From positions 1 through 64,000 of the forward strand of contig NZ_JABBXA010000031.1 of NCBI RefSeq assembly GCF_014161445.1: DNA of 64,000 nucleotides, in the 5' to 3' direction. The DNA is from Microbispora sp. H13382. Lineage in GTDB: Bacteria; Actinomycetota; Actinomycetes; Streptosporangiales; Streptosporangiaceae. Each line of letters starts with the position of its first letter. The first letter of the stretch is position 1. This document shows, piece after piece, positions 1 to 64,000 of this stretch. The notes below the pieces were generated by a model that was not told the DNA's origin, did no database searches, and saw only the letters and a program-made list of their open reading frames with translations. Made by a program: the position numbers and the translations under genes.

Positions 1-130
1 AGGCCCCCCACCCCAACACGCGCCCCAGCCACCCAGTCCCCGTCCACGTTCCAGAGTCTCGATCCCCGCGACCCGGTGCCCCTCACGCCGTCCGCATCCC
101 AGGTTTCCGTTCGGCCGGGGCGGGCGTGGG

Positions 131-1006
131 ATGGCTAGGGTTACGGAAGTGACCGAGGAAATCATCCGGTTGTTGGCCCGACATCTGCCCGGCTACGAGG
201 TCGGCAGCGTCAAGCGGTTGGGCGAGGGACAGGACAACGCGGCGTACGAGGTCAACGGTGAGTTGGTCGTACGGCAGAGCAAGATTGACGAGGCGGCCGG
301 CCGTGGGGAAGCGGTGCGGCGGGAGGCGGCGTTGCTGGCTGCCGTGGCCGAGTTGTCTCCGGTGCCCGTGCCGCAGCCGGTCTTCGTGGACGAGGTGGCG
401 GGCGTGCTGGCGTACGGCAAGCTGCCGGGCCGTCCGCTGAACCTGCACCCGGTCAGGGAGCCGATGCGCCTGGCGGCTCCTTTGGGCGGTTTCCTCAGCC
501 GGCTCCACGCGGCCCCGGTGGAGCGGATGGAAGCGTTCGTGCCGCGGGACATCTATCCGCTGAGTGAGCTGCTGGAGGAGGCCGAGGGCCATTACGGGGA
601 GGTCGTGGCTCACGTGCCGTCGGCCGCTCGGCGGATGGTCGAGGACTTTCTCGGTAACCCGGCCCCGGCGGAGCCCGGCGTGCCGGCGTTCTGTCACAAC
701 GACCTGGGCGCCGAGCATGTGCTGGCGGACGCCGAGACGAGCACCGTGACGGGAGTCATCGACTGGACCGACGCGGCCATCGCCGATCCCGCGTACGATC
801 TCGCGCTCGTCTACCGGGATCTCGGTCCGGAGGTTTTCGAGCGGACACTGGCGCACTATCACGGGCGTCTCGACGACGCCGGACGTGCACGTGTCCTTTT
901 CTACGCCCGATGCGCGCTGCTGGAGGACGTCGCGTATGGCCTGCGCTCGGGTGTCCGGTCATACGCGGACGCCGGACTGGCGCATCTCGCGCGCACCTTC
1001 TCGTGA
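131..1006 (+). CDS. Aminoglycoside phosphotransferase (APH) family kinase
   Basis: A 291-residue protein with the APH/choline-kinase fold. The catalytic loop reads CHNDLG (about residues 188-193), and the metal-binding segment VIDWTDAAIADP follows at about 209-220, where the Asp replaces the DFG Asp. The family phosphorylates small-molecule hydroxyls with ATP in the cytosol; the substrate here is unknown and resistance should not be assumed. It is monocistronic as far as the window shows and convergent with the downstream response-regulator gene. The ATG at 131 has only a weak ribosome-binding site. Its 3' end, including the stop codon, lies in an imperfect 17-bp tandem repeat. Confidence 0.8.
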   Translation: MARVTEVTEEIIRLLARHLPGYEVGSVKRLGEGQDNAAYEVNGELVVRQSKIDEAAGRGEAVRREAALLAAVAELSPVPVPQPVFVDEVAGVLAYGKLPGRPLNLHPVREPMRLAAPLGGFLSRLHAAPVERMEAFVPRDIYPLSELLEEAEGHYGEVVAHVPSAARRMVEDFLGNPAPAEPGVPAFCHNDLGAEHVLADAETSTVTGVIDWTDAAIADPAYDLALVYRDLGPEVFERTLAHYHGRLDDAGRARVLFYARCALLEDVAYGLRSGVRSYADAGLAHLARTFS

Positions 1007-1047
1007 CGCGCACCTTCTGCTGACGCGCTCGCGCAGCTTCTCGTGAC
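991..1047. repeat. Imperfect 17-bp tandem repeat spanning a stop codon
   Basis: GCGCACCTTCTCGTGAC at 991-1007 is followed at once by a copy with two changes (1008-1024), then after 6 bp by a third copy with one change (1031-1047). The stop codon of the APH-like gene falls inside the first unit. It looks like local duplication of a gene end. Confidence 0.75.
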
Positions 1048-1069
1048 GTGCGTCCCCCTGAGACAGCGA

Positions 1070-1774
1070 TCACCCGGTGACCAGGCGGTACCCCACGCCG
1101 CGGACGGTCTGGATCATCGTGTCCTCCACGTCGCCGAGCCGGGCGCGCAGGCGTTTGACGTGTACGGCGATGGTGTTGGTCGACATCCCGTCGGTCGAGT
1201 GCCAGACGTTGCGCATGATCTGCTCGCGAGTGACGGTTCTGTCGGCATTGCGCATCAGGTAGTGCAGCAGCTCGAACTCACGCAACGGCAGGTGCACCAC
1301 GCGTCCGCCGACCTTCACCTGGTATGCCGTGACGTCGAGCTCCACGTCGCCGATCGTGAGCACGGTCCGGTGGCCGTCCTGCCGGCGGAAGGCCGCGTGG
1401 ACCAGGGGGAGCAGCTCGGGCACGCGGTACGGCCTGGCCACGCAGGCCGTCGCGCCCGCCTCCAGGGCCTGCAGCGCCTGCCCGGCGTCGCCGCCGAAGT
1501 CGATGCCGAGCAGGACGGGCACGGATCGCGCGAGCCGTACGGCGCGGACGAAGTCGACGGGTCCGACGATGGGGAGGGAGGCGCAGATCAGCACGGCGTC
1601 GGGCCGGAGCGCCCCGGCCTGCAGCAGCGCCTGGGCGCCGTCCGGTACGCCGGTCACGTCGACGCCCTCGGCCTGCATGGCGGCCGAGAGCTGTCGCACG
1701 AGACCCGCGTCCGGATCGGCCACCAGGAGCATGGGCGCCGTCCGAGTGTCCCCCTCCACTGCGGGTGCCGTCAC
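1070..1774 (-). CDS. OmpR/PhoB-type winged-helix regulator with degenerate receiver
   Basis: A 234-residue protein with an N-terminal receiver-like domain (about 13-125) and a C-terminal OmpR-type winged helix (about 135-232, with LREFELLHYL and VHVKRLRARLG). At the position of the phosphoacceptor Asp (normally VLLDLxLP) the sequence reads VLICASLP, so Cys replaces Asp. The usual C-terminal Lys of the receiver is Arg (ARPYR). Phosphorylation by a histidine kinase is therefore unlikely. The GTG start at 1774 has the ribosome-binding site GGAGGG 6 bp upstream. It lies just downstream of pstB on the same strand, so a role in phosphate regulation is inferred from context. Confidence 0.82.
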   Translation of the reverse strand: MTAPAVEGDTRTAPMLLVADPDAGLVRQLSAAMQAEGVDVTGVPDGAQALLQAGALRPDAVLICASLPIVGPVDFVRAVRLARSVPVLLGIDFGGDAGQALQALEAGATACVARPYRVPELLPLVHAAFRRQDGHRTVLTIGDVELDVTAYQVKVGGRVVHLPLREFELLHYLMRNADRTVTREQIMRNVWHSTDGMSTNTIAVHVKRLRARLGDVEDTMIQTVRGVGYRLVTG

Positions 1775-1810
1775 CCGGGTCCCTCCAATGCTGTCAGCCG
1801 GAAGCGGTCG

Positions 1811-2587
1811 TCACCCGAAGCGGCCCGTGATGTAGTCCTCGGTCGCCTTCTCGGCCGGATTGGTGAAGATCTTCGAGGTCTCGTCCATCTCGACGAGCTT
1901 GCCGGGCTGCCCCTGCGCGGCCAGGTTGAAGAACGCGGTCCTGTCGCTGACCCGGGCGGCCTGCTGCATGTTGTGGGTCACGATCACGATCGTGTAGTCC
2001 TGCTTGAGCTGCGAGATCAGGTCCTCGATCGCCAACGTCGAGATCGGGTCCAGAGCCGAGCACGGCTCGTCCATGAGCAGCACCTGCGGGCGTACGGCGA
2101 TCGCGCGGGCGATGCACAGGCGCTGCTGCTGGCCGCCGGACAGGCCCGCGCCGGGCTTGTTCAGCCGGTCCTTGACCTCGTTCCAGAGGTTGGCGCCCTT
2201 GAGCGACTCCTCGACGACGCCCTCCAGCTCCGACCGGGAGTGACGGCCGTTGAGCCGCAGGCCCGCCGCCACGTTGTCGAAGATGGACATCGTGGGGAAG
2301 GGGTTCGGGCGCTGGAACACCATGCCGATGGTCCGCCGGACCGACACGGGGTCGACGCCGGCGCCGTACAGGTCCTGCTCCTCTAGGCGCACCTTGCCCA
2401 CGACCCGTGCCCCGGGGATGACCTCGTGCATCCGGTTGAGGGTCCGCAGGAACGTCGACTTCCCGCAGCCGGACGGGCCGATGAAGGCCGTCACCGACCG
2501 CGGCTCGATGGTCATCGAGATGCCCTCGATCGCCTTGTGCGAGCCGTAGTAGGCGTCGAGGCCCGCGACCTCGATCTGCTTGGCCAT
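1811..2587 (-). CDS. pstB: Phosphate ABC transporter ATP-binding protein PstB
   Basis: A 258-residue cytoplasmic ATPase that drives high-affinity phosphate import. The Walker A motif GPSGCGKST lies at about 37-45, the ABC signature LSGGQQQR near 150 and the Walker B stretch [12 protein letters not shown] after it. The length is standard for PstB. The ATG start has a strong AGGAGG site located in the last codons of pstA; only 3 bp separate the genes, so they are co-transcribed in the order pstS-C-A-B. Confidence 0.97.
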
Positions 2588-2590
2588 TCC

Positions 2591-3475
2591 TTACCTCCTC
2601 CTCGCGGGCGAACGCCACCAGGTGATGAGGCGTGCGACCAGGTTGAGCAGCATGACGATCAGGATCAGCGTGAGCGCGCCGGTCCAGGCCCGGTCGATCG
2701 CGGTGTCCGTGGGGCGACCGGCCTGATCGAAGACGTACAGCGGGAGCCCCATCTGCGGCCCGTTGAACGGGTCGTTGTTGATGGAGTCGGTGATGAAGAC
2801 GGTCAGCAGCAGCGGCGCGGTCTCGCCGGCGACGCGGGCGACGGCGAGCATCACGCCGGTCACGATGCCGGTGAACGCCGTGGGCAGTACGACCTTGACG
2901 ATGGTGCGCCACTTGGGCACGCCCAGCGCGTACGACGCCTCGCGCAGCTCCCCGGGCACCAGGCGGAGCATCTCCTCGGCGGACCTGACCACGACCGGCA
3001 TCATCAGGATCGACAGGGCGAGCGCGCCGGCGAAGCCGGAGAACGGCATGCCGAGCACGAGGATCCAGAAGGCCAGGACGAAGAGCCCGGAAACCACGGA
3101 AGGGACGCCGGTCATGACGTCCACGAAGAAGCTGATCGTGCGGGACAACCGCCCTCCCTCGCCGTACTCGACGAGGTAGACGGCGGTGAGCAGGCCGATC
3201 GGGACCGCGATGAGCGACGCGAGCAGGACCTGTTCGAGCGTCCCGATGATGGCGTGGTAGGCGCCGCCGCCGGCGTCGCGCGCCCCGATGTTGCGCATGG
3301 AGTGGGTGAGGAACTCCATGTCGAGGCGGCCGATGCCGTTCTTGACGACGAGCCACAGCACCGACACCAGCGGGATGACCGCGAGCGCGAACGCCAGGTA
3401 GACGAGCACCTGGACGAGCCGGTCCTTGACCCGCCGGACGGCGGAGATGGGCTGGATTCCGGTCTGTACGGTCAC
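2591..3475 (-). CDS. pstA: Phosphate ABC transporter permease PstA
   Basis: A 294-residue inner-membrane permease with about six transmembrane helices. It carries the EAA-type loop typical of binding-protein-dependent permeases (ELREASYALGVPKW, in the second half). It pairs with PstC to form the phosphate channel. Its GTG start overlaps the pstC stop by 4 bp (GTGA), and pstB follows after 3 bp, which indicates translational coupling within one operon. Confidence 0.96.
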   Translation of the reverse strand: MTVQTGIQPISAVRRVKDRLVQVLVYLAFALAVIPLVSVLWLVVKNGIGRLDMEFLTHSMRNIGARDAGGGAYHAIIGTLEQVLLASLIAVPIGLLTAVYLVEYGEGGRLSRTISFFVDVMTGVPSVVSGLFVLAFWILVLGMPFSGFAGALALSILMMPVVVRSAEEMLRLVPGELREASYALGVPKWRTIVKVVLPTAFTGIVTGVMLAVARVAGETAPLLLTVFITDSINNDPFNGPQMGLPLYVFDQAGRPTDTAIDRAWTGALTLILIVMLLNLVARLITWWRSPARRR

Positions 3476-4452
3476 GCTGCGGCCCTCGCGTACTCCTTGC
3501 GGCGGGCGATGACGAAGCGGGCGGCCATGTTCACCAGCAGGGTGATGAGGAACAGGACGAGACCCGAGGCGATCAGCGCGCCGCGGCCCACCTCGGTCGC
3601 CTCGCCGAAGCCGTTGGCGATGTTGGCGGCGATGCTGTTGCCGTACGGGCCGAGGACCTGGAACGTGATCTTGAACGTCGCGGGGAAGATGAGCGCGACC
3701 GCGATGGTCTCGCCCATCGCGCGGCCGAGGCCCAGCATGGCGGCGCTGATGACGCCGGGCCGGCCGAACGGCAGGACCGACATCCTGATCATCTCCCAGC
3801 GCGTCGCGCCGAGCGCCAGCGCGGCCTCTTCCTGCATCTTGGGGGCCTGCAGGAAGACCTCGCGGGAGATCGCCGCGATGATCGGCAGGATCATGATCGC
3901 GAGCACCAGCGACGCGGTGAGCATGCTCTTGCCGACCACGGTGTCACCGCCGAACAGCGGGATCCAGCCGAGGTAGTCGTTGAGGAACTTCGACGGGCCG
4001 AGCATGAACGGCACGAGGAAGGCGACGCCCCACAGGCCGTACACCACGCTGGGGACCGCCGCGAGGAGGTCCACCACGTAGCCCAGGACGGAGGCGAGCC
4101 GCCGGGGCGCGTAGTGCGAGATGAACAGCGCGACGCCGACCGCCACCGGGGTGGCGATGACCAGCGCGAGCAGCGAGCTCAGCACGGTGCCGAAGGCGAG
4201 CGCCCCGATGCCGAAGACCGGCTCGGTGGCGTTCGGCTGCCAGGTCAGCTCGGTGAGGAAGTGGGATGTGTTCGCCTGGAGGGCGGGGACGGCCTTGACG
4301 ACCAGGAACACCCCGATCGCGGCCATGATCGCCAGAAGGACGACACCGGCCCCGGTCGAGGCGAAGCGGAACGGGCCGTCGCCGCGGCTGCGCCGGAAGG
4401 CGGACCGGCGCATGGCCGGCCCGCTCTCCCTGGTTCTGGTTGACGTCGTCAT
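3472..4452 (-). CDS. pstC: Phosphate ABC transporter permease PstC
   Basis: A 326-residue permease with about six transmembrane helices and the EAA loop MQEEAALALGATRW. The basic N-terminus (RRSAFRRSRGD) precedes the first helix. It forms the translocation channel with PstA. The ATG lies 3 bp after the pstS stop codon, so it is read from the pstS promoter. Confidence 0.96.
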   Translation of the reverse strand: MTTSTRTRESGPAMRRSAFRRSRGDGPFRFASTGAGVVLLAIMAAIGVFLVVKAVPALQANTSHFLTELTWQPNATEPVFGIGALAFGTVLSSLLALVIATPVAVGVALFISHYAPRRLASVLGYVVDLLAAVPSVVYGLWGVAFLVPFMLGPSKFLNDYLGWIPLFGGDTVVGKSMLTASLVLAIMILPIIAAISREVFLQAPKMQEEAALALGATRWEMIRMSVLPFGRPGVISAAMLGLGRAMGETIAVALIFPATFKITFQVLGPYGNSIAANIANGFGEATEVGRGALIASGLVLFLITLLVNMAARFVIARRKEYARAAA

Positions 4453-4455
4453 CTG

Positions 4456-5565
4456 CTAGGAGATCGCCTCGACCGCGGTGCGTACCTTGGTGAGCAGGCT
4501 CGACGGCAGCGGGGCGTAGCCCAGGCTGGTCAGCGCCTGCTGGCCCTCGTCGCTGGAGGTGTAGGTGAGGAACGACTTGACCAGCTTCGCGTCCTCGGCC
4601 GCCAGGCCCTTCTCACAGGTGATCTCGTACGTGACGAGCACGATCGGGTAGGCGCCCGCGGCGCTGGTGGCGTAGTCGATCTTCAGCTTGAGGTCGTTGC
4701 CGGTGCCCTCGATCTGGGCGGCCTCGACGGTCTTGCCCGCGCTCTCCGGCGTGAGCTCGACGAACTCGCCCGAGCCGTTGGCGACCTTGGCCTTCTGGAG
4801 CTGGGAGTTCTCGGCGAAGGACAGCTCGACGTAGCTGATCGCGCCCTCGGTGCTCTTGACGCTGGAGGCGATGCCGTCCGAGCCCTTCGAACCCTGGCCC
4901 TGCGCCTCGGCCGGCCACGCCTTCGCGGGCTCGTACGGCCAGTCAGCGGTGGCCGCGAGGAACTTGGTGAAGTTGTCGCTGGTGCCCGACTCGTCCGAGC
5001 GGTGGAACGCCTGGATGGCGGTCGAGGGCAGCTTGGCGTCGGGGTTGTCCGCCTTGATGGCCGGGTCGTCCCACTTGGTGATCTTGCTGTTGAAGATGCC
5101 GCCGATGGTCTTCGGCGAGAGCTGCAGGCCGTCCACGCCCGGCAGGTTGTAGACGACGGCCACCGGACCGGTCACCATCGGCAGGTTGATCGCCTTGCCG
5201 GTCTTGCAGCGGGCGTCGGCCTGGGCGGGCTCGCCCTTGTCCTCCTTCAGGGCCGAGTCGGAGCCGGCGAACGCCACGGTGCCCTGGATGAACGCCTGGA
5301 CGCCGGCGCCGGAGCCGCTCGGGTTGTAGTTGATGCTGACGCCGGGGTTCGACGACTGGAAGTTCTTCTTCCACTCCGCGATGGCGTTCGCCTGGGCCGA
5401 TGAGCCGGCGGCGTTGATGGTGCCCTGAAGGGTGTCGTCGCCCTGTGCGGGAGCGGCGGCGCTGGAGGTGCCCCCCGCCGTGCTCGTGTTGTCATCGGTC
5501 CCGCATGCGGCGAGCGAGAGCACGCCGGCGATGGTGGCGGCGGCGAGCCGGCCTGCATACTTCAC
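4456..5565 (-). CDS. pstS: Phosphate-binding lipoprotein PstS
   Basis: A 369-residue extracytoplasmic phosphate receptor. I chose the GTG at 5565, which has a GGGGAGGAAC site just upstream and gives a clean lipoprotein signal: basic start VKYAGR, hydrophobic core and lipobox LAAC. A longer in-frame extension to 5703 would bury this signal and is rejected. A Ser/Ala/Gly-rich linker (about 25-45) precedes the binding domain, which begins with INAAGSSAQ and includes PSGSGAG, as usual in PstS. It heads the pst operon. A Pho box lies 46-78 bp upstream of the start. Confidence 0.96.
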   Translation of the reverse strand: MKYAGRLAAATIAGVLSLAACGTDDNTSTAGGTSSAAAPAQGDDTLQGTINAAGSSAQANAIAEWKKNFQSSNPGVSINYNPSGSGAGVQAFIQGTVAFAGSDSALKEDKGEPAQADARCKTGKAINLPMVTGPVAVVYNLPGVDGLQLSPKTIGGIFNSKITKWDDPAIKADNPDAKLPSTAIQAFHRSDESGTSDNFTKFLAATADWPYEPAKAWPAEAQGQGSKGSDGIASSVKSTEGAISYVELSFAENSQLQKAKVANGSGEFVELTPESAGKTVEAAQIEGTGNDLKLKIDYATSAAGAYPIVLVTYEITCEKGLAAEDAKLVKSFLTYTSSDEGQQALTSLGYAPLPSSLLTKVRTAVEAIS

Positions 5566-5610
5566 GGTTGTTCCTCCCCTTGTCTTCTCAACATCAGGGA
5601 CGGTAGGGAG

Positions 5611-5643
5611 CCAAGGTGACCTAAAACCTTGGTAAAGGTGAAC
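5611..5643 (-). promoter_or_regulatory. Candidate Pho box upstream of pstS
   Basis: On the minus strand GTTCACC (5637-5643) and GGTCACC (5615-5621) are spaced by two 11-bp turns. This is the direct-repeat geometry of actinobacterial PhoP boxes (GTTCACC-type, 11-bp units). A CCAAGG/CCTTGG inverted repeat overlaps at 5611-5632. PhoP binding is inferred from consensus. Confidence 0.65.
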
Positions 5644-5729
5644 GCGCAATGAACGCCCCCGGTCGCTCTCGTACGACTCCTGAAGAGATAACGAGCAGGT
5701 CACGGGCGTTATAGGAGAGGATTGAGTTC

Positions 5730-6188
5730 ATGAAGCGTGTATGTCTGGTCTGCATGGGGAACATCTGCCGATCGCCCATGGCCGAGGTCGTGCTGCGCCG
5801 TACGCTGGCCGAACGCGGGCTCGACGTGGAGGTGGACAGCGCCGGGACCGGAGGCTGGCACGCGGGGAAGCCGATGGACGAGCGGGCCCTGGCCACGCTG
5901 GCCGACCACGGGTACGACGGATCGTCCCACCGGGCCCGGCAGTTCGACCGGGCGTGGTTCGCCGAGCGCGACCTCGTCCTCGTGATGGACCGCGAGAACC
6001 TGCGCGCCATACGGCGGATCGCGCCGCCGGACGCCGACGTGCGGCTGCTGCGGTCGTTCGACCCCGCCGCCCCCGAGGGCGCCGAGGTGCCCGATCCCTA
6101 CTACGGCGGGCGGCAGGGCTTCGTCGAGGTGCTGCGCATGGTCGAGGCGGCGTGCGAAGGGGTGGCCAAGTACCTTGAGGATCATTAG
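5730..6188 (+). CDS. Low-molecular-weight protein tyrosine phosphatase
   Basis: A 152-residue LMW-PTP. The P-loop VCMGNICRSP at residues 7-16 supplies the nucleophilic Cys and the phosphate-binding Arg, and the general-acid motif DPYYGG is present near residue 122. The enzyme dephosphorylates protein phosphotyrosine (PtpA-like in actinobacteria). The ATG has a GGAGAGG site. It diverges from pstS, and its 3' end overlaps the next gene by 14 bp. Confidence 0.92.
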   Translation: MKRVCLVCMGNICRSPMAEVVLRRTLAERGLDVEVDSAGTGGWHAGKPMDERALATLADHGYDGSSHRARQFDRAWFAERDLVLVMDRENLRAIRRIAPPDADVRLLRSFDPAAPEGAEVPDPYYGGRQGFVEVLRMVEAACEGVAKYLEDH

Positions 6189-6981
6189 GAACCTCGGCGG
6201 CGGGCACGCCTGGACGCTGCACGAGGGCGTGCTCGACGACGGCCGCCGGGTGTTCGTCAAGAGGAGTGCGGCCGCGTCCGCGGTGCTGGAGAGCGAGGCG
6301 GCGGGGCTGCGCTGGCTGGCCGAGCCGGGAGCGGTGGCCGTCCCCGAGGTGATCGCCGCGGACGGCGGCGCGCTGGTGCTGGAGTGGATCGACACCGCTC
6401 CCGCGACGGCGGTGGCCGCCGAGCGGTTCGGCCGTTCGCTCGCGGCGCTGCACGCCGCCGGCGCCGCGGACTTCGGCGCTCCCTGGCCCGGCTACATCGC
6501 CGAGCTCGCGATGGGCAACGAGCCCGCGCCGGACTGGCCCTCGTTCTACGTCTCCCGCCGGGTGCTTCCGTTCGTACGGCTCGCACGCGACCGCGGCGCG
6601 CTGTCGGCCGCCGACGTGGAGCTGGTCGAGGAGGCGTGCGACCGGGTGACGGAGATCGCCGGGCCGGCCGAGCCGCCGAGCCGGATCCACGGCGACCTGT
6701 GGAGCGGGAACCTGCTGTGGTCCGCGGACGGGGTCGTGCTCGTCGACCCGGCCGCCCACGGCGGCCACAGGGAGACCGACCTCGCGATGCTGGCGCTGTT
6801 CGGGGCGCCGCACCTCAACACGATCCTCGCCGCCTACCGCGAGGCGGCGCCCCTCGCGGACGGCTGGCGTGAGCGCGTGCCCCTGCACCAGCTCCACCCG
6901 CTGGCCGTCCACGTCTGCCTGTTCGGCGAGGCGTACCGCGGCAGCCTTCTCACCGCCGCGGGCGACGTCCTCGCCTTGTGA
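6175..6981 (+). CDS. Fructosamine kinase family protein
   Basis: A 268-residue member of the fructosamine kinase/APH superfamily. Evidence is the N-terminal LGGGHAW, the Lys of VFVKR, and the catalytic stretch RIHGDLWSGNLLW with VLVDPAAHGGHRETDLAM. Relatives phosphorylate glycated amines, which then break down (protein and amino-acid deglycation). It starts at TTG 6175 inside the phosphatase gene with a GAAGGGGTGG site, so the two are translationally coupled. It is convergent with hisN, with only 3 bp between the stops. Confidence 0.88.
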   Translation: MRIIRNLGGGHAWTLHEGVLDDGRRVFVKRSAAASAVLESEAAGLRWLAEPGAVAVPEVIAADGGALVLEWIDTAPATAVAAERFGRSLAALHAAGAADFGAPWPGYIAELAMGNEPAPDWPSFYVSRRVLPFVRLARDRGALSAADVELVEEACDRVTEIAGPAEPPSRIHGDLWSGNLLWSADGVVLVDPAAHGGHRETDLAMLALFGAPHLNTILAAYREAAPLADGWRERVPLHQLHPLAVHVCLFGEAYRGSLLTAAGDVLAL

Positions 6982-6984
6982 CGC

Positions 6985-7782
6985 TCACCGATAGGAGGCG
7001 TGAGGGGACAGGCGCTTGAGGACCTCGTCGTGGAGAAGGCCGTTGGTGCACACGAGATTGCCGCCCTCGAGCGGCGGGGTGCCGTCGAGGGAGGTGCAGG
7101 AGCCGCCGGCCTCCTCGACGATGATCGTGAGGGCGGCCATGTCCCACGGGCTCAGCTCGGGCTCGGCGGAGATGTCCACCGCGCCCTCGGCGACCATCAT
7201 GTGCGACCAGAAGTCACCGTAGCCGCGGGTGCGCCAGCACTCCCTGGTGAGACCGAGGAACGGGTCGAGCCGCCCGGCCTTCTCCCATTCCTCCAGGTCG
7301 GAGAAGGAGAAGGAGGCGTCGTCGAGGCGGCCGACCGAGGACACCTCGCAGCGCGTCGCCTTGCTCATGTTGCGCCCGGTCCACGCGCCGCTCTCCTTGG
7401 CGGCCCACCAGCGGCGGCCGAGCGCCGGGGCCGAGACCACGCCCACGACGACCTTGCCGTGCTCCATCAGCGCGATCAGCGTGGCCCACACGGGGACCCC
7501 GCGCACGTAGTTCTTCGTGCCGTCGATCGGGTCGACGATCCAGGAGCGCATGCCGTACCCGGTCATGCCGAACTCCTCGCCGACGACGGCGTCGCGGGGG
7601 CGCGCACGGCGCAGCGTGCCGCGGATGGCCTCCTCCACGGCCCGGTCGGCGTCGCTGACCGGGGTGAGGTCGGGCTTGGTGTCGACCTTGAGGTCCACGG
7701 CCTTGAAACGGCGCATCGTCATGTCGTCGGCGGCGTCCGCCAGCAGATGCGCGAGGTGCAGGTCGTCGCGGTACTCCGTCAC
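6985..7782 (-). CDS. hisN: Histidinol-phosphatase, inositol-monophosphatase family (HisN)
   Basis: A 265-residue Mg-dependent phosphatase with all IMPase motifs: VVGEEFG, then WIVDPIDGTKNYVRG (about residues 80-95) and the C-terminal SPWDMAALTIIVEEAGG. In actinobacteria this family includes HisN, which converts histidinol phosphate to histidinol. The WIVDPIDGTKNYVRG variant is typical of actinobacterial HisN, but inositol-phosphate activity cannot be excluded from sequence. Confidence 0.85.
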   Translation of the reverse strand: MTEYRDDLHLAHLLADAADDMTMRRFKAVDLKVDTKPDLTPVSDADRAVEEAIRGTLRRARPRDAVVGEEFGMTGYGMRSWIVDPIDGTKNYVRGVPVWATLIALMEHGKVVVGVVSAPALGRRWWAAKESGAWTGRNMSKATRCEVSSVGRLDDASFSFSDLEEWEKAGRLDPFLGLTRECWRTRGYGDFWSHMMVAEGAVDISAEPELSPWDMAALTIIVEEAGGSCTSLDGTPPLEGGNLVCTNGLLHDEVLKRLSPHASYR

Positions 7783-7863
7783 AGGCCCAACGTATCGTGC
7801 CCCGACCTGGTCACATCAGAGGATGGATCGCCCCGAACCGTACCTGCCGGTAACATCCCGGCC

Positions 7864-8307
7864 ATGGACATCGGCGCCTTCATGCTCGACAGCGTTCCTT
7901 TCGCGCGGCTGCTCGGCATCACGTTCGACTCGATCCGCACCGGTGCGGCGGTCGCGCGCCTGGCCGATCGGGGAGACCTGCACAACCACGTGGGCGGCCC
8001 GCACGCCGGCGCCCTGTTCACGCTGGCGGAGACCGCCTCGGGCGCGGCCATGCTGTCGGCCTTCGGCGACCAGCTGTCCCGGGCCGTGCCGCTGGCCACC
8101 GAGGCGGCGATCCGCTACCTCAAGCTCGCCAAGGGCGAGGTCACGGCGGCCGCCACTCTGCGGGCCGAGCGGGAGGCGGTCGTCGCCCGGCTGGACGCGG
8201 GGGAGCGGCCCGAGTTCGAGGTCGGCGTCGAGATCCGCGACGCCGACGACGTCGTCGTCTCGGAGATGACCGTCTCCTGGACCCTGCGCACCAACCGCCG
8301 GAGCTGA
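7864..8307 (+). CDS. Hotdog-fold thioesterase (DUF4442/PaaI-like)
   Basis: A 147-residue single hotdog domain. HNHVGGPHAGALFTLAETASG (about 39-59) matches the active-site helix of PaaI/DUF4442 thioesterases, in which the HxG/HAG segment precedes the central helix. It probably hydrolyses a small acyl-CoA; the substrate is unknown. It starts at ATG 7864, divergent from hisN and convergent with the MocR gene. Confidence 0.75.
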   Translation: MDIGAFMLDSVPFARLLGITFDSIRTGAAVARLADRGDLHNHVGGPHAGALFTLAETASGAAMLSAFGDQLSRAVPLATEAAIRYLKLAKGEVTAAATLRAEREAVVARLDAGERPEFEVGVEIRDADDVVVSEMTVSWTLRTNRRS

Positions 8308-8311
8308 GGCG

Positions 8312-9649
8312 TCACTCGGCGAGGACGTCGTCCGGGGAGGAGCGCGCGAGCGCGGCGAGGGTGGCGAGGGCGCTTTCCAGCGTGTGCGCGGGCGGTGAGG
8401 CGAGGCCGAGGCGGACGGCGTTCGGCGTGCGGTGGTCGCCGACGGCGAAGGCGGCCGCCGGAGTGACGGCGATGCCGTGCCGCGCCGCGGCGGCCACGAA
8501 CGTGTCGGCCCGCCACGGCGGCGGGAGCTCCCACCAGCAGTAGTAGGACCGCGGGTCGGCGCGGACGGCGAACTCGGCCAGGTGACGCGCCGCGATCTCC
8601 TGCCGGGCCTCGGCGTCCCGCCGCTTGCCCCGGCTGAGCGCTCCCACCACGCCGTCACCGGCCAGCCGGACCGCCGCCTCCAGCGCGAAGCGCGGCGGCG
8701 CCGCGCCCATCGAGTGCAGCGCCGCGGTCACGCCGGAGGTCGCGGCCTCGGGTACGACCGCGAACCCGACGGTCAGCCCGGGCGCGAGCCGCTTGGACAG
8801 GCTGTCGACGAGGATCGTGCGCTCGGGCGCCACGGCGGCGAGCGGGGGCAGGTCGTCCCGGAGGAACGACCAGATGCCGTCCTCGATCGCGGGCACGTCC
8901 AGCCGTGTGAGCACGGCCGCGAGCGCGGCGCGGCGCTCCACCGGCATGCTGGCCGACAACGGGTTGTGCAGCGTCGGCTGGAGATAGACGGCTCTGAGCG
9001 GAGCCCCGCGCGCGGCGGTCTCCACGGCCTCGGGAACCAGGCCCGCGTCGTCGACCGGCAGGGGGACGAGGGTGACCCCGAGCCGGGTGGCGATCGTCTT
9101 CACGACGGGGTAGGTGAGCTCCTCGACGCCCAGCCGCGTGCCCGGCGGGACCAGCGCGGCGACGACGGCCGCGATCGCCTGGCGTCCGTTGCCCGCGAAG
9201 AGCACCCGTGCCGGGTCCGGGCGCCAGCCCGGGCGGGCGAGCAGGTCCGCGACGACCTCGCGGGCGACGGGGGTGCCCGCCGCGCCCACCGGCCGCATGG
9301 AGGCCTCCAGCACGTCCGGGCGCAGCAGTCGCCTGATGCCGTCCCCGAGCAGACGGGCCTGCTCGGGGATGACGGGATAGTTGAGTTCGAGGTCCACCCT
9401 GCTGCCGCTCGGTTCGGCCAGGGCGGTCCCCGGGCGCCGGGCGGAGGCGCGTACGAAGGTGCCGCGGCCGACCTCGCCGACCGTGAGGCCGCGGCGGGTC
9501 AGCTCCGCGTAGACGCGCGCCGCGGTGGAGCCGGCGATGCCGCGCCGGCGGGCGAAGTCCCGCTGCGGAGGCAGCCGGTCTCCCGGCCTGAGCCGCCCGG
9601 CCGTGATGTCGGCGGCCACCTCGTCCGCCAGCTCCCGGTAGCTCTCCAC
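8312..9649 (-). CDS. MocR-type regulator (GntR domain fused to PLP aminotransferase fold)
   Basis: A protein of about 445 residues. The N-terminal GntR winged helix (LRPGDRLPPQRDFARRRGI, SGSTAARVYAELTRRG-like) is followed by a fold-type I aminotransferase domain with the PLP-binding Lys in VDSLSKRLAPGLTVGF. MocR proteins sense PLP or an amine and control neighbouring genes. I prefer the GTG at 9649 because AGGAGG lies 5 bp upstream; an ATG at 9694 in the same frame would add 15 residues with poorer spacing. It diverges from a LysE exporter, which it probably controls. Confidence 0.88.
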   Translation of the reverse strand: MESYRELADEVAADITAGRLRPGDRLPPQRDFARRRGIAGSTAARVYAELTRRGLTVGEVGRGTFVRASARRPGTALAEPSGSRVDLELNYPVIPEQARLLGDGIRRLLRPDVLEASMRPVGAAGTPVAREVVADLLARPGWRPDPARVLFAGNGRQAIAAVVAALVPPGTRLGVEELTYPVVKTIATRLGVTLVPLPVDDAGLVPEAVETAARGAPLRAVYLQPTLHNPLSASMPVERRAALAAVLTRLDVPAIEDGIWSFLRDDLPPLAAVAPERTILVDSLSKRLAPGLTVGFAVVPEAATSGVTAALHSMGAAPPRFALEAAVRLAGDGVVGALSRGKRRDAEARQEIAARHLAEFAVRADPRSYYCWWELPPPWRADTFVAAAARHGIAVTPAAAFAVGDHRTPNAVRLGLASPPAHTLESALATLAALARSSPDDVLAE

Positions 9650-9705
9650 CGCCGCCTCCTCTCCGTGCCACGGTGACGCATTCAAACACGACATTGCTCC
9701 GAGAA

Positions 9706-9752
9706 CAATATGAATTATTGCCCTGATAACGCGAGGAGGATTAGCCTGATAA
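9706..9752. promoter_or_regulatory. Candidate MocR operator region
   Basis: In the AT-rich divergent spacer, CAATA and TATTG form an inverted repeat around TGAAT (9706-9720). CCTGATAA then occurs twice as a direct repeat (9722-9729 and 9745-9752, 23-bp period). Paired direct and inverted repeats between a mocR gene and its target are typical of MocR operators. Binding is inferred. Confidence 0.5.
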
Positions 9753-9799
9753 AGCCGTCCGGACCGGTGTGAATGACCTGCCAAGAGAAAGCGACATCG

Positions 9800-10438
9800 A
9801 TGGTCGAACCTCACGCGGTCCTGGGCGTCGTGTCCGTGGCGCTCGGAATGGTGCTGTCCCCGGGCCCGAACATGATGTATCTGGTCTCCCGCAGCATCAG
9901 CCAGGGACGCCGGGCCGGAATCATCTCGTTGAGCGGAGTCGTCGCGGGATTCCTCGCCTACCTGACGGCGGCGAATCTCGGGTTGGCCGTGCTGTTCGCC
10001 GCCGTACCGGAGGTCCTCGCCGCGATCCGGCTGGCCGGGGCGGGTTACCTGATGTGGCTCGCCTGGAAGACGATCAGGCCGGGCGGTGCGTCGGTCTTCA
10101 CCGTGCGGGAGGTGCCGGACGATTCACCGCTCCGGCTGTTCACCATGGGACTGATGACGAACCTGCTCAATCCAAAGATAGCCATTCTGTATATCTCCGT
10201 CATTCCGCAGTTCGTCGATCTCGGCGCGGGACACGTGCTGGTCCAGGGTGTCGTTCTCGGCCTCTTCCAGATCGCGGTGGCCTCGACGGTGAACCTGTCG
10301 ATCGTGCTGGCCGCCGGAAGCGTCGCGGGTTTTCTGGCGCAGCGGCCGGCGTGGCTGCGGGCCCAGCGGATCGCCATGGGGAGCCTGCTCGGAGTGCTCG
10401 CCGTGACACTGGCTCTCGGCGGTGGCGGCGTGTTCTGA
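9800..10438 (+). CDS. LysE/RhtB family amino-acid exporter
   Basis: A 212-residue membrane protein with about six transmembrane helices. The family signature SPGPNMMYLVSRSISQGRRAG lies in the first 40 residues. Members export amino acids or their analogues. The ATG at 9800 puts the first helix at the normal distance; an upstream ATG (9773) would add nine polar residues. It is transcribed divergently from the MocR regulator, so the export substrate may be the regulator's ligand. Confidence 0.85.
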   Translation: MVEPHAVLGVVSVALGMVLSPGPNMMYLVSRSISQGRRAGIISLSGVVAGFLAYLTAANLGLAVLFAAVPEVLAAIRLAGAGYLMWLAWKTIRPGGASVFTVREVPDDSPLRLFTMGLMTNLLNPKIAILYISVIPQFVDLGAGHVLVQGVVLGLFQIAVASTVNLSIVLAAGSVAGFLAQRPAWLRAQRIAMGSLLGVLAVTLALGGGGVF

Positions 10439-10496
10439 CGTCCCGGTCGCCGGGACTGCTTCACCGCCGCCTGAGCGACGCCCGGATCGGCGGACT

Positions 10497-11525
10497 TCAG
10501 TCCTCGTCGGCGGAGCCCTCGCGGCTGGCGAGCAGTCGCCGCAGGGACTCCAGCCGCGTGGGATCGGCGTGCCCCTCCGCGACGTAGCGGTCGAGGGCGC
10601 ACTCGTCGCCGAGGTGGGTGCAGCCCTTGGGGCAGCCGGCCGTGGCGTCCACCAGGTCGGGGAAGGCGGCGAGCACGGTCTCCACCGAGATGTGCGCGAG
10701 CCCGAAGCTGCGTACGCCGGGGGTGTCGATGATCCAGCCGCCCTCCGGCAGTTCGAGGGCGACCGCGGAGGTGGAGGTGTGCCTGCCGCGCCCGGTGACG
10801 GCGTTCACGTGGGACACGGCCCGGCGGGCGTGCGGGACCAGCGCGTTCACCAGGGTCGACTTGCCGACCCCCGAGTGGCCGACGAGCACGCTGATCCGGT
10901 CCTCGAGCGCTTCGCCCAGGTCGTCGAGCGGGCCGCCCTTGCGGACGACGACGTACGGCACGCCGAGGGGTTCGTACAGCGCCACGAGGTCGGCGGCGGG
11001 CGCCAGGTCGGCCTTGGTGAGGCACAGCAGCGGCTCGACGTCGGCGTCGTAGGCCGCGACGAGCATCCGGTCGATCATCCGGGGGCGCGGCGGGGGGTCG
11101 GCGAGCGCGGTGACGATGACCAGCTGGTCGGCGTTGGCGACGATGGGACGCTCGATGTCGTCGACGTCGTCGGCGCTGCGGCGCAGCATCGAGGTGCGCT
11201 CCTCCACGCGGACGATGCGCGCCAGCGTGTCGGGCTGCCCGGTGACGTCACCCACCAGCGCCACGCGGTCGCCCACGACGATGCCCTTGCGGCCGAGCTC
11301 GCGGGCCTTCATCGCCACGACGAGCGTCCGCTCGCCCCTCCGCTTCTTGGGCGTGGCGGAGCGGGGGACGCCCTCGCCCACCAGACAGGTGTAACGCCCG
11401 CGGTCGACGGCCACCACGAAACCCTCGACCGCCTCGCTGTGGGCAGGCCGGATCCGCGTCCGGGGCCGTGAGCCCTTGCCCGGCCTGACCCTGACGTCGT
11501 CCTCGTCGTACTGCCGCTTTCTCAG
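10497..11525 (-). CDS. rsgA: Ribosome small-subunit-dependent GTPase RsgA
   Basis: A 342-residue GTPase acting in late 30S assembly. The circularly permuted order is visible: the NKxD-type motif (LTKADL) comes before the Walker A motif GHSGVGKST, followed by [10 protein letters not shown] and a C-terminal zinc region (C-x4-C-x-H-x5-C, in [14 protein letters not shown]). The conserved N-terminus ([11 protein letters not shown]) is encoded only if translation starts at CTG 11525, because no ATG, GTG or TTG precedes it in frame within a plausible distance. That CTG overlaps the aroA stop (CTGA) and has GAAGGG upstream. It is operonic with aroA. Confidence 0.9.
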
Positions 11526-12892
11526 TGCCCGCGCCCTTCGGAGTGCACCGACCCCGGGTGATCCCCGCTGCCCAGCATCGCGGTCCACATGCGGGGGAAC
11601 TCGGGCAGCGTCTTGCCGGTCGTGGCGATGTCCTCTACCTCGACGCCCGGCACGACCAGGCCGATGACCGCGCCCGCCGTGGCCATGCGGTGGTCGGCGT
11701 ACGAGTGGAAGACGCCGCCGGTCAGCGGCCGGGGGTGGATCTCCAGGCCGTCGTCGGTCTCCCGGGCGTCGCCGCCCAGCCGGTTGATCTCCGTGGCGAG
11801 GGCGGTGATCCGGTCGGTCTCGTGCCCCCGGATGTGCGCCACGCCCCGGATGCGGGACGGCCCGTCGGCCAGCGCGGCCAGCGCGGCGATCGTGGGAGTG
11901 AGCTCGCTGACGTCGTGCAGGTCGGCGTCGATGCCGCGCACCCTGCCTTCGCCGGTCACCCGCAGGCCCTCCGGCACCCGCTCGACCCGCGCGCCCATCT
12001 CGGCGAGCAGCCCGCGAAGCGCGTCGCCGCCCTGCGTCGTCTCCTCCGGCCAGTCCGGGACGACGACCGAACCCCCGGTGACCAGGGCCGCGGCCAGGAA
12101 GGGCGCGGCGTTGGACAGGTCGGGCTCGACCGTGACGTCCCTGGCCCGGATCGGGCCGGGCTGCACCCGCCACACGTCGCGCTCGGAGTCGTCCACCTCG
12201 ACCCCCGCCTGGCGCAGCATCTGCACCGTCATCTCGATGTGCGGCATCGACGGGACGGGCGGGCCGCTGTGCCGTACGGTCACGCCTTTCTCGAAGCGCG
12301 CGGCGGCCAGCAGCAGGCCGGAGACCATCTGCGAGGAGACCGAGGCGTCGAGGGTGACCTCGCCGCCCGGGATCGGACCGCGGATCGTGAACGGCAGCGC
12401 GTCGTTGTCCACCGACGCGCCGAGCGCCCGCAGCGCGCCCAGGATCGGGCCCATCGGCCGCTTGCGCGCGTGCGCGTCGCCGTCGAAGAAGACCGGCCCG
12501 TCGGCCAGCGCGGCGACCGGGGGCACGAAGCGCATCACGGTCCCGGCGAGCCCGACGTCGACCGACGCCCCGCCGCGCACGGGATGAGGGATCACCGACC
12601 AGTCCACGCTGTCGGCGCTCTCGTTGGACGGCGTCATCTCGGCGCCGAGCGAGCGCAGCGCCGCCGCCATCAGGTCGGCGTCGCGGCTGCGCAGCGCGAG
12701 CCGTACGGTGCCGGGGGCGTCGGCCAGCGCGGCGAGCAGCAGCGCGCGGTTGGTCACCGACTTGGAGCCGGGCAGGCGGACCGTCGCACGGACCGGCTCG
12801 GCGGCCACCGGGGCGGGCCAGAGCGGTGCGGCGGCGTTCTGGTGGACGGCGTGCGGCTCGGCGCCGCCGGACGCGGACTGCGGAGAGGCCAT
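11522..12892 (-). CDS. aroA: 3-phosphoshikimate 1-carboxyvinyltransferase (EPSP synthase)
   Basis: A 456-residue enzyme of the shikimate pathway that joins phosphoenolpyruvate to shikimate-3-phosphate. Motifs seen are [18 protein letters not shown] near residue 40, LGNAG-equivalent [10 protein letters not shown] near 115, and HRMAT ([13 protein letters not shown]) near the C-terminus. The ATG at 12892 gives a normal length; upstream residues in the same frame are low-complexity. It is translationally coupled to rsgA downstream and diverges from the SRAP gene. Confidence 0.95.
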
Positions 12893-12974
12893 GTCCGCAA
12901 GCTTAGTGTGCGCGTGCGCGCCCGGGCCGTCTCGGAGAACGCGTACGGCCCCCGTAAGTGGCAGTCTTGGTGGC

Positions 12975-13724
12975 ATGTGCGGGAGGTACGCGTCGGCGCG
13001 CAAGAAGCAGGAGTTGCTGGAGGAGTTCCAGGTCGAGCTGGACGGTGTGCCCGACCAGGAGCTGCGGCCCGACTACAACGTCGCGCCCACGAAGAACGTC
13101 TACGCGGTCATGTGCCGCGTGCCCAAGGACGACGACGGGGAGAGCCGGGGCGACGAGCCCGTCAGGCAGCTCCGGGTGGTCCGGTGGGGGCTCGTGCCGA
13201 GCTGGGCCAAGGACCCGTCGGTGGGCTCGCGGATGATCAACGCCAGGGTGGAGACGGTGGCGGAGAAGCCGTCCTACCGCAGGGCGCTGAAGTCCCGGCG
13301 CTGCCTGATCCCGGCGGACGGCTACTACGAGTGGATGCCGCTCGAAGGCAAGAAGAAGCAGCCGTTCTTCATCCACCCCGCCGACGGCGGCGTGCTCGCG
13401 ATGGCCGGCCTGTACGAGTTCTGGAAGGACCCCACCCGCCCGGACGACGACCCGCTGAAGTGGCTGTGCACCTGCACGGTGATCACCACCACGGCGGCGG
13501 ACAAGCTGGGCCGCATCCACGACCGGATGCCGATGATGGTCGAGCGCGAGCGCTGGGCGGAGTGGCTCGACCCGCGGGTGACCGACCCCACCGGCCTGCT
13601 CGTCCCGGCCGGGCCGGACCGGCTGGAGGCGTACGCGGTGTCGGACGCCGTGAACAGCGTCCGCCACAACGGCCCCGAGCTCATCGAGCCCCTCGAAGGA
13701 GACGACGTGCCGCGGCTCCTCTGA
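12975..13724 (+). CDS. SOS response-associated peptidase (SRAP/YedK/HMCES family)
   Basis: A 249-residue SRAP protein. Met-Cys-Gly-Arg begins the protein, so Cys2 becomes the N-terminal nucleophile that crosslinks to abasic sites in single-stranded DNA. Other conserved residues are Asn in NVAPT, WGLVPSW, INARVET, the Glu in YYEWMP, and His in [10 protein letters not shown]. It shields abasic sites at replication forks. It diverges from aroA with an 82-bp spacer. Confidence 0.93.
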
Positions 13725-13865
13725 CAGGCCGCGGAATCCGAGAAAACCGCGCGTTCGTCCTATCGCGGACAACTTGTTGATCGGGGACATGGCCGGACGT
13801 ACGCTCCGGTGGCGCTTTGCACGACATGTACGTAACTCGCCACTCCCAGTCACCAGGAGCGTTAC

Positions 13866-15263
13866 ATGTCCCTGACGAACGACCTCACGGGCCCACCGGC
13901 CGAGCCGAGGACGGTGACCTTCGCAACGGTCAAGGTGACGGCCGACTACAAGGCGCTGCGTGCCCTCACCGCGGACAAGTACCCGGAGTACTTCAACCGC
14001 GTCTACACGCTGTTCACCGGGCTCGAATTCGACGTCTGGTCGCACATCGCGCAGTACGAGGGCGAGGACAAGCTGTGGCTGGCCCACGCCCTCTACCTGT
14101 ACGGCAAGAACAAGGACGCCCTCCCCGCCGGTTTCGACCACACGGCGGCGGTGGCCCGTCTGATGAACCGGGCGACCCAGCGCACGGCGATGCCCGGCGC
14201 CCAGGACGACGCGTTCGAACGGGAGGTGCTCCGGGCCAGTGGATGGGTGTCGGCGATGGTCGTCAGGAACCTCGCCCCGCCGGACCAGGGCGAGACCGCG
14301 AAGCTGACCTCGATCTACAACCCCCCGGGCCAGGACCGGGACGGCAGGCAGCAGGTCGGGCCGCTGCGCAAGGACGTGCTCAAGGAGCTGATCGACGTGC
14401 TGGCGAAGGTGGTGGACGAGCAGCTCCTCCACTGGGTGCGGCCCAGGAACACGCCCTCCGAGCCGGAGTCGCTCGACCATCTCAAGCGCATCGCCGACTA
14501 TCTCCAGAAGTACGTCGCCCGCGTTCTCGGGCCGTACGCGGACGCCTGGGAGGACGGGCCGTACTTCGACGGATTCCGCTACTCCGAGCGCCTGCAGAGC
14601 ACGTGGGAACTGCCCGCAGGGCCCGCCCAGCGGCTCAACTGGATGACGAACAGGGCCCAGGCGGTCGGCTGGGACAAAGAGCGGGGAGCGCTGCTCGCCA
14701 AGGCGAACTACGACGGCACCCGTGGCGGCGACCAGGAGACGCTGCGCCAGATGCTGCGCGAGCGTCTGGAGTCCGACGAGTCCCTGAGCAGGCGGGTCGG
14801 CGCCATGATCAAGCTGACCGCGGCGCACAGCGGGGGCGAGGGCAAGATCTCCGTGCAGCCGATCTTTCCCAGCGCCACCTGGGGCACGAAGGCCGACTGG
14901 CGCTGGCGGGTGATCAGGACCCTCGCCCATGAGCTGATGCACCGGCTCGCACACCCCGGCTTCACCGCCACGGCGGGCAGGATCCGGCACGGGCAGATCG
15001 TCTCCGAGGGCTTCGTCGATCTGCTGGCCCTCGACGTCTACACACGGCTGTGGGGCCTGGTGTCCCAGTCGAGCGCCGCCACCGAGATCCTGCTGAAGGG
15101 CGTCGGCGCGACCAAGGCGCCCGACCCGTCGTTCCTGAAGGTGGGCTACGGCGAGGCGGGAACGTCGGCGGCGGCGGTCCGCGATCTGCTGGGCGACGAC
15201 CGCGTCAGGGCGGCCTTCTTCCTCGGCGCGACGCACCTCATCGGGCTGCCCTCCGCGCAATGA
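13866..15263 (+). CDS. Uncharacterised gluzincin-like metallopeptidase
   Basis: A 465-residue protein that I do not recognise beyond a peptidase signature. HELMH at 355-359 is followed by SEGFVDLL with Glu381, which matches HExxH-(about 20)-E spacing and the xEGF context of gluzincins. There is no signal peptide, no transmembrane segment and no DUF4157 motif, so it looks cytosolic or exported by a non-Sec route. The N-terminal 200 residues are mixed helical and unassigned. It stands alone between SRAP and a DksA-like gene. Peptidase activity is inferred from the motif only. Confidence 0.6.
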   Translation: MSLTNDLTGPPAEPRTVTFATVKVTADYKALRALTADKYPEYFNRVYTLFTGLEFDVWSHIAQYEGEDKLWLAHALYLYGKNKDALPAGFDHTAAVARLMNRATQRTAMPGAQDDAFEREVLRASGWVSAMVVRNLAPPDQGETAKLTSIYNPPGQDRDGRQQVGPLRKDVLKELIDVLAKVVDEQLLHWVRPRNTPSEPESLDHLKRIADYLQKYVARVLGPYADAWEDGPYFDGFRYSERLQSTWELPAGPAQRLNWMTNRAQAVGWDKERGALLAKANYDGTRGGDQETLRQMLRERLESDESLSRRVGAMIKLTAAHSGGEGKISVQPIFPSATWGTKADWRWRVIRTLAHELMHRLAHPGFTATAGRIRHGQIVSEGFVDLLALDVYTRLWGLVSQSSAATEILLKGVGATKAPDPSFLKVGYGEAGTSAAAVRDLLGDDRVRAAFFLGATHLIGLPSAQ

Positions 15264-15415
15264 GCACGTACGGGGATCTCCAAGGGGTGTAAGCGGCGCG
15301 CGAAGTGGGCATCCGTTCGGGAAAGCGGCCGCACGTGAGGTGATCGGCCGCTGACCGACCAGGAGACCGGGGGCTCCTGGGCGGGTGACTCCCCCACTCC
15401 CGGAGGTGCGGATCC

Positions 15416-15748
15416 GTGGACGTCGCGACCGTGCGTATGCGCCTGGAAGGCATGCTCGCCGAACTCGACCGGTCGATCAGCGTGCTGCGTGGGGATCCGG
15501 TCGCCGCGCACGACAGGTCCCTCGCCGACGCGGGAGCCGACCTCACCGACGCCGACCGGACCCGGGCCATGCTCGACGCCGCGTCCCGGCAGCGTACGGC
15601 CGTGCTGGCCGCGCTGCGGCGGCTGGACGACGGCGGTTACGGCCGGTGCGTCGACTGCGGCGCCCTCGTTCCCGAGGGCAGGCTGGAGGCACGCCCCGAG
15701 GCGGCCCGCTGCGTGCAGTGCCAGTCGCGGACCGAGCGCCGCCGCTGA
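15416..15748 (+). CDS. TraR/DksA family zinc-finger protein
   Basis: A 110-residue protein with a helical N-terminal hairpin and a C-terminal C4 finger C-x2-C-x17-C-x2-C (CVDCG ... CVQC). DksA/TraR proteins enter the RNA polymerase secondary channel; short actinobacterial members have little-known roles. The GTG start at 15416 is preceded by GGAGG 9 bp upstream. It is convergent with the methyltransferase gene. Confidence 0.85.
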   Translation: MDVATVRMRLEGMLAELDRSISVLRGDPVAAHDRSLADAGADLTDADRTRAMLDAASRQRTAVLAALRRLDDGGYGRCVDCGALVPEGRLEARPEAARCVQCQSRTERRR

Positions 15749-15778
15749 GTCCGCCGTCCCCGAACACCGGGAGAGCGG

Positions 15779-16519
15779 TCACAAGGGCTTGCGCGCGCTG
15801 GCCACCAGGTGGATGCCGACCGTGTCGTCGTCGTCGGCCTCGGTCTCGAGTTCGGTGCGGACCAGCCAGGACAGCGACTTGCTCTCCGTGCTCAGCACGT
15901 GGTCGACGGTGGAGGGGGACAGCACCGTGCGCGGGCGCACCCACTCCACCTCCAGGCCGGCGCCGGTGATCAGCTCGCGTATCTGCTGGCTGGTGAAGCA
16001 GCGGGTGATGCTGCCGTCGGGCCACGGGATGAGCATGACCTCGCCCGTCTGGCACAGATGCGCCCAGTAGTTCTGCTCGGCCAGGATCGCCATCCCGAGG
16101 ACCAGCGAGTCGACGCACAGCAGCGCGCGCCCGCCGGGCCGCAGCACCCGGGCCACGTCCTCGATTACGGACTCCGCCATGATCTCGACCGACAGCACGC
16201 GCTCCTCGGCGACCACGCCGTCCACGCAGCCCTCGGGCAGGAAGCCGAGGTCGTCGGCGCGCACCTTCTGTATGCGGTCGGAGGCGTCGCGCAACCACGG
16301 TTCGGCGGGTCTGCGGAAGTCCATGACCTCGATCACCCGGTGACCGGCGCGCGCCGCCTGGACCGGCCACCGCCCCCGCCCGCCGGACAGGTCCAGCAGG
16401 AGGGAGGGCCGGTCGGGCAGCCACTGGCGCAGCTGCTCGGCGACGACCGCGTGATAAAAGGTCCAGTACGGCCCGAGTGTGCCCGAGCCGTTGAGTTCGT
16501 TGGCCGGTATAGGCAGCAC
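15779..16519 (-). CDS. Class I SAM-dependent methyltransferase
   Basis: A 246-residue Rossmann-type methyltransferase. Motif I is [20 protein letters not shown] (about 40-60), followed by an acidic residue in VMDF and by [14 protein letters not shown] as motif III. Its substrate is unknown. The GTG at 16519 has AGGAG 6 bp upstream. It diverges from sigR and so may share the oxidative-stress promoter region, though I found no outward SigR-type promoter for it. Confidence 0.8.
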
Positions 16520-16644
16520 GAGCGGCTCCTGGACTCTGGCTGCCCCACGTATGGGGGTGAGACAGCGAAACTCGGTTTCCGGGCTACCAAGCCGGTGCTT
16601 ACTTTTTTCCCCGCACCGGGTCGTTCGTCACCTCAATCTGCACC

Positions 16645-16672
16645 GGGAACAGACTCTACGCCCGCCCTGTTG
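16645..16672 (+). promoter_or_regulatory. SigR-type autoregulatory promoter
   Basis: GGGAAC (16645-16650), an 18-bp spacer and GTTG (16669-16672) match the SigR promoter consensus GGGAAT-N18-GTTG. The expected transcription start is at about 16680-16682, essentially at the ATG of the long sigR form. Confidence 0.75.
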
Positions 16673-16681
16673 CAGTTGGGC

Positions 16682-17410
16682 ATGAAGACGTTGGTGCTGC
16701 CAGAAGGCCTCGACGGGCTGGACCTCACCGGGCCGGTATCCTCGGCTGGGTACGGTGTCCTTAAGGGGGTGGGTCCGGTCTCCAAGACAGCCGAGGAGAC
16801 TCTGGAGCAGCGCAGCGAGCGGTTCGAGCGCGACGTGATGCCGTTTCTCGACCAGCTCTATTCGGCCGCACTCCGGATGACCCGAAACGCAGCGGATGCG
16901 GAGGATCTCCTCCAAGAGACCTTCGCCAAGGCGTTCGCCTCCTTCCACCAGTTCCAGGAGGGGACGAACCTCAAGGCCTGGCTCTACCGCATCCTCACCA
17001 ACACCTTCATCAACAGCTACCGGAAGAAGCAGCGGGAGCCCAAGCAGGCGGGCACCGAGGAGATCGAGGACTGGCAGCTCGCGCGCGCGGAGTCGCACAC
17101 GTCGAGCGGGCTGAAGTCGGCCGAGATCGAGGCGCTCGAACACCTTCCCGACAGCGACGTGAAGGACGCTCTCGCCGCGCTCCCCGAGGAGTTCCGCATC
17201 GCCGTCTATCTGGCGGACGTGGAGGGCTTCCCGTACAAGGAGATCGCCGAGATCATGGGCACGCCCATCGGGACCGTGATGTCGCGCCTCCACCGGGGCC
17301 GCCGGCAGCTGCGCAACCAGCTCGAGGACTACGCGCGCGAACGCGGTCTCGTGCGGCCGGACTCCCGCGGCGCGGGTCTCGGCGGGACGCTTGGCGAGGA
17401 GGAGCGATGA
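16682..17410 (+). CDS. sigR: ECF sigma factor SigR (thiol-oxidative stress)
   Basis: A 242-residue ECF sigma factor closely resembling Streptomyces SigR. Region 2 contains [20 protein letters not shown] and region 4 contains [23 protein letters not shown]. The diagnostic [15 protein letters not shown] segment is present. Two starts are plausible: ATG 16682, a long form directly under the SigR-type promoter, and GTG 16769, a short form beginning VGPVSK. Streptomyces makes both a stable short form and an unstable long form (SigR'). It overlaps rsrA by 4 bp. Confidence 0.93.
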
Positions 17411-17673
17411 GCTGCGGGAAACACCACGACACCCCGTGTAGCGAGGTGCTCGACCGGGTGTACACCTACCTGGACGGCGAGCTGGACAACGACCGCATCG
17501 CCGAGATCAGGCAGCACCTCGACGAGTGCGGCCCCTGCCTGGAGGAGTACGGCCTTGAGGAGGCCGTCAAGCGGATCGTGGCCAAGCACTGCGGGTGCGA
17601 CCCCGTGCCGCGGGACCTGCGCGCCAAGGTGCTCAGCAGGATCGAGCAGGTACGCGCCGAGATGGTGGAATAG
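17407..17673 (+). CDS. rsrA: Zinc-binding redox anti-sigma factor RsrA
   Basis: An 88-residue ZAS-family anti-sigma factor. Cys11, His37, Cys41 and Cys44 (HLDECGPC) are at the positions known to bind zinc and switch by disulphide in RsrA; Cys3, Cys62 and Cys64 are extra. It holds SigR inactive until thiol oxidation. The start codon overlaps the sigR stop (ATGA), so the pair is coupled. Confidence 0.94.
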
Positions 17674-17758
17674 CCCGCGGCCCACGGAAGGCGTGACCGG
17701 GCCGCGCCGGGGCAATGGCTCGTTAGGATCTTCCGTACAGGCCGGGAAGGGCGGGGAC

Positions 17759-18676
17759 ATGCGGGCACTTGTCACGGGCGGGGCGGGGTTCATCGGATCC
17801 ACCCTCGTCGATCGGCTGTTGGCGGACGGCCACGAGGTCGCGGTGGTGGACGACCTGTCGTCCGGGCACGTGCGCAACCCCGACGCCCCCCTGCACGCCA
17901 TGGACGTGCGCGACCCCGCGCTCGCGGAGTTCGCCGAGCGCTGGAGGCCGGAGGTCGTCTGTCACCTCGCCGCGCAGATCAGCGTGCGCAGGAGCGTCGC
18001 CGACCCGCTGACCGACACCAGGATCAACGTCGAGGGCACGGTCAACGTGCTGGAGGCCGCCCGCCGCGCCGGGGCCCGCAAGGTCGTCTACGCGTCCTCC
18101 GTCGCCGTCTACGGCAGGCCGGCCGTGATCCCGGTCCCGGGAGAAGCCCCTACCGATCCCCGCTCGCCGTACGCCGCCTCCAAGCTCGGCGGCGAGCTGT
18201 ACCTCGCCACCTACCGGGCGCTGTACGGGCTCGAATACACCACGCTCGTGCTGTCGAACGTCTACGGGCCGCGCCAGTCGCCCGAGGGTGAGGCCGGGGT
18301 GGTCGCCATCTTCACCGACGCCCTGCTGGCGCGGAAGCCCACGGTCGTCTACGGCGACGGCTCCCAGACGCGCGACTACGTCTTCGTCGAGGACGTGGTG
18401 GACGGTTTCGCCCGCGCCTGCGGGCCGCACGGCGACGGCCGCCGCTTCAACCTGGGCACCGGCGTGCAGACCACCGACCGTGAGCTGCACACCCTGGTCG
18501 CCGCGGCGGCCGGAGCACCCGACCAGCCGCGCTTCGAGCCGCCGCGCATGGGCGATCTCCCCGCGATGGCCGTCGACCCCGCTCCCGCGTTCGAGGCCCT
18601 CGGCTGGCGCCCCCGGCACGACCTGCCCACCGGTCTCAAGGCCACCGTCGAGTGGGCCCGCCAAGCGCTTGTCTGA
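17759..18676 (+). CDS. NAD-dependent epimerase/dehydratase (UDP-glucose 4-epimerase-like)
   Basis: A 305-residue extended short-chain dehydrogenase. The nucleotide-binding GGAGFIG is at residues 7-13. The catalytic Ser lies in YASSVAVYG and the Tyr/Lys pair in SPYAASK. VFVEDVVDGFARA and FNLGTG are typical of GalE-like sugar-nucleotide epimerases. The exact sugar is not decidable. It follows rsrA with an 85-bp gap. Confidence 0.85.
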   Translation: MRALVTGGAGFIGSTLVDRLLADGHEVAVVDDLSSGHVRNPDAPLHAMDVRDPALAEFAERWRPEVVCHLAAQISVRRSVADPLTDTRINVEGTVNVLEAARRAGARKVVYASSVAVYGRPAVIPVPGEAPTDPRSPYAASKLGGELYLATYRALYGLEYTTLVLSNVYGPRQSPEGEAGVVAIFTDALLARKPTVVYGDGSQTRDYVFVEDVVDGFARACGPHGDGRRFNLGTGVQTTDRELHTLVAAAAGAPDQPRFEPPRMGDLPAMAVDPAPAFEALGWRPRHDLPTGLKATVEWARQALV

Positions 18677-18717
18677 CCTGTGAACCCGACGACCGGGGCG
18701 GACGTCTCAGCGGTGTG

Positions 18718-19272
18718 ATGCGTCTGCGTTCGACCGCCCTCGTCGTCGCCCTCGCCGTGTGCGCGACAGCCGTACCGGCCGGGTGCTCGACCGGGCCGAA
18801 AGCGGTGCCGGACGCGTGCCCGCGGCGCTGGGGCGGAGAGGGCGTCGGCGGCTGGGTGCCGGCCGCCGCGGATGTGGACGGCGCCGGCGAGTCGCTGGTG
18901 CCCGGCTCGCCGGTCCGGGCGCTGATCTGCGCCTACCCCGGGAGCAACACGGATCCGGGCGGCGAACGGCTGGCCGGGTCGCGCACGCTGACGGACCAGG
19001 TGGCGGTGATGGCGCGCGACCTCGCGTACCTGCCGGTGACCTCTGGTGAACCCTCGATGGACTGCACGGACATGGGCGGGCCCATGACGAACTACCTGGT
19101 TCGCTTCGCGTACGCCGACGGCTCGGCGCTGTGGGTGGGCAGCGCCGAGGAGGTGAACTCCTGCGTCGCGACGACGAACGGCACGGTCCGGACCCGCTCG
19201 TACGTCGGGGAGGCCCTGACCGCCGCCTATCGGGAGGGGACGTGGCGGTCACCCTGGCCGTACGACGGCTGA
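18718..19272 (+). CDS. Putative secreted lipoprotein, unknown function
   Basis: A 184-residue protein with a lipoprotein signal peptide: MRLRSTALVVALAVCATAV, then lipobox PAGC. The mature part has Cys in PDACPRRW, LICAYPG, MDCTDMGG and VNSCVATT, suggesting two disulphides, and no domain I recognise. ATG 18718 is chosen because it starts the signal peptide; a GTG one codon earlier is equivalent. Confidence 0.7.
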   Translation: MRLRSTALVVALAVCATAVPAGCSTGPKAVPDACPRRWGGEGVGGWVPAAADVDGAGESLVPGSPVRALICAYPGSNTDPGGERLAGSRTLTDQVAVMARDLAYLPVTSGEPSMDCTDMGGPMTNYLVRFAYADGSALWVGSAEEVNSCVATTNGTVRTRSYVGEALTAAYREGTWRSPWPYDG

Positions 19273-19443
19273 CTGCCCGCCTCGCGCCGGGAGAAGGCAC
19301 GCCATGAAAAGGCGCTGACAAACCGGTGCAATTGCACGCGGTGTGATGGCTTGGTTACGGTTTGGCTGCGATGGTCGCGACATCCCGGACCGGCCGTCGG
19401 CCCTTCTGTAGCCTGAATCCGACATCGACGTGGAGGCGGCGCA

Positions 19444-19551
19444 ATGCTAGGGAAGACCGTCGTCAGGCTGATAGTGGCGCTGGCGCTGCTCACTCCGGTG
19501 GTCGCTTTGGCCGGTCTCGCGGCCGGCACCCCGGGGATCTCCTGGACGTAG
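19444..19551 (+). CDS. Small hydrophobic peptide (35 aa)
   Basis: An ATG preceded by GGAGG with 7-bp spacing opens a 35-codon frame: basic start MLGKTVVRL, a hydrophobic core of about 18 residues, and the tail GTPGISWT. It could be a small membrane protein or a secreted peptide with a signal sequence. It lies 65 bp upstream of the first HD-domain gene on the same strand, so it may lead that operon. The strong ribosome-binding site is the main support; expression is unproven. Confidence 0.5.
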   Translation: MLGKTVVRLIVALALLTPVVALAGLAAGTPGISWT

Positions 19552-19616
19552 TCACTGCCCGTGGGCCGGTCCGGCAGGGCCGGCTCACGGGTCCGATCCG
19601 CATTCAAGGTGGCGTA

Positions 19617-20972
19617 ATGCGGGAACTGCCGTGGCCCGCCAGGGTCTACTTCGTCGCACTCGTCGGAACCGCCGGACTCGTGATCACGCGAGGTCTCCTC
19701 GTGCATCGTGGGCTCGCGCCGGAGGACTGGTCGGCGCTCCTCGTCCTGGCGCTGCTCTTCCTGCTCTGCGAGTCGGTGCCGACGCTGCTCAACGTGCCGC
19801 ACGTCGCGGTGTCGGTGAGCTTCTCCGCCGCGCTGGCCGCCGTGGTGCTCGTCGGCCCGGAGGGCGCGGCCCTGGTCGGGCTGGCCGCGGTCGTAAGCGT
19901 ACGCCCCGGCCTGCCGATGGTGAAGCGGCTGTTCAACGGCGCGCAGTACGCCCTGTGCGGATACGCCGCGGGGTGGGCCTACGAGAGCGCGGGAGGCCGG
20001 GTCGGGCTGCCCGCACCGGCCGACTTCCCGGGCGTGCTCGTGCCGTACGCCGCGGCCACGGGGGTCTTCGTGGCGGTCAACTTCGCGCTGACGGCGGTCA
20101 TCCTGCGCCTGGCGTCTGAGGTGAACAGAGACCAGGTCTCGCTCCGCGCGATGGTGCAGTTCCTGAGCTCCTACATCGGCTTCGCCACCTTCGGCCTGCT
20201 GATCGCGGCCCTGTGGTCGACGGTGCAGTCGATCTCGGCCGTGCTGGTGCTGCTGCCGCTGTTCGTGGCCCGGTGGGCGCTCGGGCACTACCACGCCGAG
20301 CAGCGCGCGTACGACGCGACCATCGCGGCGCTGTGCCAGGCGGTGGAGACGAAGGACTACTACACGCGCGGGCACTGCACCCGGGTCTCCGCGGCGTCGT
20401 CCATGATCGCCGAGGAGATCGGGATGGGCACCGAGCGGATGCGCGCGATCCGGTACGCCGGGATGCTCCACGACGTCGGCAAACTCGGCGTGCCGACGAA
20501 GGTGCTGCAGAAGGACGGCCGCCTGACCGAGGAGGAGTACGCCGCGATCCAGCTCCATCCGATGCGCGGACTGGAGATCGTGCGGGGCATCGACTTCCTC
20601 GACGAGGCGTTCGCCGGGATCATGCACCACCACGAACGGCACGACGGGAAGGGCTACCCGATGGGGCTGGCCGGGGCGGAGATCCCCGAGTTCGCGAGGA
20701 TCATCGCGGTGGCCGACGCGTTCGACTCCATGACCTCCGACCGGTCCTACCGCAAGGCCAAGCCGATCGAGTTCGCGGTGGCCGAGCTCCGCAAGAACGC
20801 GGGCACGCAGTTCGACCCCGACATGGTCTGCGCATTCGTCAAAGCGCTCGACCGGCACGGCTGGCACCTCGCCCAGCCGGTGCAGGTCCCGCCCGACGAC
20901 CCCGCCGTGGAGACCACGGTCAAGGACCACGACGACCCCACCACGCCCATCCAGGTGGTGTCGGAGCGGTGA
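19617..20972 (+). CDS. Membrane HD-GYP domain protein
   Basis: A 451-residue protein. The N-terminal half (about 1-220) has six to seven hydrophobic segments. The cytosolic half is an HD-GYP-type domain with HD at 285-286 (MLHDVGKLGVP), HHHERHDGKGYP at about 336-348 and IIAVADAFDSM after it. HD-GYP proteins are metal-dependent phosphodiesterases, often of cyclic di-GMP; activity here is inferred. ATG 19617 has AAGGTGG upstream. It overlaps the next gene by 4 bp. Confidence 0.85.
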   Translation: MRELPWPARVYFVALVGTAGLVITRGLLVHRGLAPEDWSALLVLALLFLLCESVPTLLNVPHVAVSVSFSAALAAVVLVGPEGAALVGLAAVVSVRPGLPMVKRLFNGAQYALCGYAAGWAYESAGGRVGLPAPADFPGVLVPYAAATGVFVAVNFALTAVILRLASEVNRDQVSLRAMVQFLSSYIGFATFGLLIAALWSTVQSISAVLVLLPLFVARWALGHYHAEQRAYDATIAALCQAVETKDYYTRGHCTRVSAASSMIAEEIGMGTERMRAIRYAGMLHDVGKLGVPTKVLQKDGRLTEEEYAAIQLHPMRGLEIVRGIDFLDEAFAGIMHHHERHDGKGYPMGLAGAEIPEFARIIAVADAFDSMTSDRSYRKAKPIEFAVAELRKNAGTQFDPDMVCAFVKALDRHGWHLAQPVQVPPDDPAVETTVKDHDDPTTPIQVVSER

Positions 20973-22258
20973 GGGAGCGTCGGCTGACGGCCAGGCCGGT
21001 GGGGCTCGACTCGGGCCAGCTCCTGCTCATCTGCGCCGCCGGGATGCTGACCGTGGCGGGGATCGCCCACACCACGGCCCAGGGGCTGACCGACCCGCGG
21101 GTCGCCATCGGCTTCGGCGCGCTCATCGCCGCCGGGGAGCTGGCCCGGCTCACGATGCCCGGCAACCGCGAGGTCGCCCCGATCTCCACCGCCGCCTCGC
21201 TCGGGTACGCCCTCCTGCTCGACGTGGGCGGACGGCCGGCGGACCACTCGGCCCTGCAGGTCGTGGCGGTGATGTCGGTCGGCATGATCGCGGGAGGGCT
21301 GCCGCATCTGGCGGTCGGCCGGCCGCCGCGTCTCGACGCGATGGCCCGGCGGCTGCTCGCCGGGTCGCTGCTCGCCTTCGCCTACCGGCCGCTCACCGGC
21401 CCGCTGGGGGAGCTCGCGCGGGACACGGGCGACCGGAACGGCAACTGGTGGCCCGCGCTCGGCGTGATGGCGGTGCTCGTCACGGTCATGCTCGCGGCCG
21501 ACGTGGTGATCGCGGCCATGCACCGGGCCGACCAGGTCAAGACCGCGTTCGGCGTCGCCGTACGGGACGAGATCAGGATGGCCGCGCCGCTCGGCGCCGC
21601 CGTCGGGGCGTCGGGCATCCTGCTCGCGCTCGCCTCGCACAGCATGGACATGACCGCGCTGCCCGCGTTCGCCGCGCCGTTGCTCGTCACGCAGGTGGCC
21701 TTCCGCAAGTACGCCGGCATCCGGGCGACCTATCTGCAGACCGTGCGCGCGCTGAGCCGGGTCACCGAGGTCGGCGGGTACGTCGAGCCGGGCCACTCGC
21801 GCCGCGTCAGCCAGTTGTCGGTCGCCATCGGCCGGGAGCTGGGCATGGCGGAGCCGCAGCTGCTGGAGCTGGAGTACGCCGCGCTCATGCACGACATCGG
21901 CCAGCTCTCGCTGCGCGACCCGATCCCCGGCGGCGCGACCGTGCTCGCCGACCCGGCGCAGGCGCGGCGGATCGCCGAGCTGGGCGCCGAGGTGATCAGG
22001 AAGACCGGCGTCCTCCACGGCGTCGCGGAGATCGTCCGGCGGCAGTGCGACACGCTCGGCGAGGCCCCGCCGATGGCCAGCCGCATCATCAAGGCCGCCA
22101 ACGCCTACGACGACCTCGTGGGCGGCTCGACCGACAGGGACCGGGCGGCGGCGGCGCTGGAGCGGCTGCGCCTCGACGGCGGCTCGGCCTACGACCCCGG
22201 AGTGGTGGAGGCGATGGCGCGCGTCGTCGAGCGGCGCGTGCTCGTCACGCGCTTGTAG
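20969..22258 (+). CDS. Degenerate membrane HD-domain paralogue
   Basis: A 429-residue protein with the same plan as its upstream neighbour: about seven hydrophobic segments, then an HD-like domain. The HD pair survives (MHDIGQLSLRDP, His308-Asp309), but the second half reads EIVRRQCDTLGEAPP where the HHExxDGxGYP motif should be, so metal ligands and GYP are missing. It is probably catalytically weak or a regulatory partner. Its GTG overlaps the upstream stop (GTGA), giving coupled synthesis. Confidence 0.75.
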   Translation: MRERRLTARPVGLDSGQLLLICAAGMLTVAGIAHTTAQGLTDPRVAIGFGALIAAGELARLTMPGNREVAPISTAASLGYALLLDVGGRPADHSALQVVAVMSVGMIAGGLPHLAVGRPPRLDAMARRLLAGSLLAFAYRPLTGPLGELARDTGDRNGNWWPALGVMAVLVTVMLAADVVIAAMHRADQVKTAFGVAVRDEIRMAAPLGAAVGASGILLALASHSMDMTALPAFAAPLLVTQVAFRKYAGIRATYLQTVRALSRVTEVGGYVEPGHSRRVSQLSVAIGRELGMAEPQLLELEYAALMHDIGQLSLRDPIPGGATVLADPAQARRIAELGAEVIRKTGVLHGVAEIVRRQCDTLGEAPPMASRIIKAANAYDDLVGGSTDRDRAAAALERLRLDGGSAYDPGVVEAMARVVERRVLVTRL

Positions 22259-22391
22259 CAGACATAGCATCGGAGCGCGTTCACCGCCGCGCCGACGCCA
22301 CTGATGTTGTGGCGACCCTACAGAATCGGCCCCCACGTTCAGTCGGAAGGGTCGGAGGGACGGAGCGTCGGGTCACCCTAGAGTTGGCTCC

Positions 22392-23726
22392 GTGTTCGAC
22401 TCAGTTCTCGTCGCCAACCGTGGCGAAATAGCCCGGCGGATCACCCGTACGGTGCGGGGCATGGGCCTGCGCGCGGTCGCGGTCCACTCCGAGGCGGACG
22501 CCGACCTGCCGTTCGCGCGTGAGGCCGACGACGCCGTGCTCCTCGGCCCCGCGAACCCGGCCCAGAGCTACCTCGACATCGACAAGGTCCTCCATGCCGC
22601 CCGTACGACGGGAGCGCGGGCGGTCCATCCCGGGTACGGGTTCCTCGCCGAGAACGCGGCGTTCGCCCGCGCGGTGATCGACGCCGGCCTCGTCTGGATC
22701 GGCCCGGACCCCAAGGCCATCGAGCAGATGGGCGACAAGATCAACGCCCGCAACCTGATGGAGGCGGCGGGCGTGCCGGTCGCCGCCGGGACCAGGGAGC
22801 CGGTGTCCGGCCTCGCGCAGGCCGAGCGGGCCGCCCGGGAGATCGGTTACCCGGTGATGGTGAAGGCGGCCGGCGGGGGCGGCGGCATCGGCATGGGCGT
22901 GGCGCGCGACGACGCGTCGCTGGCCAAGGCGTTCGAGCAGGCCTGCCGGGCGGCCGCCCGTTTCGGCGGCGAGCCGGCCATCCTGCTCGAGCGCTACATC
23001 GAGCGGGCCAGGCACGTCGAGGTGCAGATCCTGGGCCTCGCCGACGGCACCGTGGTCGCCCTGGGCGAACGGGACTGCTCGGTGCAGCGGCGTCACCAGA
23101 AGGTCGTGGAGGAGAGCCCGTCCCCGGGCGTGACCCCGGAGCTGCGCGAGCGGATGCTGGCGGCGGCGGTACGGGCCGGAGAGGCCGTTGCCTACCGCGG
23201 CGCGGGCACGGTGGAGTGCCTCGTCGACGCCGACGCCCAGGACTTCGTCTTCCTGGAGATGAACACCCGCCTCCAGGTGGAGCACCCCGTCACCGAGCTG
23301 GTCACCGGCCTCGACCTCGTCGAGCACCAGATCCGCGTCGCCGCCGGGGAGGTCTACTCCGTCGAGCCGCGGGTGAGCGGCCACGCCATCGAGTTCCGCG
23401 TCTACGCCGAGGACCCCCGCAGGTTCCTCCCCGGGCCTGGCAAGATCGGGGTGTGGGAGGAGCCGGTCGGCGAGGGGGTGCGCATCGATTCGGGATACAC
23501 GGCGGGCAACACCGTCACGCCGTTCTACGACCCGCTGATGGCCAAGCTCTGTGTCACCGGCGCCACCCGCGAGGAGGCACTGGAGCGGGGCCGGGAGGCC
23601 GTCGCCGGGTTCCGGATCGAGGGCCCGAAGCACAACCTGCCGTTCTGCGCCGAGTTGCTGGACCATCCCGAGTTCGTGAGCGGGGACTACGACACCGGGC
23701 TGGTCTCCCGGATGAGAAAAGCCTGA
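22392..23726 (+). CDS. Biotin carboxylase (AccC-type) subunit
   Basis: A 444-residue biotin carboxylase that uses ATP and bicarbonate to carboxylate biotin. Motifs: VLVANRGEIARRI at the N-terminus, HPGYGFLAENAAFA, the glycine-rich KAAGGGGGIGM, ERDCSVQRRHQKVVEE, and EMNTRLQVEHPVTE. It starts at GTG. A free-standing biotinyl-domain gene follows after 32 bp. No carboxyltransferase gene is nearby, so the acceptor acyl-CoA cannot be named. Confidence 0.93.
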   Translation: MFDSVLVANRGEIARRITRTVRGMGLRAVAVHSEADADLPFAREADDAVLLGPANPAQSYLDIDKVLHAARTTGARAVHPGYGFLAENAAFARAVIDAGLVWIGPDPKAIEQMGDKINARNLMEAAGVPVAAGTREPVSGLAQAERAAREIGYPVMVKAAGGGGGIGMGVARDDASLAKAFEQACRAAARFGGEPAILLERYIERARHVEVQILGLADGTVVALGERDCSVQRRHQKVVEESPSPGVTPELRERMLAAAVRAGEAVAYRGAGTVECLVDADAQDFVFLEMNTRLQVEHPVTELVTGLDLVEHQIRVAAGEVYSVEPRVSGHAIEFRVYAEDPRRFLPGPGKIGVWEEPVGEGVRIDSGYTAGNTVTPFYDPLMAKLCVTGATREEALERGREAVAGFRIEGPKHNLPFCAELLDHPEFVSGDYDTGLVSRMRKA

Positions 23727-23758
23727 TCTGCTGAATTCACGTTGAGGGGAGTTCCCGG

Positions 23759-23971
23759 GTGGCCGAGGTGCGCGCCGAGATGGTGGCGAACGTCTGGAAG
23801 ATCGTTGTGAGCGAGGGCGAGGTCGTCGAGGAGGGCGACACGCTCGTGATCCTGGAGTCGATGAAGATGGAGATCCCGGTCCTCGCCGAGGACGCCGGGA
23901 CCATCGCCAAGCTCCAGGTGAAGGAGGGCGACGTCGTCCAGGAGGGAGACCTCATCGCCGTCATCGAGTAG
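23759..23971 (+). CDS. Stand-alone biotinyl (BCCP-like) domain
   Basis: A 70-residue protein that is only a biotin/lipoyl attachment domain. ESMKMEIP places the biotinylated lysine at residue 36. It has no N-terminal extension, so it is shorter than typical AccB. The GTG start is preceded by GAGGGGAG. It presumably carries carboxybiotin from the adjacent AccC-type subunit to a distant carboxyltransferase. Confidence 0.9.
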   Translation: MAEVRAEMVANVWKIVVSEGEVVEEGDTLVILESMKMEIPVLAEDAGTIAKLQVKEGDVVQEGDLIAVIE

Positions 23972-23984
23972 GACCCGAGGGGGT

Positions 23985-24362
23985 TCAGAGGCGGGACAGG
24001 AACCGCTCCCGGTCGACGACGACCCGCTCGATCGTGCCCGTGGCGACCAGGGCGCCGGTCTTGTCGACGGCCCTGACGGAGAAGACGAGCCGCCTGCCGT
24101 CCACCTCCGTGAGCTCCGCGCCGATCTCGACGTGCATCCCGACGGGGCTGGGCAGCCGGTGCTCGAGCAGCACCCTGGTCCCCACCGTGGTCTGCCCGGG
24201 CTCCAGGTGCTGCTGGACGGCTTTGACCGTCGCCCCCTCGGCGAACGACAGCAGCCGCGGCGTGCCCAGCACCGGCACGTCGCCGCTGCCGACCCGAATC
24301 GCCGTGTCCTCGCGCTCCACCATGATGAGGACCTCGGCGCGCAGACCTGGAGCAAGACTCAT
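23985..24362 (-). CDS. FlK-like hotdog thioesterase
   Basis: A 125-residue hotdog protein resembling the fluoroacetyl-CoA thioesterase (FlK)-like family: VPVLGTPRLLSFAEGATVKAV near residue 30, then GTRVLLEHRLPSPVGMHVEI. The substrate is probably a general short acyl-CoA; fluoroacetyl-CoA should not be assumed. The ATG at 24362 is chosen over a longer frame lacking conservation. It is convergent with the biotinyl-domain gene. Confidence 0.75.
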   Translation of the reverse strand: MSLAPGLRAEVLIMVEREDTAIRVGSGDVPVLGTPRLLSFAEGATVKAVQQHLEPGQTTVGTRVLLEHRLPSPVGMHVEIGAELTEVDGRRLVFSVRAVDKTGALVATGTIERVVVDRERFLSRL

Positions 24363-24649
24363 GCGGGCCAGCCTATTGGGTCGTGATTTCCCGGTGCCCG
24401 CGGAGAACGCAGGCAACTAAACGGGGCGGGGAAGCGTCTTAATCGGCGGCGGGGACTCCGCGATGCTTTCCGGGCGGCGGAGGCGGGCAGCGGTTAGGGT
24501 GATGCACAGGTAGGCTCGACTTCCGACCCCCGAGCCTGGATCCCGTACGCGTACAGGGTTCCGTGATCCTGTCGTTATCTACCCGCGACACGAACCTGCT
24601 TTGTTGGACACCTTCGGGGGTCGAGTGACTTAGGGGGTACGGGGCGCAA

Positions 24650-26371
24650 ATGGTGGCCCAAGGCACGACCCTGGCTGGGCGCTACCGCTTGGACGCCCGG
24701 CTCGGCGCCGGGGGCATGGGCGAGGTATGGCGCGGCGAGGACACCGTCCTCGCGCGCACCGTCGCCGTCAAGGTGCTGCTCCCCGGTCGCCTCGACGACC
24801 CCGGATTCGCCGTCCGCTTCCAGGGCGAGGCCCGGGCGATGGCGACCGTCAACCACCCCGGGGTCGTCGACGTCTACGACTACGGGGTCACCGAGGTCCC
24901 CGGCGACGGCTCCACCGCGTACCTGGTCATGCGGTTCGTCGACGGCGAGCCCCTCGACCGTCTGCTGACCCGCCTCGGCCGCATCGGCGCCGAGCCCGCG
25001 ATGGAGCTGATCGCGCAGGCCGCGTCCGCCCTCCAGGCCGTGCACGAGCGGGGCATCGTGCACCGCGACGTCAAACCGGGCAACCTGCTGGTGCGTTCCG
25101 ACGGCACGCTGGTGCTCACCGACTTCGGCATCGCCCGCGCCGACCAGGGGACCCGTCTCACCGACGCCGGGATGGTGCTCGGCACCGCGGCGTACTGCGC
25201 GCCGGAGCAGGCCGAGGGCGCTCCGGTCACCCCCGCCGTCGACATCTACGCGCTGGGCGTCGTGGCGTACGAGTGCCTGGCCGGGCAGCGTCCCTTCGAC
25301 GGCGACTCGCCGGTGACGATCGCGCTCAAGCACATCCGGGAGGAGCCGCCGCCGCTGCCCCCGCACGTGCCGCCCGCCATCCGGGCCATCGTCGAGCGGG
25401 CCATGTCGAAGGACCCGGCGCTCCGCTGGCCGTCCGCCGCCGCGATGAGCCACGCGGCCCGGCAGTCGGTGCTGTCTCCGGGGGCCGCGGCGGACGCGGC
25501 GCCCGCCTACGGCCCGCAGGGCCCGGCCGGAGCGGCGTACGGCCCACAGAGCCTGCCCGGCCTGCCCGCGGCCCCGGCCACCACGGGCATGGGGGTCACA
25601 CCGCCTCCCGTGGGGGCGGCCACCGAGGCCCACCCCCACCCGATCGGGCCGGAGCCCATCCCGGCCACCGGCCACACCTACCGGGTCACCCGCGAGTCCT
25701 GGAACGACGCACCGGCCGTCCCGCCGACGACCGTCGCCACGCCGCAGCAGGGCACGCGTACGGCCCGGCGCGCCGCGCAGCGGTCCAGGAGGGGCAAGGG
25801 GATGCCCGTCGCGGCCGGGGTGGCGGGGTTCGCCGTCGTCGGAGGCCTGGCCGTGCTGGGCATCAACATGGCATCGGCGGGGCCCACGGCCCCCGTGTCG
25901 CCCGCACCGTCCCTGACCGTGGCCACCACCGACCCGCCGACCCCGTCGCCGACGCGAACCGCCACACGGCCCTCCGCGAGGCCCACGCAGGAGGTGCCGG
26001 TGTCGCGGCCCAGCCCGTCCAGGAGGAAGCCGAGCCCTTCGCCGAGCCCGACTCCCAGCGCCTCGCCGAGCCGCTCCGCCTCCCCGACGCCCTCGCCGAG
26101 CCCGACCGAGGGCATGGTCAAGGTGCCGCAGCTGAAGAACCTGCCGGAGAGCTCCGCGAACGCGCGGCTCAACATGCTGGGTCTCATCCCGAAGGCCGCC
26201 TACGAGGGCGCGGAGGAGTGCAAGGGGCTGGTCGTCAGCCAGAAGCCGGCGGCGAACACGCTGGTGAAGGAGGGCACGACGGTCACGTTCACCGTGAAGA
26301 GGACGTGCCCGTCCCCCTCGCCCAGCCCGTCGCCGAGCCCGGCGACGACCCGCACGCCCGTGGCGAACTGA
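24650..26371 (+). CDS. Serine/threonine protein kinase with a single PASTA domain
   Basis: A 573-residue PknB-type membrane kinase. The kinase domain spans about 11-270: VAVKVLLP Lys, HRDVKPGNLL at 138-147, DFGIA, and APEQ. A Gly/Pro/Ala-rich juxtamembrane region, one transmembrane helix (about 385-405) and a Ser/Pro-rich wall linker follow. One PASTA domain (about 489-555, VPQLKNLPESSANARL) precedes a second Ser/Pro tail. PASTA domains bind muropeptides or lipid II. A single repeat is fewer than in PknB/StkP. It is convergent with the ThDP enzyme across a strong hairpin. Confidence 0.92.
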   Translation: MVAQGTTLAGRYRLDARLGAGGMGEVWRGEDTVLARTVAVKVLLPGRLDDPGFAVRFQGEARAMATVNHPGVVDVYDYGVTEVPGDGSTAYLVMRFVDGEPLDRLLTRLGRIGAEPAMELIAQAASALQAVHERGIVHRDVKPGNLLVRSDGTLVLTDFGIARADQGTRLTDAGMVLGTAAYCAPEQAEGAPVTPAVDIYALGVVAYECLAGQRPFDGDSPVTIALKHIREEPPPLPPHVPPAIRAIVERAMSKDPALRWPSAAAMSHAARQSVLSPGAAADAAPAYGPQGPAGAAYGPQSLPGLPAAPATTGMGVTPPPVGAATEAHPHPIGPEPIPATGHTYRVTRESWNDAPAVPPTTVATPQQGTRTARRAAQRSRRGKGMPVAAGVAGFAVVGGLAVLGINMASAGPTAPVSPAPSLTVATTDPPTPSPTRTATRPSARPTQEVPVSRPSPSRRKPSPSPSPTPSASPSRSASPTPSPSPTEGMVKVPQLKNLPESSANARLNMLGLIPKAAYEGAEECKGLVVSQKPAANTLVKEGTTVTFTVKRTCPSPSPSPSPSPATTRTPVAN

Positions 26372-26384
26372 ATCCCGGAGGAGC

Positions 26385-26412
26385 GGAGCCCCGCGCGACC
26401 ACGCGGGGCTCC
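26385..26412. terminator. Bidirectional hairpin between convergent genes
   Basis: GGAGCCCCGCG, loop CGACCA, and CGCGGGGCTCC form a perfect 11-bp stem between the convergent PASTA kinase and ThDP-enzyme genes. There is no U-tract, as is common in actinobacteria. Confidence 0.8.
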
Positions 26413-26420
26413 TGCGCGGG

Positions 26421-28067
26421 TCACACTCCTGTGGTGTTGCGCGGGTAGGCGATCGCCGGGTCCGTGGCGATGTTCACCAGGTAGGGCACGCCGGAGTCGA
26501 ACGCGCGGCGCAGCGCCGGCCCGATCTCGGCCGGCGACGTGACGAGCTCCCCGCCGCCGCCGAGCGCGGTGACCACCTGGTCGTAGCGGCACTGCGGCTG
26601 GAGTTCGGCCGCCACGTCGTAGCCGTACAGCATCTGCATGGGGTGCTTCTCCAGGCCCCACATGCCGTTGTTACCGCAGATCATGACGACCGGCAGGCGG
26701 TGGCGGACCAGCGTGTCGACGTCCATCAGCGAAAAGCCCGCCGCGCCGTCGCCGAGCAGCAGCACGACCTGCGAGGACGGCCTCGCCAGCCGGGCCGCGA
26801 TGGAGTAGCCGAGCCCGGTGCCGAGGCAACCGTACGGGCCGGGGTCGAGCCAGTTGCCCGGCCGCCTCGGCTCGACGTACTTGCCGGCGTAGGAGACGAA
26901 GTCGCCGCCGTCGCCGATGACGACCGCGTCGTCGGCGAGCACCTTGTTCAGCTCGCCATAGATGCGCATCGGGTGGATCGGGTCGGCGTCCGACTCCAGC
27001 AGGGCCGCGTCCTCGGCGATCGCCGCCGCCGCGGTCTCGCCCAGCCTGCTCACCCACGGCTCGTACGCCTTGGGGTTCACCCCGGCGGCCCCGCAGGCCG
27101 CCGACAGGCCCCAGAAGATGACCGACAGGTCACCGGCGGCCGAGCCGGACAGGCCGGTGTGCGTGGCGAGCTGGGAGGGCGCGTCGGCGATGTGGACGAC
27201 CCTGGCGAGAGGCGCGCCCTCCTTGCCGCCGAACCAGCCGTACGCGAGCCGGAAGTCGAGCGGGGTGCCGACCACGATGACGAGGTCGGCCTGGCCGAAG
27301 GCGACGCCCCGGGCGCGGGTGACGAGCAGGTCGTGCCCGGCGGGCAGGATGCCCCGGCCCTGCCCGTTCGGCACGACGGGCAGCCGCCACTCCTCGGCGA
27401 AGTCCCGGGCCGCCTCCTCGGCGCGCTCCATCCACACGTCCGAGCCGAGCACGAGCATCGGGCGCTCGGCCTCGGCGAGCAGCCGCGCGATGCCGGCGAG
27501 GGACTCGGGGTCGGGCTCCAGCGGCGACGGGGTCAGCGTCTCCGAGACGTACTCGGGCGACGGGGAGAACAGGTCGTCCATGTGGAAGTCCAGGAACACC
27601 GGGCCGCGGTGCGGGGCCAGGGCGGTCCGGAACGCCATCTCGACGTCCTGCCCGATGGAGTCCGCGCCCGACCCGGTGAAGGCGAGCTTGGTGATGGGCT
27701 CGAACAGCGGCGGATGGTCCATCTCCTGCAGGGCCCCCGAGCCCCAGCGCGAGCGCGGGGCGCGCCCGCCCAGCACGACGAGCGGTGAGCCGTTGAAGTG
27801 GGCGGTGGCGACCCCCGAGACGCCGTTGGTGACGCCGGGGCCGGCGGTGAGCACGGCGAGGCCGGGCTTGCGGGTCAGCCGGGCGGTCGCCTCGGCCGCG
27901 AACACCGCGCTCTGCTCGTGGCGCACGTCCATGATGCGCATGTTCTGGTGGACGGCCCCGTCGTACAGGGGGAAGACGTGCCCGCCGGACAGCGTGAACA
28001 TGGTGTCCACGCCGTAGGCCTGGGAGACGGCGACCGCGATGTCGCCTGCGTGTTTGGGGGACTCCAT
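26421..28067 (-). CDS. Thiamine-diphosphate-dependent acetolactate-synthase-like enzyme
   Basis: A 548-residue ThDP enzyme. The catalytic Glu is in VRHEQSAVFAAEA (about residue 50). The C-terminal cofactor motif runs LLGDGAAGFSLMDVDTLVRH to CGNNGMW (GDG-N25-NN). The family includes acetolactate synthase, oxalyl-CoA decarboxylase and benzoylformate decarboxylase. No regulatory subunit (IlvN) is next to it, so an ordinary branched-chain role is not assured. Confidence 0.85.
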   Translation of the reverse strand: MESPKHAGDIAVAVSQAYGVDTMFTLSGGHVFPLYDGAVHQNMRIMDVRHEQSAVFAAEATARLTRKPGLAVLTAGPGVTNGVSGVATAHFNGSPLVVLGGRAPRSRWGSGALQEMDHPPLFEPITKLAFTGSGADSIGQDVEMAFRTALAPHRGPVFLDFHMDDLFSPSPEYVSETLTPSPLEPDPESLAGIARLLAEAERPMLVLGSDVWMERAEEAARDFAEEWRLPVVPNGQGRGILPAGHDLLVTRARGVAFGQADLVIVVGTPLDFRLAYGWFGGKEGAPLARVVHIADAPSQLATHTGLSGSAAGDLSVIFWGLSAACGAAGVNPKAYEPWVSRLGETAAAAIAEDAALLESDADPIHPMRIYGELNKVLADDAVVIGDGGDFVSYAGKYVEPRRPGNWLDPGPYGCLGTGLGYSIAARLARPSSQVVLLLGDGAAGFSLMDVDTLVRHRLPVVMICGNNGMWGLEKHPMQMLYGYDVAAELQPQCRYDQVVTALGGGGELVTSPAEIGPALRRAFDSGVPYLVNIATDPAIAYPRNTTGV

Positions 28068-28236
28068 ACCGTGAAACCTACCAGTCGGTCACATATGGGA
28101 ACAGATGGATGGCCAATGCCCTCCAGCCTCAGGAGAACGTCGGTCACCTCCGCTGATGCCCGATGCGGCCCCGGCTACTCCGCTCGCAGGGCGTGGGATT
28201 CCAGCCGCCCGCCGTCCGAGCGCCCGCCGGCGGTCT

Positions 28237-28339
28237 TCAGAGGGTCTGGGAGAGCGCCTTGACGGGCATCTTGAGGTCGGCGAGCAGCTCCAGGTCGCGC
28301 TCCGGCGCGCGGCCCACTCTCCAGGACGTCGGTCTTCAC
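28237..28339 (-). pseudogene. bioB: Internally deleted biotin synthase (bioB) remnant
   Basis: A GTG at 28339 with GGGGAGG upstream begins VKTDVLE, like a BioB start, 13 bp after the bioD stop. After 22 bp the frame is lost. The following 81 bp (28317-28237), in another frame, encode VGRAPERDLELLADLKMP then VKALSQTL and a stop. From memory this aligns with the C-terminus of M. tuberculosis BioB (LGRPAEADLELLDELQMP, LKALNASL). Only the first 7 or so and last 26 codons remain, and the radical-SAM core is gone. The gene cannot make a functional enzyme. Confidence 0.75.
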
Positions 28340-28352
28340 GCGGCCCTCCCCG

Positions 28353-29075
28353 TCACAGGGGCAGCTTGAGGGTCGAGCGGAATCTGGCCGGGTCGAACAT
28401 GCCGCCGAGCGCGGGAGCCAGTCCGGCGCGGGCGGCGCGGGTGAACGCCTCCCGGCCGAGCGCGCCCGCGCCCTCCGGCATCGCGCCTGACAAGGGCCGA
28501 GCGGCGAGCATCTCCAGGTCGGCGACGTTCGACCGCTCGGCGAGCCCCGGATCGGCCGGCCAGGACCCGATCACCACGCCCGCCAGGTCGAGGCCCCTGC
28601 CCGCCATGGCTTCGAGCGTCAGCGCCGTGTGGTTGAGCGTGCCCAGCGCGGCGCGCGCCACCACGAGGACGGGGGCGTGCAGCCGCCGCGCCAGGTCCGC
28701 GAGTGTGCCGCCCTCCTCGTCGTAGCGGACCAGCAGGCCCCCTGCGCCCTCGACGAGCACCAGCCGGTGCGACTCGGCCAGCTCCTCGATCCGGGCCGCC
28801 GCCGACGTGAGCGACACCGTCGGCAGGCCGCGGGCGCGGGCCGCCGCGGCGGGGGAGAGCGGGTCGGGATAGCGCGTCATCTCGAAGGTCGTCGACACCC
28901 CCGACAGGCGGATCACCTCGTCGAGGTCCCCGGGCTCCCCGGCCGCCACCCCGGTTTGGGCCGGCTTCACCACCGCGACCGTCGCGCCTCGCTCCCCGGC
29001 CAGCACGGCGAGCGCCGCCGTCACCACCGTCTTGCCGACCCCGGTGTCCGTCCCGGTCACGATGAGAACACTCAT
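28353..29075 (-). CDS. bioD: Dethiobiotin synthetase
   Basis: A 240-residue BioD. The ATP-binding loop VTGTDTGVGKTVVTAAL is at the N-terminus, followed by KPAQTG, VEGAGGLLVRY and PVLVVARAALGTLNH. It closes the ureido ring of dethiobiotin from diaminopelargonate and CO2. It lies between dasR upstream and the bioB remnant downstream on the same strand, the relic of a bioD-bioB operon. bioA and bioF are not in the window. Confidence 0.93.
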   Translation of the reverse strand: MSVLIVTGTDTGVGKTVVTAALAVLAGERGATVAVVKPAQTGVAAGEPGDLDEVIRLSGVSTTFEMTRYPDPLSPAAAARARGLPTVSLTSAAARIEELAESHRLVLVEGAGGLLVRYDEEGGTLADLARRLHAPVLVVARAALGTLNHTALTLEAMAGRGLDLAGVVIGSWPADPGLAERSNVADLEMLAARPLSGAMPEGAGALGREAFTRAARAGLAPALGGMFDPARFRSTLKLPL

Positions 29076-29100
29076 GCCCGGGAGGGTAGAGCCTTCCTGC

Positions 29101-29829
29101 TTACGGGCGGCGGAGGCGGGTGACGAACTTGTAGCGGTCGCCGCGGTAGAGCGACTGGGCGTACTCGACGGGGTTGCCGTCGGCGTCGAAGGCGTGCCGG
29201 GTCAGCAGCAGCATGGGCAGGCCGACGTCCACCCCCAGCACCTGCGCGTCGTACGGCGTGGCGAGCACGGTCTCGATGACCTCCTCGGCGTCGGTCAGCC
29301 GTACGTTGTAGGCGTTGTGCAGGGTCTCGTACAGCGACGAGTGCACCTCCAGCTCGCGCCGCAGGCGCGGGAACCGCCGGGCGGACAGGTGCGTGGTGTC
29401 GATCGACATCGGCTCGCCGTTGGCCAGGCGCAGGCGGTGGATCCGCAGGACCCTGCCGCCGGGGTTGATGGCCAGCCGCCGTCCGAGCGCCTCGTCGGCA
29501 GTGATGTAGCTGATATCGAGGATCTTGGTGTCCGGCTCCAGGCCGACCGTGCGCAGGTCACCCGTGTACGAGGTGAGCTGGAGGACCTGGGCGACCTTGG
29601 GCTGGGCGACGAAGGTGCCCTTGCCCTGGATGCGCAGCAGCCTCCCCTCGACCACCAGCTCCGACAGCGCCTGCCGGACCGTCGTCCGGGAGGTCTCGAA
29701 CCGTACGGCCAGGGTGCGCTCGGGCGGGAGCGCGCTGCCCGCGGGCAGGCTCTTGGTGAGCTCCAGGAGACTGCGCTTCACGTCGTAGTACTTCGGAACC
29801 CGGGGAGAGTCCTCGCTGTGCTCCGTCAC
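29101..29829 (-). CDS. dasR: DasR-type GntR/HutC regulator
   Basis: A 242-residue GntR-HutC regulator: winged helix at about 14-80 ([35 protein letters not shown]) and an UTRA effector domain (about 95-240). From memory it matches Streptomyces DasR along its whole length, including [14 protein letters not shown] and YRGDRYKFV. DasR senses amino-sugar phosphates and represses chitin/N-acetylglucosamine and antibiotic genes. The start is GTG 29829. I did not find a clear dre site beside it. Confidence 0.85.
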
Positions 29830-30445
29830 CTGTCCACCCTCAACTCGCCCAACTCAGGCAACATCGTCAACTCGGCCACAGCGGTGAGCGCACCCCGGAC
29901 CACCGCGAGATCATCGGACCTCAAATCGGCCCCCGCGGTCAACCGCGGACAGGACCGGCACCGAGGCACCGATGGTGGGCGGAAGCATCCCATGCGGACG
30001 CCCCGGTCCGCACGCAGGGCTCCCACTCCGGGTGCGAGCGGGGGCGGGCCGGGCACGACCGCTCCCACGGCGGCCGGCGGATCGGTCATCTCCAGCCCGG
30101 GTTCACGGGCCGCGGCGGCCGGCTCCCGAGTCCGCTGCAGCGCACGTCCGGGCAGGTCAGCGGTGATTTCCGGGACATCTAGGACATCCAGGACATCCGG
30201 GGCGACACCAGCACGGGCCGGGGCGCGGCCGGTGCCGAGGGTGAACGACCGGGCCGTGTCCGGGAGTGTGCCGACCAACTCGGGGGCGCCCGGGACGGCG
30301 CCGCCCTGAGCGCCCGGCGACCTCGGCAACGTGACGGTTCTCACACTCTCCCCACACCCGGCGAGGCCCGCCGCCCCACGCTCGGCGGCGGCCGCGCGAA
30401 CTCTGTCCGTCGACCCTGTCATGAGGTGCATCTTGCCAGGTCGCG
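29830..30445. other. Gene-free 616-bp spacer with a 9-bp triple repeat
   Basis: Between the divergent dasR and pdtaS-like genes I see no convincing gene. A long minus-strand frame is open but has many A/T third codon positions, unlike its neighbours, and no recognisable domain. A 27-bp run of three GGACATC(C/T)(A/G) units lies at 30173-30199. The segment presumably holds both promoters. Confidence 0.5.
30173..30199. repeat. Three tandem 9-bp units
   Basis: GGACATCTA, GGACATCCA and GGACATCCG follow each other without gaps in the dasR/pdtaS spacer. Function unknown; possibly replication slippage or an operator array. Confidence 0.7.
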
Positions 30446-31954
30446 ATGGTCGATTCGCTTTCGACCCGGACGGCGGCGCATCATGCACTCGTGCCGACTC
30501 TCAGCGACCTCGTGTCGCGCCACACCGCGCTCGATTCCGCCGACGTCGACTGGATCCACTCGCTGGTCTCGGACTGGCAGTTGCTCGCCGACCTGTCGTT
30601 CGCGGACCTCATCCTGTGGGTTCCCGACCAGGGCGGCACGAGGTGGGTGGCGGTGGCCCAGATGCGGCCGACGACCGGTCCGACCGTCTACCACGACGAC
30701 GTCGTGGGCATGTCGGTCGAGGCCGGGGAGCGGCCCCTGATCGACGTGGCCTGGAGCGAGCACCGCATCTGCAGGGAGGGCGACCCAGACTGGTCCAGCG
30801 GCGTGCCGGTGCGCGAGGAGACGATCCCGGTGCGGCGGGGCAAGGACGGCCCGATCATCGGGGTCATCCAGCGCTCGACCAACCTGTCGTCGGCGCGCAC
30901 TCCGTCCCGGCTGGAGCTGACCTATCTGCAGAGCGCGTCCGACCTGGCGCAGATGGTGGCCGACGGAAGGTTTCCCTTCGCGGAGGAGGAGCCGATCCTG
31001 GTCAGGTCGCCCCGGGTGGGCGACGGCCTGCTCCGCCTGGACAAGGCCGGGCGGGTCACCTACGCCTCGCCCAACGCGCTGTCGGCCTACCGCAGGCTCG
31101 GCCTGCACGCCGACCTGGTGGGGGCGGACCTGGGGAAGACGACCGCCGACCTGTGCTACTCCGACGAGCCGATCAACGAGGATCTGATGGTCGTCGCCAG
31201 CGGCCGGGCCCCGCGGGAGACCGAGGTGGAAAACGGCGGCACGGTCGTGCAGCTGCGGGCGATCCCACTGATCGTCGGCGGCGGCCGCATCGGGGCGCTG
31301 GTGCTGATTCGCGACGTGACCGAGCTGCGTCGGCGCGAGCGGGAACTGCTCACCAAGGACGCGACGATCCGCGAGATCCACCACCGGGTCAAGAACAACC
31401 TGCAGACCGTGGCCGCGCTGCTGCGGCTTCAGGCGCGGCGGCTCAACAACCCCGAGGGCCAGGAGGCGCTGAACGAGGCCGTACGGCGGGTCGGCTCGAT
31501 CGCGATCGTCCACGAGATCCTCGCCCAGATGCCGGAGGAGATGGTCGAGTTCGACGACATCGCCGACCGGGTCATCGCGATGACAGCGGAGGTGGCGGTC
31601 GCGCAGGTGACGATCAAGCGGGTCGGCAGCTTCGGCGTGCTGCCCGCCGCGGTCGCGACCCCCATCGCCATGGTGCTCACCGAGCTGCTGCAGAACGCGG
31701 TCGAGCACGGGTTCGCCCACTGCTCGGGAAACGTGCAGGTCGTGGTCTCCCGGGACGCCGACCGGCTGGAGTTCGCGGTGGCCGACGACGGCAGGGGGCT
31801 ACCCGAGGACTTCGACCTCGAGGCCACCGGCAGCCTCGGGCTCCAGATCGTCCGTACGCTGGTCGTCGGCGAGCTGTCGGGCCGGCTGGGCGTCGCGGGG
31901 AGAGAGGGCGGGGGCACCGAGGTCAGCCTCAGTATCCCGATGCAGTCCGGCTGA
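30446..31954 (+). CDS. pdtaS: PdtaS-type sensor histidine kinase
   Basis: A 502-residue soluble kinase with an N-terminal GAF-like sensor (WQLLADLSFADLILWV), a PAS domain (SPRVGDGLLRLDKAGRV), a HisKA_2 dimerisation domain with the phosphorylatable His in EIHHRVKNNLQTVAALLRLQ, and an ATPase domain (ELLQNAVEH, DDGRGLP). The order and motifs match M. tuberculosis PdtaS, which phosphorylates the antiterminator PdtaR. An internal GTG at 30491 matches the start of relatives better, but ATG 30446 is kept. whiB1 follows convergently, as in mycobacteria. Confidence 0.9.
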   Translation: MVDSLSTRTAAHHALVPTLSDLVSRHTALDSADVDWIHSLVSDWQLLADLSFADLILWVPDQGGTRWVAVAQMRPTTGPTVYHDDVVGMSVEAGERPLIDVAWSEHRICREGDPDWSSGVPVREETIPVRRGKDGPIIGVIQRSTNLSSARTPSRLELTYLQSASDLAQMVADGRFPFAEEEPILVRSPRVGDGLLRLDKAGRVTYASPNALSAYRRLGLHADLVGADLGKTTADLCYSDEPINEDLMVVASGRAPRETEVENGGTVVQLRAIPLIVGGGRIGALVLIRDVTELRRRERELLTKDATIREIHHRVKNNLQTVAALLRLQARRLNNPEGQEALNEAVRRVGSIAIVHEILAQMPEEMVEFDDIADRVIAMTAEVAVAQVTIKRVGSFGVLPAAVATPIAMVLTELLQNAVEHGFAHCSGNVQVVVSRDADRLEFAVADDGRGLPEDFDLEATGSLGLQIVRTLVVGELSGRLGVAGREGGGTEVSLSIPMQSG

Positions 31955-32175
31955 TCTCTCGCCGGCGTCTCTCCTCAAGGGACGCGGGAGGCGCCACAGG
32001 GGACCCGCTGTGCGGGACCGTTGTGGGGGATGCCATAGTGGACGCGATGTTTTGGTGGACAGACGGCCCTATGGGCGGGAGGCTCCTCGGCCGTCCCGGC
32101 CGGGGTCAGGTGCCCCGCGATTCGGTGAATGCCATGGCCGGCATCCACCGAAGGCGTTCGCGTGCGGCGGGGGAG

Positions 32176-32430
32176 TCAGACGGCGGCGCGGGCGCGGGCG
32201 CGCGCCGTACGGCGCTTGAGGGCGCGGCGCTCATCCTCGCTGAGCCCGCCCCAGACTCCGGCGTCCTGGCCCGACTCGAGGGCCCACTTGAGGCAGGACT
32301 CGGCGACCGTGCATCGCCCGCATACCTGCTTGGCCTCTTCGATCTGCATGAGCGCCGGACCAGTGTTCCCGATCGGGAAGAACAGTTCGGGGTCCACGTC
32401 ACGGCAGGCAGCGCGGTGGCGCCAGTCCAT
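32176..32430 (-). CDS. whiB1: WhiB-family iron-sulphur regulator, WhiB1-like
   Basis: An 84-residue Wbl protein. Four cysteines bind the [4Fe-4S] cluster: AACRD, then C-x2-C-x5-C in QVCGRCTVAESC. GVWGGLSEDERRALKRR is the sigma-contact and DNA-binding tail. The pattern matches WhiB1, an essential NO-responsive regulator. ATG 32430 is chosen for its GAAGGAG site; ten upstream in-frame residues are not conserved. Confidence 0.92.
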   Translation of the reverse strand: MDWRHRAACRDVDPELFFPIGNTGPALMQIEEAKQVCGRCTVAESCLKWALESGQDAGVWGGLSEDERRALKRRTARARARAAV

Positions 32431-32564
32431 GCGTTCCACTCCTTCGTAAAGTGGAGCCACCGTGGCTCCTCGTCAACTTTGTGATTTCTTTCACTAATTG
32501 CTGCGAACACCGACCCGGATCCTGGGTGAGGGGCCGGGAGTGTCCGCGTGATCGCCGGGGCTCC

Positions 32565-32588
32565 TTACGGAGGCTGTGGTCTCCGTAA
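32565..32588. promoter_or_regulatory. Perfect inverted repeat upstream of whiB1
   Basis: TTACGGAG, an 8-bp spacer (GCTGTGGT) and CTCCGTAA lie 135 bp upstream of the whiB1 start in a 281-bp AT-richer spacer between whiB1 and the lipid-kinase gene. An operator is plausible; a terminator role is less so, as no gene ends into it closely. Confidence 0.45.
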
Positions 32589-32711
32589 AGGTCCTACGTT
32601 CCGACGTCGTGTTCAGCTTTTCAGCCGTACCAACACCACACAAGAGGTTTGGGACAAGGTTTTGCCCGTCGTGGCTGTCGGATGCGTCACACTATGACTA
32701 CCTGTAACAGG

Positions 32712-33704
32712 TCAGACGAGAACTTGTAACGCGTCCGGGATAGCGCGAAAGATCACCCACTCGTGTTCTCCCAGGTAGTCGCCGTCGAGTTGGAAGGCGA
32801 CCGGGCGGGAGGCGAGGAGAGTGAACTCGGCCTCGTCATGGATCTGAACGAGGTTTTTACCGCGTGGCAATCCCCGGTGTTCGCCGATGATCTGCCGGAC
32901 GAGCGCGAGCACGGCCGGCAGGCTCATCTTGCGGAGCCCGAGCATGTCGAGCCCCGTCTCGAAACCGGCCCACGGCGTCGGGTTGATCGGACGTGTGCCG
33001 GCGTACGTCCACGGCGACGTGTTGGACACGATCGCCATGAAGATCCCATCCTCTGGCGGCCGGCCGGGACGGGTCAGCCGGATCGCCGGCCGTCGACGGT
33101 CCGTCACGAAGAAGTGGCGCACCGTCGTGTTCACGTAGAGGGCGGGCAGGGCGCGATGTCCCGCGCTCCGCAGGCCCTCGACGGCTCGGACGACTTCGGC
33201 GTCGTATCCCAGCCCAGCACAAAATGTGAAATATCTAGACCTTTGCTGGTCAGGTGGCGCACCTGCCCCCGGATCCGGGCCCGAAACCTCGTCATGCCAA
33301 ATCGCCTGTCCCAAACCTATGGTGCGGCGGCGTCCTTCCCGTAGCGCCTCCAGGACGGCTCCGGTCGCCTCGACCGGGTTGTTGGGCAGCCCGAGAGCGC
33401 GGGCGAAGACGTTGGCGCTGCCGCCGGGAATGACGATGAGAGCGGGCCGGTCGGTCGCGCCACCGCCGGGATGGGCGTCGAGCAGGCCGTTGACGGTCTC
33501 GTTGATCGTGCCGTCGCCGCCGAGGACCGCCACCGCGTCGAAGCCCTTGGCGTGCGCGGTGGCCGCGAGCGCGGTCGCGTGGCCACGGTAGGCGGTCTCC
33601 TCGACCGACAGATCGACGGCGGCGCCGAGCGCCCGGATCAGTACGTCCCGGGTACGCCGGTGCGTCGAGGTCGCCTTGGGATTGACGAGGAGGAGTGCCC
33701 GCAT
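32712..33704 (-). CDS. Diacylglycerol kinase-like lipid kinase
   Basis: A 330-residue DAGK-catalytic-domain protein. LLVNPKAT begins the nucleotide fold, VLGGDGTINETVNGLL (about 60-75) is the signature GGDGT loop, and VIPGGSANVFARALG follows. It lacks transmembrane segments. It probably phosphorylates diacylglycerol or a related lipid. This copy is chromosomal; a second, divergent copy sits in the biosynthetic locus at 61228. Confidence 0.88.
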   Translation of the reverse strand: MRALLLVNPKATSTHRRTRDVLIRALGAAVDLSVEETAYRGHATALAATAHAKGFDAVAVLGGDGTINETVNGLLDAHPGGGATDRPALIVIPGGSANVFARALGLPNNPVEATGAVLEALREGRRRTIGLGQAIWHDEVSGPDPGAGAPPDQQRSRYFTFCAGLGYDAEVVRAVEGLRSAGHRALPALYVNTTVRHFFVTDRRRPAIRLTRPGRPPEDGIFMAIVSNTSPWTYAGTRPINPTPWAGFETGLDMLGLRKMSLPAVLALVRQIIGEHRGLPRGKNLVQIHDEAEFTLLASRPVAFQLDGDYLGEHEWVIFRAIPDALQVLV

Positions 33705-33791
33705 GCCTGAAGGTTAACGAACGGTTTACCGCTCGCGCCGGGTGACGCCTGCTCAGTGGGGCGCACGCCGCTGCGGGTAGGGTTGGGCGGT

Positions 33792-34202
33792 GTGATCAGC
33801 AGTTCCGTGGGCCGTCCCGGCACACTCACCGTGGCCGCCGCTCTCCTGGCCGCAGAAGGCCTGCTCGCCCTCGTCCTGGGCGGCTACGTCGGCGTCGAGA
33901 CCGTCATCGGCGAGCCCACCGACGTGATCACCAGCATCGCCGTGGCCGGATTCGGCGTGCTCGGCGGCGCTTTGCTGCTCTGGGTGGCCCGGGGCCTGTG
34001 GCTGGTGCTGCGCTGGAGCCGGGGCCCGGCCGTGACGACGCAGATATTCGCCCTTCCGGTGGCGATCAGCCTCATCCAGTCGGCGCAGTACGCCTTCGGC
34101 GTCCCGCTCATCGCCGCGGCGGCGGTCGCCCTGGTCACCCTGCTCGCACCGACCTCCACACACGCCCTCATGGGCGAGGACGGCGCACCCGGCGCGTCCT
34201 GA
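33792..34202 (+). CDS. Small four-helix integral membrane protein
   Basis: A protein of about 136 residues, almost entirely hydrophobic with four predicted transmembrane helices and a short polar tail (HALMGEDGAPGAS). The GTG at 33792 starts just before the first helix; a GTG at 33756 would add 12 residues. No family function is known to me. It diverges from the lipid kinase and converges on sigF. Confidence 0.7.
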   Translation: MISSSVGRPGTLTVAAALLAAEGLLALVLGGYVGVETVIGEPTDVITSIAVAGFGVLGGALLLWVARGLWLVLRWSRGPAVTTQIFALPVAISLIQSAQYAFGVPLIAAAAVALVTLLAPTSTHALMGEDGAPGAS

Positions 34203-34300
34203 GCCGTGCGATCGGTGACCGGGCGCCGCCGGGGGGAGCGCGGCGTCGCGGTCGTCTGCCTGGCGATCGTCCGATCGTCCGGGCTCTGATGGGTTTCCGC

Positions 34301-35104
34301 TCAGTCCTCGGCGGTGAGGCCCTCGCGGAGCTGGGCCAGCGTCCGGGCGAGCAGCCGGGACACGTGCATCTGCGAGATCCCCAGCTCGGTGGCGATCTGC
34401 GACTGCGTCATGTTGCCGAAGAAACGCAGCAGCAGGATCCGCTTCTCGCGCGGAGGCAGGCGCTCGAGCAGCGGCTTGAGCGACTCGCGGTACTCCACAC
34501 CCTCCAGCGACTCGTCCACGATGCCGAGCGAGTCGGACACGGCGGGCGCGTCGTCGTCGCCGGAGTCGGGCGCGTCGAGCGACACGGTGGAGTAGGCGTT
34601 GGCCGACTCCAGGCCCTCCAGGACCTCCTCCTCGCTCATGCCGAGGTGCGCGGCGAGCTCGGCGACCGTGGGCGCGCGGCTCTCCCGCTGCGACAGCTCG
34701 CTTATCGCCTTGGTGAGCGAGAGCTTCAGCTCCTGGAGCCTGCGCGGCACGCGGACCGCCCAGCCCTTGTCGCGGAAGTGCCGCTTGATCTCGCCGACGA
34801 TGGTCGGAGTGGCGTACGTGGAGAACTCCACGCCGCGGGCGAGGTCGAACCGGTCGATCGACTTGATCAGCCCGATCGTGGCGACCTGCGTGAGGTCGTC
34901 GAGCCACTCGCCCCGGTTGCGGAAGCGACGGGCCAGGTACTCCACCAGAGGCAGGTGGAGCTCGACCAGCTCGTCGCGGATGCGCTGCCGCCTCGGGTCG
35001 TCCGACGGGAGCTCCGACAGCTCGGCGAAGAGTGTGCGGGCGCGTACGCGGTCCGGCACCGCCGAGTCGCCGGAGGTCATCGCACTCGTCCTTTCCGTCA
35101 TCAC
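34301..35104 (-). CDS. SigB/SigF-family stress sigma factor
   Basis: A 267-residue group 3 sigma factor. Region 2 (LVEYLARRFRNRGEWLDDLTQVATIGLIKSIDRFD), region 3 (RVPRRLQELKLSLTKAISEL) and region 4 (RILLLRFFGNMTQSQIATELGISQMHVSRLL) are all complete. It is of the SigF/SigB subgroup controlled by RsbW-type anti-sigma factors. It overlaps the upstream anti-sigma gene by 4 bp. Confidence 0.92.
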   Translation of the reverse strand: MMTERTSAMTSGDSAVPDRVRARTLFAELSELPSDDPRRQRIRDELVELHLPLVEYLARRFRNRGEWLDDLTQVATIGLIKSIDRFDLARGVEFSTYATPTIVGEIKRHFRDKGWAVRVPRRLQELKLSLTKAISELSQRESRAPTVAELAAHLGMSEEEVLEGLESANAYSTVSLDAPDSGDDDAPAVSDSLGIVDESLEGVEYRESLKPLLERLPPREKRILLLRFFGNMTQSQIATELGISQMHVSRLLARTLAQLREGLTAED

Positions 35105-35526
35105 GACGGCCTCGCCGTACTCCGGCGCTTACGCAGCACGATCGCCAGGTGGTCGGCGTGGTCGGAGATGGCGTCCACGTCGTCGGCCAGCGCGGTCAGC
35201 ACCATCCAGGCGAAGTCCTCCCGGTTGGGCGAGCTGACCCCGAGCGTGTTGACCTCGACGCGGACTGTCATCTCCGGGCCCGTGAGCTCGAACTCCGCGA
35301 GGAGATCCGTTCCGGGCACGGCGTGCCGCAGCAACATGGCGCACGCCTCGTCGACGGCGATGCGCAGGTCCTCGATCTGGTCGAGGGTGAAGTCGAGCCG
35401 TGCGGCGAGCCCGGCGGTGGCCGTGCGCAGCACGGACAGGTAGGCGCTCACGGCGGGCAGCCGGACACTCACAGCATCGCGAATCCCGGTCAGATCCACC
35501 GCAGGCGTCTCGGTTTCCTCGGTCAC
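35101..35526 (-). CDS. RsbW/SpoIIAB-type anti-sigma factor
   Basis: A 141-residue GHKL ATPase-fold protein. IEDLRIAVDEACAMLLRHA is the N-box that binds ATP in RsbW-type anti-sigma kinases. It lies directly upstream of, and overlaps, the SigF-family gene, the usual arrangement. The GTG start has a strong AGGAGG site. The anti-anti-sigma factor is not in the window. Confidence 0.85.
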   Translation of the reverse strand: MTEETETPAVDLTGIRDAVSVRLPAVSAYLSVLRTATAGLAARLDFTLDQIEDLRIAVDEACAMLLRHAVPGTDLLAEFELTGPEMTVRVEVNTLGVSSPNREDFAWMVLTALADDVDAISDHADHLAIVLRKRRSTARPS

Positions 35527-35692
35527 GTTCCTCCTCGCCTCTTCAGCCGGCTGAGTGCCGCTGACTGCAACTTACCGCCACTCGCGCGGTGCCGCCCCGG
35601 GCGGACGCGCTGATTGTGGCGATCCTTGGAGGTACCTGCACGTAAATTCCGTGCTACCGAATATGGAGTTTGTATGGGCCTTGGGGTGATCT

Positions 35693-35725
35693 GGCCCCGC
35701 GCGGCCCTGAAAGCCGTGCGGGGCC
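35693..35725 (-). terminator. Terminator hairpin downstream of sodN
   Basis: GGCCCCGCGCGGC and GCCGTGCGGGGCC form a 13-bp stem with one G-U pair and a 7-nt loop, 14 bp beyond the sodN stop. Confidence 0.75.
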
Positions 35726-35739
35726 CGAGGTTCCGAGGC

Positions 35740-36141
35740 TCAGGCGGCCTTGGTCTCCCAGAAGATCTTGGCGATCTCGTCGATCTTCGCGAGGAGGTCG
35801 TCGGCCAGGGCGGGGTCCACGGTCCCCTTGGCCCCGGCGGCGCCGGCCAGCTTCGTGGCGTCCCAGAAGAGCTGGTGAAGCTGGGGGTACTGCTCGAGGT
35901 GCGGGGGCTTGAAGTAGTCGGTCCACAGCACCCACAGGTGATGCTTGACCAGCTCGGCCCGCTGTTCCTTGATGATCAGCGCGCGGGTCCTGAAGACCGG
36001 GTCGTCGTTGTCGGCGTACTTCTTAATGATCGCCTTCACCGACTCGGCCTCGATGCGGGCCTGCGCCGGGTCGTAGACCCCGCACGGCAGGTCGCAGTGG
36101 GCGGACGCCTCGTGCCGGGGTCGCAGCAGTCGTGCGAGCAT
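35740..36141 (-). CDS. sodN: Nickel superoxide dismutase
   Basis: A 133-residue NiSOD precursor. A 14-residue propeptide ends just before HCDLPCGVYDP, the mature N-terminus. Its His1, Cys2 and Cys6 form the nickel hook. The C-terminal four-helix body is full length. The enzyme removes cytosolic superoxide. Maturation needs peptidase cleavage, and the required S26-type peptidase is encoded divergently 84 bp away. Confidence 0.96.
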   Translation of the reverse strand: MLARLLRPRHEASAHCDLPCGVYDPAQARIEAESVKAIIKKYADNDDPVFRTRALIIKEQRAELVKHHLWVLWTDYFKPPHLEQYPQLHQLFWDATKLAGAAGAKGTVDPALADDLLAKIDEIAKIFWETKAA

Positions 36142-36225
36142 CGGAATCCTTCCTTAGGAATGCTGGTGACAGCACTGTTCCAGGACCGACCTTACTCGTC
36201 TCGAAATCACTGTGCGGAGGGGGAT

Positions 36226-36540
36226 GTGCTCACCGCCGTGTGCGTGTCCGGCGATTCGATGCTGCCCGCGTTGCGACCTAGAGACTGGCTGCTGGTACGG
36301 CGCGGCGCCCCGATCCGTCCCGGAGACCTGGTGGTCGCCAGGCGGCCGCACGGGCTGATCGTCAAGCGGGCCTTCCGGCTCACGGGCGACGGCTGGTGGC
36401 TGGAGAGCGACAACCAGTCGGCCCCGGGGCGCCGGGACAGCTGGGACTTCGGCGCGGTGCCCGAGGAGGACGTCGTGGGCAGGGTCGTGCTGCGTTACTG
36501 GCCCAGGCCCGCGCTGCGCTTCCCCGCGCCGGCCGCCTGA
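36226..36540 (+). CDS. sodX: NiSOD maturation peptidase SodX (S26 family)
   Basis: A 104-residue S26 signal-peptidase-like protein without a membrane anchor. The catalytic Ser11 lies in SGDSMLP and the Lys47 in LIVKRAF. It corresponds to the NiSOD-maturation protease that removes the SodN propeptide. The GTG at 36226 has GGAGGGGG just upstream. It is divergent from sodN. Confidence 0.9.
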   Translation: MLTAVCVSGDSMLPALRPRDWLLVRRGAPIRPGDLVVARRPHGLIVKRAFRLTGDGWWLESDNQSAPGRRDSWDFGAVPEEDVVGRVVLRYWPRPALRFPAPAA

Positions 36541-36598
36541 CCGAGCCCTCCCACGGGCCCTTCCATGGGCCCTTCTGCCGGGCCGTCCTGCGCCTGGC

Positions 36599-37126
36599 TC
36601 AGGCGCCCCGCTTGCGCGCCCGGTAGGCGGCCACGTTCGCCCGGCTGGCGCAGCGTTCCGAGCAGTAGCGGCGCGACCGGTTGGAGGAGGTGTCGAGATA
36701 GGCGTTGCGGCACGGCGCCGCCTGGCACATGCCGAGCCGGTCCACGCCGAGCCGGGTCACGACGCTGGCCAGGCCCATGACCGACCCGACCGAGAGGGCG
36801 TCGGCGACCCGGCCGCCCTCGGTCAGGTGCAGGTGCCAGGGCTGGCCGTCGTGCCCGGAGATCTGCGGATGCACGGGATGACGGACCAGCAGCCCGTTGA
36901 GCCGCTCGACCACCTCCACGTCGTCGCCATCGGCGGCGGACGCGAAGACCCCCGCGAGTTCGTCGCGCAGCTCGCACAGCGCGTCGATGTCACGGCGGGT
37001 GAGACGCGCGGCCGCCTCCGTACGACCCGTCTCCTCCAGGAGAGCTCGCAGGGAGAAGGGGTTTTTGAGTTCGTCGCCCATGTTGACCAGCTGTACGGCC
37101 AGCTCGGCGTAAGACGTCAAGTCCAC
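36599..37126 (-). CDS. CGNR zinc-finger protein with ABATE domain
   Basis: A protein of about 175 residues. The N-terminal ABATE-like helical region ends in a zinc-binding segment: CQAAPCRNAYLD, then RSRRYCSERCASRANVAAYRARKR. The finger-plus-basic-tail is typical of CGNR transcription-regulator-like proteins. The start is uncertain: GTG 37126 or TTG 37138, neither with a good ribosome-binding site, so a leaderless transcript is possible. Confidence 0.85.
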   Translation of the reverse strand: MDLTSYAELAVQLVNMGDELKNPFSLRALLEETGRTEAAARLTRRDIDALCELRDELAGVFASAADGDDVEVVERLNGLLVRHPVHPQISGHDGQPWHLHLTEGGRVADALSVGSVMGLASVVTRLGVDRLGMCQAAPCRNAYLDTSSNRSRRYCSERCASRANVAAYRARKRGA

Positions 37127-37397
37127 TGGGACGCCCAAATACGTAAGAGATCACCGGCAAAGCCGAGTATTACATGCCCGATGGCCTGGGGGAACACCTG
37201 AACGTGCAACGATATGTGACCCGATCCGGCCGGGGCGCGTGTCACATCCTGTGGCACAATCAGGGAACGGGTGACCCCCGTACCCCCTCAAGAGACGACC
37301 GTCAACGACGACGGCCTCCGGCGGCTACCGAAGCCAGGCTCTCGTTCTCTTGACGGCGTCTACCGAAGGAACTCGTCCTTTCGACACTGGGGTCGCT

Positions 37398-38582
37398 GTG
37401 ACCGTCACATCTTCTTCCTTGGAATCTCTCGACCTGGATCCCGCTTTCGCCCTGCACCGCGGTGGCAAGCTGGAGGTCCGCTCCACCGTCCCGGTCCGCG
37501 ACGCCGACGACCTGTCGCTCGCGTACACGCCCGGGGTCGCCCGCGTCTGCACCGCCATCGCCGACAACCCCGACCTGGTCAACGACTACACCTGGGTCTC
37601 CAACGTCGTGGCCGTGGTCTCCGACGGCACCGCGGTCCTGGGGCTCGGCGACATCGGGCCCGCCGCCGCCATGCCCGTGATGGAGGGCAAGGCCCTGCTG
37701 TTCAAGCAGTTCGCCGGCGTCGACGCGGTGCCCATCTGCATCGACTGCACCGACGTGGACGCGATCGTCGAGACCGTGGTCAGGCTCGCGCCGTCGTTCG
37801 GCGGCATCAACCTCGAGGACATCAGCGCCCCCCGCTGCTTCGAGGTCGAGGAGCGCCTGCGGGGGCTTCTCGACATCCCCGTCTTCCACGACGACCAGCA
37901 CGGCACGGCGATCGTGGTCCTGGCCGCGCTGCGCAACGCGGCCCGCCTCACCGGGCGGTCCCTCGGCGAGCTGCGCGCGGTGGTGGCCGGCGCCGGAGCC
38001 TCCGGCGTCGCCGTGTCGCGGATCCTGCTGAACGCCGGGATCGGCGACATCGCGGTCTCGGACTCCAAGGGAGTCATCCACGCCGGTCGCGAGGACCTGA
38101 ACCCGGTCAAGCGGGCGCTGGCCCGCGACACCAACAAGCTCGGCCTGTCCGGGTCCACCGAGCAGGCGCTCGCCGGCGCCGACGTGTTCGTCGGCCTGTC
38201 CGGGTCGACCGTTCCGGAGCGGGCCATCGCGTCGATGGCGCCGGACTCGATCGTGTTCGCGCTGTCCAATCCCACACCGGAGGTGGACCCCGCGGCGGCG
38301 GGCAGGCACGCCCGCGTGGTCGCCACCGGGCGGTCCGACTACCCCAACCAGATCAACAACGTGCTGGCCTTCCCCGGGGTCTTCCGCGGCGCGCTCGACG
38401 TCCGCGCGACGACGATCACGGAGAACATGAAGGTGGCCGCGGCGGACGCGCTGGCGGCCGTGGTCGGCGACGACGTCACCGAGAACTACGTCATTCCCTC
38501 GCCGTTCGACGCCCGGGTCGCCCCCGCCGTGATCGCCGCCGTCGCGCGGCAGGCCCGGGAGGACGGCGTCATCCGCAAGTAG
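37398..38582 (+). CDS. NAD(P)-dependent malic enzyme
   Basis: A 394-residue short malic enzyme that oxidatively decarboxylates malate to pyruvate. The Tyr of LAYTPGVA, the Lys in MEGKALLF, the metal site IDCTDVDAI / HDDQHGTAI and the dinucleotide fold GAGASGVAV are present. The PTA domain found in long forms is absent. GTG 37398 (start VTVTSSSLES) is preferred over an upstream TTG. It ends at a strong hairpin terminator. Confidence 0.92.
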   Translation: MTVTSSSLESLDLDPAFALHRGGKLEVRSTVPVRDADDLSLAYTPGVARVCTAIADNPDLVNDYTWVSNVVAVVSDGTAVLGLGDIGPAAAMPVMEGKALLFKQFAGVDAVPICIDCTDVDAIVETVVRLAPSFGGINLEDISAPRCFEVEERLRGLLDIPVFHDDQHGTAIVVLAALRNAARLTGRSLGELRAVVAGAGASGVAVSRILLNAGIGDIAVSDSKGVIHAGREDLNPVKRALARDTNKLGLSGSTEQALAGADVFVGLSGSTVPERAIASMAPDSIVFALSNPTPEVDPAAAGRHARVVATGRSDYPNQINNVLAFPGVFRGALDVRATTITENMKVAAADALAAVVGDDVTENYVIPSPFDARVAPAVIAAVARQAREDGVIRK

Positions 38583-38604
38583 TCCTCCGGCCACCACCGG
38601 ACGC

Positions 38605-38648
38605 CGAAGGGCCGCGAGCCGCGCGATCACGCGGTGCGCGGCCCTTCG
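38605..38648 (+). terminator. Strong hairpin after malic enzyme gene
   Basis: CGAAGGGCCGCG and CGCGGCCCTTCG form a perfect 12-bp stem. A further 5-bp stem (CCGCG/CGCGG) nests inside. Confidence 0.85.
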
Positions 38649-38765
38649 CCTTCTCCCTGTCTAGGCACGTAAACATTTGGGAATGCCTTTAGGTCCTCAC
38701 GGTTAGTGCTATAAAGAAAGCTCTCCGTAACCAAATCGGCTATTGCCTGTCCCGGTTGGAGAGCG

Positions 38766-40172
38766 ATGCGACGTGACCCCAACCGCCTGCTCCAGCAGCA
38801 CCTCACCGAAGCCGGACTGTCCCGCAAGGGTCTGGCCCGCCGGCTCAACGGTCTCGGCCTGGCCCGGGGGCTGCGGGGGATGCGGTACGACCACGGTTCC
38901 GTGCTGCGCTGGATCGGCGGACGCCGCCCGCGCGAACCGGTTCCCGGCCTGCTGGCGGAGATCTTCTCGCTGCGGCTGGGGCGGCAGGTGTCCAGGGAGG
39001 ACATCGGCATGCCGCGTGGAACGGTCCCCCTCGATCTGGGACGGGAGTTCCCCCATTCGTGGGAGGAGGGTGTGGCAAGCGTGACAGCACTGTGGAGGGC
39101 CGACGTCGAGCGGCGCAGGTTCCTGCTCGACTCCACTTTCGCCCTGGGAGCGGGTTCGGCGGGCATCGTCCGCTGGCTGGCGGCGCCCGACGGGGAGCGG
39201 CTCTCCGCGAACGGGCCGCGCCGCGTCGGACCTTCGGACGTGGCCGCCATTCGCGAGGTCACCCGGTCGTTCGGCGAGCTGGACAACCGGTTCGGCGGCG
39301 GCAGCATCCGCGGCCCGGTCGTGCGCTACCTGCACACCGCCGTGACGCCGCTGCTGCGCGAGGGCGCGTACGGCGAGGCCACCGGGCGCTCGCTGGCGAC
39401 CGCGGCGGCCGAGCTGACCCGGCTGGCGGGATGGATGGCCTACGACCTGGAGCAGCACGGGCTGGCCCAGCGCTACCTGATCCAGGCGCTCGGCCTGGCG
39501 CGCGGCGCGGGCGACCACGCCCTGTGCGGCGAGATCCTGGCCGGGATGAGCCACCAGGCCGTCTACATCGGGCATCCCCGGCACGGTCTGGAGCTGGCCA
39601 GGGCGGCGGTGGCGGCGGCCCGGCGCTCGGGGGTCGGGTCGCTGCTGGCCGAGGCCCGGGTGCTGGAGGCGCACGCCCTGGCCCTGCTCGGGGAGCGCAC
39701 GGCGTCCGGCGGCGCGCTGCACGAGGCGGAGGCCGCCTTCGACCGGCGGACGCCGCAGAACGAGCCCGGCTGGATCGGCTACTTCGACGAGGCCTACCTG
39801 GCCGCGAAGTCGGCCCACTGCCTGCGCGACCTCGGCGACGGGGCGCGGGCCGTACGGCAGGCCCGGCGTTCGCTGGTGATGGACGGGCGCTACGTGCGGG
39901 GCAAGATGTTCAACCTCTCGCTGCTCGCCACGGCCCTCATCCAGGAGGGCGAGCTGGAGGAGGCGTGCCAGGCGGCGTCGTCGGCCCTCGACCTCGCCGA
40001 CAACATCCACTCGGCGCGAACCCGGACGTACGTGGCGGACATGTGCCGCCGGTTCGCGCCGTACGCCGCGGAGCCGCGGGTGGCGGAGCTGCTGGAGCGC
40101 GGCCGGGGCCGCGCGGGGAACAGGGAGAGCACGAGCAGGCAGACCGCGGCCAAGGAGGCGGTCGGCGTCTGA
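38766..40172 (+). CDS. NsdA-like TPR regulator
   Basis: A 468-residue protein. The N-terminal 85 residues form a helix-turn-helix-like domain (LLQQHLTEAGLSRKGLARRLNGLG, GSVLRWIGGRRP). The rest is helical TPR-type repeats ending near 440. This layout is shared with Streptomyces NsdA-type regulators, which lower sporulation and antibiotic production. DNA binding is not certain. ATG 38766 has GGAGA upstream. Confidence 0.7.
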   Translation: MRRDPNRLLQQHLTEAGLSRKGLARRLNGLGLARGLRGMRYDHGSVLRWIGGRRPREPVPGLLAEIFSLRLGRQVSREDIGMPRGTVPLDLGREFPHSWEEGVASVTALWRADVERRRFLLDSTFALGAGSAGIVRWLAAPDGERLSANGPRRVGPSDVAAIREVTRSFGELDNRFGGGSIRGPVVRYLHTAVTPLLREGAYGEATGRSLATAAAELTRLAGWMAYDLEQHGLAQRYLIQALGLARGAGDHALCGEILAGMSHQAVYIGHPRHGLELARAAVAAARRSGVGSLLAEARVLEAHALALLGERTASGGALHEAEAAFDRRTPQNEPGWIGYFDEAYLAAKSAHCLRDLGDGARAVRQARRSLVMDGRYVRGKMFNLSLLATALIQEGELEEACQAASSALDLADNIHSARTRTYVADMCRRFAPYAAEPRVAELLERGRGRAGNRESTSRQTAAKEAVGV

Positions 40173-40198
40173 GGGCCGCCACGCCGGGGCCGGCCCCC

Positions 40199-41296
40199 TC
40201 AGCCGGCGCGCCGGGCCGCGTTGTAGACCTGGAACAGCTCCCCGTCGAAGTACGGCGACAGGCCGGTGCCCGCGCCGGAGAGCCCGATGGTCAGGCCGTT
40301 CAGGTACCCCAGGCCGCGTACGCCGCGGTAGGCGGCCAGCCACGGCGACCCGGATGCGGCGGCGAAGGCCGAGCGCACGGCGACCAGTTCGTTCGCGCTC
40401 CTCGACAGGTCCTGGGCCAGGAAGGGCCTGCGGTACGCCCGGATGAGCCCGTCCGCGGGACGCGCGGAGGCCCGCAGGGGGTAGCCGAAGATCGCGAGCG
40501 GCCGGTCGACCGGCAGGTTGTAGGCGAGGCCCTGCCCGCCGACCTTGTCGCCGAGACGCCCCGCGGGGAGCAGCCGGACGCCGGTGTAGCCGGTCGCGGT
40601 CCGGTATTTGGGGCCGCCGGAGAACCCGGCGTACTGCGCGGCGTTCCGCAGCGCGACGCGCTTGGGCAGCACGCCGGCGTGGACGCTGACGAACGCGTAG
40701 TCGCGGTCCAGGTCGCCGTACCTGGTGAAGTCACTGTGGGCGAAGGCCTGGTCGCCGGCGTAGACGCCCCACGGTGCGCCGCCGCCGGCGAAGCCCGGAA
40801 TGAAGATCCAGTTTCGGTGGGGTGTGGCGGTGGAGCCCGCCGCGGACCGTGCGGCGTACACGCAGTGCCCGGCCGTCGCCACGAGATTGCGGTGGTCGGA
40901 CTGTACGGACGTGCCCGCGCACCAGTGGGGGCGGCCGTCCGAGCCGACGAAGAAGACCTTGCCCGTCGTCCTCGGCAGGTTGACGTTCTTCGAGGGGCCG
41001 GTGGCCCGCTTGACCCCGGCGGCGGCGGGCACCACGCCCCGGACGCCGCTGGGAGCGGCGCCGTCGGCCGTGACAGGGGTGGCCTCGATCCCGGTCGGCG
41101 CGGACGCGGGAGTCGCGCCGGTGAGCGGGCGACCGCCGTCCCTCAGCCAGTAGGCGAGCACCGAAGCCACCTTCGCGCCGGAAGCGAGGGGCGTCGTCAC
41201 GGTGATCTCGTAGCCGTGAGCGGGCACCGCCGTCCCGGTGACGAGCAACGCGGCCGTCGCCGCCGCACCCCACAGCGGGGGGAGGATGCGCTTCAA
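40199..41296 (-). CDS. Secreted trypsin-like serine protease, paralogue A
   Basis: A 365-residue Sec-secreted S1-fold protein. It starts at TTG 41296 with AAGGAG 5 bp upstream, then a signal peptide ending near PAHG. Triad residues: His in TAGHCVY, Asp in LDRDYAFV, Ser in AASGSPW. The oxyanion Gly of the usual GxSGGP is Ser here. It is paralogous to B (41820) and C (43288), sharing NVNLPRTTGKVFF with B. Confidence 0.85.
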   Translation of the reverse strand: MKRILPPLWGAAATAALLVTGTAVPAHGYEITVTTPLASGAKVASVLAYWLRDGGRPLTGATPASAPTGIEATPVTADGAAPSGVRGVVPAAAGVKRATGPSKNVNLPRTTGKVFFVGSDGRPHWCAGTSVQSDHRNLVATAGHCVYAARSAAGSTATPHRNWIFIPGFAGGGAPWGVYAGDQAFAHSDFTRYGDLDRDYAFVSVHAGVLPKRVALRNAAQYAGFSGGPKYRTATGYTGVRLLPAGRLGDKVGGQGLAYNLPVDRPLAIFGYPLRASARPADGLIRAYRRPFLAQDLSRSANELVAVRSAFAAASGSPWLAAYRGVRGLGYLNGLTIGLSGAGTGLSPYFDGELFQVYNAARRAG

Positions 41297-41419
41297 CGGA
41301 TCTCCTTGCTGTGTGACGTCTCCCGCGCCCCACACGTGAACGGGCTGCGAAGGAACATACAGCGATGGGGATCAAGTCGGGAAAACAACGCGGACGCTCG
41401 TCGTCGTCCCCGGAACGCC

Positions 41420-41452
41420 GAAGTGCCCCGCCGCGGCGCGGCGGGGCACTTC
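41420..41452 (-). terminator. Terminator hairpin between protease A and the 94-aa gene
   Basis: GAAGTGCCCCGCCG and CGGCGGGGCACTTC form a perfect 14-bp stem with a 5-nt loop, 12 bp beyond the stop of the gene at 41465. Confidence 0.85.
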
Positions 41453-41464
41453 CTGGGGGGTGCC

Positions 41465-41749
41465 TCAGGACTGGGTCGTGAGGTTCGGAGTCCGCTGGGC
41501 GAACGTGATGACGATGTCCCTGCCGTTGGCGTAGCTGACCACCGGCCGCTGCAGCATCTCACCCACCCTGCGGGCGACCGTCTGCCACAGATCCACCATC
41601 TCCGGGCTGTCGGCGGTGATCCTGAACCGGCCCTTCGCCACGAGGTGTTCGGCGACGAGCTGCGAGAAGTTGACCTCGCTTCGCACCCTCTCCTCCGCGT
41701 CGAGGGGGGTTCGCCGGGGGGCGGGCTGCGTTCCGGAAGGGTGGGTCAT
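41465..41749 (-). CDS. Hypothetical protein between protease paralogues
   Basis: A 94-residue soluble protein with no signal peptide and no domain I recognise. The middle reads LVAEHLVAKGRFRITADSPE and the end DIVITFAQRTPNLTTQS. GAGGAGATC lies 4-5 bp upstream of the ATG and a clean terminator follows, so it is a real gene. It follows protease B by 70 bp on the same strand and may be co-transcribed. Confidence 0.75.
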   Translation of the reverse strand: MTHPSGTQPAPRRTPLDAEERVRSEVNFSQLVAEHLVAKGRFRITADSPEMVDLWQTVARRVGEMLQRPVVSYANGRDIVITFAQRTPNLTTQS

Positions 41750-41819
41750 CGCTGATCTCCTCGTGATCGCCGTCCGCTCAGCATGCCACCCGGGGGGCGG
41801 CGCCGGGCGTCCGCGCGAC

Positions 41820-43001
41820 TCAGGCGATCGAGCCGGACCAGTTGTTGGCGGCGGCCTTGTAGACGCCGTAGGTCTCGCCGTCGAAGTACGGAGAGACGCT
41901 GGTGTCGATCCGCTTGTTGCCGTCGGTGTCGGAGACGCCGCTGGTGACGCCGTTGAGGTAGCCGAGCCGCTTGGCGCTGCTGTACCTCAGCAGCCACGAC
42001 GAGCCCGAGGAGCCCTCACCGGTGAAGGACGACTTGACGCCCACGAGCTCCTCGCCCTTGACCGCGGGGGCCTTGGCGGCGAAGGTCTTGCCGTACGACC
42101 ACTTGAGGGTCTGGCCGGTGAAGGCGTGGTTGCCGTCCGGGTGCGACCCGCTCGGGTAGCCGAACACGTAGACCGAGCTGCCGACCTTCTGGTTGTAGGC
42201 CAGGCCCTGGCCGCCGACGTTGTTCTCGAGCCGGCCGACGTCGGTGAACTTGACGACGTAGTACTTGCCGCCCTGGCTCTTGCGGATGAAGCGGTCGTAC
42301 TTGAGGTAGGTCTTCCTGTCGACCTGCTTCCAGTTCCACTCGGCGATGTTGCGCAGGTCGCCGCCGCGCCCCGCCTTGATGCCGTTGTAGACGGTCACGA
42401 AGGCGTAGTCGCGGTCGCCGTCCTCGTAGACGTCGAAGTCGTAGTGCGTGTAGGCCGTCTTGCCGACGTAGATGCCCCACGGCGCCTTGCCCTGGTAGTA
42501 GCCGGGGATGAAGACCCAGCGGTCCAGGGTGGCCTTGTTCGTCTTGGTGTCGTATACGCAGTGCCCGGCCGTGGCGACCAGGTTGCCGTACTTCGACTGG
42601 ACGGAGGTCGCGCTGCACCAGTGCGGCCTGCCGTCGCCGCCGCGGAAGAAGACCTTGCCGGTGGTGCGCGGCAGGTTCACGTTCTTCAGGGAGCCGCCCG
42701 ACTTGCCGCCGCCGGTGGGCGAGACGGTGCCGGGCTTGCTGTCGGCGGACGGCCCGCCGGTCGAGACGTGCTTGGCGCTGACCCGGCTCTCGTACCCGTA
42801 CGGGGTGGCGCGGACCAGGTTGGAGGCCTTCTGGTTGAGCCAGTAGGCGATGACGTTCTTCGCGGCGATGCCGCTCGCGGCCAGGGGGTCGGAGGCCGTG
42901 TCACCGGCCGCCTGCGCCGGGACCGCGATGGTGGCCCCGATGAGGCCGGCCGCGGCCACACCCCCGATGGGGACGATCAGACGGTTGACTCGGGTGCTCA
43001 T
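41820..43001 (-). CDS. Secreted trypsin-like serine protease, paralogue B
   Basis: A 393-residue secreted S1-fold protein. ATG 43001 with GGAG 5 bp upstream opens a signal peptide (MSTRVNRLIVPIGG to VPAQA). His in TAGHCVY, Asp in GDRDYAFV and Ser in GSSGSSW are present; the second oxyanion Gly is Ser. Its pro-region carries a Ser/Gly-rich linker. A CRP-like palindrome lies about 250 bp upstream. Confidence 0.87.
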   Translation of the reverse strand: MSTRVNRLIVPIGGVAAAGLIGATIAVPAQAAGDTASDPLAASGIAAKNVIAYWLNQKASNLVRATPYGYESRVSAKHVSTGGPSADSKPGTVSPTGGGKSGGSLKNVNLPRTTGKVFFRGGDGRPHWCSATSVQSKYGNLVATAGHCVYDTKTNKATLDRWVFIPGYYQGKAPWGIYVGKTAYTHYDFDVYEDGDRDYAFVTVYNGIKAGRGGDLRNIAEWNWKQVDRKTYLKYDRFIRKSQGGKYYVVKFTDVGRLENNVGGQGLAYNQKVGSSVYVFGYPSGSHPDGNHAFTGQTLKWSYGKTFAAKAPAVKGEELVGVKSSFTGEGSSGSSWLLRYSSAKRLGYLNGVTSGVSDTDGNKRIDTSVSPYFDGETYGVYKAAANNWSGSIA

Positions 43002-43246
43002 AGAACTCCAGGTGCTGTCGTGGTACGCCACATGCGTCCCACCCGTGTGTAAAGGGCTAGTAAAGACAGTACCTCTCGCCTTTATTCGATTTTTACGTGG
43101 TTTTTGGGGTGTGGTGTCCGTGACTTTTCTGTGACTCCTAACAGGACTTGTCAGGGTCGAGATCATGCCGTGACATCAGTGCAGGTCCACTCGGATGCCT
43201 TCCGTGTCAAATCACGCACTGTCCGCAGCCGGATCGGATGGCGGGG

Positions 43247-43262
43247 TGTGACGTGAATCACA
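43247..43262. promoter_or_regulatory. CRP-like palindrome
   Basis: TGTGACGTGAATCACA is an exact TGTGA-N6-TCACA palindrome, the CRP/cAMP consensus also bound by actinobacterial Crp (GTGN8CAC-type). It lies in the 286-bp spacer between protease genes C and B. Confidence 0.6.
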
Positions 43263-43287
43263 CAGGAGCCTGTCGAGGCCCGGAGAG

Positions 43288-44412
43288 TCAGCCCGTGCTC
43301 TGCTTGCTCGCCTGGGTGTACACCCGTCGCGTCAGCTGGTTGAAGTACGGCGTGGAGACGGCGTCGAGGCGTCCGCCGCCGCTGAGGTTCCAGGTCAGGC
43401 TGGTGATTCCGGTGAGGTAACCGGTCCGCTTGGCGGCGTCGTAGCCGATCACCCACGGGCCGCCGCTCGCGCCGGCGGTGAACGGGCAGCCCGGCAGCCG
43501 CACCCCGTGTTCGAGCTGCCATGTTGGCGCGCTGACGAACTTCTTCTCGGTGGTGCCGTCGCAGGACTTCACCGTCTGGCCGGTGTACGGGCGGCTGCCG
43601 TCGGGGTGGGCCCCGGCCGGGTAGCCGAAGACGGAGGTCGGTTGTCCGGTCGGCTTGCCGGAGGCGAAATGGAAGGCGCCCACCTTGTCCTCCAGGCGGC
43701 CCACGTCGACCGACCGGTACTTGAGCCTGCCGTTCTCCACGTACGGCTGCCAGGTGAAGCCCCGGTGCACGGTCACGAAGGCGTAGTCGCGGTCGAAGTC
43801 GCCCTGGCCGGCGAAGTCCTCGTGCATGTAGAGCGTGTGGCCGACGAAGATGCCGGAGGGGGCGACGCCGTCGTGGTAGCCGGGGATGAAGACCCAGTTG
43901 TCCACCGTCTTGTCCTGGGCCAGCGCGTACGCGCAGTGCCCGGCGGTGGCGACGAGGTTGCGGCGGGCGGAGTGCACCGCGGAGGCGGAGCACCAGTACT
44001 CCTTGTCGCCGACCTTGAAGAAGACCTTGCCCACCATCGGAGGGGAGGCAGCGGGAGGGGGCGCCGCGGCGCGCGGCGCGACCGCGCGCGGTGTCGCGTC
44101 CCCCGGGCCCACCTCCACCAGGGAGGGCGTGCTCTTGGTCGAGGGCGACGGCTTCGTGCTCGGCACGTAGCTGCTCGCCTGCTTGAGCCGCTCCGGGCTC
44201 CAGTACGCCGCCACCCGTTGCTCGTCGGCCTGACGGGGGGCGAGGGGGAAGGCGCTGACCCCGTTCTTGCCGATGCCCGCCGCGGCGGAGACCGTCGTCG
44301 TGGTGACGCTCGACGCGGCGGTCGCGGGAACGGCGGGTCCCTGACTCCACAGCACGGCGACCGCACTCGCGGCGGCGACGCCACCGGCGGCGAGTGTCAG
44401 CTTCCTGGTCAC
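43288..44412 (-). CDS. Secreted trypsin-like serine protease, paralogue C
   Basis: A 374-residue secreted protease. GTG 44412 with GAGAGG upstream begins the signal peptide (VTRKLTLAAGGVAAASA). His in TAGHCAY, Asp in FDRDYAFV and Ser in GASGGPW complete the triad with a classical oxyanion loop, so this copy is the most conventional of the three. A Cys pair (KSCDGTTEK and LPGCPF) absent from A and B should form a disulphide next to the active site. Confidence 0.9.
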   Translation of the reverse strand: MTRKLTLAAGGVAAASAVAVLWSQGPAVPATAASSVTTTTVSAAAGIGKNGVSAFPLAPRQADEQRVAAYWSPERLKQASSYVPSTKPSPSTKSTPSLVEVGPGDATPRAVAPRAAAPPPAASPPMVGKVFFKVGDKEYWCSASAVHSARRNLVATAGHCAYALAQDKTVDNWVFIPGYHDGVAPSGIFVGHTLYMHEDFAGQGDFDRDYAFVTVHRGFTWQPYVENGRLKYRSVDVGRLEDKVGAFHFASGKPTGQPTSVFGYPAGAHPDGSRPYTGQTVKSCDGTTEKKFVSAPTWQLEHGVRLPGCPFTAGASGGPWVIGYDAAKRTGYLTGITSLTWNLSGGGRLDAVSTPYFNQLTRRVYTQASKQSTG

Positions 44413-44623
44413 CGTGGGACCTCTCGTTGTGGAGATATGGATAGTAAGGGGTGATTTTTCCAGATCCACACGGTTGTGGCATCCCTTCTTGCCCAGCTCG
44501 TTATGAATCCAGCGGAACCGATGTGGTCTGTGGTACGTCAGATTTCGTTGCGGTCCGGAGTGGGCGCTTGCCCTCGGGGGCTCCCCTGAGAACGCTGGTC
44601 ACCAGCGGAAACGGGGGGATCGC

Positions 44624-45163
44624 ATGAAACCGCTGCTTGTTCTCCTGGCCGGTGCGGCGCTGGCCGCCGGCCCCTCTGCCCAGGCCTGGGCCCATCCCGG
44701 CGCGGCCGGCGACGGCGGAAGTATCGCCCGATCCGGGCCGCTCGGGCCCGTGACGCCCGCGAGGGCGGGTGCGGCGCCGGCGCGGAGGGCCACCCTGCCG
44801 GCTCCGCCGCCACCCGAGATCGCCCTGCGGGCCGCCCGGTCGCCGGCCTCCCGGGTGCGGGCGGTGATCCTGACCATCGCGGACGGCGAGCAGCCGGAAC
44901 CCGCGACGCGGTCGGCCTTCCTGAACTGCGCTCCGGTGGGCGGCTCACACCCCGCCCCGGAGAAGGCGTGCGCCTGGCTGAACCGGTCGGGCCGCGACCC
45001 GGGCGCCCTGCGGGTGAACGGAACCGAGCCCTGCACGATGATCTACGCACCTGTCACGGTCACCGCCAGCGGCATCTGGGACGGGAAGTACTTCCAGTTC
45101 CGGCGTACCTTCGGCAACGACTGTGAGAAGCGGTCGGCCGCCGGGGAACTGTTCGACTTCTGA
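44624..45163 (+). CDS. Secreted subtilisin-inhibitor-like (SSI) protein
   Basis: A 179-residue secreted inhibitor. The signal peptide is MKPLLVLLAGAALAAG to AWA; an Ala/Pro linker precedes the SSI domain (about 75-179). The domain has the two SSI disulphide pairs (LNC ... KAC and PCTM ... NDC) and the C-terminal GELFDF. From alignment with Streptomyces SSI (CPM-VYDPV), the reactive bond is Met139-Ile140 in CTM-IYAPV. It lies beside three secreted serine proteases. Confidence 0.88.
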   Translation: MKPLLVLLAGAALAAGPSAQAWAHPGAAGDGGSIARSGPLGPVTPARAGAAPARRATLPAPPPPEIALRAARSPASRVRAVILTIADGEQPEPATRSAFLNCAPVGGSHPAPEKACAWLNRSGRDPGALRVNGTEPCTMIYAPVTVTASGIWDGKYFQFRRTFGNDCEKRSAAGELFDF

Positions 45164-45228
45164 CACGCGCAGCAAACCGCACCCGGCGTACGGGGGACGT
45201 AAAGGTCGAAGACGCGATGGCCGCGCGG

Positions 45229-46686
45229 TCAGGTGTCCGCTCTCGCCGGATCCACCGGTTGGCGGCCACCGCCGTGGAGGTCGCCGAGGGACGACGTCAG
45301 CAGTGTGCGGAACGTCTCGGCGAGGTGCCGCGCGGTCGTGGCGGAGAACAGGTGGGCCGCGTAGTCCAGGAAGCCGAGGTGTTCGCCGTCGTCGACGACG
45401 AACGTGAAACTGAGGTCGGCCCAGGGCAGCCCCGGCCCCACGCGGAGCCGCCGGGCGGTCGCGCCCGGGAGGTCGATGCGTGGCCGCCCGGGCTCGTCGA
45501 CCACGATCAGAGTGCGGCACAGTCGCATGGCGCCGGACCGCGACCTGCGGATGAGCCGGACGAGGTCGTGCTGGGTCACGTTCCGGTGGACGAGGGCCTC
45601 GTGGACCTTCCGCTTGGTCTGCCTGACGAGGTCCGCGTACGACTGGCCGGGGGCGAGCCGCAGCCGGAGCGGCAGGAGCCTGGTGAGCGGGGCGATCATC
45701 TGATCGCGGTCGGCGGCGCCCCGGTAGGACACCGGAGTGCCCACGATGACGTCGCGTGCGCCGCCGGCGGCGTGCAGGAGAAGGGCCGTCGTCGCGGCGA
45801 GCAGAACCAGGGGCGTGGTGTGGAGCCTGCGGCAGGCGGCGCGGAGGTTCTCGGCGAGTGCGGCGTCGAGCGCGAACGCCACCCGGTCGCAGTGGGGCGG
45901 TGCTCCCGGTGCCAGGGTCGGGGGAATCGTGGTCGCCGTGTCGGGAGACAGGCCGCGCAGGTTGTCGAGCCAGTAGGTCAGCGCCGCCGGGTCGCGTGGC
46001 GTCGAGCGTTGCCGGATGGCGTACGGACCGGGCTGCATGGAAGGCGGCGCCGACCGTAGGGGACGGTGTTCGACGCAGGCGCGGTAGTGCTCGGCGAACT
46101 CCCGCATGAAGGTGCGCATGGCCCAGTCGTCGGCCACGACGCGGTGGAACTGGACACAGAGGATCATCGCCTCGGGCGACATCTCCAGGAGGGTGGCGCG
46201 CATGGGGCTCGCGGCCAGGTCGATCGGCCGCCGGGCGAGTTCCCGCAGCTTCACCGCGGCCTGCTCGGGGGAGCACGTGTGGTGGGCCATCTCCGGCACG
46301 TTCCGCGCGGGCAGGACGACCTGGAGCAGTTGGTCTCCGTCCAGGACGAACCGGCTTCGCAGTGCCTCGTGACGGGCCACGATCCGGGCGACCGCCGAGG
46401 CGGCGGCCTGCCGGTCGACGTGCCCGCGTAGCTCCAGAGCGAAGGATTCGAGGTGGTGGGACGGCCCGTCGCCGTGCCGGCCGTCGAGCCATATCGACTC
46501 CTGTTCCAGCGTCATGGGATAGGTCCACGACGGCGTCGTGAGCGCCTTCCCCGGGGAGTCGTCGCCGGCCCGGCTCGGACGCCGCCGAGTCTCACCCGCC
46601 GGCCGGGGGAGGACGCCCGGCGGCCCGCCCTTCCGGATGCCCGTGCCGAAGTCGGTTCTCACGGAGCCTTCCCGCGATCTGCTCAT
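45229..46686 (-). CDS. Stand-alone condensation-domain protein, catalytic His replaced
   Basis: A 485-residue protein of the NRPS condensation superfamily: YPMTLEQESIWL at about 56-67, ARHEALRSRFV, VGTPVSYRGAADRDQM, and VTQHDLVRLIRR. The active-site motif HHxxxDG reads HRVVADD (181-187), so the catalytic second His is Arg and the Gly is Asp. No adenylation or carrier domain is nearby. It may be a non-catalytic or altered acyltransferase. ATG 46686 is used; GTG 46662 has a better GAAGG site. Confidence 0.8.
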   Translation of the reverse strand: MSRSREGSVRTDFGTGIRKGGPPGVLPRPAGETRRRPSRAGDDSPGKALTTPSWTYPMTLEQESIWLDGRHGDGPSHHLESFALELRGHVDRQAAASAVARIVARHEALRSRFVLDGDQLLQVVLPARNVPEMAHHTCSPEQAAVKLRELARRPIDLAASPMRATLLEMSPEAMILCVQFHRVVADDWAMRTFMREFAEHYRACVEHRPLRSAPPSMQPGPYAIRQRSTPRDPAALTYWLDNLRGLSPDTATTIPPTLAPGAPPHCDRVAFALDAALAENLRAACRRLHTTPLVLLAATTALLLHAAGGARDVIVGTPVSYRGAADRDQMIAPLTRLLPLRLRLAPGQSYADLVRQTKRKVHEALVHRNVTQHDLVRLIRRSRSGAMRLCRTLIVVDEPGRPRIDLPGATARRLRVGPGLPWADLSFTFVVDDGEHLGFLDYAAHLFSATTARHLAETFRTLLTSSLGDLHGGGRQPVDPARADT

Positions 46687-46990
46687 GGTTTGGGTTCCCC
46701 CGTCGTCGAGTGCGGGTCCCGGAGGGGCGTCGGCGATCGAGCCGACGCCTTCGGCGATCTCAGCGGTGATTGCCTTTTCAAGTACAAGCGCGGGAAAGCC
46801 AACGCTTGTGCGGGCTTTCGCGTACCGCGCCCGTCCCTATCCTGTGCGTGCGCACGAAGGGTGAGAGGTCCCGAAAGACTCGGGCGGTGAACGGCGAGGA
46901 TGAGCGTGACTTGACGAAGCAGGTGCTAATGGCTGATCGCTCTATAGCAATATCGTCAACGTATTCGCGGCCCCGCCGGCCCGTCAAGGC

Positions 46991-47020
46991 CGGCCGTACC
47001 GTCCCGGGACGGTACGGCCG
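46991..47020. repeat. Perfect 30-bp palindrome
   Basis: The 15-bp arm CGGCCGTACCGTCCC is followed directly by its exact reverse complement, with no spacer. It lies in the gene-free stretch upstream of the condensation-domain gene. It could be a high-affinity operator or a cruciform-forming terminator. Confidence 0.8.
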
Positions 47021-47063
47021 CCCGTACGTGCTCAGACCTGTCGCCGGTGTGCAACTGTACGGC

Positions 47064-47083
47064 TGTGCACTCGCACACTTTTT
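47064..47083 (+). terminator. Short hairpin with T-run
   Basis: TGTGC, loop ACTC, GCACA, then CTTTTT: an intrinsic-terminator shape on the + strand, although no + gene ends just before it. Confidence 0.4.
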
Positions 47084-48110
47084 CCGGATGGTGATGGTGG
47101 AACGTGCCAGGCTGATGCCGGCGAATTCCAATTGCGGGGCGTGCAAGCCGGACTGCGGTCGGTGACAGCCCGGGACCCCTCGGCGCCGTGGTGCTGTTCA
47201 CAGCCGAACTTGACACTTTGCGCGGCTCCGGGTTAACGTCGAAATACATTTCTGTGGCAGGCGCGTCCGGCGTTCATTCTGACCGGCCCTGCGCGGCGTC
47301 GTCGAATCGTTTTATTCGGCACGCTCATCCAGTGAAGTCTCTCGCCGTACCGATCACTGACAGGGCCGTCCGGGCGGTGACGCGGTGGGGCGGAAACCGT
47401 CCGGGCCGCGGGCTCACCCGGCCGTCTCCGCTCGGCGGCGCCTGCCGGGCGGGCGCTGATCAGGCGACCCGTCGAGCGGTATGAGCAGGCAATATCTGTC
47501 CGCAGTCAGGCGAGCGACGCCCGTTGCCGGGCGTGGCGCCGGTTCCCGGCCCTCCGGCCCGTTCTGTGGGAGCGGTGTCATGACGCGCTGCTCCTTCCGC
47601 GGACGCACCGGATTGTGTCGCACAAGTCGCATCCGCCGCACAATCACCACTCGGATTGCGCACGAGCCCGAATTCGGATCGGTCCACAGCGAAAACACTG
47701 ATCTGGTCGGCGCCGATTCCTCTGCTTACACATTGCCTCCGCCGCCGGGGCGTGCTTAGCATGCGTCGGTCGAGGAATGAAACCGGCCAATGAAACCATC
47801 GGGAGGCTCGTTGTGCACTGCCGGAGGGTGCCGAGATCACACGGCGGTCCGTTGACAGGATTATGTGCAGGCGTGACGTGAGCGACTCTCCGGGGCGCGA
47901 CTCCGGTCCTCATCGCCACCGCGGGTGTCGTCCGGAGTTGCGTGCGCCGATCTGTGGGTTTTCCTGAAACGGTCGGGAGCAAATGGAATACGGCCGGTAT
48001 CCGCCGGGTCACCGGACGGTGTGCCGCCCGGCCGGCCACGTCGCACTCGTCCGCCGCCGGATAAAAGCCGGGGAGGACTGGACTCACATTCTGCATACGG
48101 GTGATGACGC

Positions 48111-49271
48111 ATGGAAGAAAATCGTGGGAACGGTTCGGATCCGGATGGTTATTGTGCCGCCGAGGGCCGGTGGAGCGATTTTCCGGTCCCGCCCTCACTT
48201 GCGAGGTCGCGGGTGCTGTCGATCGGCTCGCTGCTGCCGCCGAGGTCGCTGCGTCTCGAGGGTGAGAACGTCGAGCACACCCGTGTGCTGGCAGAGCTAC
48301 GGGTCGCCCTCCCGCCGATCATCGTCCATCACCCGTCCATGCGGATCATCGACGGGATGCACCGCGTCGCGGCCGCGAGGCGGCGTGGCGAAACGACGAT
48401 CCACGCCGTGCTGTTCACCGGGGACGAGCGTGAGGCGTTCGCTCTCGCGGTGCGGGCCAACACCGCACACGGTCTGCCGCTCTCGTACGCCGACAGAGCG
48501 GCCGCGGCGGTCGAGATCCTGCGTTACTTCCCGGGCCGGTCGGACCGCTGGGTGGCGGCGACCACGGGACTGAGCGCGGCGACGGTCAAGAACATCCGGG
48601 ACCGGACGATACCTCCGGGCCAGGAGCCCGGGAAACGCATGGGCAGGGACGGCCGTATGCGGCCGGTGAACGGCAGCGCCGGGCGTAAGCACGTGCAGGA
48701 ACTGGTGGAGAAGAATCCCGGCGCCTCGCTTCGGCAACTCGCCCGCGCGGCCGGGGTCTCTCCCAACACCGTGCGCGAAGTGCGCAGACGCATGCTGCAG
48801 GAGAAGGACACCGCACCGGACGCCGGGAAGACGGCCGGACAGGAAGACCGGGCCGCCTCCGGCGAGGTCGCCGCCCAGGTGACCGAGCCGTCCATTCCCG
48901 AGCCGCACATCCCCGAGCCGTCCATCGACGGAGTGCTGCGGCGGTTGAGCAAGGATCCGTCGCTCCGGTTCACGGAGTCGGGGCGTAGCACCATCCGGTG
49001 GTTCTTCTCGCGGGTCCTACGGCCCCGCGAATGGGCCGGCGTCATCGACGGCCTGCCCCCGCACACCGCCTTCGTCCTGGCCGCCGTGGCCGACAGGTGC
49101 GCCGCCGAATGGCGGGATCTCGCGTGCCGTCTGCGCGATGTGGGCGGGTCCGAATCCGATCGGGGGAAAGGCTCCCCGAGACGCCGATCCGGGTCGTGGC
49201 GCGGAAACGGCCGGACCCGGGCGGGTCCCGACTTCCGGTCGTCACCGGGTGTGGACGGTCCGGCGGTCTAG
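48111..49271 (+). CDS. StrR/NovG-type ParB-like pathway regulator
   Basis: A 386-residue regulator. A ParB-N-like domain (about 38-115: GENVEHTRVLAELRVALPPIIVH, then IDGMHRVAAARRRGE) is followed by a helix-turn-helix segment (WVAATTGLSAATVKNIRDR), a second helix-turn-helix (LARAAGVSPNTVREVRRR), a Pro-Glu linker with PEPSI/PEPHI repeats (about 262-276) and a C-terminal domain. This is the layout of StrR-family activators of antibiotic clusters. It is the probable pathway activator of the locus to its right. Confidence 0.82.
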   Translation: MEENRGNGSDPDGYCAAEGRWSDFPVPPSLARSRVLSIGSLLPPRSLRLEGENVEHTRVLAELRVALPPIIVHHPSMRIIDGMHRVAAARRRGETTIHAVLFTGDEREAFALAVRANTAHGLPLSYADRAAAAVEILRYFPGRSDRWVAATTGLSAATVKNIRDRTIPPGQEPGKRMGRDGRMRPVNGSAGRKHVQELVEKNPGASLRQLARAAGVSPNTVREVRRRMLQEKDTAPDAGKTAGQEDRAASGEVAAQVTEPSIPEPHIPEPSIDGVLRRLSKDPSLRFTESGRSTIRWFFSRVLRPREWAGVIDGLPPHTAFVLAAVADRCAAEWRDLACRLRDVGGSESDRGKGSPRRRSGSWRGNGRTRAGPDFRSSPGVDGPAV

Positions 49272-49367
49272 ATCCGTTCGGCCTCTCCGCGTGACCGCGC
49301 ACGCCGCCTCCCCGGCCCGATTCCCGCGCAATCCGCACCGCACCGGACAAGCAGCCGACGAGGGAAG

Positions 49368-50876
49368 ATGGATATGAAGGAGACGCAGATGGCGGGCACG
49401 GGCGGAAATCCGCTGGATTTCGCCGCGGCCGCCCCCTCGTATATCAGCGACGTCCTGTATCTGATCGCCTCCGGTTACGAGGACCTGGTCGACTGCGAGG
49501 CCGTCGAGCGGCTCAACCAGGCGAACATCAGCTTCGTCCGGGGGGAATTCGTCAACGCGCTCGGCCTGATCGAGGCCGTTCTGGCCGATCTGGACAGGTC
49601 ACAGCCCGCCTACACGAGCATCGCGGCGTTCAGGATGCTCCTGCAGTCCGTGGTCGGCCCCGATCCCGACCGCTGGAAGGCGGACGTCGACGAGAGACTC
49701 CTCGCCGTTCCCGGACCCCCCAAAGTCGTCCACCTCTGTATCGAGTCGGACCGGCTCTGGCACTCGGGCCGGCTCTTCCAGGGGCTCAGGCTGAACCAGC
49801 ACGCGCTCCAGCAGTCCCGGCACGATTGCGGCCAATGGCACCTTTACGCCCTCGTCCTCCTGGCCAAGAAGCTCACCGACATGCATCTCCGCGGGCAGGC
49901 GCACAGGCTGGTCGGCAAGGTCGAGGCATGTGTCCACGACTCCGGGCTGCTGGCCTTCGAGCCCGTGGTGGAAGCCCTGCGGTCGTCCCTGCACCTGCAG
50001 GCCGGCGCGTTCGAGAAGGCGCTGGCGTCCGTCGCCGAGACGCTGGAGGTCGCCCAGCGCCGGGGATCGATAATCGGGGTCGAGCTCGCGCTCTCGGTGG
50101 CGGCCGTGACCCATCTCCGTCTCGGGAACCGCGACGAGGCGGCCGCGTGCCTCAAGCTGTTCCACGCCCGGAACGGGCAGCACACTCCGGCCGACACCAG
50201 GGCGCGGGCGGCCTTCGCCGAGATCTCCCTGGTGGCCGCGGAGGAGGGACCGCGTGCGGGCGCCGAGGAGATCCGGGACCGGTGGCATCTCCTCGCGACC
50301 GAGTCGGCGTGCTTCGCCGAGGACGTCACCCGGCCGGCCTGGCTGGTGGCCGTCGCGCTCCGGGCGGGGGACGCCGCGCTGGCCGAGCGGGCGCTGTGCG
50401 CGATCGAACGGCTGGCCGGCGACAACCGCGAGGTCCAGCTGCTCGCGGTCGCCGAAGAGCACGCGCGGGCCGTGTACCGGGGCGACGGCCGGTCGCTCCC
50501 GCTGCCGCTGGACCTCGACGCCGGCGCCCGTCCCGGAACCGGCGCCGCTCTCGCCACGTCGCAGGAGCCGAAGAGATCGTCGGTGCCGCCCCGGGTCCGC
50601 CCGGCCCGGCAGGCCGCGTCGGCGGCCAGGCCCGCCTGCCCGCCGACGCTCACCGCCCGGGAAAGCGAGGTCGCGACTCTCGTGTCGCGCGGCATGACCA
50701 ACCGGCAGGTCGCCAACGAGCTCGGGCTCTCACCGCACACCGTGAACTTCCACTTACGGCGGATCTTCCGGAAGTTCTCCGTGTCCAGCCGCACCCAGCT
50801 CTGCCGGCTCATCGCGCAGACGGGCCCGGTGCCTGCGCCCGGGCTCGGGCCCGGGCGGGACGCCGAGCCGCGGTAG
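49368..50876 (+). CDS. LuxR-type regulator with TPR-like domain and a TTA codon
   Basis: A 502-residue protein. About 430 residues of helical TPR-like sequence are followed by a LuxR C-terminal helix-turn-helix (LTARESEVATLVSRGMTNRQ, ELGLSPHTVNFHLRRIF). The Leu in VNFHL (residue 463) is encoded by TTA at 50754-50756. TTA is very rare in such genomes and in Streptomyces needs the developmentally controlled bldA tRNA. There is no ATP-binding LAL domain. It follows the StrR-type gene and converges on the tRNA-like element. Confidence 0.85.
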   Translation: MDMKETQMAGTGGNPLDFAAAAPSYISDVLYLIASGYEDLVDCEAVERLNQANISFVRGEFVNALGLIEAVLADLDRSQPAYTSIAAFRMLLQSVVGPDPDRWKADVDERLLAVPGPPKVVHLCIESDRLWHSGRLFQGLRLNQHALQQSRHDCGQWHLYALVLLAKKLTDMHLRGQAHRLVGKVEACVHDSGLLAFEPVVEALRSSLHLQAGAFEKALASVAETLEVAQRRGSIIGVELALSVAAVTHLRLGNRDEAAACLKLFHARNGQHTPADTRARAAFAEISLVAAEEGPRAGAEEIRDRWHLLATESACFAEDVTRPAWLVAVALRAGDAALAERALCAIERLAGDNREVQLLAVAEEHARAVYRGDGRSLPLPLDLDAGARPGTGAALATSQEPKRSSVPPRVRPARQAASAARPACPPTLTARESEVATLVSRGMTNRQVANELGLSPHTVNFHLRRIFRKFSVSSRTQLCRLIAQTGPVPAPGLGPGRDAEPR

Positions 50877-50921
50877 GACGGGCGGGACGATCACCACGCC
50901 CGGGCTCGCGTCATCACGGAG

Positions 50922-51006
50922 CGGAAGGGGCAGGATTCGAACCTGCGTGGGCTTTCACCCGACCGGGTCGCCCCGGTCCTCGTTGGGCCGCTTCGAGTAC
51001 CCTTCC
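50922..51006 (-). ncRNA. tRNA-like RNA, class II (serine-type) with non-decoding anticodon arm
   Basis: Minus strand, 85 nt. The acceptor stem GGAAGGG/CCCTTCC is perfect (7 bp) with discriminator G73; 8-9 are TA. The D stem CTCG/CGAG encloses an 11-nt loop containing GG. The T arm is GCAGG-TTCGAAT-CCTGC. The long variable arm is GGGT-GAAA-GCCC, a GNRA tetraloop. The anticodon arm GACCGG-GGCGAC-CCGGTC begins directly after the D stem, has 6 bp with a 6-nt loop (or 5 bp with 8 nt) and no U33, so it cannot present an anticodon normally. G73, G1-C72, G2-C71, A3-U70 and the long variable arm are bacterial serine-tRNA identity features; SerRS does not read the anticodon. CCA is not encoded. It lies 46 bp after the aminoacyl-tRNA transferase stop, same strand. 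Confidence 0.78.
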
Positions 51007-51034
51007 CTGTCCCGCGTCGCCGGGATCCCTCCCG

Positions 51035-51068
51035 GTCACAGGATGTTCGTCGTCACAGGATGTTCGTC
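51035..51068. repeat. Exact 17-bp tandem duplication at a gene end
   Basis: GTCACAGGATGTTCGTC occurs twice without a gap, spanning the stop codon of the transferase gene (51053). The same kind of 17-bp gene-end duplication occurs at 991-1047. Confidence 0.85.
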
Positions 51069-52057
51069 GCTCGCACCAGGGCCCACAGGGACCGCGGCGA
51101 CAGTCCGCCGTCGAAGGCGAAATACTCGGGCAAAATCGCCGACGGACCCCACTTGAGCTTGTACTCCAGCTGGCTCTTCGCCGGGTAGACACGATCGCCG
51201 TGGTCCGCAATGAGCCGGATGATCCGCGCGCCCGCTCCGCTGGCCGTCGGCAGCTCGTGCTCCTCGTCCAGGCCGGTGAAGGGCGTGAAGCCGAAGTGCA
51301 GCCAGGGCGTGCCCAGGGCGCGGAAGTGTTCGACGGCGTGGAAGTTGATCGCCTCCATGACGCCGGGCGGGCAGTCGGGCAGGCGGCGGCTCAGGTCGTG
51401 CAGCCAGCCGGGGCGCGAGCCGTACACGGGGGCGAAGGAGACGTACGCGACGGGCCTGCCGCCGATCGTCCCGAGGAACAGCTTGCGCAGCGGCTGCCAC
51501 TCCCCGCCGATCTCGCCGATCAGGAATGTCAGCTCCTTGGTGTGCCGGCCCTTGTCGCGCAGCCAGCGTGCGTCGATCTCGGCGACGTCTTCGGCGTATC
51601 GGGTGGCGTCCACGACCGCTGTCTCGAGGCCGGCGCGCAACGCGCGGGATATCTTGTTGCGCAGTTTGAGGAACCGTTTTCCGCGCAGGTTGAAATCCGC
51701 CAGCTCCACGGCATAGGACGCACCGACCTGATTCACGGTGAATCCCAGCTCGGCGAACAGTTCCGCGTCCGCGCGCTGAAGCTGCACGCCGATGACACGG
51801 CGGCCGCCGGCGTGGGCGTGCTCGATGAACCTGGTTTGCAGCTCCTTCCTGGTCGCGGCGCCGGTGAACGGCCCGCCGAACTGCAGCCACCTGCGTCCGT
51901 GCGGCCGGTAGCACACGAAACCGTCGATCCCTGGCCAGGCGAAGTACTCGTTGCCGCGGTTGAGGGCGAGGAACGCGCTCGGGTTGTCCGCGTGCCGTTC
52001 GAGGCCGGACAGGATGTCGTCCCGGCTCTGCAACCGGGGCGAGTCGGGCGCCTTCAT
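51053..52057 (-). CDS. Soluble MprF-like (DUF2156) aminoacyl-tRNA transferase, VlmA-like
   Basis: A 334-residue protein consisting of the C-terminal lysyl-phosphatidylglycerol-synthase (DUF2156) domain, without the membrane flippase part. Visible segments: NEYFAWPGIDGFVCYRPHGR, LRGKRFLKLRNKISRA, RWLRDKGRHTKELTFLIGE, and FAPVYGSRPGWLHDLSRR. This double-GNAT fold transfers an amino acid from aminoacyl-tRNA. VlmA of valanimycin biosynthesis moves Ser from seryl-tRNA to a hydroxylamine, and I believe it belongs here. ATG 52057 has GGGAG 6 bp upstream. The tRNA-like gene follows directly. Confidence 0.8.
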   Translation of the reverse strand: MKAPDSPRLQSRDDILSGLERHADNPSAFLALNRGNEYFAWPGIDGFVCYRPHGRRWLQFGGPFTGAATRKELQTRFIEHAHAGGRRVIGVQLQRADAELFAELGFTVNQVGASYAVELADFNLRGKRFLKLRNKISRALRAGLETAVVDATRYAEDVAEIDARWLRDKGRHTKELTFLIGEIGGEWQPLRKLFLGTIGGRPVAYVSFAPVYGSRPGWLHDLSRRLPDCPPGVMEAINFHAVEHFRALGTPWLHFGFTPFTGLDEEHELPTASGAGARIIRLIADHGDRVYPAKSQLEYKLKWGPSAILPEYFAFDGGLSPRSLWALVRATNIL

Positions 52058-52140
52058 GCCTGCTCCCAACGGTTCGGAGTTCGTCGGTCCCGACCCTAGG
52101 GACCTCCTCTGACGTCGGGTCGACGCCGCGCCCCCGGTCA

Positions 52141-52172
52141 TGTCAGGGCTGTGTCAGGGCCGGCTCCAATAC
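52141..52172 (+). promoter_or_regulatory. SARP-type direct repeat and -10 element
   Basis: TGTCAGGGC is repeated with an 11-bp period (52141-52149, 52152-52160). Taking the heptamer TGTCAGG, its second copy ends 8 bp before CAATAC (52167-52172), a possible -10. This is the geometry of SARP-activated promoters. Transcription would start at about 52179, just before ATG 52182. No SARP gene is in the window. Confidence 0.5.
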
Positions 52173-52181
52173 TTGCGAAGC

Positions 52182-53864
52182 ATGTCCTCGGCGGTGCGCC
52201 TCGAAAACGCGCCACCGGCTGTCAGAAACGCCTGGAACGCGGATTGCGGGGTCGTGGTGGCGGCGAACATCACCGAAACCCAACGAGTGCCTTCGTTGGG
52301 CAGCTTTGTTCGAGGTAAGGACGTCGAGAGCGGCAAATGGGTGTACAGCCTTCGGCCGCGCGCGGTTCTGGATGACTCGTTCGCCAGCCTGACGCTGAAA
52401 CGCAGGCTGGAATCCGGCGTGATGTCCCTCGACGAGGCGCCGCCGGGCGTGATCGCCGGCCGCGTCGCGCTGGCGGAGGACGAGACCATCGAGGACGCGC
52501 TGGCCGCGGCGGCGGAGGCCACGAAGATCTGGCGGTCGGCGCCGTTGTCCACGCGCCTCGACGCCTGGACCGGGCTGATCCGGCGCGTCCTGCTGGACAG
52601 GCGCGACGAGCTCATCCACATGCTGACCCTGGAAGGCCACCCGGTGGAGCTGGCGCGCTGGGAGCTGTCCGGGATGCTGGAGCTGACCAGGGCGGAGACC
52701 GTCGAGTTCCTGCGCGGCCAGTTGTGGCAGGAGTTCACGGTCGACGGCCGCCGCAACATCGTGAGGCGCCAGGCCGACGGCGTGGTGTGCGTCAGCCCGC
52801 CCGCGAACGCGCCGCTGGTCAGCGCGCTGCTCGGCGCCGTGAGCATCGCGGGGGGCAACGCCGTCGTCGTCCGCGCGCCCCGGGCGGCGCCCTTCGCCGT
52901 CTCCCACGTCCTGCGTACGATGATCGTCCCGACCCTGGAGGAGCTCGGCGCCCCGCCCGGCACGCTCAACATCGTCTGCGGCAGCCCGGGGCGCATGCTC
53001 GACACCTGGATCGCCAGCCCGCACGTCAACGACATCATGTACTTCGGCGACACCCCCACCGGGCTGAAAATCGAGCGCCGCTGCGTCGAGATGGGCAAGA
53101 AGCCGATCCTCGAACTGGCCGGCAACGACGTCGTCCTGATCTGGAAGGACGCCGACCTGGACGCGGCCGCGGCCGCGCTGACGGAGAGCTTCTACGGGTC
53201 CGGGCAGCTCTGCATGGTCCCGAACCAGGCGCTGGTCCACCCGGAGGTGGCCGACGAGCTGATCAGCCGGGTGGCGGCCAGGGCGGAGGCGCTGCGGCCC
53301 GGCTACCCCGAAGAGGACGGCGTGCTGCTGTCGCCGGTGCTGCGCCACGACCGGTTCGACGAGTTCCTCGCGGAGGCGGTCGAGGCCGGTGCCACCGTCG
53401 TCACCGGCGGGCAGGGCATGCAGATCGACGGCACTCCGGACGCCTCCGGGTTCTTCCTGCAGCCGACGGTGCTCCGGATCGACGGCCTGGGCGGCGCGCG
53501 CGACCTCAAGGCCGTGCGGGAGGAGACGTTCTTCCCGCTGCTGCCCGTCGTCGTGCCCGAGCCGGCGGACGACGAGATCCTGCTTGACGCCTTCATCGGG
53601 TTCGTCAACTCCAACCGGTACGGCCTGCGCAACTCGCTGTGGGCCAGGGACGAATCCGTGATCGGCAGGTATGTGGCGGAGACCGCCGGAGGCGGCCTGC
53701 TCAAGGTCAACGACTCGCACATCGCGTTCACCGCGCCCCTGCCGTCGCACGGCGGCACCGGGCTGACCGGCGGCGCCTTCGGCGAGGCCAACTATCCCGC
53801 CCTCCGGGCCACGCACCTGCAGGGCATCTCGATCGTCACCGGCGAATCCGGGTCAGCGGCCTGA
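52182..53864 (+). CDS. Aldehyde dehydrogenase superfamily enzyme
   Basis: A protein of about 560 residues, longer than usual because of a 75-residue N-terminal extension. The catalytic Cys344 is in GSGQLCM and the general-base-position Glu311 in ILELAGNDVV. PPANAPLVSALLGAVSIAGGNAVV is the nucleotide-binding region. Working as an acyl-thioester or carboxylate-linked enzyme it could supply the aldehyde for the aminotransferase two genes on. The start is uncertain: ATG 52140, ATG 52182 or GTG 52254 are in frame; 52182 fits the promoter geometry. Confidence 0.82.
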   Translation: MSSAVRLENAPPAVRNAWNADCGVVVAANITETQRVPSLGSFVRGKDVESGKWVYSLRPRAVLDDSFASLTLKRRLESGVMSLDEAPPGVIAGRVALAEDETIEDALAAAAEATKIWRSAPLSTRLDAWTGLIRRVLLDRRDELIHMLTLEGHPVELARWELSGMLELTRAETVEFLRGQLWQEFTVDGRRNIVRRQADGVVCVSPPANAPLVSALLGAVSIAGGNAVVVRAPRAAPFAVSHVLRTMIVPTLEELGAPPGTLNIVCGSPGRMLDTWIASPHVNDIMYFGDTPTGLKIERRCVEMGKKPILELAGNDVVLIWKDADLDAAAAALTESFYGSGQLCMVPNQALVHPEVADELISRVAARAEALRPGYPEEDGVLLSPVLRHDRFDEFLAEAVEAGATVVTGGQGMQIDGTPDASGFFLQPTVLRIDGLGGARDLKAVREETFFPLLPVVVPEPADDEILLDAFIGFVNSNRYGLRNSLWARDESVIGRYVAETAGGGLLKVNDSHIAFTAPLPSHGGTGLTGGAFGEANYPALRATHLQGISIVTGESGSAA

Positions 53865-53878
53865 GGAGGGGCGGCTCC

Positions 53879-55015
53879 ATGCGAACGATGGATGAAGCAC
53901 GCGCGGTCTGTGAGCGGCACCTGCCGGGCCTGCTGGCCAAGCTGGCGGCCGTTCCGCTGCTCGAGCTGGAGAAGCCGGGCAACCCCGCGCTCGAGCTGTT
54001 CAAGGCGAGCGGCGGGCCGGGGCTGGTGATCCCCAAGGCGTACGAGGGGCGCGGCGTCACGCCGATGGAGGCGATCCAGGTCACCCGTGCGATCGGCGCG
54101 GCGGCCCCCTCTCTGTCGGTGGCCTCGACGATGCACCACTTCTCGGTGGCGACCATCTTCGCCCTCGCGGAGAGCCTGCGCTCCAGCGGAGTCGAGTGGG
54201 CGCTGCTGGAGGGCATCGCCACCCAGAACCTGCTGGTGTCCTCGGCGTTCGCCGAAGGCAACCCCGGCCAGGGCATCCTGTCGCCCACCGTCACCGGCGT
54301 ACGCAAGGAGGACGGGGTCGTCGTCAACGGGTCCAAGCGGCCCTGCAGCATGTCGCGCTCCATGGACCTGCTCTCGGCGAGCATCGCGGTGCCCGGCGAG
54401 GACGGCGGGTCCGAGGTCATGCTGATGCTCGTCCCCAAGGAGACGCCGGGGCTGTCGGTGCATCCGTTCTGGGGGAGCGACGTGCTGGCCGGCGCGGAAA
54501 GCGACGAGGTGCGGCTGACCGACGTGTACGTCGACAACCGCCTCCTCGTCCCCACCGAGGTCGGTGAGCAGGGCGAGCTGGACGAGCTGCAGACCGTCGG
54601 CTTCATGTGGTTCGAGATGCTCATCACCTCCTGCTATCTCGGCATGGTCAGCGCGCTGGCCGAGCGGGCGCTGGCGAGCGGGAAGCTCGGCGCCGACCTC
54701 GCGGCCGAGCTCGGCGTGCGGCTGGAGACGGCCACGCTCCTGCTGGAGAGGATCGCCGCGCAGCTCATGGCGCGGGAGAGCGACAACGCCGCCCTCGCCA
54801 AGGCGATGATCGCCCGGTACGGCGCGCAGGAGGCGATCCTGGACGCCGAGAAGCGGGCCGTCGAGGCGCTGGGCGGGATGGCGTTCATCTCCTCGCCGGA
54901 GGTCGCCTACCTCGCCGCGGCCGCCCACTGCGTCACCTTCCATCCGCCCTCGCGCTCCGGTACGCGCCGGCACCTGGCCGCGTACTTCCAGGGCGACGTC
55001 CTGCGCGTCTCGTGA
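53879..55015 (+). CDS. Acyl-CoA dehydrogenase-fold flavoenzyme, candidate N-hydroxylase (VlmH-like)
   Basis: A 378-residue ACAD-superfamily protein: GLVIPKAYEGRGVTPMEAIQ, VSSAFAEGNPGQGIL, VVNGSKRPCSMSRSMDLLS and a C-terminal helical bundle (ALGGMAFISSPEVAYLAAAAHCVTFHPPS). The usual catalytic Glu of true dehydrogenases is not evident, favouring an oxygenase of the kind represented by VlmH, which N-hydroxylates isobutylamine using reduced flavin. A flavin reductase is encoded at 62177. GAGGAGGGG precedes the ATG. Confidence 0.75.
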   Translation: MRTMDEARAVCERHLPGLLAKLAAVPLLELEKPGNPALELFKASGGPGLVIPKAYEGRGVTPMEAIQVTRAIGAAAPSLSVASTMHHFSVATIFALAESLRSSGVEWALLEGIATQNLLVSSAFAEGNPGQGILSPTVTGVRKEDGVVVNGSKRPCSMSRSMDLLSASIAVPGEDGGSEVMLMLVPKETPGLSVHPFWGSDVLAGAESDEVRLTDVYVDNRLLVPTEVGEQGELDELQTVGFMWFEMLITSCYLGMVSALAERALASGKLGADLAAELGVRLETATLLLERIAAQLMARESDNAALAKAMIARYGAQEAILDAEKRAVEALGGMAFISSPEVAYLAAAAHCVTFHPPSRSGTRRHLAAYFQGDVLRVS

Positions 55016-55025
55016 GGACCTGCCG

Positions 55026-56318
55026 ATGCTCGAGAACCTTGTGACGTACGACGCCGGGATGAGCGACGAACAGGTGTCGGCTCTGTACCGGCGCACGATG
55101 AGCTCCGGCCGTGCCCGCCTGGCCGAGGTGCTGGGCGGGCAGGTGGAGGTGGAGTCGTCGGGCGCGTGGCTCACCACCAGCGACGGCCGGCGCCTGCTCA
55201 ACGTCGGCGGGTACGGCGTGCTCATCAGCGGCGCCCGCCACCCGATCGTGGTGGCCGAGGTCGAGCGGCAGCTGCACAGGCACCCCGTCGGGACGAGGAT
55301 CTTCCTCGACCCGGTGGCCGCCCGCGCCGCCGAGCTCCTGACCTCCGTGACCCCTCCCGGCCTGACCCGGGTGCACTTCTCCGGCTCGGGGGCCGAGGCG
55401 GTCGAGGCCGCCATCAAGATCGCGAGGCTCAACGGGCGGCGTCACCTCGTGGCGATGACCGGCGGCTACCACGGCAAGACGCTGGGCGCGCTGTCGGTGA
55501 CCGCGAAAGACGCCTTCAGGGAGCCGTTCCACCCGCTGCTGCCGGGGGTGTCGCACGTGCCGTTCGGCGACGTGCAGGCGCTCACCGCCGTCCTGCGGCA
55601 GCACCCGGGCGAGTGCTGCGTCATCGTCGAACCCGTCCAGGGCGAGGGCGGCGTGGTGATCCCGCCGGAGGGCTACCTCGGCGACGTGCGCGCGGTGTGC
55701 TCCGAGTACGGCGCGCTGCTGGTCGCCGACGAGGTGCAGACGGGCCTCGGCCGGCTGGGGGCGTGGTGGGGCGTCGACCTGGAAGGGGTGCGCCCGGACA
55801 TCCTGCTGTCCGGCAAGGCGCTCGGCGGCGGCGTCATGCCGGTCGCCGCGACCATCGCCACCGAGGAGACCTTCGCGGTCCTCGACCGGGATCCGGTCCT
55901 GCACACCTCCACCTTCTCCGCGGCTCCGATCGCCATGGCCGCCGTGTGCGGCGCGATCCGGGCGATCCGCGAGGACGACCTGGTCGGGCGGGCCGCCCGG
56001 CTCGGTGAGCGGCTCACCCCCGAACTGCGGCGGATCACGGCGGCGGGCCTGGTCCACCAGCGGCACGAGGTGCGCGGCCTCGGCCTGCTCATCGGGATCG
56101 AGTTCGCCGACCCCGCGACGGCGATCGAACTCTTCATGGCACTGGTCGCCCACGACGTCGTGGCGAACGTGTCCCTGAGCTCCGACCACGTCGTCCGGCT
56201 CACGCCGCCCGCGACGCTGGGCGAATCAGAGATCGCCTTCCTTCTGGAACGGTTCGAGCGGGCGGTCGCGCTGGTCGCCGAGCAGAACCCCGAGTACGAG
56301 GTGCATGCGGATGCGTAG
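55026..56318 (+). CDS. Class III PLP aminotransferase
   Basis: A 430-residue ornithine/putrescine-type aminotransferase. VHFSGSGAEAVEAAIKIAR, MTGGYHGKTLGALS, VADEVQTGLGRLG and the PLP Lys264 in LLSGKALGGGVMP are intact. It could turn an aldehyde into the primary amine that the N-hydroxylase needs; valanimycin instead decarboxylates valine. It starts 10 bp after the previous stop and overlaps the SRPBCC gene by 14 bp. Confidence 0.88.
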   Translation: MLENLVTYDAGMSDEQVSALYRRTMSSGRARLAEVLGGQVEVESSGAWLTTSDGRRLLNVGGYGVLISGARHPIVVAEVERQLHRHPVGTRIFLDPVAARAAELLTSVTPPGLTRVHFSGSGAEAVEAAIKIARLNGRRHLVAMTGGYHGKTLGALSVTAKDAFREPFHPLLPGVSHVPFGDVQALTAVLRQHPGECCVIVEPVQGEGGVVIPPEGYLGDVRAVCSEYGALLVADEVQTGLGRLGAWWGVDLEGVRPDILLSGKALGGGVMPVAATIATEETFAVLDRDPVLHTSTFSAAPIAMAAVCGAIRAIREDDLVGRAARLGERLTPELRRITAAGLVHQRHEVRGLGLLIGIEFADPATAIELFMALVAHDVVANVSLSSDHVVRLTPPATLGESEIAFLLERFERAVALVAEQNPEYEVHADA

Positions 56319-56817
56319 TGTCGAACTCACCCTGAACTCGCCCGTGGACGCGGACTTCGCGTTCCAGCGGATCACCGAGTTCGAGCGATATCCCGACTTC
56401 GTGGACGAGGTCCGCTCGGTCGTCGTGCGGGACAACGACGGCGAGACGCTGGTCAGCGAGTGGGACATCCTGTTCCGCAACGGCCCGTTGCGCTGGTCGG
56501 AGGCCGACTACATCCAGCGCGGCGCACGCCGCATCGTCTTCGAGCAGACCGCCGGCGACTTCGACGTGTTCCGCGGGACGTGGCGGGTCGAGCCCGCCGC
56601 GACGGGCTCCGTGATCACCTTCGAGGCCACGTTCGACTTCGGCATCCCGAGCCTGGCCGGAGTGCTGGAGCCGATCGCGGCCAAGGTGCTCAAGGAGGCG
56701 ATCGCCACCATCGTGCACCGGCTGCTGGGAGAGGCGACCGTCGTCGGCGAGCCCGCGATCGCCGTGGCCGTACGCGCCCGGCTCGAACGTCAGCGCGCGG
56801 CCGTCGAATCGGCCTAG
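56305..56817 (+). CDS. SRPBCC (polyketide cyclase/START-like) protein
   Basis: A 170-residue helix-grip protein: VDADFAFQRITEFERYPDFVDEVRSV at the N-terminus, FEQTAGDFDVFRGTWRVEP in the middle, and a long C-terminal helix. SRPBCC folds bind hydrophobic ligands and catalyse cyclisations or shield reactive intermediates. In this operon it may hold an N-acyloxy or N-N intermediate. It overlaps the aminotransferase gene, so it is tightly coupled. Confidence 0.78.
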   Translation: MRMRSVELTLNSPVDADFAFQRITEFERYPDFVDEVRSVVVRDNDGETLVSEWDILFRNGPLRWSEADYIQRGARRIVFEQTAGDFDVFRGTWRVEPAATGSVITFEATFDFGIPSLAGVLEPIAAKVLKEAIATIVHRLLGEATVVGEPAIAVAVRARLERQRAAVESA

Positions 56818-56833
56818 GCCCCGGGAGGATGGC

Positions 56834-57310
56834 ATGGACCACGCGAACCGTTTCCAGAGCCTGGTCACCTACCGGCTGCTCCGCGCGGAGTACGCCGTCG
56901 CCCTCGTCGTGTGCTCGGTGCTGTTCCTCTGGCACATCCGCGAGGTGCGATGGCTGCCGGCCGTGGCGCTGTTCGCCTACATCGACGTGATCGGCTACAT
57001 CCCGGGGGCGATCGCCTTCAGGCGCGCCCGCGGCCGCCCCATCTCCAAGGTCTACTACGTGCTCTACAACACGATGCACAGCATGGTGACCCAGGCCGTG
57101 GTGGTGGGGGTGTGGGCCGCGGTCGCCGGCTTCGAGTGGGCCCTGCTGGTGGTGCCGATCCACCTGTGCGGTGACCGCGCGCTCTTCGGCAACTTCCTCA
57201 AGTCCTTCAGCGTGCCGTTCGAACCCGCGGTGATCCCGCAGTTCGCGGAGTTCGACAGGCGCGTCTTCGGGCGGGACGACGCGAAGCTCGCCGTCCCCAC
57301 GCGGATTTGA
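56834..57310 (+). CDS. Small integral membrane protein of the azoxy-type locus
   Basis: A 158-residue protein with three or four transmembrane helices. Conserved-looking His and Asn occur in or next to helices: LWHIREV, YNTMHSMVTQ, PIHLCGDRALFGNFLK. These could ligate a metal. I do not recognise the family. The valanimycin cluster also has a membrane protein (VlmO) of uncertain role, so this may be its counterpart. It lies between the SRPBCC and monooxygenase genes, overlapping the latter's frame edge. Confidence 0.65.
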   Translation: MDHANRFQSLVTYRLLRAEYAVALVVCSVLFLWHIREVRWLPAVALFAYIDVIGYIPGAIAFRRARGRPISKVYYVLYNTMHSMVTQAVVVGVWAAVAGFEWALLVVPIHLCGDRALFGNFLKSFSVPFEPAVIPQFAEFDRRVFGRDDAKLAVPTRI

Positions 57311-57330
57311 CCGGAACGGTGAGGAACGCG

Positions 57331-58500
57331 ATGTCTCAGAGCCTGGAACGCCCTCTCATCATCGGCGCGGGGCCGGGAGGTCTCGCGGTCGCCTGGACGC
57401 TGAAGGAGGCGGGACTCGACCCCCTCCTGCTCGACCGGGGCGAGGTCCCCTGCTCCACCTGGCACAGCTACTACCCCTCGATGCGGATGAACTCCTGGCG
57501 GCGGCTCAGCCACCTGCCGGGCAGGAAGCTGTCGGCCGAGTACGGCCCCTGGCCGATGCGGGACGACTTCCTCGCCTACATCAAGGCGTACGTCCGGGAC
57601 CTCGACCCGGACATCCGCTTCGGGACCGAGGCGCGGCGGATCGACCGCGAGGACGGCCGGTGGGTGGTGCGCACCTCCGGCGGCGACCTGACGACCGGGA
57701 ACGTCGTGGTCGCCACCGGCCTGCACCGCACGCCGTACGTGCCGGACTGGCCCGGCCTGGACGAGTTCGAGGGCGAATTCCTGCACGCCCGGGACTACCG
57801 GGTGCCCGGGCCCTACGTCGGCAAGGACGTCCTGGTGGTCGGCTGCGGGCCGACGGGGATCGACATCGCGGTGGCGGTGATGCGGGCCGGCGCCTCCCGG
57901 GTCCGCATGTCGATCCGGAACACCCCGGTGCTGTTCAAGCTCAGCCCGGTCACGTCGCTGCTGAGCCAGGCCATCAAACACGGGCCGCTGCCGGACTGGC
58001 TGGTCAACCGGGGCAGTCTGCTGATGCACCGGTGGCACTGGGGGGACCTCACGCCGTACGGCCTGGCCCCGCCCACCGAGGGGACGCTGGCGGGCACGGC
58101 CCGGATCGGGCACGCCTACGGCGCGATCGACCGCGGCCTGATCCCCGCCGTCCGGGAGGGGTCGATCGAGATCGTCCCGGGCGTCGCCGGGTTCGACAGG
58201 AAGGCCGTGATGCTCGAGGGAGGCGCCGGCATCAAGCCGGACGTCGTCATCGCCGCGACCGGCCAGCGGCCCGGCATCGACGGGCTGGTCGGGCACCTCG
58301 GCGTGCTGGAACGGCCCGGCGGACGGCCGGCCGTGCACGGCGGCAGGTGCGCCCCGCACGCGCCGGGACTGTACTTCCAGGGGTTCCGGCTGCCGCCGGG
58401 GCAGCTGCCCGACATGGCCTTGGACGCCCACGCGATCGCCCAGGCGATCACCGGGACCCGCCGGTTCAACCCCCTCCGGGTCCTGGGGATCGCATGGTGA
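57331..58500 (+). CDS. Flavin-containing NAD(P)H-dependent monooxygenase
   Basis: A 389-residue two-dinucleotide-fold flavoprotein. The FAD motif is IIGAGPGGLAVAW (about 11-23) and the NADPH motif VVGCGPTGIDIAV (about 169-181), with VVVATGLHRTPYVPDWPG between. It resembles YUC/CzcO-like N- or Baeyer-Villiger-type monooxygenases and could oxidise nitrogen in the azoxy unit. ATG 57331 has a GGTGAGGAACGCG leader; an upstream TTG is less likely. Confidence 0.85.
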   Translation: MSQSLERPLIIGAGPGGLAVAWTLKEAGLDPLLLDRGEVPCSTWHSYYPSMRMNSWRRLSHLPGRKLSAEYGPWPMRDDFLAYIKAYVRDLDPDIRFGTEARRIDREDGRWVVRTSGGDLTTGNVVVATGLHRTPYVPDWPGLDEFEGEFLHARDYRVPGPYVGKDVLVVGCGPTGIDIAVAVMRAGASRVRMSIRNTPVLFKLSPVTSLLSQAIKHGPLPDWLVNRGSLLMHRWHWGDLTPYGLAPPTEGTLAGTARIGHAYGAIDRGLIPAVREGSIEIVPGVAGFDRKAVMLEGGAGIKPDVVIAATGQRPGIDGLVGHLGVLERPGGRPAVHGGRCAPHAPGLYFQGFRLPPGQLPDMALDAHAIAQAITGTRRFNPLRVLGIAW

Positions 58501-59801
58501 GCGGGCGGCCGGACGGCCCGGCGAACGGTCTCGGACCGCACTGGGCCGGCGCCGGCTCCACCGGCCCGCGCCCCCGCCTGCACGGCCCGCACCGCTGTGA
58601 CGTCGCCATCGTCGGCGCCGGCCTGACCGGACTGTCCACGGCGGTGGAACTGCTGGAACTCGACCCGGACCGCCGGGTCGTCGTGATCGAGGCCGACCAG
58701 GTGGCGGCCGGCGCGAGCGGCCGGGGGACGGGCCTGCTGGGGCCGCGTATCGGCCCGGCTCTGACGGTCGCCCGCCGTCGCTACGGCGACGACGTGGCGC
58801 GGGCCGCCCACCGCTGGTCGGTCTCCGCCGTCCGGCACGTCCTGGACCTGGTGGAGCGCCATCGGATCCCCTGCGACCTGACGCCGGGCGGTCAGCTCGT
58901 CGTCGCGTCCGGCGACACGGCCGCCGAGGAGCAGGCGCGCGAGGCCGAGGCCGCCCGCGCCCTCGGCCTGGACATCCCCCTGGTCACCCGCGAGGCGCTG
59001 CCCAGGATCGGCGCCTCCTACACCAGCGGGCTGCGGTACGCCCCCGCCGCGACCCTGGACCCGGCCGCGCTGACCGCGCACCTGGCCCGGATCGGCGAGC
59101 AGCGCGGACTGACCGTCTTCGAGCGCAGCCCGGTCCGCGACGTACGGCCCGGCCTGCTGATCACCGTCGTCACCGATCACGGCGAGGTCGTCGCCGACCA
59201 CGTCGTCATCGCGACCAACGCCTACGGCGGCCCGGGAGCGCCGGCGGGAGTCGTGGGCGTGCGGGTGCAGGCCGGGGTCACCGAGAAGCTGCCGGACGCG
59301 GTGCTGGGCGCGCTGTCGCCGCTCACGGCCGAGCCGCTGATCGGGCACGGCGAGCTGTCGCCGTACTTCCGGCTCACCTCCGACGGGCGGCTCGTCGTGG
59401 GCGGAGGGGCGATCCGGCGCGGGCCGTACGGTTCGTTCGCGCCGTCCCCCGGGAAGCTCCGCGCGGCGGTACGGGAACTGTCCCCGCTCCTGGCCGAGGT
59501 GGAGCTCGAGTCGGCGTGGGCGGGACCGATCGGTGTGACGCGCGACGGCCTGCCGGTCGTCGGCCGCCACCCGCACGACCCGGAGCTGTATCACGCGGGC
59601 GGGTGCAACGGGCACGGGCTCGCGGCCTCGGTCTACCACGGCGCCCGGCTCGCGTCCTGGATCGCGCACGGCGACGAGCACGCTCCGCGTCGCCTGCCCT
59701 GGGTCCGGGCGAAGGCCCCGTGGGTGCCCCGGGGACGTCTCGTGGACCGCGCCCTCGACCGGTACCTGTCGCATCTCACCGCAGTGTCCGACGTGTCGTG
59801 A
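58494..59801 (+). CDS. FAD-dependent amine oxidase-like oxidoreductase (DAO family)
   Basis: A 435-residue D-amino-acid-oxidase/glycine-oxidase fold protein. VAIVGAGLTGLSTAVELLE binds FAD and ASGRGTGLLGPR is the flavin-attachment-region motif. PIGVTRDGLPVVG and NGHGLAASVYHGARLA close the FAD site. It could dehydrogenate a hydrazine or N-alkyl amino acid. Its ATG overlaps the monooxygenase stop (ATGGTGA). Confidence 0.85.
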   Translation: MVSGRPDGPANGLGPHWAGAGSTGPRPRLHGPHRCDVAIVGAGLTGLSTAVELLELDPDRRVVVIEADQVAAGASGRGTGLLGPRIGPALTVARRRYGDDVARAAHRWSVSAVRHVLDLVERHRIPCDLTPGGQLVVASGDTAAEEQAREAEAARALGLDIPLVTREALPRIGASYTSGLRYAPAATLDPAALTAHLARIGEQRGLTVFERSPVRDVRPGLLITVVTDHGEVVADHVVIATNAYGGPGAPAGVVGVRVQAGVTEKLPDAVLGALSPLTAEPLIGHGELSPYFRLTSDGRLVVGGGAIRRGPYGSFAPSPGKLRAAVRELSPLLAEVELESAWAGPIGVTRDGLPVVGRHPHDPELYHAGGCNGHGLAASVYHGARLASWIAHGDEHAPRRLPWVRAKAPWVPRGRLVDRALDRYLSHLTAVSDVS

Positions 59802-59829
59802 CGTCGCGTCCCGTCAGAGAGGAACACCG

Positions 59830-61200
59830 ATGGACAGCCTGGGCAGCGACAACGCGACCGCCAACGAGCGGTTGATGTCGTCGGCGTCGATCGGCCGCGT
59901 GTCGGTCGACGTCCCGACGGAGGGAATGCCGCCGGGTCCGTCCCACCCGGTGTTGTGGCAGACCATCCGCTTCCGGCACGGCCGCCAGCACTACCTGCCG
60001 GAGATGCACGACCGGTTCGGGGACATCGTCACGCTGCGGGTCGTGCCCGGCGGCCCGTTCGTCATCCTGCGCGATCCCGAACACATCCGGGAGGTCTTCC
60101 GGGGCGCGCCCGAGGTCTTCCACGCGGGCGAGGGCAACTCCCTCCTGGTGCCGATCGTCGGCCGCCACTCGGTGCTGACGCTCGACGCGCCGGAGCACAA
60201 GCCGGCACGCAAGCGGATGATGCCGCCCTTCCACCACGAGCGGATCGCCACGATGGCCGAGGCGATGCGTGAGATGGCGATGGAGGAGGCCCGGAGCTGG
60301 CCGGTGGACCGGCCCTTCAGATTCCTGGAGCGGGCCTACGCGCTCACCCTCAAGATCATGGTGCGGCTCGTGTTCGGCGTCGACGACCTGCGGCGCGCCG
60401 ACGAGCTCGGCCGGGCGCTGCGCCGCGTGTCCGACATCCGCCTGTCCGACATCCTGGTCTGGATCCGGCCCGAGCTGGGCAAGGTGTGGCCGTGGCGCGA
60501 CTACGTACGCAGTCTCGACCACACCGATGAGCTGATCCACGCCGAGATCGCCAGGCGGCGCCGGGATCCGTCGCGCGGCAGCCGTTCCGACGCCCTGTCC
60601 ATGCTGCTGGAGGACGAGCCCGACGACGTCGTCGTGCGCGACGAGGTGATGACGCTCCTGGTCGCCGGGCACGAGACGACGGCGGTCGCCCTCGCCTGGC
60701 TGTTCGAACGCCTGCTGCGCCACCCCCGGGCGCTGGCGCGGGTGCGCGAGGGACTGGACGAGCCGAAGGACCCCTACCGCACCGCCGTCTTCAAGGAGGC
60801 GCTGCGGGTCCGGCCCGTGATCCACAACGTCGCGCGGCGCCTCACCGAGCCCATCGAACTGGCCGGCTACCGGCTGCCCGCCGGAGTCTCCGTGCTGCCG
60901 TCCGTCGGCGCCGTGCACATCGATCCCCGGCTGTGGGGTCCCGACGCGCGGCGCTTCCGCCCGGAGAGGTGGCTGGAGGGCAGCCCGCCGCAGAACGCCT
61001 GGATCCCCTTCGGCGGCGGCGTACGCCGCTGCCTCGGCGCGACGTTCGCCCAGGTGGAAGTCGAGAACGTGATGGCCGCGCTGCTGCGCGCCGTGGACCT
61101 GGAGACCGTCGACCCCGGTGACGAGGGCAGCGCGATGCGCCACATCACCATGATCCCCAAGCAGGGCGCGCGTCTTCGCGTCGTCCGCAGACGCGACTGA
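59830..61200 (+). CDS. Cytochrome P450
   Basis: A 456-residue P450. The I-helix AGHETTA, the ExxR motif (KEALRVRP) and the haem loop FGGGVRRCLGA with Cys401 are all intact. The family uses ferredoxin-type redox partners, none encoded nearby. It is probably a tailoring hydroxylase or desaturase on the alkyl chain. It starts 28 bp after the amine-oxidase-like gene. Confidence 0.94.
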   Translation: MDSLGSDNATANERLMSSASIGRVSVDVPTEGMPPGPSHPVLWQTIRFRHGRQHYLPEMHDRFGDIVTLRVVPGGPFVILRDPEHIREVFRGAPEVFHAGEGNSLLVPIVGRHSVLTLDAPEHKPARKRMMPPFHHERIATMAEAMREMAMEEARSWPVDRPFRFLERAYALTLKIMVRLVFGVDDLRRADELGRALRRVSDIRLSDILVWIRPELGKVWPWRDYVRSLDHTDELIHAEIARRRRDPSRGSRSDALSMLLEDEPDDVVVRDEVMTLLVAGHETTAVALAWLFERLLRHPRALARVREGLDEPKDPYRTAVFKEALRVRPVIHNVARRLTEPIELAGYRLPAGVSVLPSVGAVHIDPRLWGPDARRFRPERWLEGSPPQNAWIPFGGGVRRCLGATFAQVEVENVMAALLRAVDLETVDPGDEGSAMRHITMIPKQGARLRVVRRRD

Positions 61201-61227
61201 CGCCGGAGCGTCGCGAAAGGTGTGAAC

Positions 61228-62172
61228 ATGAATCAGCAGGTGCGCGTCGCCGCGGTCGTCAACCCGGCGGCCGGCGGCGACGGCGAAGCCGCCGTCAGCG
61301 CCATGAGGGAGGTGGGCGCCGCCGACGTGGAGGTCTTCGCGACCACGGCGGCGGGCGACGCGGCCGGCATCGCCTACAAGCTGGCCGCCGCCGCCGTTCC
61401 TCCGGACATCCTCGTCGCCGTCGGCGGTGACGGCACGGTCTCGGAGGTGGCCGCAGGCCTCTGCCAGGCCCGCGAGACGGGCGTCGCCGCGCTTCCCCCG
61501 CTCCTGATCGCGCCGGCGGGAACCGGTAACTCCAGCTATCGGGGGCTGTGGAACGACCGGCCGTGGGAGAGCGTGGCCGGGCTGGCGCTGCGGGGCGAGG
61601 CCGTCACCCGGACGATCGACCTGGCCAGGATCGAGCAGAACGACCACCTGGTGCTGCTGGGATCGGGCAGCGGTCTGTTCGCCGAGACCCTGCTCACGGC
61701 CAGGAAGATGGCGGGCAGGGGACGTGAGTTGCTGATGGCGGCCGCCCTGGCCGCCATGGAGGGCTACGTGCCGTACCCGGGCCGGGTGACCGTCGACGGC
61801 GAGGTCGTCTACGAGGGGGACGTCATCGAGACGATCGTGGCCGGTTTCCGCTACCGGGGAGGCCTGCTGCAACTGGTCCCGGAGTCGATCGTGGACGACG
61901 GAAGGCTCGACATCACCGTCGTCACCGCCGCCGTGGACATGGACGAGTTCGGACAGGCCGCCCTGTACGGCCGTGTCTACGACGTGCCGGGAGTGCGGTG
62001 GGGGCGCGGCGAACGGATCACCGTCGAGCGCCTGGACGGACAGCCGTTGTTGTACGAGCACGACGGGGAGCTCATGCCGCGGACCACCCCGTCCTACGAC
62101 GTCCACGTCGTCCCGGCCGCGCTGACCGTCCTCACGGCGGCCGACGCGCCGTCGTGGTTCAGTGAGAGGTGA
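61228..62172 (+). CDS. Diacylglycerol kinase-like small-molecule kinase (VlmJ-like)
   Basis: A 314-residue DAGK-domain protein: VVNPAAGGDGEAAV at the N-terminus, VGGDGTVSEVAAGL near 70, and IAPAGTGNSSYRGLWNDRP. It differs clearly from the chromosomal lipid kinase at 32712. In valanimycin biosynthesis the DAGK-like VlmJ phosphorylates valanimycin hydrate so that VlmK can eliminate phosphate. The VlmK family is encoded two genes downstream. ATG 61228 has GAAAGG upstream. Confidence 0.8.
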   Translation: MNQQVRVAAVVNPAAGGDGEAAVSAMREVGAADVEVFATTAAGDAAGIAYKLAAAAVPPDILVAVGGDGTVSEVAAGLCQARETGVAALPPLLIAPAGTGNSSYRGLWNDRPWESVAGLALRGEAVTRTIDLARIEQNDHLVLLGSGSGLFAETLLTARKMAGRGRELLMAAALAAMEGYVPYPGRVTVDGEVVYEGDVIETIVAGFRYRGGLLQLVPESIVDDGRLDITVVTAAVDMDEFGQAALYGRVYDVPGVRWGRGERITVERLDGQPLLYEHDGELMPRTTPSYDVHVVPAALTVLTAADAPSWFSER

Positions 62173-62176
62173 TCGC

Positions 62177-62731
62177 GTGGTCAGCGCGAGTTCCGTGCGG
62201 GGGAGCGGCCCGTCCCTGGGCGCCGAGCCGTTCCGCGACTACTGCCGCAAGCTGGCCGCCGGCGTCGCCGTGGTCACCTCGTGCGGCCCGTCCGGCTGGT
62301 CGGGGACGACCGTGAGCACCGTGACCAGCGTGTCGATGGACCCTCCCCTCCTGATGTGCTGCGTCCGCCCCTGCTCCCAGACCCTGGCCGCGATCCGCGC
62401 CGCCGGGCGCTTCGCGGTCCACCTGCTGACCGACGACCAGGCCGCCCTGGCCGACCGGTTCAGCCGGTCGGCCGGCGAGGGCTCGCGTTTCGCCGGGATC
62501 GAGGGCCAGGTGCAGCTCGTCGACGGAAGCCCGGTGATCGCCGGCGCACTCGCGGTCGGGTGGTGCGACCTGTACTCCCTGGACGAGATCGGCGACCACG
62601 TCGTGGTGTACGGGCGGCTCACGAACATGCGGCTCGGGCAGGGCCGTCCGCTGGTCTGGCACGAGCGCTCCTACCGGCACCTGGAGGCCGCGTCGCCCGA
62701 CGGCGTGAACGGGAGGGGAACCGCGTCATGA
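62177..62731 (+). CDS. Flavin reductase (VlmR/HpaC-like)
   Basis: A 184-residue NAD(P)H:flavin oxidoreductase of the split-barrel family: FRDYCRKLAAGVAVVTSCG, then TVSTVTSVSMDPPLLMCCV and ARFAVHLL-type AGRFAVHLLTDDQ. It supplies reduced flavin to a two-component oxygenase, here most likely the ACAD-fold enzyme at 53879. GTG 62177 follows GAGAGGTGAT. Its stop overlaps the next start (ATGA). Confidence 0.88.
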   Translation: MVSASSVRGSGPSLGAEPFRDYCRKLAAGVAVVTSCGPSGWSGTTVSTVTSVSMDPPLLMCCVRPCSQTLAAIRAAGRFAVHLLTDDQAALADRFSRSAGEGSRFAGIEGQVQLVDGSPVIAGALAVGWCDLYSLDEIGDHVVVYGRLTNMRLGQGRPLVWHERSYRHLEAASPDGVNGRGTAS

Positions 62732-64000
62732 CGACCACCCGGCCCGCCGGCGTCACCTCCGGCGAGCCTTCCGAGCCGCCCGCGAGCCTCACGGAGCAGC
62801 TCGCCGCCTGGGCGCACGCGGTGACGTACGGGGACATCCCCGCGGCCACGCTGGCGGCGGCCCGCAGCCAGCTCATCTCCAACCTGGCGGCCGTGCGGGC
62901 GTCGCTGCGCCACCCCGCCGGACGGGCGATCGTCGCGGCGTACGGCCCGCCGCTGCAGGCCGACCCCGCCCGGTCGGCCTGCGTACTGGCCGCCCTGGCC
63001 TCGGCGCTCGACTTCGACGAGGTCGCCTACGCGGGGCACGTCTCGACGGGGGGCGTGAACGTCGCGATCGCGCACGCCGGACTCGACCGGCTGGACGGGC
63101 GGGCGCTGCTGGCCACGATCGTCACCGCCAACGAGTGCGCCGCCAGGATCACCGCGGCGACGATTCTCAGCCCGTTCTTCCGGGGGCAGACCAACACCCA
63201 CTGCCATCTGGCCGGCGCGGCCGCCGCCCGCCTCCGCGCCCGCGACGCCGCACCCGGCGAGTGGGTCGCGGGGCTGGGGCTGGCGCTGGGCACCCTGCCC
63301 GTCCCCCTCCACCACGCGGTCGTGACCAGCGACGTCAAGGCGCTGTCGGCGGCGGCGGCCGTCCGCATGGCGCTCGACGGGTGCGACGGCGCGGCGCACG
63401 GCCTGGCCGGGCCGGCCACGGTCCTCGAACACCCGGAGGGCCTGCTGGCGGCGCTGTCGGCCGTTCCGCTGCCCGAGATCGTGACCACCGGGCTCGGCCA
63501 CCGGTGGCACACCGACACCCTGACCTACAAGCGCTTCCCCGGCAGCGCCTACCTGCACGCCGCGTTCGACTGCGCCGAGCGGTTGCACGAGTGGCTGCAG
63601 GGGCGGCTCGGCGCCGTCGATCCGTCCCGGGTCCGCCGGGTGGTCGTCCACGGGTCGCTGCTGACCTGGCAGATGGAGCGGAAGGTGGCCCGGGACCTCG
63701 ACGGCCCCCGGACGAACGTCTCCGCCGCGACCCTGTCGGTCGGGTACGGCGTGGCCACACTGCTGATGACCGGGGCGTTCGGGCCGGAGGACCTCACTCC
63801 CTCGGCCCTGGCCGACCCGGAGCGCTGGGCCCTGGCGGAGAAGGTCGTGGTCGAGCACGACATGGACCTGTCGATCCGGATGGCGCAGGCCACCTCGCCG
63901 CTGGGCGAGTCGCTGCGCCGGGCCGGGGACCGGGCGCTGGACTGGCCGGAGTTCGTGCGGTGGACCGGCGACGCCGCGCCGGGCCTGCTGGCCGCGCTGG
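62728..64000 (+). CDS. MmgE/PrpD family protein (VlmK-like), cut by window edge
   Basis: At least 424 residues; the stop lies beyond the window. MmgE/PrpD features: DFDEVAYAGHVSTGG (about 92-106), TIVTANECAARI, and a helical C-terminal part with DTLTYKRFPGSAYLHAAFD. The family includes 2-methylcitrate dehydratase and, in valanimycin biosynthesis, VlmK, which eliminates phosphate to make the vinyl group. It overlaps the flavin reductase by 4 bp. Confidence 0.85.
   Translation, partial: MTTTRPAGVTSGEPSEPPASLTEQLAAWAHAVTYGDIPAATLAAARSQLISNLAAVRASLRHPAGRAIVAAYGPPLQADPARSACVLAALASALDFDEVAYAGHVSTGGVNVAIAHAGLDRLDGRALLATIVTANECAARITAATILSPFFRGQTNTHCHLAGAAAARLRARDAAPGEWVAGLGLALGTLPVPLHHAVVTSDVKALSAAAAVRMALDGCDGAAHGLAGPATVLEHPEGLLAALSAVPLPEIVTTGLGHRWHTDTLTYKRFPGSAYLHAAFDCAERLHEWLQGRLGAVDPSRVRRVVVHGSLLTWQMERKVARDLDGPRTNVSAATLSVGYGVATLLMTGAFGPEDLTPSALADPERWALAEKVVVEHDMDLSIRMAQATSPLGESLRRAGDRALDWPEFVRWTGDAAPGLLAAL

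What the first reader, a model, noticed from the sequence alone, without database searches (positions are those of the whole stretch)
50922..51006. A tRNA-shaped, non-decoding serine-type RNA beside an aminoacyl-tRNA transferase
The minus strand folds into perfect acceptor, D, T and long variable arms with the serine identity set (G73, G1-C72, G2-C71, A3-U70), yet the anticodon arm lacks U33 and has the wrong loop size. It sits 46 bp after, and on the same strand as, a VlmA-like transferase in a locus resembling valanimycin biosynthesis, where seryl-tRNA is the known serine donor. SerRS reads the variable arm and acceptor, not the anticodon. A tRNA dedicated to metabolism and excluded from the ribosome, as with the Staphylococcus peptidoglycan tRNA-Gly isoacceptors, is the simplest reading. 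I know of no described azoxy cluster with its own tRNA.
Basis: partly seen in the sequence, partly recalled or inferred. Interest (0 to 1): 0.95.

Follow-up and report, generated by a model that had tools for sequence, protein, structure and literature searches.

The report
Anticodon-less serine tRNA in azoxy clusters
Beside an enzyme of the kind that takes serine from tRNA to build azoxy natural products lies a tRNA-shaped RNA gene with no working anticodon, and relatives of this gene recur with that enzyme in many actinobacteria, so it looks like a private serine carrier that the ribosome cannot use.

Summary
Window 51006..50922 (-) is a serine-type cloverleaf whose anticodon arm is a plain 7-bp hairpin with a GCGA loop, 46 bp after a VlmA-type aminoacyl-tRNA transferase. 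Of 80 related VlmA loci 35 carry it. Of 392 Streptomyces genomes 51 have it and 80 have VlmA; the overlap is 49 (p=1.8e-38), and the other two have a divergent VlmA about 2.3 kb away. Compensatory changes support the fold (15 of 26 pairs, 0 of 500 shuffles). In 92 distinct sequences G73, G1-C72, G2-C71 and A3-U70 are invariant, while the 'anticodon' hairpin is 16-35 nt. All 24 loci with a second SerRS have the element in the locus or genome. 78 of 88 copies have SARP-like repeats upstream. Best reading: a cluster-encoded, decoding-dead tRNA-Ser that feeds VlmA. Not shown: transcription, serylation, transfer. VlmA also occurs without it. The nine literature searches found no description of it.

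The parts
50922..51006 (-). tRNA-like RNA gene, 85 nt, position 1 to discriminator G73; CCA not encoded
   Evidence: 89.7 bits with model R1 (the window is one of the 24 sequences R1 was built from)
50979..50997 (-). D arm, 4 bp, loop of 11 with the conserved A and GG
50961..50978 (-). non-decoding hairpin in place of the anticodon arm (GACCGGG-GCGA-CCCGGTC)
   Evidence: no 7-nt loop, no U33
50949..50960 (-). variable arm, 4 bp with GAAA loop (class II)
50930..50946 (-). T arm GCAGG-TTCGAAT-CCTGC with A51-U63
51053..52141 (-). VlmA-like aminoacyl-tRNA-dependent transferase (LPG_synthase_C)
   Evidence: Pfam PF09924 7.1e-64; a profile of it and five relatives matches solved LysPGS/AlaPGS/MprF chains
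52140..53864 (+). aldehyde dehydrogenase of the cluster (start uncertain)
   Evidence: PF00171; homologue in 15 of 35 loci with a local element
53639..55015 (+). acyl-CoA-dehydrogenase-like enzyme, VlmH candidate (start uncertain; name is an inference)
   Evidence: weak PF02770/PF02771; homologue in 57 of 80 VlmA loci
55026..56318 (+). class III aminotransferase
   Evidence: PF00202
56305..56817 (+). SRPBCC / polyketide cyclase-like protein
   Evidence: PF03364
56834..57310 (+). conserved hypothetical of azoxy clusters
   Evidence: no Pfam match; homologue in 54 of 80 VlmA loci
61222..62172 (+). VlmJ-like kinase (YegS/DAGK type; name by analogy)
   Evidence: PF00781, PF19279
62162..62731 (+). 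flavin reductase, VlmR candidate
   Evidence: PF01613
62728..64000 (+). VlmK-like MmgE/PrpD protein (name by analogy); the frame runs on to 64281 beyond the window
   Evidence: PF03972, PF19305; end

Best explanation
It is a member of a new family of cluster-encoded, decoding-dead serine tRNAs. The RNA keeps what seryl-tRNA synthetase reads (acceptor, G73, variable arm, tRNA core) but has lost the anticodon: positions 26-44 form a plain hairpin. SerRS, either the host's only copy (this genome) or a second copy in the cluster (24 of 80 related loci), charges it with serine. The VlmA-type transferase then moves serine to the hydroxylamine substrate, as published for valanimycin with seryl-tRNA. 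Without an anticodon the charged RNA cannot be spent on the ribosome, so it is a private serine supply made together with the pathway; the A51-U63 pair may also weaken EF-Tu binding. Shown here: structure, covariation, serine identity set, coupling to VlmA and to a second SerRS, SARP-like repeats upstream. Inferred: transcription, charging, transfer, exclusion from translation.
For: Cloverleaf is the unconstrained MFE fold. Covariation: 24 sequences, 13 of 26 pairs with changes on both sides, 0/500 shuffles; 95 distinct sequences, 15 of 26, 0/500. G1-C72, G2-C71, A3-U70 and G73 in 92 of 92 (members were found by similarity, so part of this is by construction). Nearest other RNAs by the model: tRNA-Ser in 13 of 13 class-wide loci at 59-62 bits; in the own genome tRNA-Ser(TGA) 51.5 then tRNA-Tyr 46.4. 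Co-occurrence with VlmA: 49 of 51 element genomes, p=1.8e-38, kinship of genomes not corrected for; 41 of 49 on one contig, 25 within 340 bp; the other 2 of 51 have a VlmA-like gene at 36-37% identity about 2.3 kb away. Second SerRS: 32 of 51 element genomes against 49 of 341 others, p=1e-12; 24 of 24 SerRS-bearing VlmA loci have the element (20 in the locus, 4 elsewhere in the genome; two of the 24 SerRS matches are partial, at locus edges). The one cluster SerRS scanned (L111) keeps PF02403 and PF00587. Loci with the aldehyde dehydrogenase or SerRS: 46 of 50 tested with the element, other loci 5 of 28, p=3e-11. The window has VlmJ- and VlmK-like genes, the pair that acts on valanimycin hydrate (PMC4052509 passage). 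Anticodon arm: 1 of 92 has a 7-nt loop in its best fold; U33 in 57 of 57 distinct housekeeping tRNAs. A51-U63 in 92 of 92 against G51-C63 in 19 of 19 distinct housekeeping tRNA-Ser. SARP-like repeats upstream in 78 of 88, downstream in 4 of 88.
Against: No transcript, charging or transfer data. The window copy has no SARP-like repeat, and neither window nor genome has a second SerRS. VlmA occurs without the RNA: four loci with the aldehyde dehydrogenase (L040, L042, L074, L097) and 23 of 28 other tested loci lack it in the genome searched (drafts may be incomplete), and 31 of 80 VlmA genomes in the Streptomyces sample lack it; Paraburkholderia phymatum has VlmA without it within 15 kb. In three genomes 23 copies examined lie away from VlmA and SerRS, and G710 has a copy with neither in the 40 kb fetched. 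A51-U63 is not special to the family: 10 of 38 non-serine housekeeping tRNAs in the same table have it, and G18-G19 and G49-C65 are kept, so escape from EF-Tu is not shown. VlmJ/VlmK homologues were seen in only 12 and 11 of 35 loci with a local element and also in loci without it (only 10 kb of flank). One of 92 hairpins (L215) could be drawn as 5 bp plus a 7-nt loop with U33 (my reading of the listing).
Confidence: 0.85

Rival explanations
1. It is charged with serine but acts mainly as a regulator or sink (titrating SerRS, VlmA or EF-Tu, or as a riboregulator of the cluster) rather than as the serine donor.
For: SARP-like repeats upstream and dispersed multi-copy cassettes would also suit a regulator; tRNA-Other of Bacillus cereus is a precedent for a regulatory pseudo-tRNA (PMC3399842, passages).
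Against: The acceptor/T/variable architecture needed for charging is kept, with invariant G73; the hairpin loop is too variable to pair with a fixed target; it goes with a second SerRS.
Confidence: 0.07
2. It carries another amino acid (such as alanine) for a VlmA-type enzyme.
For: An azodyrecin VlmA homologue is proposed to use alanyl-tRNA (PMC9379638, passages).
Against: Long variable arm and G73; first six acceptor bases of most members as in the host tRNA-Ser(TGA), though not of the window copy; nearest tRNAs are serine; the extra synthetase is a SerRS; of the 27 loci outside L104 and L118 with neither aldehyde dehydrogenase nor SerRS, 0 have a copy in the locus.
Confidence: 0.03
3. It is a decoding tRNA with an odd or expanded anticodon (frameshift or nonsense suppressor).
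For: ARAGORN names many copies Arg, Val, Cys, Ala, Gly or gives a 4-base anticodon.
Against: No conserved loop length or sequence in 92 distinct copies, loops of 3-6 nt in 89; tandem copies of one locus can differ in the loop (L104, L103).
Confidence: 0.02
4. It is a decayed tRNA-Ser or an attachment-site remnant.
For: The host genome does hold partial tRNA-Ser(TGA) copies (L315, L316).
Against: Full-length, covarying, with conserved upstream repeats, up to 11 copies a genome, in several actinobacterial families.
Confidence: 0.02
5. Another enzyme of the cluster, not VlmA, uses the charged RNA.
For: VlmA homologues without the RNA exist.
Against: A VlmA-family gene is present in all 51 element genomes of the Streptomyces sample and is often the neighbouring gene; other transferases were not surveyed.
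Confidence: 0.04

Closest known systems
Non-proteinogenic tRNA-Gly isoacceptors of Staphylococcus aureus (peptidoglycan bridge)
   Same: tRNAs set aside from translation for an aminoacyl-tRNA transferase; A51-U63 in the T stem (PMC4052509, passages)
   Different: Here G18-G19 and G49-C65 are kept, the anticodon is gone, the amino acid is serine, and the gene lies with a biosynthetic cluster, often with its own synthetase
tRNA-Sec and allo-tRNAs
   Same: Serylated class II tRNAs; their anticodon is not read by SerRS (PMC7609411, passages)
   Different: 7/5 acceptor-T branch, 4-bp D stem and no anticodon here; Rfam tRNA-Sec only 25.6 bits
tRNA-Other of Bacillus cereus
   Same: tRNA-shaped RNA outside translation (PMC3399842, passages)
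   Different: That one has a Trp anticodon and is described as part of a regulatory RNA
tmRNA (tRNA-like domain)
   Same: Chargeable tRNA shape lacking an anticodon (PMC2481249, start of abstract in a search listing)
   Different: Here a complete small cloverleaf with D stem and no mRNA part; ARAGORN reported no tmRNA in the window
Valanimycin pathway (VlmA with VlmL SerRS)
   Same: VlmA uses seryl-tRNA; VlmL supplies it; VlmJ and VlmK act later (PMC4052509; PMC9379638); a reference title there calls VlmI a SARP
   Different: No tRNA gene is mentioned in the passages read, and how Ser-tRNA is diverted is called unknown

Membership tests
Canonical tRNA (RF00005) | cloverleaf with 7-bp acceptor and 5-bp T stem, tRNA core bases | tested here: met
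Canonical tRNA (RF00005) | 7-nt anticodon loop with U33 | tested here: not met
   window loop of 4 after 7 bp; 1 of 92 family members has a 7-nt MFE loop; U33 in 57 of 57 housekeeping tRNAs
Canonical tRNA (RF00005) | detected by the Rfam tRNA model | tested here: not met
   not among the 57 RF00005 matches at E<=0.001 in the genome; only tRNA-Sec below threshold
tRNA-Ser identity | long variable arm, G73, serine acceptor pairs | tested here: met
   92 of 92; nearest tRNAs Ser in 13 of 13
tRNA-Ser identity | serylated by SerRS | not testable with these tools
   needs an in vitro assay
tRNA-Sec | 8-bp acceptor in bacteria, 6-bp D stem, usually UCA anticodon | tested here: not met
   7-bp acceptor, 4-bp D stem, no anticodon; family features from PMC7609411 passages
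Allo-tRNA | 12-bp acceptor branch as 8/4 or 9/3 | tested here: not met
   7/5 in the model and window
S. aureus non-proteinogenic tRNA-Gly | A51-U63 | tested here: met
   92 of 92; but also 10 of 38 non-serine housekeeping tRNAs in that call
S. aureus non-proteinogenic tRNA-Gly | A49-U65 and loss of G18-G19 | tested here: not met
   G49-C65 92 of 92; G18 and G19 columns invariant
Valanimycin-type azoxy cluster | VlmA, VlmH/VlmR and VlmJ/VlmK homologues | tested here: inconclusive
   matching Pfam families at these places; not compared with the Vlm proteins themselves, which are not held
Valanimycin-type azoxy cluster | cluster SerRS (VlmL) | tested here: not met
   one SerRS over the cut-off in the genome, none in the window; present in 24 of 80 related loci
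Valanimycin-type azoxy cluster | VlmB and VlmO | not tested
   no profile or sequence for them was run on the window

The most novel reading that the evidence does not exclude
A new class of tRNA: aminoacyl carriers that have given up decoding altogether. With the cluster SerRS and VlmA they form a complete off-ribosome serine-delivery module (private synthetase, private anticodon-less tRNA, transferase) under a pathway SARP, present in several actinobacterial families and on Streptomyces plasmids, and copied as a promoter-plus-tRNA cassette to as many as 11 places in a genome to raise the supply.
Probability: 0.7. Interest if true: 0.96.

Novelty: categorically new. Interest (0 to 1): 0.94.

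Why it matters
[quoted passage not shown] A cluster-encoded tRNA without an anticodon would answer that for the clusters that have one, and makes it testable. I found no earlier description of a tRNA gene as part of a natural-product cluster in the searches listed in the report. It would be a natural synthetase/tRNA pair free of decoding constraints, of use for engineering aminoacyl-tRNA chemistry. It also gives a sequence marker for a class of azoxy clusters, and a warning that a tRNA finder gives these genes unrelated isotypes.

Tried and rejected
Considered and rejected: attachment-site or decayed tRNA (covariation, upstream repeats); suppressor tRNA (no conserved loop); tRNA-Sec (acceptor and D stem differ); chance fold (z -3.78 and homologues). 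The blastn over 297 genomes of the family listed 142 genomes at E<=0.01, but most matches were short; only G007 (two copies), G140, G065, G189 and G164 gave full-length relatives besides the window. A scan for a sigma-70-type promoter or a terminator at 50800-52300 found none. Among the dispersed-copy loci no protein family was shared by more than three loci. One search read a wrong frame (right gene); one search took a wrong protein as SerRS and found nothing (redone with the right one).

Rows dropped before counts: of 119 model matches 95 are distinct; 3 were left out of the 92 used (two spanning runs of N in L095 and L105, one short deleted copy in L186). In one search, 105 distinct upstream stretches of at least 120 bases without N were cut to 88 by leaving out copies that follow another copy in tandem; related strains are among them, so they are not independent. 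In one search VlmA is counted at E<=1e-60; a second count without ten weaker hits gave 49, 2, 21, 320 and p=5e-43. In one search, L056 and L080 are not held as whole genomes and are left out of the genome-level test. Searches used different E-value limits (1e-4 and 1e-9).

Full report
Observation. Window 51006..50922 (minus strand) was read directly. ARAGORN calls it tRNA-??? with a four-base anticodon gcga. Rfam finds only a tRNA-Sec match of 25.6 bits, below its gathering score of 47. Without any constraint the strand folds into GGAAGGG/CCCTTCC acceptor, CTCG/CGAG D stem, a GACCGGG-GCGA-CCCGGTC hairpin, a GGGT-GAAA-GCCC variable arm and a GCAGG-TTCGAAT-CCTGC T arm, with discriminator G, at -45.1 kcal/mol (z -3.78; three relatives z -1.72, -3.42, -3.56). 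The segment from base 26 to 44 is 18 nt and has no 7-nt loop with U33. The gene 46 bp upstream on the same strand, 51053-52141, is LPG_synthase_C (7e-64), and a profile of it and five relatives matches solved aminoacyl-tRNA-dependent lysyl- and alanyl-phosphatidylglycerol synthases. Neighbouring genes are an aldehyde dehydrogenase, an acyl-CoA-dehydrogenase-like enzyme, a class III aminotransferase, a YegS-type kinase, a flavin reductase and a MmgE/PrpD protein. PF19279 and PF03972 are the families named for VlmJ and VlmK in PMC9379638 (passage), so the set looks valanimycin-like; it was not compared with the Vlm proteins themselves. The genome is probably a Microbispora: the same-genus genome G007 has the contig length of Microbispora oryzae NZ_JAFCNB010000014.1.

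Not a decayed housekeeping gene. The element is single-copy in its genome. The genome has intact tRNA-Ser genes for CGA, GCT, GGA and TGA and one SerRS over the family cut-off. The next-best matches of the covariance model in this genome are tRNA-Ser(TGA) at 51.5 bits and tRNA-Tyr at 46.4 bits, against 89.7 for the element.

Relatives. A search of 297 genomes of the family gave full-length relatives in five other genomes, one with two tandem copies; all five hold a VlmA homologue at 49-53% identity within about 9 kb. A profile of six VlmA proteins then fetched 80 loci from named genomes (the best 80 of 106; four of them are the same genomes as G007, G065, G140 and G189). A covariance model R1, built from 24 elements, found 52 matches at 75-97 bits in 35 of those 80 loci plus the window; the next match was an ordinary tRNA-Arg at 25 bits. 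Over whole genomes the margin is smaller: the weakest match taken as an element has 67.7 bits, while ordinary tRNA-Ser reach 62.3 bits. Several loci have two or three tandem copies.

Covariation. On 24 sequences 97.1% of pair cells are standard and 13 of 26 pairs have changes on both sides (0 of 500 shuffles reach this; sliding the partner by one base drops pairing to 55-60%). On 95 distinct sequences the figures are 95.9% and 15 of 26, again 0 of 500 (that alignment was fitted to the model, so it leans towards the structure). All five helices have such changes, including the hairpin that replaces the anticodon arm, where 83% of cells are paired.

What is fixed and what is free. In 92 distinct sequences G1-C72, G2-C71, A3-U70, G73, T8, G18, G19 and A51-U63 are invariant, and the T loop is TTCRAAY. 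Members were found by similarity, so some of this is by construction. The hairpin at the anticodon position is 16 to 35 nt long; its best-fold loop is 3-6 nt in 89 of 92, 8 in two and 7 in one. One member (L215) could be drawn with a 7-nt loop and U33. In 57 distinct housekeeping tRNAs position 33 is U without exception. ARAGORN gives the elements whatever bases lie there: Arg, Gly, Glu, Val, Cys, Asp, Ala, Met, Asn and others. The pair 51-63, which a passage in PMC4052509 ties to EF-Tu affinity, is A-U in 92 of 92 elements and G-C in 19 of 19 distinct housekeeping tRNA-Ser; but it is A-U in 10 of 38 non-serine housekeeping tRNAs as well, so it is at most a contributing feature. The first six acceptor bases of most elements, GGAGAG, are those of the host tRNA-Ser(TGA); the window copy has GGAAGG. 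In a class-wide sample of 394 genomes, 18 had matches: five hold elements, and 13, at 59-62 bits, are tRNA-Ser.

Coupling to VlmA. In 392 genomes of the genus of G297 (Streptomyces, by its locus), 51 have the element (1-11 copies) and 80 have VlmA at E<=1e-60. The overlap is 49, Fisher p=1.8e-38, with kinship not corrected for. In 41 of the 49 the two share a contig; in 25 the gap is under 340 bp, and in 39 of 41 they are on opposite strands. The two element genomes without a VlmA hit have a VlmA-like gene at 36-37% identity about 2.3 kb from the element, with aminotransferase and kinase homologues. Conversely 31 of the 80 VlmA genomes have no element. Of 13 plasmid records with an element found by blastn, 10 also carry VlmA; stretches of four of the 13 records (L302, L303, L304, L307) were checked with the model and held elements, the other nine rest on blastn alone. 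The model also finds the element 0.2 kb from VlmA on a further VlmA plasmid, NZ_CP108789.1. In the window and in Kutzneria sp. 744 (L039) the order differs: the RNA follows vlmA on the same strand.

Coupling to serine. A divergent second SerRS is found with VlmA in 24 of 80 loci (two matches partial, at locus edges); the one scanned has PF02403 and PF00587. All 24 have the element, 20 in the locus and 4 elsewhere in the genome. Across 392 genomes, 32 of 51 element genomes have a second SerRS against 49 of 341 others (p=1e-12); this count does not tell cluster SerRS from other extra copies. Loci with the aldehyde dehydrogenase or SerRS, which I call serine-type by inference, have the element in 46 of 50 tested genomes; the remaining loci in 5 of 28 (p=3e-11). 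Of those five, L104 and L118 have it in the locus, L063 and L082 have it in a second region with VlmA and SerRS, and L061 (G710) has it with neither in the 40 kb fetched. The other loci resemble the azodyrecin type in gene content as I read it; for azodyrecin the authors propose alanyl-tRNA from the cellular pool (PMC9379638, passages). VlmJ and VlmK homologues were seen in 12 and 11 of 35 loci with a local element and also in some without, so they do not by themselves mark the element. On the VlmA tree of 82 rows the element is clustered: 34 of 40 rows of one clade have it within 10 kb and 3 of 42 of the other, the window among the three.

Expression. Upstream of 78 of 88 first-in-array elements lie TCAG repeats at exactly 11-bp spacing, 45-156 bp before the RNA; 4 of 88 have them downstream, shuffles give 0.13 on average, and other spacings give 0-2 apart from 22. 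This is the operator pattern of SARP activators (recalled). SARP-type genes lie in the loci looked at (L109 by Pfam; annotated in L303, L306 and L307), and VlmI of valanimycin is titled a SARP in a reference seen. The window copy lacks the repeats and may be transcribed with vlmA; no sigma-70-like promoter or terminator was found there.

Dispersed copies. In three genomes (S. diastatochromogenes, Streptomyces sp. BK340, S. murinus, by their loci) the VlmA locus has SerRS but no element, while 8, 8 and 9 copies of at least 77 bits lie elsewhere. Of these 25, 23 were fetched with flanks; 20 of the 23 have the 11-bp TCAG pair upstream, flanks are otherwise unlike, and no VlmA or SerRS was found in the DNA fetched round them. 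A cassette of about 200 bp thus seems to have been copied round the genome. How is unknown.

Mechanism. Best reading: SerRS charges the RNA, VlmA transfers serine to the hydroxylamine, and the lack of an anticodon keeps this pool out of translation. The steps 'VlmA uses seryl-tRNA' and 'VlmL makes it' are published for valanimycin (PMC4052509 and PMC12945691 passages). That this RNA is the donor is inferred from the coupling above. Against it stand the VlmA lineages without it, the kept G18-G19 and G49-C65, and the lack of any expression or charging data.

Literature. Searches in the open-access library listed no paper that describes a tRNA gene in an azoxy or other natural-product cluster, as far as titles, abstract starts and passages show. 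Passages, not whole texts, were read in PMC12945691, PMC9379638, PMC7609411, PMC3399842, PMC11705231, PMC9437257 and PMC4052509. The primary valanimycin paper (PMC2373340) is not held, and subscription journals are mostly missing, so prior description elsewhere cannot be excluded.

Check of this report.

Noticed in passing
L167-L185, L194-L196 (G297, G298, G299): 23 dispersed copies of a cassette (11-bp-spaced TCAG repeats in 20 of them, a short leader, the RNA) with otherwise unlike flanks and no VlmA in the DNA fetched; the way they spread is unexplained.
   Followed up: partly
L302 12014-12108 (Streptomyces collinus Tu 365 pSCO1); blastn hits also in S. griseofuscus and Streptomyces sp. NBC_00557 plasmids: Element copies on three Streptomyces plasmids for which no VlmA was found on the plasmid.
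   Followed up: partly
L315 86-177, L316 100-190 (window's own genome): Two further tRNA-Ser(TGA) calls that share mainly the 3' part with the intact gene, as integration events would leave.
   Followed up: no
window 34420-34513 (-): ARAGORN tRNA-Leu(caa) that lies inside a likely coding frame (34301-35104) and is not among the genome's RF00005 matches; probably spurious.
   Followed up: no
window 51036-51069: The last codons and stop of vlmA are tandemly duplicated (17-nt repeat CGACGAACATCCTGTGA twice) just before the RNA gene.
   Followed up: no
L305 15001-16002 (Paraburkholderia phymatum pBPHY01): A VlmA homologue (48%) in a betaproteobacterium, without the element within 15 kb.
   Followed up: partly
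G710:C112:94650-94740 (L233, L293, L294): An element copy at 77 bits with no VlmA or SerRS in the 40 kb fetched.
   Followed up: partly
L005 9387-9474 and 9665-9752; L099 9674-9761: Elements with one extra base in the T stem; ARAGORN does not report them (L002, L004, L099, L103).
   Followed up: no
L186 5956-6005: A 50-nt element copy that lacks the hairpin and variable arm but keeps acceptor and T arm, with the TCAG repeats upstream.
   Followed up: no
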